Assembly: GCA_024220525.1 (NCBI GenBank)
Contig: JAMYWO010000414.1
Span: 3,105-29,624 of the forward strand
Source: Cochliopodium minus
Lineage: Eukaryota > Discosea > Himatismenida > Cochliopodiidae
DNA length: 26,520 nucleotides
Reading direction: 5' to 3'
Shown: in pieces, positions 1 through 26,520 of the stretch
How positions within the stretch are numbered: the first letter of the stretch is position 1
How the letters are laid out: each line of letters starts with the position of its first letter
Notes under the pieces: generated by a model
Seen by the model: the letters and a program-made list of their open reading frames with translations, nothing else
The model's database searches: none
Told to the model about the DNA's origin: nothing
Made by a program: the position numbers and the translations under genes

Positions 1-46
1 AGTTGTTTCGGATAGCAGATATCAATATTTAATCATTAAGAAGAAA

Positions 47-1050
47 TTACATAATTTTATATATATTGATGGGATATGTTTCGAAAAGCTTCTCGATAAG
101 TTCTTTCTCAAGTTTTTTGGTTGGAACACCTATTGAGATCCAATCTTCCTTCCATTCTTCTTTCATTTGTCTCATCTCCTCCATCTCCTTCTCAACAAGT
201 TCCTTGTCATCCTCTACTTCTTTTCTTTTCTTGGTCTGTGGTCTTTCATGATCTTTAACGTTGGATTGACAAGGCATGATATGTGTTACCTTTCCGCTTT
301 CGAATGTTTCATAAGTGAAATGAAGTCTCACAACTCCTTTCCCTTGAGTTAGTGCGCTGTGGTAGTACGATAGTTTCATTTCATTTGGTTCCTTACTTCC
401 ATCTTCTCCAAACAAAATGGAAACTCTTCTGGTAGTGTACTTTTGTCCTTTATTGTGTTCTCCAAGGAAATCTTTCACCATATCACTTCTTGCTTTTGAT
501 CTTTTGATTGGATCTTCATCGTAGAACATGGTTTCTATTAATTCTTCATCTACTTCTTCGAAGATGCTCATTTGATCAGTTAGATGTATCCACATTTGAT
601 CAAGTTTTACTCTTGTGTTTTCAAATATGTTCAAAAACTCTTTTGCCTCATCTCTATTGAAGAATACAGAAGTAATTTTTGAACTTTCTTCGTTGTAATA
701 CATTTCGTTATTGTTTAATTGATCTCCTTTATTAATTTAATTTACAACTTCAATAGGATAAGATTTAAATATCAATTAAATTTACCATTTAAGTAACCAT
801 TGCTGACCGATTTATCATATGGCAATACTTGGAGTATTCTTTCCATCCAACAATCGTAAACTTCATACTCAACATTAAGATCATTGTGTTCAACAAGATC
901 ATATCTGAATCTATTCACAAACTTGTCAATTATCATTGAAAGGATACCAAGATGTTCCGCTTTAAGGTTTTTTGGCCATTCTGCTTTGATATCTTTTCTC
1001 AATTCAATACTATCCATGATGGATTTATCTTTGTTATTACTATTTCCCAT
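47..1050 (-). CDS. Unrecognised 314-aa protein with possible N-myristoylation signal
   Basis: Two exons, 1050-786 and 726-47. The 59-nt intron begins GTAAAT and ends AAAG. Joining them (phase 1 plus 2) keeps the frame and fuses what look like two separate open frames into one product. The protein starts MGNSNNK, which fits an N-myristoylation signal (Gly2, Ser at position 4). Residues about 1-90 are predicted mostly helical; the middle is acidic. Around residues 250-300 lies a Lys/Glu-rich stretch, beginning with a basic KKRKEVEDD segment, that could form a coiled coil. No membrane segment or catalytic motif is visible. I do not recognise the family. A second start at 703 is possible but would drop the well-formed first exon. 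Coding is supported by frame continuity across the intron; function is unknown. Confidence 0.75.
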
Positions 1051-1722
1051 AATTAAACTATTTTCCCTTTTTTTATTTATTTGATTAAATTTGCTTTAGA
1101 TCTCATATTTAATCCTCATATCCAATTTAATAATTTAATTTTCTCAAATTTATCCCTTTATTTTCAAGGGATTATCACGATAATTTATTCTACTTCAATA
1201 TCTATTTTAAATGATAAGGAATATTGTATTAAAATTAGCTGAAAGATGTTGTTATACACGATGATAATATAATTTATTGAAAGAAAAAGAAATATTATCA
1301 CTAATATTTCTTTGCAATCAAAAAACAATCATAATTTATAAAAGTGTTAGAAAAGGAAATTGTAATTTTACCTCAATCAACAAACTTTTTTTTTTTTGAT
1401 ATAAATTATTTTTAGTCATTTTTGAAAAGATAAAAACAATTACAACTGAATTGATCTCATGGATTTCAAGACATTATCTAATTTGATTTCAAAGTTATCT
1501 TTGATGTGCAATTCGTGTTGTATACTATACTTCTTTTTTTTAATAAAACTTGAGGGATTTGGATACAACAAAAATAGAACAGACTCACTTAAGATGATAA
1601 ATCCGGTTTAAATATTATTTTTTATTTTTAAATCAAGTAATAGTTGGACAAGCAAAGATAAATATGTATCTTTCTTTATTAATAGTAATTGAAAAAGGAT
1701 TAAAAATATAAAATTTAATAGA
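1051..1722. other. Intergenic region, no gene seen
   Basis: About 670 bases of AT-rich sequence between the start of the 314-aa gene and the stop of the large receptor-like gene, both on the minus strand. It should hold the promoter of the former and the 3' end of the latter. Apart from small hairpins (one listed separately, one pairing 1152-1158 with 1166-1172) I see no coding exon, tRNA or clear core-promoter element. Confidence 0.6.
1286..1313. repeat. Small perfect inverted repeat (12-bp arms, 4-bp loop)
   Basis: The arm AAAGAAATATTA (1286-1297) is followed by TCAC and its exact reverse complement (1302-1313). It lies in non-coding DNA upstream of the 314-aa gene. It could be a DNA or RNA hairpin, or chance in AT-rich DNA. 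There is no T-run that would make it a terminator. Confidence 0.45.
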
Positions 1723-4700
1723 TCAATTCATTTCAATTAATTTTTTAGATTTAAAATTATTCTTTGAAGACTCTGAAGAGTTCTTTTTAAACTCTGAGAA
1801 TTTTTCACCTGTAGAATCTTTCTTCTTGACTTTAGTAAATGAAAATAAAAAGTAAAGAATGGTGATAGGCACAACTTCCATCAAAAAATAATTGGTAACT
1901 AAATAATTGAATAAACAATAAAAAAGTTGAATAAATTTAAATAATTATTGTACCTGCAAATGAAATATTTCCCTTTGCAAATGCAGAATAAAGAAGATAA
2001 GCAATTTGTAACAACAAAGCAATTGCGGTAATAAAGAGAATGATAGATGTCTATATATTAATTTTTTAATTAAAAAAATGTAAAATATGATTAATTTTTT
2101 ATTTTTTTTACTTTTATGAGATGTTTTGGAAGTTCTGTTTTTTTTTTTAAAAAAATTTTGATTAAAAAATTTAACAAAATTAGTATTTTTTTTGTTACCT
2201 TTTCCAGATAACTTCCATCCATGAACCATATTTTTAAGAACAGTTGAACCAAAGATAATTGCAAAAACGACAATAGTTAGAGCAATAAAAGCTTTATTTT
2301 TATTTTTATATTATTTTATTAAAATAAAATTAAATCTTTTATTTTTTACCAACAATAGATTTGTAAACTTTATTTAAAACAACAGCTCCATTACCAGAAA
2401 CCGTTGTACTCACTAAAAATAATTTGAGATTTTAATTTTCTTTCCAAAATTTTTTTTTTTACCAATCAAAACCACAACGAAAAAAGTGTATAATATAACA
2501 TTAATTATAATAAAAGGCCAAAAAATACTTCTTAATACATCCCTCTTTGCAATAGAAGATAATCTATTTTAAATTAATTAAGTTTTGTAAAAAATTGATT
2601 TAAATTTCTTGAAATACTTACACAATCCAAAAAAGTACAACCAAAAGAAAAATAGACAAAAACACATAGTAGGGTAGTTCTTTTTAAAAATTTAATTAAA
2701 ATATTTAAAATTAAAAAAATTATTTGATATTTTTTACCAGCCAAAATGAAATAACCAGCATTATTCCCTTTTGCAAGTTTATCAATAACTCCAAGACCAA
2801 AAAGTAAGAAGAAAACAGCTCTAATTTAAAAAATGAAAGTAAAGAGCCAAAATTACACAAAAGGAATGATTACCTCAAACCAGAATAGATCAAAACAAAA
2901 ATCAAAGCAACTTTTGGAATAGAGAAAGACTTTAAATGGAAAAAATGGTAGATCAAAGAAGCAATACAACCAACAAAAACAGCAAACATAAGACCACTCA
3001 TCACAAACAAAGTAATTCTAACTGGCTCATTTCCATCGAATATTGAATCTATAGCTTGCCAATTTCTTTTTAAAGAAACTGCAACCACTATTGTTGTGTT
3101 TGTGTTCAATGTTGCACCTTATTTGTTATTCAAAGAATAAATTTAAATTTATTTAAATGATTTAAAAAATTTATGCTTACAATATGCTCCATTGATAAAA
3201 GTAACATTTAATTTTAGAGGTTCAAATGTATTGAAATCGGTAGTACTTGCAAAATCTATCAAAGGAAATAATTGGTTGTTATTTTTTATATCACTTCTCG
3301 AATCGATGCATCTTTTTTTTAAAATAAATTAATAAAATAATAAAAATGATAAAAATAATTTACAGTGTAAAATTATTGATTTCTCCGCTCAAACTTGCAT
3401 CTCTCTTTGAAAATTGTACAAGAGAGCTCTGTTGAAAACCTATTGAAAGATAATCTGTCAAAACTTGTCCTACAATAAATCCATTCTTGTTTTTGACAAT
3501 CGCAAAAGGAATATCTCTATTAGATAAAGATCCCAAAAGAGCAGAACTAACCAAAAAATTAATTAAAAATAAATTCAAAAAGAGGAAATTGATGTTACCT
3601 TCCAACAATATCTGAGTTTTTGAATTGTGCAACTCCAGTAGAATTAACAGCCACTTCAGTCTAATAAAAAATTTCAAAAAACTAACAAAAAATGGTAATA
3701 TTTTTTTTTTTTACACAATAAACTGAAGAAGAAACAGAATTCTCATTGAAAATTAATTTTGATATTCCTAATCTAATTGTTATATTTTCTCCTCTACAAA
3801 ATAATTGACTTCCTAATAAACTAGTTTGTATTTTGGGGAAACATTGTCCTGACTTTGATTTTGTGTTACAATCACAAAAATAAACTCCAGCTGTAGTGTA
3901 AATTGGAGATGCCTCACATTCTAAATTAATTAAAAAAAAACAATGAAATAATAATTAATTTAATTAATTTTTTATTTTACGAATTGCAGAAAGAATAGAA
4001 AGTTGAGGATGGACAAACAAATATTTCAACAAAGCTTGAGTCAAGTTATTTGGAGACATGAAAGGAACAAACGAGTTTATTTGTTCCCAAACATCTTTTA
4101 AAAATTTTATTAATAAAAATAAGTTAGAATAGAATAAAATATTTTTACTCGTTTTCCAAACAGTTTTGAATTTTGTTGAAGGAATCATTTGTGAAGATTT
4201 CCACGAATACATTTGTACATACTTTCCTCCGCAATCTTCGCATTCTTGTTTTGTCTTTAAAAAATTAAAAAATTTAATCAAAAAAATTAAATTGAAAATA
4301 AAAACCTTGTTTGTTGATCCATCAATACTAAATTAATATAAAATTTATTGTTTAAAAAGAAATTCTTTTTAGAAAATTTACGTAGCAGGATTGAGATCGT
4401 AATCATACAAACCTTTAATTAAAAAAAAAAAATTTATTTTAATTTTTGTTAATTTAATTTTCTTTTACAATTATTATTTGAAAGAGGTTCCGAGCATGCA
4501 AAGACAGAGTTACAACTCGATTTTGTTAGAAAAGCATCAACCCACCTATTAAAACAGTAAAAAATAAAAAATAAAAAAAAATTGAAAAAATTTACCTTCC
4601 ACCATTACTTAAACATTGAGGCTTTTTGATAGTTTTAGCTAAACAACCAAAAATAGAATACAAGTCAAGTGAACCCAAAAAATCAGTAGAACCTATTGTA

Positions 4701-7700
4701 GATGATGTCAAATTTCCATAGGAATTGTTTGTGTATGCAACATTGTTATATCCATTGATGAATGGAACTTTTAATGAGTACAAACAAATTGGACATCCTA
4801 AAAGAATTGTTAAAAAGAAAAAAAATTCAAAAAAAAACTATTCTCACCATAAGCTATTTTATTTTATTTTAATAAAAAAAAAAAAGATAAATTTAATTTA
4901 AAATAGATAAGAAAAAAATATTACTATCAATACTACTTGTTAAATATGAACAAGAAGGATAACTTTCTGTTCCTTCACAATACTCGTTCTTTGAACATTC
5001 TGTTGCGTTCAAACTTTGATCACATTCGCCTATAAAAATTATTTAAAAAATATAATTGAAAAAATAAAAAATTTTACTTTTGGAGTTCCAGTAACAACCT
5101 AATGAATGAGAAGACTTTATTGGACAATTTCCTATACCATTGTAACATGAGTCACACGTTGAATAATCCATTCCATTGCAAGTCTCCCATTCATTTCCCA
5201 ATAAAGTACAATTATTTTGATCAAAAATATTCAAAATGCAAATGTTATCACTATCTTCCCAGCTCCCTTTGTTATCTATTTTTTAAAAAATGATGGATTC
5301 AGAATTTTTTTAATGAAGATTTAATCTTACCCAAACAACTTGTTTTGTTGCTCATGGAACTTGAAAAACAAACTCCTTTTTCTGCAACCTATTTTAAAAT
5401 TTTTAGAAATAAATAAGAAAAATTTTATTAAATAAAAAAATTGTTACAAAAGAACTTTCACATTTTGGACATCTTTTGATTTAAAAAAAATAATTGAAAA
5501 TGAATTTAAATTTTTTTTAAAAAAAAATGAATGTTTACCTTCCAATACAGTTTGAGATATTTGAACAATTCCCAATTTGAATATTTTTATTCACAGAACA
5601 AATACTTAAATTTTCACAATCTGACTTTGAGTTTATTGAAAACTGTAAAGTGTTTTTGGGTCTCCAAATTTTCCCTCCAATCCATGCACCTCCATTACTT
5701 TTTTTAAAATAATATTTAGTGGAAAAATAAAAATAATTATTTCATTATTACTTTTCACAAATATTCTGAAACGGAAAATTAAAAATACAAGATCCCAAGT
5801 TCGAATCCCAGTACTTGAAAGAATTATCAGCAGTTGTGGAAATACATGTGGAATTAGTTTCACTACTAATATCTTTACAATAACCTCTCAAACAATTAGA
5901 ATAAGTAGATGAACCAGTACTACATTCACAATCACTAAAAATAATAAAAATATCAAATAAATTATGAACAAATGAAAAATTAAAGTGAATTACGATTGTG
6001 TTAGATTGGAAAAGCAAAAGTTTTCAAAGTTGTTCCATTCAAAACCATTATTCTCGCAAGTAGATTTTGTAGAATATCTTTGTTCGTTTACAACACAAAC
6101 ATCTCCAAATGGTATTTTGGTGCAAAGACCATCATCTGAACAAATCTAATCAATAAAATTAAATTCTAAAAAAAAAATACAAAAAATGAAAAAATAACCT
6201 CACAAACACCAGAAAAATTTTGAGAGATGCATTCAGATTGAATTGTATGAGGATAAGATAATGCATTTGAATTTGGATCTTTACAATAACCCATCTTTGT
6301 ACATTCTGTTTCATCCAAATCATAATAGATGATTGAATCTTGGGAAATACATAAGTTCTGTTTGGTTCTATTGAAGAATTCCGAATAAAACTGAGTTTCG
6401 GTGGAGCTTGTCATGTTCCATGCTGTTTTTGCTAGATTTTCTATATCAGTAGGGATTGTGTGGTTGTATTGAAAACATTGCATGATAGCATTTTGAGTAC
6501 TATTTATATCACCTATTTAAAAAAAAAAAGAATATTAATTCAAATTTTTTTGAATATAATTTAGCTTATTTTTACAATATCCACAAACTCTTTCCAAAAC
6601 GTCACACTTTGAACAGAAACAACTAAATTTTTTTATAAAAAAGATATTTGTAGGAATGTCAATTTATTTTTGAAATTTTTTTTTACTCTTTATCTGATTC
6701 ACATGACTTTGGTGCGAGAACTCCTGTTGCGATACTTACTATACTTTGTCTAGGAGTTTTAATTTGTTTGTTGTAACAAGTAAACAACTCCTCCAATTTT
6801 CCAATCAATTTCTTTTTACAAAAAATTAACTGCATTCTATAAAAAATATAATTTTATTTTGCCTTATAGTTTGCCCAACTTTCAGCACTCACTGTACATC
6901 CTGTTTCAGGATTTAAATAGAGATTTCTCAAAGAAATATAATCTTGTAATAAAGATTCGCTTTTCTTAGGGGTTGAACATTTGTTTGTCACTTTGGGAAC
7001 TGTCTTTGTGAATTTTTCAATTTTGTTTGTAACATTTCTGTTATCACAACATTTATCACTCCACTGATATAAACAAGTTAAAAAAGTTGAACAAAAAAAA
7101 CAAAAATGAAAGATTTTTTACTTGAATTAATAAAGGATTGCAACAAGCTATATTTTAAACAATTTATAATTTGAAAATTTTTAAAAATAAGGTATTATTT
7201 TTTGTTCTTACCATCTTATTTTCCATAAAAAAATGATTGATAAATTTTAAAATTTTCAAAGTTTTACCATTTTCCTTTTAATTTATTTTATTAGATAAAT
7301 TAATAAAATAAAATGAATAATTTTTAATGAGATACCCAGTCCAATGTTGCCGGACTTGAATAACAATATTTACTTTCATAAACAAACTGATCTATTGTTT
7401 CTTCCAATCTCGAATCCAAATACTGCTTGCAACCATTCATTCTATCGCTCAATAAAAATAAACCAGCTTCCCTTTATTACCAAAAAAAAATTCGAATTAA
7501 AAAAAAATAGAAAATAAAATAAAATAGCATACCACTGATTGAAAAATGAAAGTTAGTTAAAAATCAATTTTTTTTTTTTTTAACCAAAGTATCCAAAAAT
7601 AAACTCCTACAAAATTAAAAAAAAGTAAAGAAGAATGTATAAAATTAAAATAAAAAATTTACCAATTTGTATCTGTCTTTAATAATTCTGTGAATTCTTG

Positions 7701-9057
7701 TATTTTGTTGAAAATGAAAGATATGGTCTCAGGTGTACAATCAATGTTGATTGGTGAAGGCACAGGAGTGATACTATCAAAACCAGTTGGTTGCTATTGT
7801 AAATGAAAAATAAGAAAAAAAACTTTAAAAAATTAAATTTTGTTTTGTTTACGGATCCATTTTCGTCAACTACTTGGTAACCTCTAATACTTTCTCCAAT
7901 AATTTTGAACTTGCATGTGTTTAGTTGAGAATAAGTTGGCCTTGGTCCAAGAGTAAAAGTAGTTGTGAATTGATCTGTATTTTAAAAAAATAAAAAAAAA
8001 AAAACTCATTATTGAGATGAACCTACCAACACTTCTTGTTAATGAATTGAATGTAATAAATGAAAGTTTATTTTCTTGAAAAGTCCATTCATCATTGGTC
8101 CATCTTTTAAATGTAATTGATATTATTAGTATATTATCAATATGAATTTTAGGGATGTCCAAAAATATTACAACAGTTAAAATTTTGTTAGTAAAAATAT
8201 TATATCCGCTAACAAAGTTGTAATATTTGGACATGTCTATATGAATTTGTTATTTATTATCAATATGAATGGTAATTGTTGATTGAATGAGAAACAAAAT
8301 TGATATTGAGGTATTGTTAAAAATTTACCCAAATTCTTTGATGAATGCTTCAAATGAATTAGATGAGGGAATGAGAGGCATCAAATCTATAAAAATGTGT
8401 TGAATGATTTTAAAAGGTAGAATATGTTGGTCTTACAATCTGCATAATGTCCTCCATATCCTACAATTTTTTTTTAATTTAATTTATGAAATGAAGATAA
8501 AAAAAATTTTTTAAAGTATTTTTACCGGGGATATACGTTACGATCTGTGGTTGATATTGCAAATTAGTAAAAATAAAAATAAAAATTGAGTTTTACATTC
8601 TTTGGTACAGCTAATGATGGGATTTTTATATTGTTGGCACATTGCAATTCAAAGATACCTGCCAAATTAATTTGCCCATCGGAAAACACCGAGCAGTAAG
8701 CGCTAGATTTACCAAAACATAGTGCCAATGAATTAGCTTCTGGTTTGAAAAAATAGGTATCACCTTCATATGGAGTGAATGAGAAATTGAATGAGGATAA
8801 ACTCTTAATGGTTGAGTTATTTTGAAGAAAGATTTTTTTATCGAAATAAATATCAAAGATAAATCCATTTATCTCTTCATTTAACCCTATTTTTCTTTCT
8901 ATTTGTCTATATGTTATCCTATTAACTTGTAATCCAACTAAAGAAATAAAAAAAATCAAATTAATTAATTAATTAAATCTTTAAAGATGATCTTACATGA
9001 ACAATCCAAAATCAAACAAATTAATATAGCAAAAGGGATAAAAACGAGAAATCTCAT
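1723..9057 (-). CDS. Giant Cys-rich ectodomain protein with C-terminal TOM1/THH1-like seven-helix membrane domain
   Basis: Estimated 1,500-1,600 aa in well over 30 exons. The 5' exons I am sure of are 9057-8997, 8937-8597, 8544-8526, 8460-8437, 8386-8329, 8103-8027, 7974-7853, 7793-7663, 7471-7336, with 6512-6199 and 6145-5994 further on; other middle joins are approximate. The start MRFLVFIPFAILI is a signal peptide. A long ectodomain (about 9000-3100) carries many cysteines, N-x-S/T sites and loosely repeated modules with GYCKD..C and NGG.W patterns. The C-terminal region (about 3040-1800) has seven hydrophobic segments. It contains KVALIFVLIYSGLRAVFFLL followed by a segment ending LLVVLFW, and later NYFLMEVVPITILYFLF; these match, by memory, the KVF..NGVRALVFLF, LLVLFW and YYMVVEIIP stretches of plant TOM1/THH1. 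The charged tail ends KLIEMN and TGA. Likely a plasma- or endo-membrane receptor or adhesion-type protein; the ligand is unknown. A MITE lies in the fifth intron. Confidence 0.8.
7472..7662 (-). other. Ambiguous 191-nt intron with possible in-frame cassette of 22 + 2 nt
   Basis: Joining 7793-7663 directly to 7471-7336 is in frame (phase 2 plus 1). The interval also contains a candidate 22-nt exon (7606-7585, after TGTAG, before GTTAAA) and a 2-nt TG (7534-7533) between CAG and GTATGC. Using both adds exactly eight codons and splits the interval into introns of 56, 50 and 61 nt, the usual size here. The sequence alone does not choose between the two models. Confidence 0.35.
8152..8237. mobile_element. 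86-bp foldback MITE, copy 1 (intronic)
   Basis: A short non-coding element flanked by TA on both sides (8150-8151 and 8238-8239). Its ends are imperfect inverted repeats: GGGATGTCCAAAAATATT at one end pairs with the complement of AATATTTGGACATGTC at the other. Pairing extends inward through ACAAC and TTTGTTAG, so nearly the whole element folds back. The second copy at 9333-9418 has the same length, same orientation and about 90% identity (nine mismatches by eye). TA duplication is typical of Tc1/mariner-type cut-and-paste transposition; the transposase source is not in the window. It sits inside the 225-nt intron 8328-8104 of the receptor-like gene, which it lengthens. Confidence 0.85.
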
Positions 9058-9516
9058 TAATTTTTTTTTTATTTATTTAATTTTTTTAATTCAAATTAAA
9101 CATGCAAGTTTTTATTTAATTATATTTTCTTGAAAAATCTTTATATTGTTTTACATACTCAGAAAAAAAAATCTTTAACTTCAGTGATTTGTATTATCAA
9201 TTCTATTTATTTATCGATCTTTTACTTCAGGTGTTTTAATTAGTTTATATAAAAATATGAATTTAAATATATCCCCTCCTTTTGAGAAAATTAAACAAAC
9301 GAAACAAAAAATAACAATAAGAACTGAGAATAGGGATGTCCAAAAATATTACAACACTTTTAATTTTGTTAATAAAAATTTTATATCCGCTAACAAAGTT
9401 GCATATTTTGGACATGTCTAAACCGAGAAGATCAACTTTGGATTAAGATTTTGAAAATTAATTTGAATTGAAAGTCATGAAAACGAAACGAATAAAAATT
9501 TAATTAATAAAGTAAT
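9058..9516. promoter_or_regulatory. Intergenic region holding the receptor-gene promoter and a MITE
   Basis: About 460 bases separate the stop of the sedolisin gene from the start of the receptor-like gene, both on minus. The first 70 bases next to the start codon are nearly pure A/T with long T-runs on the plus strand, that is A-runs before the ATG as at other starts here. MITE copy 2 lies about 275 bases upstream of the ATG. No coding sequence is seen. The promoter role is inferred from position only. Confidence 0.45.
9333..9418. mobile_element. 86-bp foldback MITE, copy 2 (intergenic)
   Basis: Same ends (GGGATGTCC... and ...GGACATGTC), same length and orientation as the copy at 8152-8237, flanked by TA at 9331-9332 and 9419-9420. 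The flanks differ completely from those of the first copy, so these are two insertions and not one larger duplication. Most differences from copy 1 lie in the arm region near the middle and in the right arm. Confidence 0.85.
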
Positions 9517-12420
9517 TTATTGTAAGTTTTTGATATAAGCCAATGCATTTGCTATTAAAAAAAAAAAAAAGAGTTAATACAATGCTTTAAAAAAAACAAA
9601 TTTACCATAATTAATTGAGCCAAGTCCTGAGGCAGCGTCCCATCCGGAAGAGCAACCATAACCATACTTGCAAGCTCTTGGAGATGTACTCCAAGCACTT
9701 GTACCAACAGTGATGTCATGAAAAGTGTTGGTATTGTTGGTTTGCATTTGATAACTTTTAATTTCATAAAATACAAATAAAAATGAGTAAAAAATATAGT
9801 GCAAAAATAATTTTACAATAATGGATTGAGAAATCCAAGAGGTTTTTTGTTTGCGTTCAATCTTGCATCATTCAAAAGGGAAACAATACCTGCAAAGATT
9901 GGAGTAGAAGCAGAAGTTCCAGCAGAGACACTAAAAAAGAAAATGGAAATAAAATCAAACTTTTTTTAAAAAAATTTTTTACCAAATATTTCCTCCCATA
10001 ATAATTAAAATTCCTTTGAAAAAAAAAAAAAATTTTTTTTAAAATAACAATTAATTCAATTTTTTATACTGTCTCCACAAGCGACAACATCAGGGTAAGC
10101 ACGATTGTTAGGGTTGAAGTATACAGTTGGAGGGATAGGCCATGTCTTGTCAGTAGATGGATCCAACCATCTTGTAACTTGACTGTCTTGCCAGACTGGT
10201 CTTGAAGTATAGTTCGCAAATCCACTTCCACCAGTCCATGTATAGTATCTTAAAAAATAATAAATTAAAAATTTCTTCATAAATTATTTCAAACAAAAAA
10301 TTATTACGAGTTATTTGCCATCGTGAAAAATTCTGCTCCACCAGTTACTAAAGGAGAGCATTTATACCTTCAAATTAAAATTAAAATATGTAAAAAAAAA
10401 AGTTTTAAAAGTTTTACCCATAATATTTACTTGTACAGATTTTTGGTTCTTCAGCTTCAACTTTGTTTTCAGTTTTTGGTTTTTTTGAAGCAAAAGAAGT
10501 AGATGATACAGTTGTTACCCATTGTGAACTAAAAACATTTTTTTTTAATTTTTTTTTGATTTTTTTATTTTATTATATATTTACCTTGCAGGATAAACAG
10601 GCCAGACTGGATAAGTTTTTTCTAACTGACAATTTTGATTATTATAACTAGGTGCACCTTTTATTTAAATAAAAAAAAAAATTATAAATTAAAATAAAAT
10701 AAAATTAAATAATATCTCTTTGAAGATACCTTCATCTTGTGCTGCAACCAAAACAGAAATTCCTAAACCTGCCAACTTCATCAATTCTTGATTGGCTCTT
10801 TCTACGTATTGTTGAGCATCAATCCCAGTACAATTTGCATTTGTAACATCAGCTTCGCACTATTTTGGAAAATTGAAAATAGTGAGAATATTTTCTAAAT
10901 TAAAATATTTTCAAAAAAAAAAAAATTAAAATTTACAGTTTGTGCTTCCATCCAACCATAGGAAAGGGACACAACCAATGGAGGGTTATTCATAGTGAAA
11001 AGGGTATTAGCCATGTCATAAACCCATCCATCTGCAGTGATATAATAAGTTGGTACTCCAGCACCAATTGTTGTGATATCTAAAATTAAATAATATAAAA
11101 ACATTTTCAAAATAAAAATAAAGACAAAAAAGTTTACATTGAATGTCTAATGTTGATTCTCCGCTTCCTCCCGATTGAACAGGCCCAATAACTCTTGTAA
11201 CATTATTAAATACTTCGTCTGCTTCTGAGGAGAATTGTTTAAGGTCATCCCAAGATGGCATTCCAACAGGCAGAAACTCAAAAACTAAAAAAATAAAATA
11301 AAACGAAATAATAAAAATGTTACTTTATAAAATAATTATTTTTTTAAAATTAATTACCACTTTGACTATATTTTTTGAAGAAAAAAAATAATGTTACAAA
11401 ATATTTTAAAAAAACCTTTGTTTACGAATTCTTGGTATTGTTTCCACTTGTTCCTGGAGGAATGTTGTAAAGAAATCTCATAGTTTGAGGAATATTGTAT
11501 TCATAATCAAACTCGTCTTCATTAACAAAACTAGTTGCAGAATGAATCTTAGAAATTCTTTTTGTCATTAAGTCTTTTCTCACTTTCGGTAAAGCGGAGA
11601 CTCCCGAAAGGAAGGAGATGTGTTGTTGGAGGGAGTGAGGGAATATTGGATGAGTATCTTCGATGTGTCTGCGGTATACGGAGAAGGATGGATTCTTCTT
11701 CATGAAGTATCTCATCATTCTAACTTTTAACACTTTTTCTGCACATCTGATAGGCCCAGTTACTTTGATGGAATCTATTTGGGAAAAGTTTTAAAAATTG
11801 AATGAAAGATTATTATGTTCTTTATTTTATATTCAAAAGAGTATTAATAATGTGGTTATAGTCTCAATTATCATTCACTTTTTTACCTTTATTATTCTCA
11901 AATTCAAATTCTGAGCATTGATCTTTCAAATATTTGATTATGGAGCTTGAAATTTCTTCAGGAGGTGAGATTATAGATTCTATTTCATCTTTCGAAAGCC
12001 AATTTGCTATGTGTGAAAGATAAGGTTTGAATAAAAAATATAAAATTTAAATTTTTACAATAATTAGGGCTCAATGGATTAGAGATATCGAGTACCATTT
12101 TCTAAAAAAATTGATAAATGATAATACTCTTTTATACAACAAGATAATACCTCCAATTGTCTAACATTGCTTAATTTCAATGCGATAGTGAATTTATAAA
12201 TGCTTTCAGGATTGGCTATTGTTTGATTATGTTGTTAATAAATTGGATTGGAAGATATTGTTTCCTACCTCTTTGATATTTTGTAAAAAAGATTGTAATC
12301 GAGAAATAATTTTAAATAATCTTACCTTTGTGACATTATCCAATCATCATTTACTTTCACATTCTTTGCATAACAAAATGAAAAAAGAATAAAAACAATA
12401 AATAGGAAAAAGGTCTTCAT
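9517..12420 (-). CDS. TPP1-like tripeptidyl-peptidase (sedolisin, peptidase S53)
   Basis: 617 aa if spliced as 12420-12326, 12270-12269, 12215-12151, 12101-12059, 12006-11887, 11774-11426, 11365-11358, 11284-11138, 11079-10937, 10859-10730, 10657-10585, 10528-10418, 10367-10308, 10248-10070, 10013-9983, 9930-9817, 9754-9606, 9551-9517. Order: signal peptide (1-18); pro-kumamolisin prodomain (about 25-200), including [19 protein letters not shown]53 catalytic domain to the end. Catalytic residues appear as GESTLDIQY (Glu270, Asp274), oxyanion Asp366 in AAQDEG, and Ser525 in AGTSASTP. The C-terminal calcium site is HDI...GWDAASGLG. It is therefore expected to be an active acid serine-carboxyl protease removing tripeptides from N-termini in lysosomes or outside the cell, made as a zymogen that self-activates at low pH. 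Human TPP1 has 563 aa; extra length includes a Lys/Glu-rich insert near residues 413-428. The usual GG before TSF is SS. Confidence 0.93.
11358..11365 (-). other. 8-nt microexon of the sedolisin gene
   Basis: TCAAAGTG lies between acceptor ATATAG and donor GTAATT. The preceding exon ends in phase 2 and the next starts in phase 1, so about eight coding bases are needed. Adding them gives NTKNSQSVFEF, which aligns with the NNSQACAQF stretch of human TPP1. No other in-frame join was found. Confidence 0.8.
12269..12270 (-). other. Proposed 2-nt microexon (AG) of the sedolisin gene
   Basis: The bases AG sit between an acceptor CAAAG and a donor GTAGGA. Using them splits the interval into introns of 55 and 53 nt and yields MSQRANPES, matching the R-A-x-P-E motif at the start of sedolisin prodomains. 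A single 108-nt intron ending in AT (12325-12218) would give the same mRNA. A canonical alternative using the acceptor GAAAG at 12203 stays in frame but deletes RANPE. Confidence 0.4.
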
Positions 12421-12577
12421 TTTTTTTTTTTTTTGAATTTAAAATCTATCAAAATGATTTATTGAACTTTAAATGATCCTTCCAATGAATTTCACTCAAT
12501 CTATTCTGATTTTTCTTTAATTTTTATTTTAAAAGGAGAATATATTTTAAATATAAAAGTTTAATAAAAATAATAAT

Positions 12578-14377
12578 TTAATCTTCTTCAAGTGGATCAA
12601 TAGTAGGTTTTTCTTTTTTCTGCTCCAACAAAAGAACTTTCAACCTCAATTCATCAAGCTCACGATCCTTCTCGAACATAAGAATCTTACTCTTCATTTC
12701 TTTAACTTTCAACTTTAATTTTTTTACCTCCTCATCTTTATCCTTTAAATACTTTCCAGTCTTTATATCCTCTATCAATCTATCTTTGTCCCTCAATTGA
12801 TTATTTTTGGTTTCTATCTCTTCAAGTCTATACTTGAGATCACTTTCTTTGTTTTTAATTTCCTTATCTTTTTCGTTTAGATTGTATATATATTCTTTTC
12901 TTTTTGCGTCATCTCCTACTAAAATTTGTTTGTCCTTTTCTCTAAGAATTTCCATTAACTTTTCTTTATTGTTGACTTCATAATCCCTAGCAAAAAAAAA
13001 TTAAAAATTTTAAAATGAAACAAAAAACAAAAAATAAAACAAAAAATAAAAAAATAAATAAAAAAATAAAAAATATTTGAATACACATCATTGTAAAAGT
13101 CCTTAGAGTCTTTGTAATCGAACCAATTCTTAACCTGGAAAATCTCCCACATCTCCTTGTCAAATTCCTCATAATATGGTTTCATAATTACATCCGTATC
13201 GTTACAATATCCGATTTTGCTAGTGAAGATATTATTTCCCCAGCAATATTGAAATATCTGTATACCTAAAGATACACTGCTTTCGTTGAGAGATGGCGCG
13301 TCTTGTGGTATGTTTATATAATCGTTGACCACTTTGTGCATTAAATGAGATCCTGTCACAGCTAGTTTTAAACAAAAAAGAAAAAATGAAAAAATGAAAA
13401 ACAAAAAACAAAAAACAAAACAAAAAACATAACTAAAAACTAAAAACTAAAAACAAAAAAAAAAAATTTAGATTTTTGGTAATCACAAGAAATTTTCCAA
13501 AAGCTTTTAAGTTTCTTACACAGTACAGTGATGAAAGACTTTTGAAAATCATTGTATCTATTGTGGACAAATGGAATGTGCTTGTTGTTACAATTGTATA
13601 TCATCATTTTTATTGCTTTTTTGAGAATGGGATGTTCAGGAATAGAAGCAACAAACCCAGTGTTCAACCCTAGTAAAAAAAAAATTGTTAAAATAAAAAA
13701 AACTTTAAAAAGTTTAAAATTTTGTACCCATTAAATCTTCTTCTTTTGAAACTGCGAATGTGTACTTATATCTGTCCAAAAATTCGTCTATTGGTTTTAT
13801 GGGAACTATGTCACAATCCATATATACTCCACCATAAACAGACAAAGCAACAGCAGCAAAAAAATTTGCTTCAAGATAAAAAAAGTTTATAAAATGTATT
13901 TTGATATAATTTTCTTTTTATTAATAAATAAGATTCGAATGATCATAAATAATTCATAATAAATATAATAATTATTTTTTTTTTTGAACCTTTAAATTTT
14001 CCCGGTTTGAAACAATAAAATGTTTTCAATTCTTCAGAATCATAACCAAACTTCTCAATCAAAAAATCAATTGCAGCCTCATCATCAAAATATTTGTATT
14101 CATAATCAGGATTAAGTTTTTTATTCTTATTGATGAGCTCTTTCATCATTGGGGTCATATATTCCATTTTCATCTTATTGGTTTGAATGATTATCTTGGG
14201 TATCATGATCCTAGGTCTAAATAGAATCTGCAAAAATTCAGAATTATTGGTTTGAGTATTTTGGATGGGATTGGTATTTGAGAAATTGGTTTTATTATTC
14301 CTTTCGATCAAATCAAATATGAAGAATAGGAAAATAATCGAAATTGTGATTATAATAATAATCTTTCCTTTCTCCAT
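12578..14377 (-). CDS. GT32-family (OCH1-like, DXD) glycosyltransferase with C-terminal coiled coil
   Basis: 454 aa in five exons: 14377-13990, 13868-13728, 13669-13520, 13361-13085, 12986-12578, phases consistent throughout. Residues about 5-24 are a hydrophobic signal anchor after MEKGK, so a type II Golgi or ER membrane protein. The Gly_transf_sug fold follows: IPKIIIQTNK near the start, then KANFFAAVALSVYGGVYMDCD with the metal- and nucleotide-sugar-binding DXD at residues 147-149, then NTGFVAS and VTGSHLM, the positions of the family's N-x-x-x-A and TGP-like motifs. The family moves a hexose (mannose in OCH1) onto glycans; donor and acceptor here are unknown. Exon 5 adds about 130 residues of Lys/Glu-rich coiled coil with DKD/EKD repeats, not usual for the family, perhaps for tethering or oligomerising. 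Sits just upstream of the sedolisin gene in the same direction. Confidence 0.88.
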
Positions 14378-14575
14378 TTTTTTTTTTATTTTGAAAATTA
14401 TTCCTCAAGGATTGGAATACGTATATATTTGAGAAACAATGATTATATATTTTCACAATATTAAATTCAAAAATGATTATTTCGTTTAAAAAAAAAAATG
14501 CAAATGAAATGCAAAAAGAAATGATGATATCAATTTTTAAAAAAATTTTTAAAAAGTCAAACAAAAACTTTTTTT

Positions 14576-16622
14576 TTATTTGATATCCTTTGCACACAAA
14601 TCACAAACCCTCTTCTTCTTCTTTTCATCAAGAGAGGCTATTATAAGTTTTGAAGAACAACCATCACAAACAACATTCTCGCAATTCTTACAATGACGTT
14701 TCTTTCTCTTCAAAGCACTGAAAGACTTTTTACAAACAGAACAATCTTTGCCATCTTTTTTATTAAGAGTGCTGATATTGTTTCCAAAAGATTTTCTTGA
14801 AATATTGTCCTTGTCAAGTGCTTCTTGGAGTGCTGTAACCCATTCTGCCTTTTCTTGTTTGTTTTCGGGTTTGACAATATAATTTTTCTTTACTGTAGAA
14901 ATTTGGAAGTAACTTTCATCTTTTTTTTAAAAAATAATTATTTATTCAAAAAAATTTTTAGAAAAAAGAAATAAACCATTTTCCATAGGGTCAAGTTTTA
15001 ATACAGACAACATGTATTCCTCACAATCAACATACTTGTTAATCAACCCTCCTCCGAATATAGGTTTTGCAGAAATAAATTTGTCGTTGAAAAGCCAAAA
15101 CATCCTTTTATCATCAGACTTTTGTAAAATCAATATTCCTTCTTTAATAAAAACTCTGTGCGGGTCGATTAACTTTTTAAGAATTAATTAATAATCAATA
15201 AATTTTTCTAGAGTTATGAAATTACATCATTCTTAAAGAGTAACTTTTCTTGTATTTCAACCATTTTTATCAGATTTTTTGCCTTTGTTATTGATTGATT
15301 AACAAAATTTGCAACTCCTTTAACTTGCTCTAAACAATATTCAATAGGCTTATAATCCTTGTGTTTGTTTGGAGTTTCTTTCAATAATTCTCTCAATAAC
15401 AATTCATATCTAGGAATTCTAAAAATATTTTTTAATAATTTATATTTATTAAAATAAAACTGGATTACCTTTGAACAGGAACAACTATTTAAAGCAGTTG
15501 AGTGTATAATTAAAATATATTTTACATTAATTTTTTACTTGAATAAGAAGAAAAATCAAGTTTGATTTCTTTAAATGTCTCCCTCAAATTGGAATAGAAT
15601 TTTATAAAAGAAGGATCCACAGTAATTTTAGAAATGAAAGGAAGAGTTTTTTCATAACAAATGGTGTATTCCTTTAGAAAATAAATTTTTATTTTTTTAA
15701 AAGAAAATTTAATTAAATCAATCTTCAAAAAATTTAAAAATAAAAAAAATTTACAGAATACATTTTCAGAAAGGGAATTAACTTTTTGAACACTTCGCCC
15801 ACATTGTCTGATAAATTCCCCTTATTTCCTATTTCCTCTAATTGATCCAAAAGTGTATAATTAACCACGTAGACTGCTTCTATTTTATTTCTTAATTAAC
15901 AAATAAATAAAAATGAATTTATTTAAAAATTTAATTATGGAAGAGATTTAAATTGATATATTTCTACTTTAATCAAATTTTTATTTAAATTTTGAACTGA
16001 TAATTAAAACACTGTCTATATCTCGCATATTTATATGGGGAATATATTCATTCAAACACAATTTATTTAAAAATTGTTAAGATACCTAAGTTCTAACAAA
16101 GTTTGTTTTTGTACGGGTTTTCCCCATTCTTCAATAAGTGGTTTCAAAATCCTCTCCGCAAATACTACCAACGAATTTACATAAGACTGTTCCGTCTTTA
16201 AAATCTCTTCTATAATTTTGTTTCTTTTCGTATCTTTGAGATAATAGTTTTAAATATTAATTTTTACTTTTATCAAATCAAAATATATAATCAAATTTTT
16301 TGCTTTATAAAATTTAATAAAATTTAAATTTATTATTCTTCAAATCTTACCCGATTTCAATTTTATGTTGTGTATGATCAACTTCTCTTTAATTTGCTCT
16401 TCATCTTCATTATCTATCCCAACCTCGGATTTGTTATCCTTCAATAAAGGAGTTTTATCATCCTTCTTAAAATTGGCATTCTTCCTTGATTTCTCATCTC
16501 TTATTGAAGAGAATTTGGGAATCACGGTGATTTCCTTTAAAAAGAAAGAGTAAATATAAAATTTATAAAATCCCCAAAAATAAAATATCTAATACCTTTT
16601 CCTTTGCTCCACAACATCCCAT
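14576..16622 (-). CDS. DH-PH-FYVE Rho-family GEF (FGD-like) with N-terminal MGCC acylation signal
   Basis: 458 aa in nine exons: 16622-16596, 16534-16351, 16233-16086, 15890-15755, 15671-15539, 15484-15469, 15418-15226, 15172-14977, 14919-14576. Starts MGCCGAKEK, a candidate for myristoylation at Gly2 plus palmitoylation at Cys3/Cys4. Residues 10-70 are charged and low complexity. The DH domain runs about 73-245: IIEEILKTEQSYVNSL, and the signature helix IVPVQRIPRYELLLREL. The PH domain (about 265-380) ends with the usual Trp helix, AEWVTALQEAL. A FYVE-type zinc finger (403-454) has eight cysteines (404, 407, 421, 424, 429, 432, 450, 453) and a basic KRKKRHC patch; the N-terminal WxxD is missing and the basic motif has one His instead of two, so PI3P binding is uncertain. 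Expected to load GTP on a Rac/Cdc42-type GTPase at membranes. Confidence 0.92.
15469..15484 (-). other. 16-nt microexon encoding the core of the DH signature
   Basis: Between acceptor AAATAG and donor GTAATC, 16 bases encode most of IVPVQR, completed by the flanking exons and followed by IPRYELLL. The flanking phases (1 in, 2 out) require it, and PVQRIPRY is the most conserved segment of RhoGEF domains. Confidence 0.85.
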
Positions 16623-16832
16623 TCTTTATTTATTGAATCTATAGAAAAAAAAAATATTGCCAAACTTTTTTTATATTTGAAAAATATTATTTATTCAATC
16701 GAACAATTTAAACATCTCTTTCAATAAAAAGATTTTCACATAATAATAATTAAAAAAAAATTTTTGAACTAAATTAAATAATTTGTTTTTAATTTAAAAA
16801 CTTTGAATTTTATATATTTTTCTCCTCAACTT

Positions 16833-19726
16833 TTAATTTTCATTGTTTTGTTCATAGCTTACATTCATCTTCATTTCATCAGCCATTTTCTGGTAGTTAC
16901 GAGCAATGAACAAAAACCAAATGAAAATGACGAAAATGACTCCCGCAAAAGCAAAGTCCTGAATTGCAATATCAATTTTAATAAGAGCCAAAGCAGCAAC
17001 CAAAGCATTACCAATGGCAATAGTGAACATCTATTTACAATTTTTTTTTAATTTATTAATTTAAAATTAATTTTATTTTAAATTAATTTTTTTATATTAA
17101 TTTCAAATTTTAAAAAAATTTTGATTATTTTAATTTATTTTTTATTTTTTTTTTAAAAAAATTTTTTGAATTTTTATTTTACCATACATGCAGTCAATAA
17201 ACCTTTCATATTTTTAGGAGCTTGAGTGTATGCAAACTCATATGCAGTGGTACACAACAAAATTTCAGCGCAAGAGATCAAAAAGTATTGAGGAATGATC
17301 CAGAAAATGCTGATTCTGTCGTGTCTCAACTTTAATTCAACAAACCCAGAAACAATACAAGCGGCAATTGTGAAAATGTGTCTAATAAAAAAAATTAACA
17401 AAAATTAACAAAATAAAAAAATTAAAAAAATAAATAAAAAATTTTCGAAAAAAATAAAAAAATTAATTGAAAAAAATATCAAATAATTTAAAAATTATTT
17501 GAAAAAATCAAGAGAATAATTTACCCTAACAACATCTTTCTCAAATCAGTCAACTCAAATCTGGTTCCTTTTAAAGCAGGATAAATCGCCTTGGCAGTTA
17601 AAGGAATGATCATTAAATCCATGATGGGATTGAGGGAAACGGTGGTACCCGCTGGAATTTCGAAGCCGAAAACATGACGATCCATCGAACTTGCTTCAAA
17701 GACCCACAAGGAATAGATTTGGAAGAAAATTGCAAAAAAGAAAGGAAGTGGAATGAATACTTTTAATACTGCCAAAGCCTGCTTGACATTTTCAACATCT
17801 TCAAGAAATTGATTTAGAAAAATAAAATCAAAAAAAAAAATCATAAAATTAAAAAAAATGTTAATTAAAATAAAATCAAATAAAATCTAATCAAATATCA
17901 AAAAAAAAGTGTTTAAAAAAAAATTTAAAAAAATTTTTTAAATTACCTTCTTCAGAGTGATATAATTTTGCTTTGTCTAACCAAGAAGTTTTTCCGTTAT
18001 GAGTTATGTTGATTGAAGAATTCAACTTTTCTTTTTTTTTGGAAGGGCAAAGAGCATCTCTGATGACGCTGAACACCATCTTCATTACACTTCCCTTTGG
18101 CTCCTTCTTGTTAAGTCCTTTACTAGGAATCAAAAAGAGAGGAAATCCAATTGCAATTACTCCTGTCAAAACTGCGAATGAAACCTATTTAAAAAAAAAA
18201 AATTAAAAAAAAAATATTAATTTAAAATAAATTTAAAAACAAAAAAAAAACAAATTATAAATATATTTTTTTTTAACCCAAGATTTCTCAGCTTGCAACA
18301 AGATTGGAATACCAATAGAAGGAAAAATAGATCCAATTTGGACGGAAAAATAATACCTTTTTAAAAAAATTAATTTAAATTACAAAAATAAAAAATTTCC
18401 TAAAGAAAAAAACAAAATAAAATGAAATAAAAAATGTAATTGAATAAATAAAATAAAAAAATAAAAACAAAAACAAAAATAATAAATAAAAATAAAAAAT
18501 AATAATTAAAATGAAAAATAAAAAATTTGAAATAAAAAATAAAAACAAAAAGAAAAATGAAAATAATAAAATAAAACAAAAACAAAAATAAAAATAATAA
18601 TAAAAAAGTTTAAGCAAATAAAAACAAAAAAAAAAATAAAAATAATAAAAAAAAAGTGAATAAAAAGTTTAAGCAAATAAACAAAAAACAAAAAACAAAA
18701 ACAAAAAACAAAAAACAAAAAACAAAAACAAAAAACAAAAAACAAAAAACAAAGAAATAACAAATAAAAAATTTTATTAAAATGGAAAATAAAATTAAAT
18801 ATTTTTACCAAGAGAAATATTGGGATCTTAATTCCTCTTGATCATCTCTAAATTGATCTCCATTTAAAGCACTAGTGGTGGGTTTTATCATTCCGTTTCC
18901 AACAACAAAGAATGACAAAGCGAGGTAGGACATCCAGACTATTTGTCCATGTATCCCGAAGTAATCTAACAATGAAGACACTAAAAATAAACCTATACCC
19001 ACAATACCAATAACACTTCCAAGACTCAATGTTTTAAATAATCCTTATTTAAGTCAAAAAAAAAAAAATTAATTTAATGTTTCGCTGAATGAATTAAAAA
19101 AAATAATAATAATAAAGCTTTTGTTATTTTGTGAGATTAAATTTGTTTATAGTAAGCTATATATTGGTGATAAGTATTTATAAACATTTTCAATGATTTA
19201 TTATCAAATATAGTTCATTATATTAACTTTGTGATTAAAAGTTGAAATGATGTTTTACCTAAATGTGAATCAGAAACATATCCTCCCTAAATATTTCAAA
19301 AGAAAATTATTTTTGTTGAAGATTACGAATAATTAGTTGCCCAAATAGAAAAAGAAAAAGAAAATTTTTTTTGAATTTTATAAAAATATTTATTTACAAC
19401 AAGAGCGAATGTGTAGATGGCAAAGATAGCAATATTTGTAATAAATGATGCAAAATTACTTGAATATCCTAAATTGTTGTTCCAATATGTTGATAAAATA
19501 GATTGGAATCCATATAGTGTTGCACTAAGTGATAATTTGATCAAATAAAGAAAATAGATAAAAAAAGTTATATTAGTCTTTCAATTCTTTATAATATTAA
19601 TATTATGTCCGAAGATCACCAATTTTACTTTGTTGCCATGTTATATAACAAAACATATTTGGCATGACCAGAATAATCATGATCATCATGGTGATGTTTT
19701 TGAATCAAAGGAGTTTTATCATCCAT
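16833..19726 (-). CDS. POT/PTR2-family (SLC15/NPF) peptide transporter lacking the ExxER motif
   Basis: 491 aa in nine exons: 19726-19629, 19524-19398, 19286-19259, 19043-18809, 18356-18278, 18184-17947, 17798-17525, 17381-17183, 17030-16833. About 12 hydrophobic segments. The N-terminus MDDKTPLIQ is followed by a His/Asp-rich patch. Signatures: GGYVSDSHLGLFKTL at residues 76-90 (PTR2 motif 1, partly on a 28-nt exon); WYYFSVQIGSIFPS at 163-176 (FYxxINxGS motif); IFFQIYSLWVFEASSMDRHV and GFEIPAG, followed by SLNPIMDL and IYPALKG, as in the seventh and eighth helices of the family. The family imports or exports di/tripeptides (or nitrate and other solutes in plants) with protons. TM1 reads NMATNATLYGFQ where the ExxERFxYYG proton-coupling motif belongs, so both acidic residues and the Arg are absent. 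Intron 18808-18357 is unusually long. Divergent from LSM3. Confidence 0.92.
18357..18808 (-). repeat. 452-nt low-complexity, T-rich (sense strand) intron of the transporter gene
   Basis: On the plus strand this is almost only A with scattered T, C and G: AAAAATAAAA- and ACAAAAA-type simple repeats, densest at about 18680-18752. A block TAAAAAGTTTAAGCAAATAA occurs at 18661-18680 and, with one extra A, at 18601-18621, so about 60 bases were duplicated. It is several times longer than neighbouring introns, consistent with replication-slippage growth. Open frames here encode only Phe/Leu/Ile/Tyr runs and are not genes. Confidence 0.8.
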
Positions 19727-19833
19727 TTATTAAATAACAAACAATATTTTTTTTATTTTTTTTCATTTAATTTTAAACAGAAAAAATATAAAAAAAATAA
19801 GTCCCAATCCTTTCTTTGTTTTGATTTATTGAA
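19727..19833. promoter_or_regulatory. Short divergent promoter between the transporter and LSM3
   Basis: Only 107 bases separate the two start codons, so both promoters must overlap. TATAAAAAA at 19787-19795 is about 40 bases before the LSM3 ATG and could be a TATA element, but such strings are common in this AT-rich DNA. The shared promoter is inferred from position. Confidence 0.4.
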
Positions 19834-20381
19834 ATGAAGAATTCAAATGCAGTCGAAGAACCATTAGATTTGATCAGATTGAGTATTGATGAGAAAATAT
19901 ACGTAAAGATGAGAGGAGAAAGAGAATTATGGGGAAAATTGCATGTAAAATCAAAAAATTCATTTCTTATAGAAGGATATATTGAGCTAATGCACTCATA
20001 TCATTGCATCATATCTTTTCTTTATCCGTTAATTTTAAAACGATAATATTTAATAGGCTTATGATCAACACTTGAATATGGTTTTGGAAGATGTAGAAGA
20101 GACTATAACAACTTTGGAACTTGATGAAGAATCAAATGAAGAAATAACAAAGGTAAATTTGAAGGAAATATGCTTTAAAATCAACATTTCAATAACAATA
20201 TCATATTCAAACTGAATTCATACATTCTTCTTTATACTATTATTCAAAGAGAAAGATTCTTAATTTTTCTCAATATTTTCTCACCCCTTTAAAATATTAG
20301 ACTAGCAAAAGAAAATTCGAGATGCTTTTTGTTAGAGGTGATGGTGTCATACTCGTATCTCCACCAATGAGGACTATATGA
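19834..20381 (+). CDS. LSM3: U6 snRNA-associated Sm-like protein LSm3
   Basis: 95 aa in three exons: 19834-19944, 20057-20152, 20301-20381 (stop TGA). The product is near-colinear with human LSM3 (102 aa): [20 protein letters not shown], then [20 protein letters not shown], and at the end [15 protein letters not shown], which are the Sm1 and Sm2 motifs. LSm3 is a core subunit of both the nuclear LSm2-8 ring, which binds the U6 snRNA 3' end for splicing, and the cytoplasmic LSm1-7 ring, which promotes mRNA decapping and decay. The N-terminal extension is shorter than in animals. Intron phases are 0 and 0. The next gene starts 77 bases after the stop on the same strand. Confidence 0.97.
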
Positions 20382-20458
20382 TCCCAATAAAGAAAAAATT
20401 AAAATAAAAATGTTTAAAAATAAAAAAATTGTACTTTATTTTAAGATCCCTTCATTGA

Positions 20459-21536
20459 ATGGATCCAAGGAACATCAGAACATCCTATTATAATCAATTA
20501 GGATTATCTAATCAAAAATTAAAGACTTCCATAGACGAGCTATTCAAAAAGAGGATAATAGATAAAGAAGCAATAAAGACGATATGCAAGGAATTTTCTT
20601 TGCCAAGTCAATATAGAGGAAAGATATGGAAAATAATCTTGTTGAATGATAAATTCAAGGTATGATAAAATTGTTAAGCAAAAAAAAATTCTTTCAAAAA
20701 ATTGAAATGAATCAAATCTGAACCAGAAAGACTATTTTATCAATTATTATTTTTTTTTGAAAAAAAAATGATAGGAAAGTTGGGAGTTTTGTGACAAACA
20801 AAGAGAAGAACAATATTTGGATCTTAAAAAAATAGCAATGCTTCAAAGAAACATCAACAAAGACCCGTACAACAACGATTTTGATGATGAAGACTTTAAA
20901 ACTTCTAAAAAAAAGAAAGAGAGCACTTATGAAACTTTGGTAACAGTGTTTAGAGTGCAAGGATTTTATCAAACAACAAATTCTGTTTTTTCATTTAATT
21001 CTACAGATAACATTTCTCAATTAGAAGCTATAGCAAAACTTTTTACAAACATTTTTAATTGTGAACACGAAGCATTTTTTTGCTTCAAAAATTTCATGTC
21101 TTTGATGGACCAGAACATGTACCATACTCAACAACAACATTCTTTTTTGAAGCTCGAAGAGAATGATGAAGGTTGTTATAACCAGATCTCGTATTGTTTG
21201 AGATTATTGGAGATAAAACACCCCAAAATTTTGAATCACATCAAAATATTGAACTTCCATCTGGATTCTTTTTTATACTCTTGGTTCAAAGGAAGGTTCA
21301 CTTCATGTAAATTTTCCATTTCAGATCTTTTAAAAATGTGGGACAAAATTGTTTGTGTTACAGTTGATTATATTGCTTGTTTTGGAGCTTCCATTTTGAC
21401 TATCATTCAAAACTACATTTTTGAGAAGAAGGAATCTAAACAAGTTGCCAATTTCTTGCTTCAACTGCCTTCTATAGATTATGATAAATTAATTGTTGTA
21501 GCAGAAGAGTATTATGAGACTTTAATTAATTTTTGA
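20459..21536 (+). CDS. TBC1D7-like TBC-domain protein (TSC complex subunit)
   Basis: 320 aa in two exons: 20459-20659 and 20775-21536 (stop TGA), intron GTATGA...ATAG, phase 0. It resembles human TBC1D7 (293 aa) along the length: NIRTSYYNQLG near the start (human NFRSVYYEKVG), FSLPSQYRGKIWKIILLN (human FPLPSMYRALVWKVLL), REEQYLDL (human RKEQYLDV), and SWFKGRFTSC with MWDKIV near the C-terminus (human LWFKRCFAGC, VWDKVV). TBC1D7 is the third subunit of the TSC1-TSC2 complex that restrains Rheb and mTORC1; its TBC fold lacks the Arg and Gln fingers of active Rab GAPs. Here too I see no IxxDxxR or YxQ motif in the expected places, so catalytic GAP activity is doubtful. Residues about 90-115 form an acidic/Lys-rich linker. 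An alternative is a divergent Rab GAP. Confidence 0.85.
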
Positions 21537-21621
21537 ATAAATAATTTGTTTTTTATTTTTATGTAAAAAACTTTTTAATTTGAATAATTGAAATTATTTT
21601 TTATATTTTTTATTTTTTTAT

Positions 21622-22839
21622 TTAATAAAAAAACCAAACACCAATCCCAATTCCAAATAATAATATTAAACCAGGCACCATCTTAGAAGGACTTCCATAA
21701 ATATCAACAAACCTCCCATAGAGAGGTAAAGAAGCGAAAGTGCACAATGACAAAAGAGTGATGTGAAAGCAAAACAACATCTTGGTTATTTTGTAAAGAA
21801 TTAAAGAATTCAAATTTCCAAGAAAATACAAAATAATTTCGTTAACAATCAAAATAACACTTTCCATAGCAGGCAAATACATAGCATAATGAGGAGCTTG
21901 AATACAAGCAATACAATTTTGATCTTTGTGGTGAGGCAAAGGGATGTTGAGTTTATATACAAATATGTTGGAAATGATGGAAGTTATGATGGAAATCATG
22001 AAGGGATAGAATATGCAGTAGGAGAGGCTACAATCGTTGGCTTTTTCGGAGAAGTTAAAGAAGAGAGTTACGATGGAAAGAAATAATAGTGAGAGGATGT
22101 GTATTCTTCTTCTAGATTCTTCATATCTTACATCTTCACCAAAAATAGACTAATAACAAAAGATAAAGGTTTGTCAAAAGAATTATCAAAAAGGAAATAA
22201 GGATATTAGAATATTCAATATTTTGTTTTTAGTTAAATTTCAATTTTCTTTTTGCATAAAGATATTCAAAGTTATTTTATGGTTGTATTGGCAAAATATA
22301 ATTTTTTGTTGAATTATTTCTGAATATTTGAGGAATATAAAAATTGTTGGATATTATTTTCTTGATAATATGAATTTTGTCCAACAAATATAAGATTAAT
22401 AGATAATTGAATGATTCTTAATGATTTCCATTTATATAGATGAGTCACTTTTACTTTTATAATTTGAATTTGAAAGAAATTAAGATATTACAGTGAATGA
22501 AACGAATGCATTGACAATGATCATCCTCAATTTACTATATTTAACATCTTTATTATTTTCATCCAATTCCAACCCCACCACTTCTATCCAACTCTTCCTC
22601 AAAATAATGCATCTCACCACATCATCTATAGCAAGATTCATATCTTTTCTGGATTGCTTCAATGTTTTCTTAGCACCATGATAATGTTGATGTGCAATCT
22701 GATGATTGTGCATCTCTTTATCTTTGTCTGTTAAATGATCGTGTGAATGCAATTTCCTATTATCTCTATGTTTGAGATTATGGCCATGATTATGTTTCTT
22801 ATTTGAATCGTATTCCATCGATATAATGTTATCATCCAT
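21622..22839 (-). CDS. Unrecognised His-rich membrane protein, about five transmembrane helices
   Basis: 291 aa in two exons: 22839-22492 and 22149-21622 (stop TAA); the 342-nt intron is phase 0. The cytosolic-looking N-terminus (about 116 residues, all of exon 1) is strikingly rich in His, Asp and Lys, with HNHGHN, HSHDH and HQHYHG clusters that could bind Zn or Cu. Exon 2 encodes about five hydrophobic helices: ILSLLFLSIVTLFF, YPFMISIITSIISNIFVY, a segment with PAMESVILIVNEIILYFL, one with MLFCFHITLLSLCTF, and a last with VPGLILLFGIGIGVWFF, ending directly in Tyr. A CIACIQAPHYAMY loop carries Cys/His. I do not recognise the family. A metal-related role is only suggested by the His clusters. 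It converges on the TBC1D7-like gene (85 bases apart) and diverges from the SANT/U-box gene. Confidence 0.75.
22150..22491 (-). other. 342-nt intron of the His-rich membrane protein gene
   Basis: Starts GTAATA, ends ATTAG. Contains a small inverted repeat: TTGTTGGA (22344-22351) and TCCAACAA (22380-22387), with inner arms TATTAT and ATAATA, about 44 bases in total. No clear target duplication was seen, so it is not called a transposon. Nothing else recognisable. Confidence 0.6.
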
Positions 22840-22982
22840 TTTTTATTTTATTCAAAATTTGTTCTTCATTTAATTTTAAAATCATTTCATTTGTTAAAAG
22901 GTAATGATGCAAAGACAAAGTATATCCTTTCTTGAATGTTTTAAACATTTTTGCATTGGGAAAAAAAAAAAAAAAAGAAAAA
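22840..22982. promoter_or_regulatory. Divergent promoter between the His-rich protein and SANT/U-box genes
   Basis: Start codons are 143 bases apart on opposite strands. An A-run (22962-22977) precedes the plus-strand ATG. An in-frame upstream ATG at 22932 would add 17 residues; the later ATG after the A-run was preferred because other genes here start that way. No defined element can be named. Confidence 0.4.
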
Positions 22983-25900
22983 ATGAGCAAAAAAACAACT
23001 GCAAAGAAAAAAATAGAAGTCGTTGAAGAAATTGATCCATTCCCCAAAACCATCTTCTTTGAAGAAGATGAGCCAAAATTCATACCAAGATATAAGGCGC
23101 CAAAAATCGTAAAGACAGGTTATTATTATAAATCAGTCCTATTCATAAAAGATCTGATTAAAATCTTCAATCTTAATCATATTTCAGAAATTATACCAAA
23201 ATATATGCATATTTTAATTAAGATCAATTATAAATCAAAAATAATGTGATATAATTCTTTTATCGAGCAATAATGTTGTAATTAAAAATTGATGAAAATG
23301 ATTAATATCTCTTTCTTTATTAAATTTTGAATAGTTTTTTTCAATAAACTATTTCCGTTATTAAATTTTTTTTAAAAAAACAGATATAAAAAGCAGATTG
23401 ATAGAGATGATGAAGAAAGAGAAGAAAAATCAAAAAAAGAGCGAAGAATCAGAAGAAGATGCAAACATAGAGGACTTCGCCGAAGATGGGCTCGAAAACA
23501 TCAGAAAGGAAAATCTATTCAAAGAAGAATTGACAGAGAATGAGAAGGATCTCATCCAGAAGAGATTGGAGATCCAGAAGCTGAAATTCGAAAAGTTGCA
23601 GAAGAAGAGGGAGAAGAAGATTTTCGACAAGATCCGGTCGATCCATGCCTTTTTGATCGATGAGGAGATCAAGACTGCTTTGGAGGAATGTGAGCAAGAT
23701 GAGGTAAGTACATATAAACATTTAAATAATTTATTTTTAATCGATATAAACAAAATTGATGTGAAGTACAAAGATTATCAAAAATAAATAATGGTATTTC
23801 AGTATCAAAAGAAATTCTTTTAATTTCAAATTAATTTCAAATATCATAGAATAAAATTAAATTCAATTTTAAATTTCAAAACAATTATGAAAGATATCAA
23901 AAATTCATATTTTGATCTTTTTTTTTTTTCAATTAGGACAAAGTGATCCTTTACCTCACAGATCCGTACTTCTTGAAGGCAATGAGAGAACACATCGCCA
24001 AGAAATATGAAAAGGAGCATCCTACAATCCAAGTCGTAACTCACGTCAGAAAAAAAGTCAAGACTCAAGCAAAGAAAACCCAAGAAGAGGCAACAAAGAG
24101 AGCTAAAAAGACGTGAAATAATTTTTTATTTTTATTTTATTTATTTTCATTTTTATTATTTTTTATTTTTATTTTTATTTAATTCATTTTTTTTTATGTT
24201 CATTATTTTTATATTTTTCTATTTTCATAATTTTTAAACAATTTTTTTTATTATTCATTTAGGAGAGGCAAAGGTTACGTTTACAAAAAACTCAGGTTGG
24301 ACGAAGCGATCCAGCAAGGAAACTTTGAGGGATGGTCCCCTGCCAGAGTCAAAGCTTTCCAAATGATAAACTCCAATCCCAATGCTTATTACTACAGGTT
24401 CAATCATCCTGATGTAAAAATATTAAAAAATAAAAGACTTGTTTTAAAAAAAAATTTTTTAATTTTAAAAAAAAAAATTAATTTTTAAAAAAAAAGACTT
24501 TTTTTATTTTTTGTATCAATTTAATTTTTTAAAATATTTTTTTTCTGACTATTTTAATTTTAATAAATTTATTCATTTAAATTAAAATATTTTACATCAG
24601 GAAAAGCAAAGAAATGGAAGGTGGTCTGTTGAGGAGAAAAAATTATTTTATGAAAGATTGAAAACAAATGGAGCAAAGTAAACTTTATTTTTATTATCAA
24701 ATCTTATTTTTAAAATTCTATCAAAAAAATTTTAAAGCAAAAATTGGGGTATTTTTGCGATGGCTATTCCGGGGAGAGTGGGATATCAATGCAGGTAAAA
24801 TAAATAAAAATAAAAAATAAATGACAGAAAAAATTAGAATTATAAAAAAAAATAAAATAAATAATAATTGAATAAAATAAAAAAAAAAAAAAAAAATAAT
24901 AATTGAATAAAAATAAAAAAATATTAACAATAATTAAAAACAAACGAAAATAATTGATATAAAAAACAAAAAAAATAAAAATAAAAAAAATAAAAATAAA
25001 TAAAAATAAAAATTAAATAAAATAAAATTCAAATAGTAACTTCTATCGTCAATTGATTGAAAGCGGAGAAATATCAGATCCTCATTACGAAATGGTGAAC
25101 GGCAAGGCCAAATATATATTTGGGAAAGGAAAGGGAGCAAGAAAGAATGCTTCTTCAGGGGAAATCGTCATAAAAGATGTTGTTCAAGAAAAGAAAAAGA
25201 GAGTAGTAAAAACCACAAAGAAAAGGAAAAAAGGTAACAATTTAAAATAAATATCTTTTTCAATTTTTATTTTTTATTTTTTATTTTTTATTTTTTATTT
25301 TTTATTTTTTATTTTTTATTTTTTATTTTTTGTTTTTACAACTTTATTTTTTAACCTTTTTGGTTTGTAGATAGTGAAGATGATGACGATGATGATGGAG
25401 ATGAAGAATTCAGGCTTCCATCATACGAAAGAGGAGGAACAAAGAAAAGGGGTGAAAAAAAAAATTATTTTTTTTATTTTATTTTATTTTATTTTAATTT
25501 TTTTATTGAATTATTTTTTTAATTTTTTAATTTTTTGTATTTTTTCTTTTATTTTTTTATTCATTGAATTTCTTTTTATTTTTTTAAAGTTACAAGATCC
25601 TCATCTTCTAATGATGTTGAACACATCAACACAAAGGGCGAGGATGGAGGAGTGGTCGAAAAATTTTCACGGATGTCAAAGCAAGATAGGGAAAGGTTAG
25701 AGAGAGAAGAAAAAAAGAAAAAAGAAAATCCTCTACCAGGTTTCGTAGATCCAATCACATTAGGTGAAAATAAAAAATTTAAATTAATTTTTATTTTATT
25801 TTATTTTTTATTTATTTTTTATTTTTTTTTGAATGTTTTTTTTTTATTTTATTTTATTTTTATTTATTTTATTAAAGTATTTTTGAATATTTTTTTTTTA

Positions 25901-26252
25901 TTTTATTTTTCATTATATTTTTTTTTTATTTTTATTTTTTCTTTTAATATATTTTTTGAATATTTTTTTTGTTTAATTTATTTACCTTAATTTATAAACT
26001 ATTTATTTTTTATTATAAAAAACATTTTCCAATTTTTTAAATTTGATTTTTCTTTTAATAGATGACGTTGTGGAGCCCATGATATCACCTCACGGACATG
26101 TCATGTCAAGAGAAAGTTGGCTGAGATGCCTCACAAGGGAAGACGGAAAAAACATTTGTCCTCTCACCAAAAAGCCCCTCAGCAGAAGAGAACTCGTGCC
26201 CTTAACTTGGGAAAATATAGAAGAATATAGACCTAAAATCGCAAATATTTGA
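22983..26252 (+). CDS. SANT/Myb-domain protein with C-terminal U-box
   Basis: 519 aa in ten exons: 22983-23118, 23384-23703, 23937-24112, 24263-24413, 24601-24677, 24738-24794, 25037-25233, 25371-25451, 25590-25763, 26062-26252; all phases fit. Residues 50-150 are highly charged and probably helical. About 210-260 is a conserved-looking block (GYVYKKLRLDEAI, WSPARVKAFQM). Residues 266-312 form a SANT/Myb repeat: GRWSVEEKKLFYERL, NWGIFAMAIPGRVGYQC, NFYRQLI, with the spaced Trp/Phe core. A Lys-rich basic segment (about 330-371) and an acidic D/E run (372-385) follow. Residues 449-519 read FVDPITLDDVVEPMISPHGH, then SRESWLRCL, ICPLTKKPLSRRELVPL, a U-box/RING-like fold without the full set of zinc ligands. 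Suggests a chromatin- or DNA-associated E3 ubiquitin ligase; substrates unknown. The first donor is an atypical GTTATT. Coding exons are GC-richer than elsewhere in the window. Confidence 0.88.
25269..25331 (+). repeat. Perfect 7-bp tandem repeat (ATTTTTT x 9) in an intron
   Basis: Nine head-to-tail ATTTTTT units fill positions 25269-25331 in the intron 25234-25370 of the SANT/U-box gene, T-rich on the sense strand. A length-variable microsatellite is likely. It may act as an extended polypyrimidine tract but no function is shown. Confidence 0.9.
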
Positions 26253-26520
26253 GAAAAATTAAAAAATGTGTCTTCAAAAAAAAAAAAATTTATTTTATAA
26301 TTTCTTGAGGTGATTTTTTTTTATTTGAATACCATTTTTAACACGATAAAAATCATTCATCTTACAATTAATTCAAAATTGTTATTTACATACAGTGGTT
26401 GGTTCGCATTATCTTCAGAAAAACAACCCAATTATCTTTAAAAAATAAATAAAATATGAATAGAATCAGCAGTGGATATCATTCAGAACATCTCTTGATT
26501 TATTGTTGTAAAATCTTAAT
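26253..26520. other. Window end, no supported gene
   Basis: After the SANT/U-box stop there are 268 AT-rich bases. An A-run lies about 25 bases after the stop, possibly part of the 3' UTR. An ATG at 26457 opens a frame to the window edge (about 21 codons) but nothing supports it as a gene. Confidence 0.4.

Follow-up and report, generated by a model that had tools for sequence, protein, structure and literature searches.

A gene for a predicted TPP1-like sedolisin in Cochliopodium minus very probably contains a coding exon of only two nucleotides. The exon, AG at 12270-12269, would lie between two short introns of the ordinary GT-AG kind, the downstream one (intron b) most likely having been gained 2 nt from the upstream one (intron a). 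The gene lies on the minus strand of the window, as we call the whole stretch of 26,520 nucleotides that was analysed. Two paralogs in the same genome, here named C11 and C25 after the contigs that carry them, bear directly on this reading. The gene and the features around its first introns are as follows.

9517..12420, minus strand: whole TPP1-like sedolisin gene, 18 exons and 17 introns modelled as GT-AG, 617 aa
12326..12420, minus strand: exon 1, 95 nt; hydrophobic, signal-peptide-like start, then DDWIMSQ; ends in phase 2 with AG
12271..12325, minus strand: intron a, 55 nt, GTAAGA..ATATCAAAG, with CAAAG as its end
12269..12270, minus strand: putative 2-nt microexon AG; would finish the Arg codon AG/A and open the Ala codon G/CC of R-A-N-P-E
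12216..12268, minus strand: intron b, 53 nt, GTAGGA..AACAATAG, with AATAG as its end
12151..12215, minus strand: exon 3, 65 nt, beginning CCAATCCTGAAAGC; conserved prodomain

The Sedolisin Gene and its Product

The gene was built both by hand and with a spliced aligner using the C25 protein as query. These builds are partly dependent, the C25 protein itself having first been read with the window protein as query. Both give a protein of 617 residues with zero stops and zero frameshifts over the 18 exons. The aligner was restricted to GT-AG introns in these runs, and a model consisting of GT-AG introns throughout thus means that no other kind was needed. The product matches human TPP1 in a phmmer search (1.3e-50) with both the prodomain and the protease domain aligned (3edy, 3ee6), and the Pfam pro-kumamolisin activation domain (Pro-kuma_activ) scores 83.6 bits. 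It is a predicted TPP1-like sedolisin (S53) and an ordinary-looking protein, the oddity appearing to be confined to the structure of the gene: both domains are like those of tripeptidyl-peptidase 1 and sedolisin family S53, and the window gene differs in exon structure only.

The Putative Exon of Two Nucleotides

The last two bases of exon 1 open a codon that the exon does not complete. Joining it directly to CCAATCCTGAA (12215) gives MSQSQS followed by a stop, and the statement in the preliminary description that a plain join of exons 1 and 3 fails thus holds. When AG at 12270-12269 is inserted, the frame is restored and the motif R-A-N-P-E is encoded, again as had been proposed; coordinates and phases match, and the reading aligns with GWVSLGRADPEEELSLTF of human TPP1. 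In the phmmer alignment dWimsqRAnPE of the window protein is paired with GWVSLGRADPE of the human enzyme. The borders read CAAAG/AG/GTAGGA, that is, an acceptor AG directly before the two bases and a donor GT directly after them. The frame, the motif and these splice-site letters can be read directly from the DNA, and we infer from them that the RNA is actually spliced in this way. The predicted junction is AGAGCCAATCCTGAA in the window and AGAGCAAACCCTGAA in C11. A scan of the 110-nt interval between exons 1 and 3, in which at least 20 nt were kept on each side, found a single internal exon, AG, that is preceded by AG, followed by GT and in the correct frame.

Both introns resemble those of the family at large. 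The lengths of 55 and 53 nt had been described as the local norm, and the remaining 15 introns of the gene model are indeed 49-112 nt long. Among 41 ordinary introns of the sedolisin family the minimum is 49 nt and the median 60 nt, and introns a and b fall within their spread at percentiles 88 and 39 for the donor and 59 and 32 for the acceptor.

With the C25 protein as query, the aligner chose the 2-nt exon in both the window and C11, and did so without a frameshift whether the intron penalty was 3, 9 or 15. Masking only its acceptor AG cost 32 points in the window and 33 in C11 and added a frameshift. When C69, a more distant paralog, was the query, the same masking cost only 6 points and gave no frameshift, the alignment merely starting later. 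Of the four proteins used as queries, C25 and C69 gave alignments that passed through the site; those of the human and C144 proteins began downstream of it.

How easily such an exon arises by chance was estimated from 20,000 dinucleotide shuffles of each interval. For the window and C11 respectively, 0.19% and 0.77% of the shuffles contained an AG exon flanked by introns of 40 nt or more, 0.6% and 4.7% contained some 2-nt exon in frame, and 3.2% and 27% contained an internal exon, whatever its length, that was in frame and free of stops. If the two intervals are independent, the product of the rates is about 1.4e-5 for the AG exon and about 3e-4 for any 2-nt exon. Some chance rescue is thus not rare in the longer C11 interval; the exact AG exon is rare.

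Paralogs in the Same Genome

In a protein search of the genome, contigs C25 and C11 yielded close relatives, and C144 and C69 gave weak matches. C11 is identical to the window protein at 301 of 429 aligned residues and to C25 at 297 of 417, and is thus no closer to the window gene than to C25. At the same site in C11, exon 1 ends in GAAAG and is followed by 79 nt, AG, 64 nt and CAAACCCTGAAAGC, and both intervals are GT-AG.

L032:1485-1486: putative 2-nt exon AG of C11, in the context ATACAG/AG/GTATAG

A plain join without this AG hits a stop in C11 as well. The donor of its intron b is weak, at the 12th percentile of the 41 ordinary family introns. R-A-N-P-E-S is encoded by AGA GCC AAT CCT GAA AGC in the window and AGA GCA AAC CCT GAA AGC in C11, with two synonymous changes and no replacements; since the differences are synonymous only, these codons look translated in both genes. 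The same architecture at C11 provides the strongest support for a microexon in the window.

C25 has one intron of 57 nt, at the position of intron a, followed by AG/A GCT, which gives R-A-D-P-E. Its Arg-Ala codons continue into its second exon, and there is no intron b. A relative with one intron only had been suggested in the preliminary description as a way to separate a microexon from a GT-AT intron, and C25, which carries the upstream intron only, is such a relative within the same genome. Neither C69 nor C144 has an intron at the site; both align straight through the region, with KADP in C69 and NANL in C144 at the position of the motif. Taken together, C11 and C25 favour the microexon over a GT-AT intron, and they argue against both a downstream acceptor and a sequencing error.

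The C11 sedolisin gene is split into two pieces with about 16 kb between them (L032 near 4682 and L031 near 5980-6010). Both pieces are bounded by low-complexity tracts resembling TTTATTTATT, one of which contains an N, and the split is probably a misassembly at a low-complexity intron. A further candidate paralog, C412, was found as the second match in a DNA search (78%, query bases 221-296). It was rejected: the match lies in AT-rich, repeat-like sequence, and tblastn with the sedolisin protein found nothing at that locus.

Alternative Readings of the Site

The interval could be a single intron of 108 nt with GT-AT borders (12325-12218), in which case the AG before CC would stay exonic and there would be no microexon. 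The mRNA would be identical, as had been pointed out for the window; the same is true of C11, where AATAG precedes the exon too. When GT-AT was allowed, the spliced aligner scored it at 2051 against 2039 for the two introns, 12 points better, because one intron penalty is saved. Some precedent exists in the form of one GT-AT intron, marked as rarely spliced, in a table for Giardia (PMC10711314), and in U12-type introns a 5' G may be combined with a 3' T (PMC4176328). Such an intron would, however, leave unexplained why an internal AG-AG-GTA with two intron-sized halves is conserved in both paralogs. Judged by the U12-type donor consensus, the donors GTAAGA and GTAAAT do not look U12-like but resemble those of ordinary family introns, and a U12-type context was not found. 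A search for U12 snRNA gave no match in this genome, and likewise none in any control genome, so that its negative result carries no weight. The other introns in the models of the window gene, C25 and C11 needed no AT acceptor, although the aligner was limited to GT-AG. At another putative 2-nt exon of C11, described below, a GT-AT intron would give T-G-E-T, with Gly where the window and C25 have Cys. A review (PMC13149111) cites a survey in which minor non-canonical classes account for about 0.08% of sites. We regard a GT-AT intron as very unlikely.

Even harder to credit is one GT-AG intron that would run from 12325 to an acceptor whose last base is 12203. This acceptor is in frame in the window and loses RANPE (MSQSIYKF), both as the preliminary description had it, and the GAAAG of this acceptor is present in C11 too. 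Its use would nevertheless bypass the nearer AATAG and drop a motif that is found in C25 (RADPE), C11 (RANPE) and human TPP1 (RADPE), even if the motif is not universal, as C69 and C144 illustrate. The codons that would be skipped differ by synonymous change only between the window and C11, and C25 lacks an AG at the homologous point (GAAAAC). The Pfam prodomain score drops from 83.6 to 79.8 bits with model positions 2-13 lost, although the shorter protein used in this comparison had also been truncated further downstream. Unusual splicing would be unnecessary altogether if the gene were decaying or if the sequence or its assembly were wrong, and the assembly does seem faulty elsewhere, the C11 gene being in two pieces at low-complexity tracts. 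Against this stand the same architecture at that second, diverged locus and the uninterrupted reading frame of the window gene elsewhere in its 18 exons. Apart from the region itself, a DNA search moreover returned a single match, 74 bases of low complexity, and thus no near-identical second copy. Error or decay is in our judgement scarcely believable here.

Other Apparent Very Short Exons

The window gene contains a second exon that is far shorter than usual, and C11 has a further apparent exon of two nucleotides:

11358..11365, minus strand: putative 8-nt microexon, TCAAAGTG, between introns of 60 and 73 nt; part of N-S-Q-S-V
L032:3554-3555: apparent 2-nt exon AT of C11, between introns of 60 and 154 nt

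Omitting the 8-nt exon breaks the reading frame of the window gene. C11 carries ACAAAGTG where the window has TCAAAGTG, and N-S-Q is found in human TPP1 too. Read as a microexon, the AT of C11 gives T-C-E-T, compared with TCET in C25 and TCEA in the window; its upstream donor is weak, at the 5th percentile. Exons of at most 10 nt number two of 18 in the window gene, three of 19 in C11 (read before the assembly break) and none of 12 in C25, where neither the 2-nt nor the 8-nt exon of the window gene is present. None were found in three HSP70 genes (seven introns), in enolase (four introns; realigned to the protein joined from its own exons) or in the C69 and C144 sedolisins, the smallest exon being 17 nt. 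Among 20 aligned actin-family loci, out of 83 matches, three had exons of at most 10 nt, namely L049, L050 (36% identity) and L054 (two frameshifts); these were left uncounted. The actin superfamily is large in this genome, its 83 matching pieces being spread over many contigs, and several copies are open over their full length without any intron. Ultra-short exons are thus not a feature of every gene of the genome, and the sample is too small to give a genome rate.

Proposed Splicing and Origin

The ordinary spliceosome would remove introns a and b as two short GT-AG introns of 55 and 53 nt, each by intron definition. Tiny exons have been proposed to be too small for recognition across the exon and to depend on intron definition, which is easier when the introns are short (PMC8378409), and the lengths seen here would fit such a scheme. 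The two introns are presumably removed one after another, since an exon of 2 nt cannot seat the 3'-site and 5'-site machinery together; the introns flanking a 1-nt exon have likewise been proposed to be removed, probably, in succession (PMC4674806). CAAAG ends both exon 1 (12330-12326) and intron a (12275-12271). If intron a goes first, the context of the intron b donor would be unchanged, because exon 1 and intron a share their last five letters: it reads CAAAGAG/GTAGG before as well as after the removal. The order of the two steps is inferred. Joining CAAAG, AG and CC would then give the Arg and Ala codons of R-A-N-P-E, while skipping of the 2-nt exon would shift the frame and lead to an early stop soon after the signal peptide. 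The exon is probably constitutive.

Intron a is common to the window gene, C11 and C25, intron b is found in the window gene and C11 only, and C144 and C69 have neither. The simplest reading is that intron b is the newer of the two and was acquired, 2 nt downstream of intron a, in an ancestor of the window gene and C11, and the 2-nt exon was perhaps formed in this way. The direction of this change would be reversed if intron b was instead lost in C25, a possible alternative because C11 is equally close to C25 and because the grouping of the window gene with C11 has only 54% ultrafast bootstrap in a tree that also includes C69, C144 and human TPP1. Intron a was also considered as the newcomer, since CAAAG on both its flanks is reminiscent of a target-site duplication, but was rejected, as C25 has an intron at exactly that position; the shared position makes intron b the better candidate.

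Relation to Known Systems and Significance

The closest parallels are found in plants. A single-nucleotide exon of Arabidopsis APC11 has been proven by RNA (PMC4674806), and 1-nt exons are conserved in plant APC11 and VPS55 (PMC8831610). As reported in these sources, those exons are like the one proposed here in being coding, far below exon-definition size, essential for the frame, missed by annotation, and present in some copies and absent from others. They differ in being 1 nt long and having RNA proof, whereas the present exon is a predicted one of 2 nt, in an AT-rich eukaryote with a median intron length of 60 nt in this family. Catalogues of plant microexons of 1-15 nt exist and may include 2-nt cases (PMC8831610; PMC12409088). 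A literature search on phrases for a 2-nt exon, with most subscription papers outside its scope, found no described case, which is weak evidence.

Microexons of animals, such as those of C. elegans that depend on PRP-40 (PMC8378409) and the constitutive 4-nt exon of MPC1 (PMC9929638), are likewise too small for exon definition, and short introns on either side are thought to promote intron definition. They are larger, and many are alternative and neuronal, whereas skipping of the 2-nt exon in the window would break the frame.

Recursive splicing is known from zero-nucleotide exons within long introns. There, too, acceptor and donor almost touch, and stepwise splicing is expected. It differs in retaining no nucleotides and in involving long introns, while here two nucleotides stay in the predicted mRNA and the introns are very short.

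A size of 2 nt is close to that of the smallest exon possible and hints at how tiny exons arise, and exons of 1-2 nt test how the spliceosome acts with almost no exon to define. With a putative 2-nt exon in two paralogs and a third that has one intron, it becomes possible to test in which order the introns are spliced and how the exon originated. Automatic annotation of comparable intron-rich genes will break the frame at such sites. As a tentative and rather doubtful extension, this genome might repeatedly make ultra-short exons through introns gained a few bases from older ones and removed in two ordered, constitutive splicing steps. Were this true, every such exon would be an all-or-nothing gate for the reading frame, and C25, C11 and the window gene would form a natural series showing the gene before and after a 2-nt exon was born.
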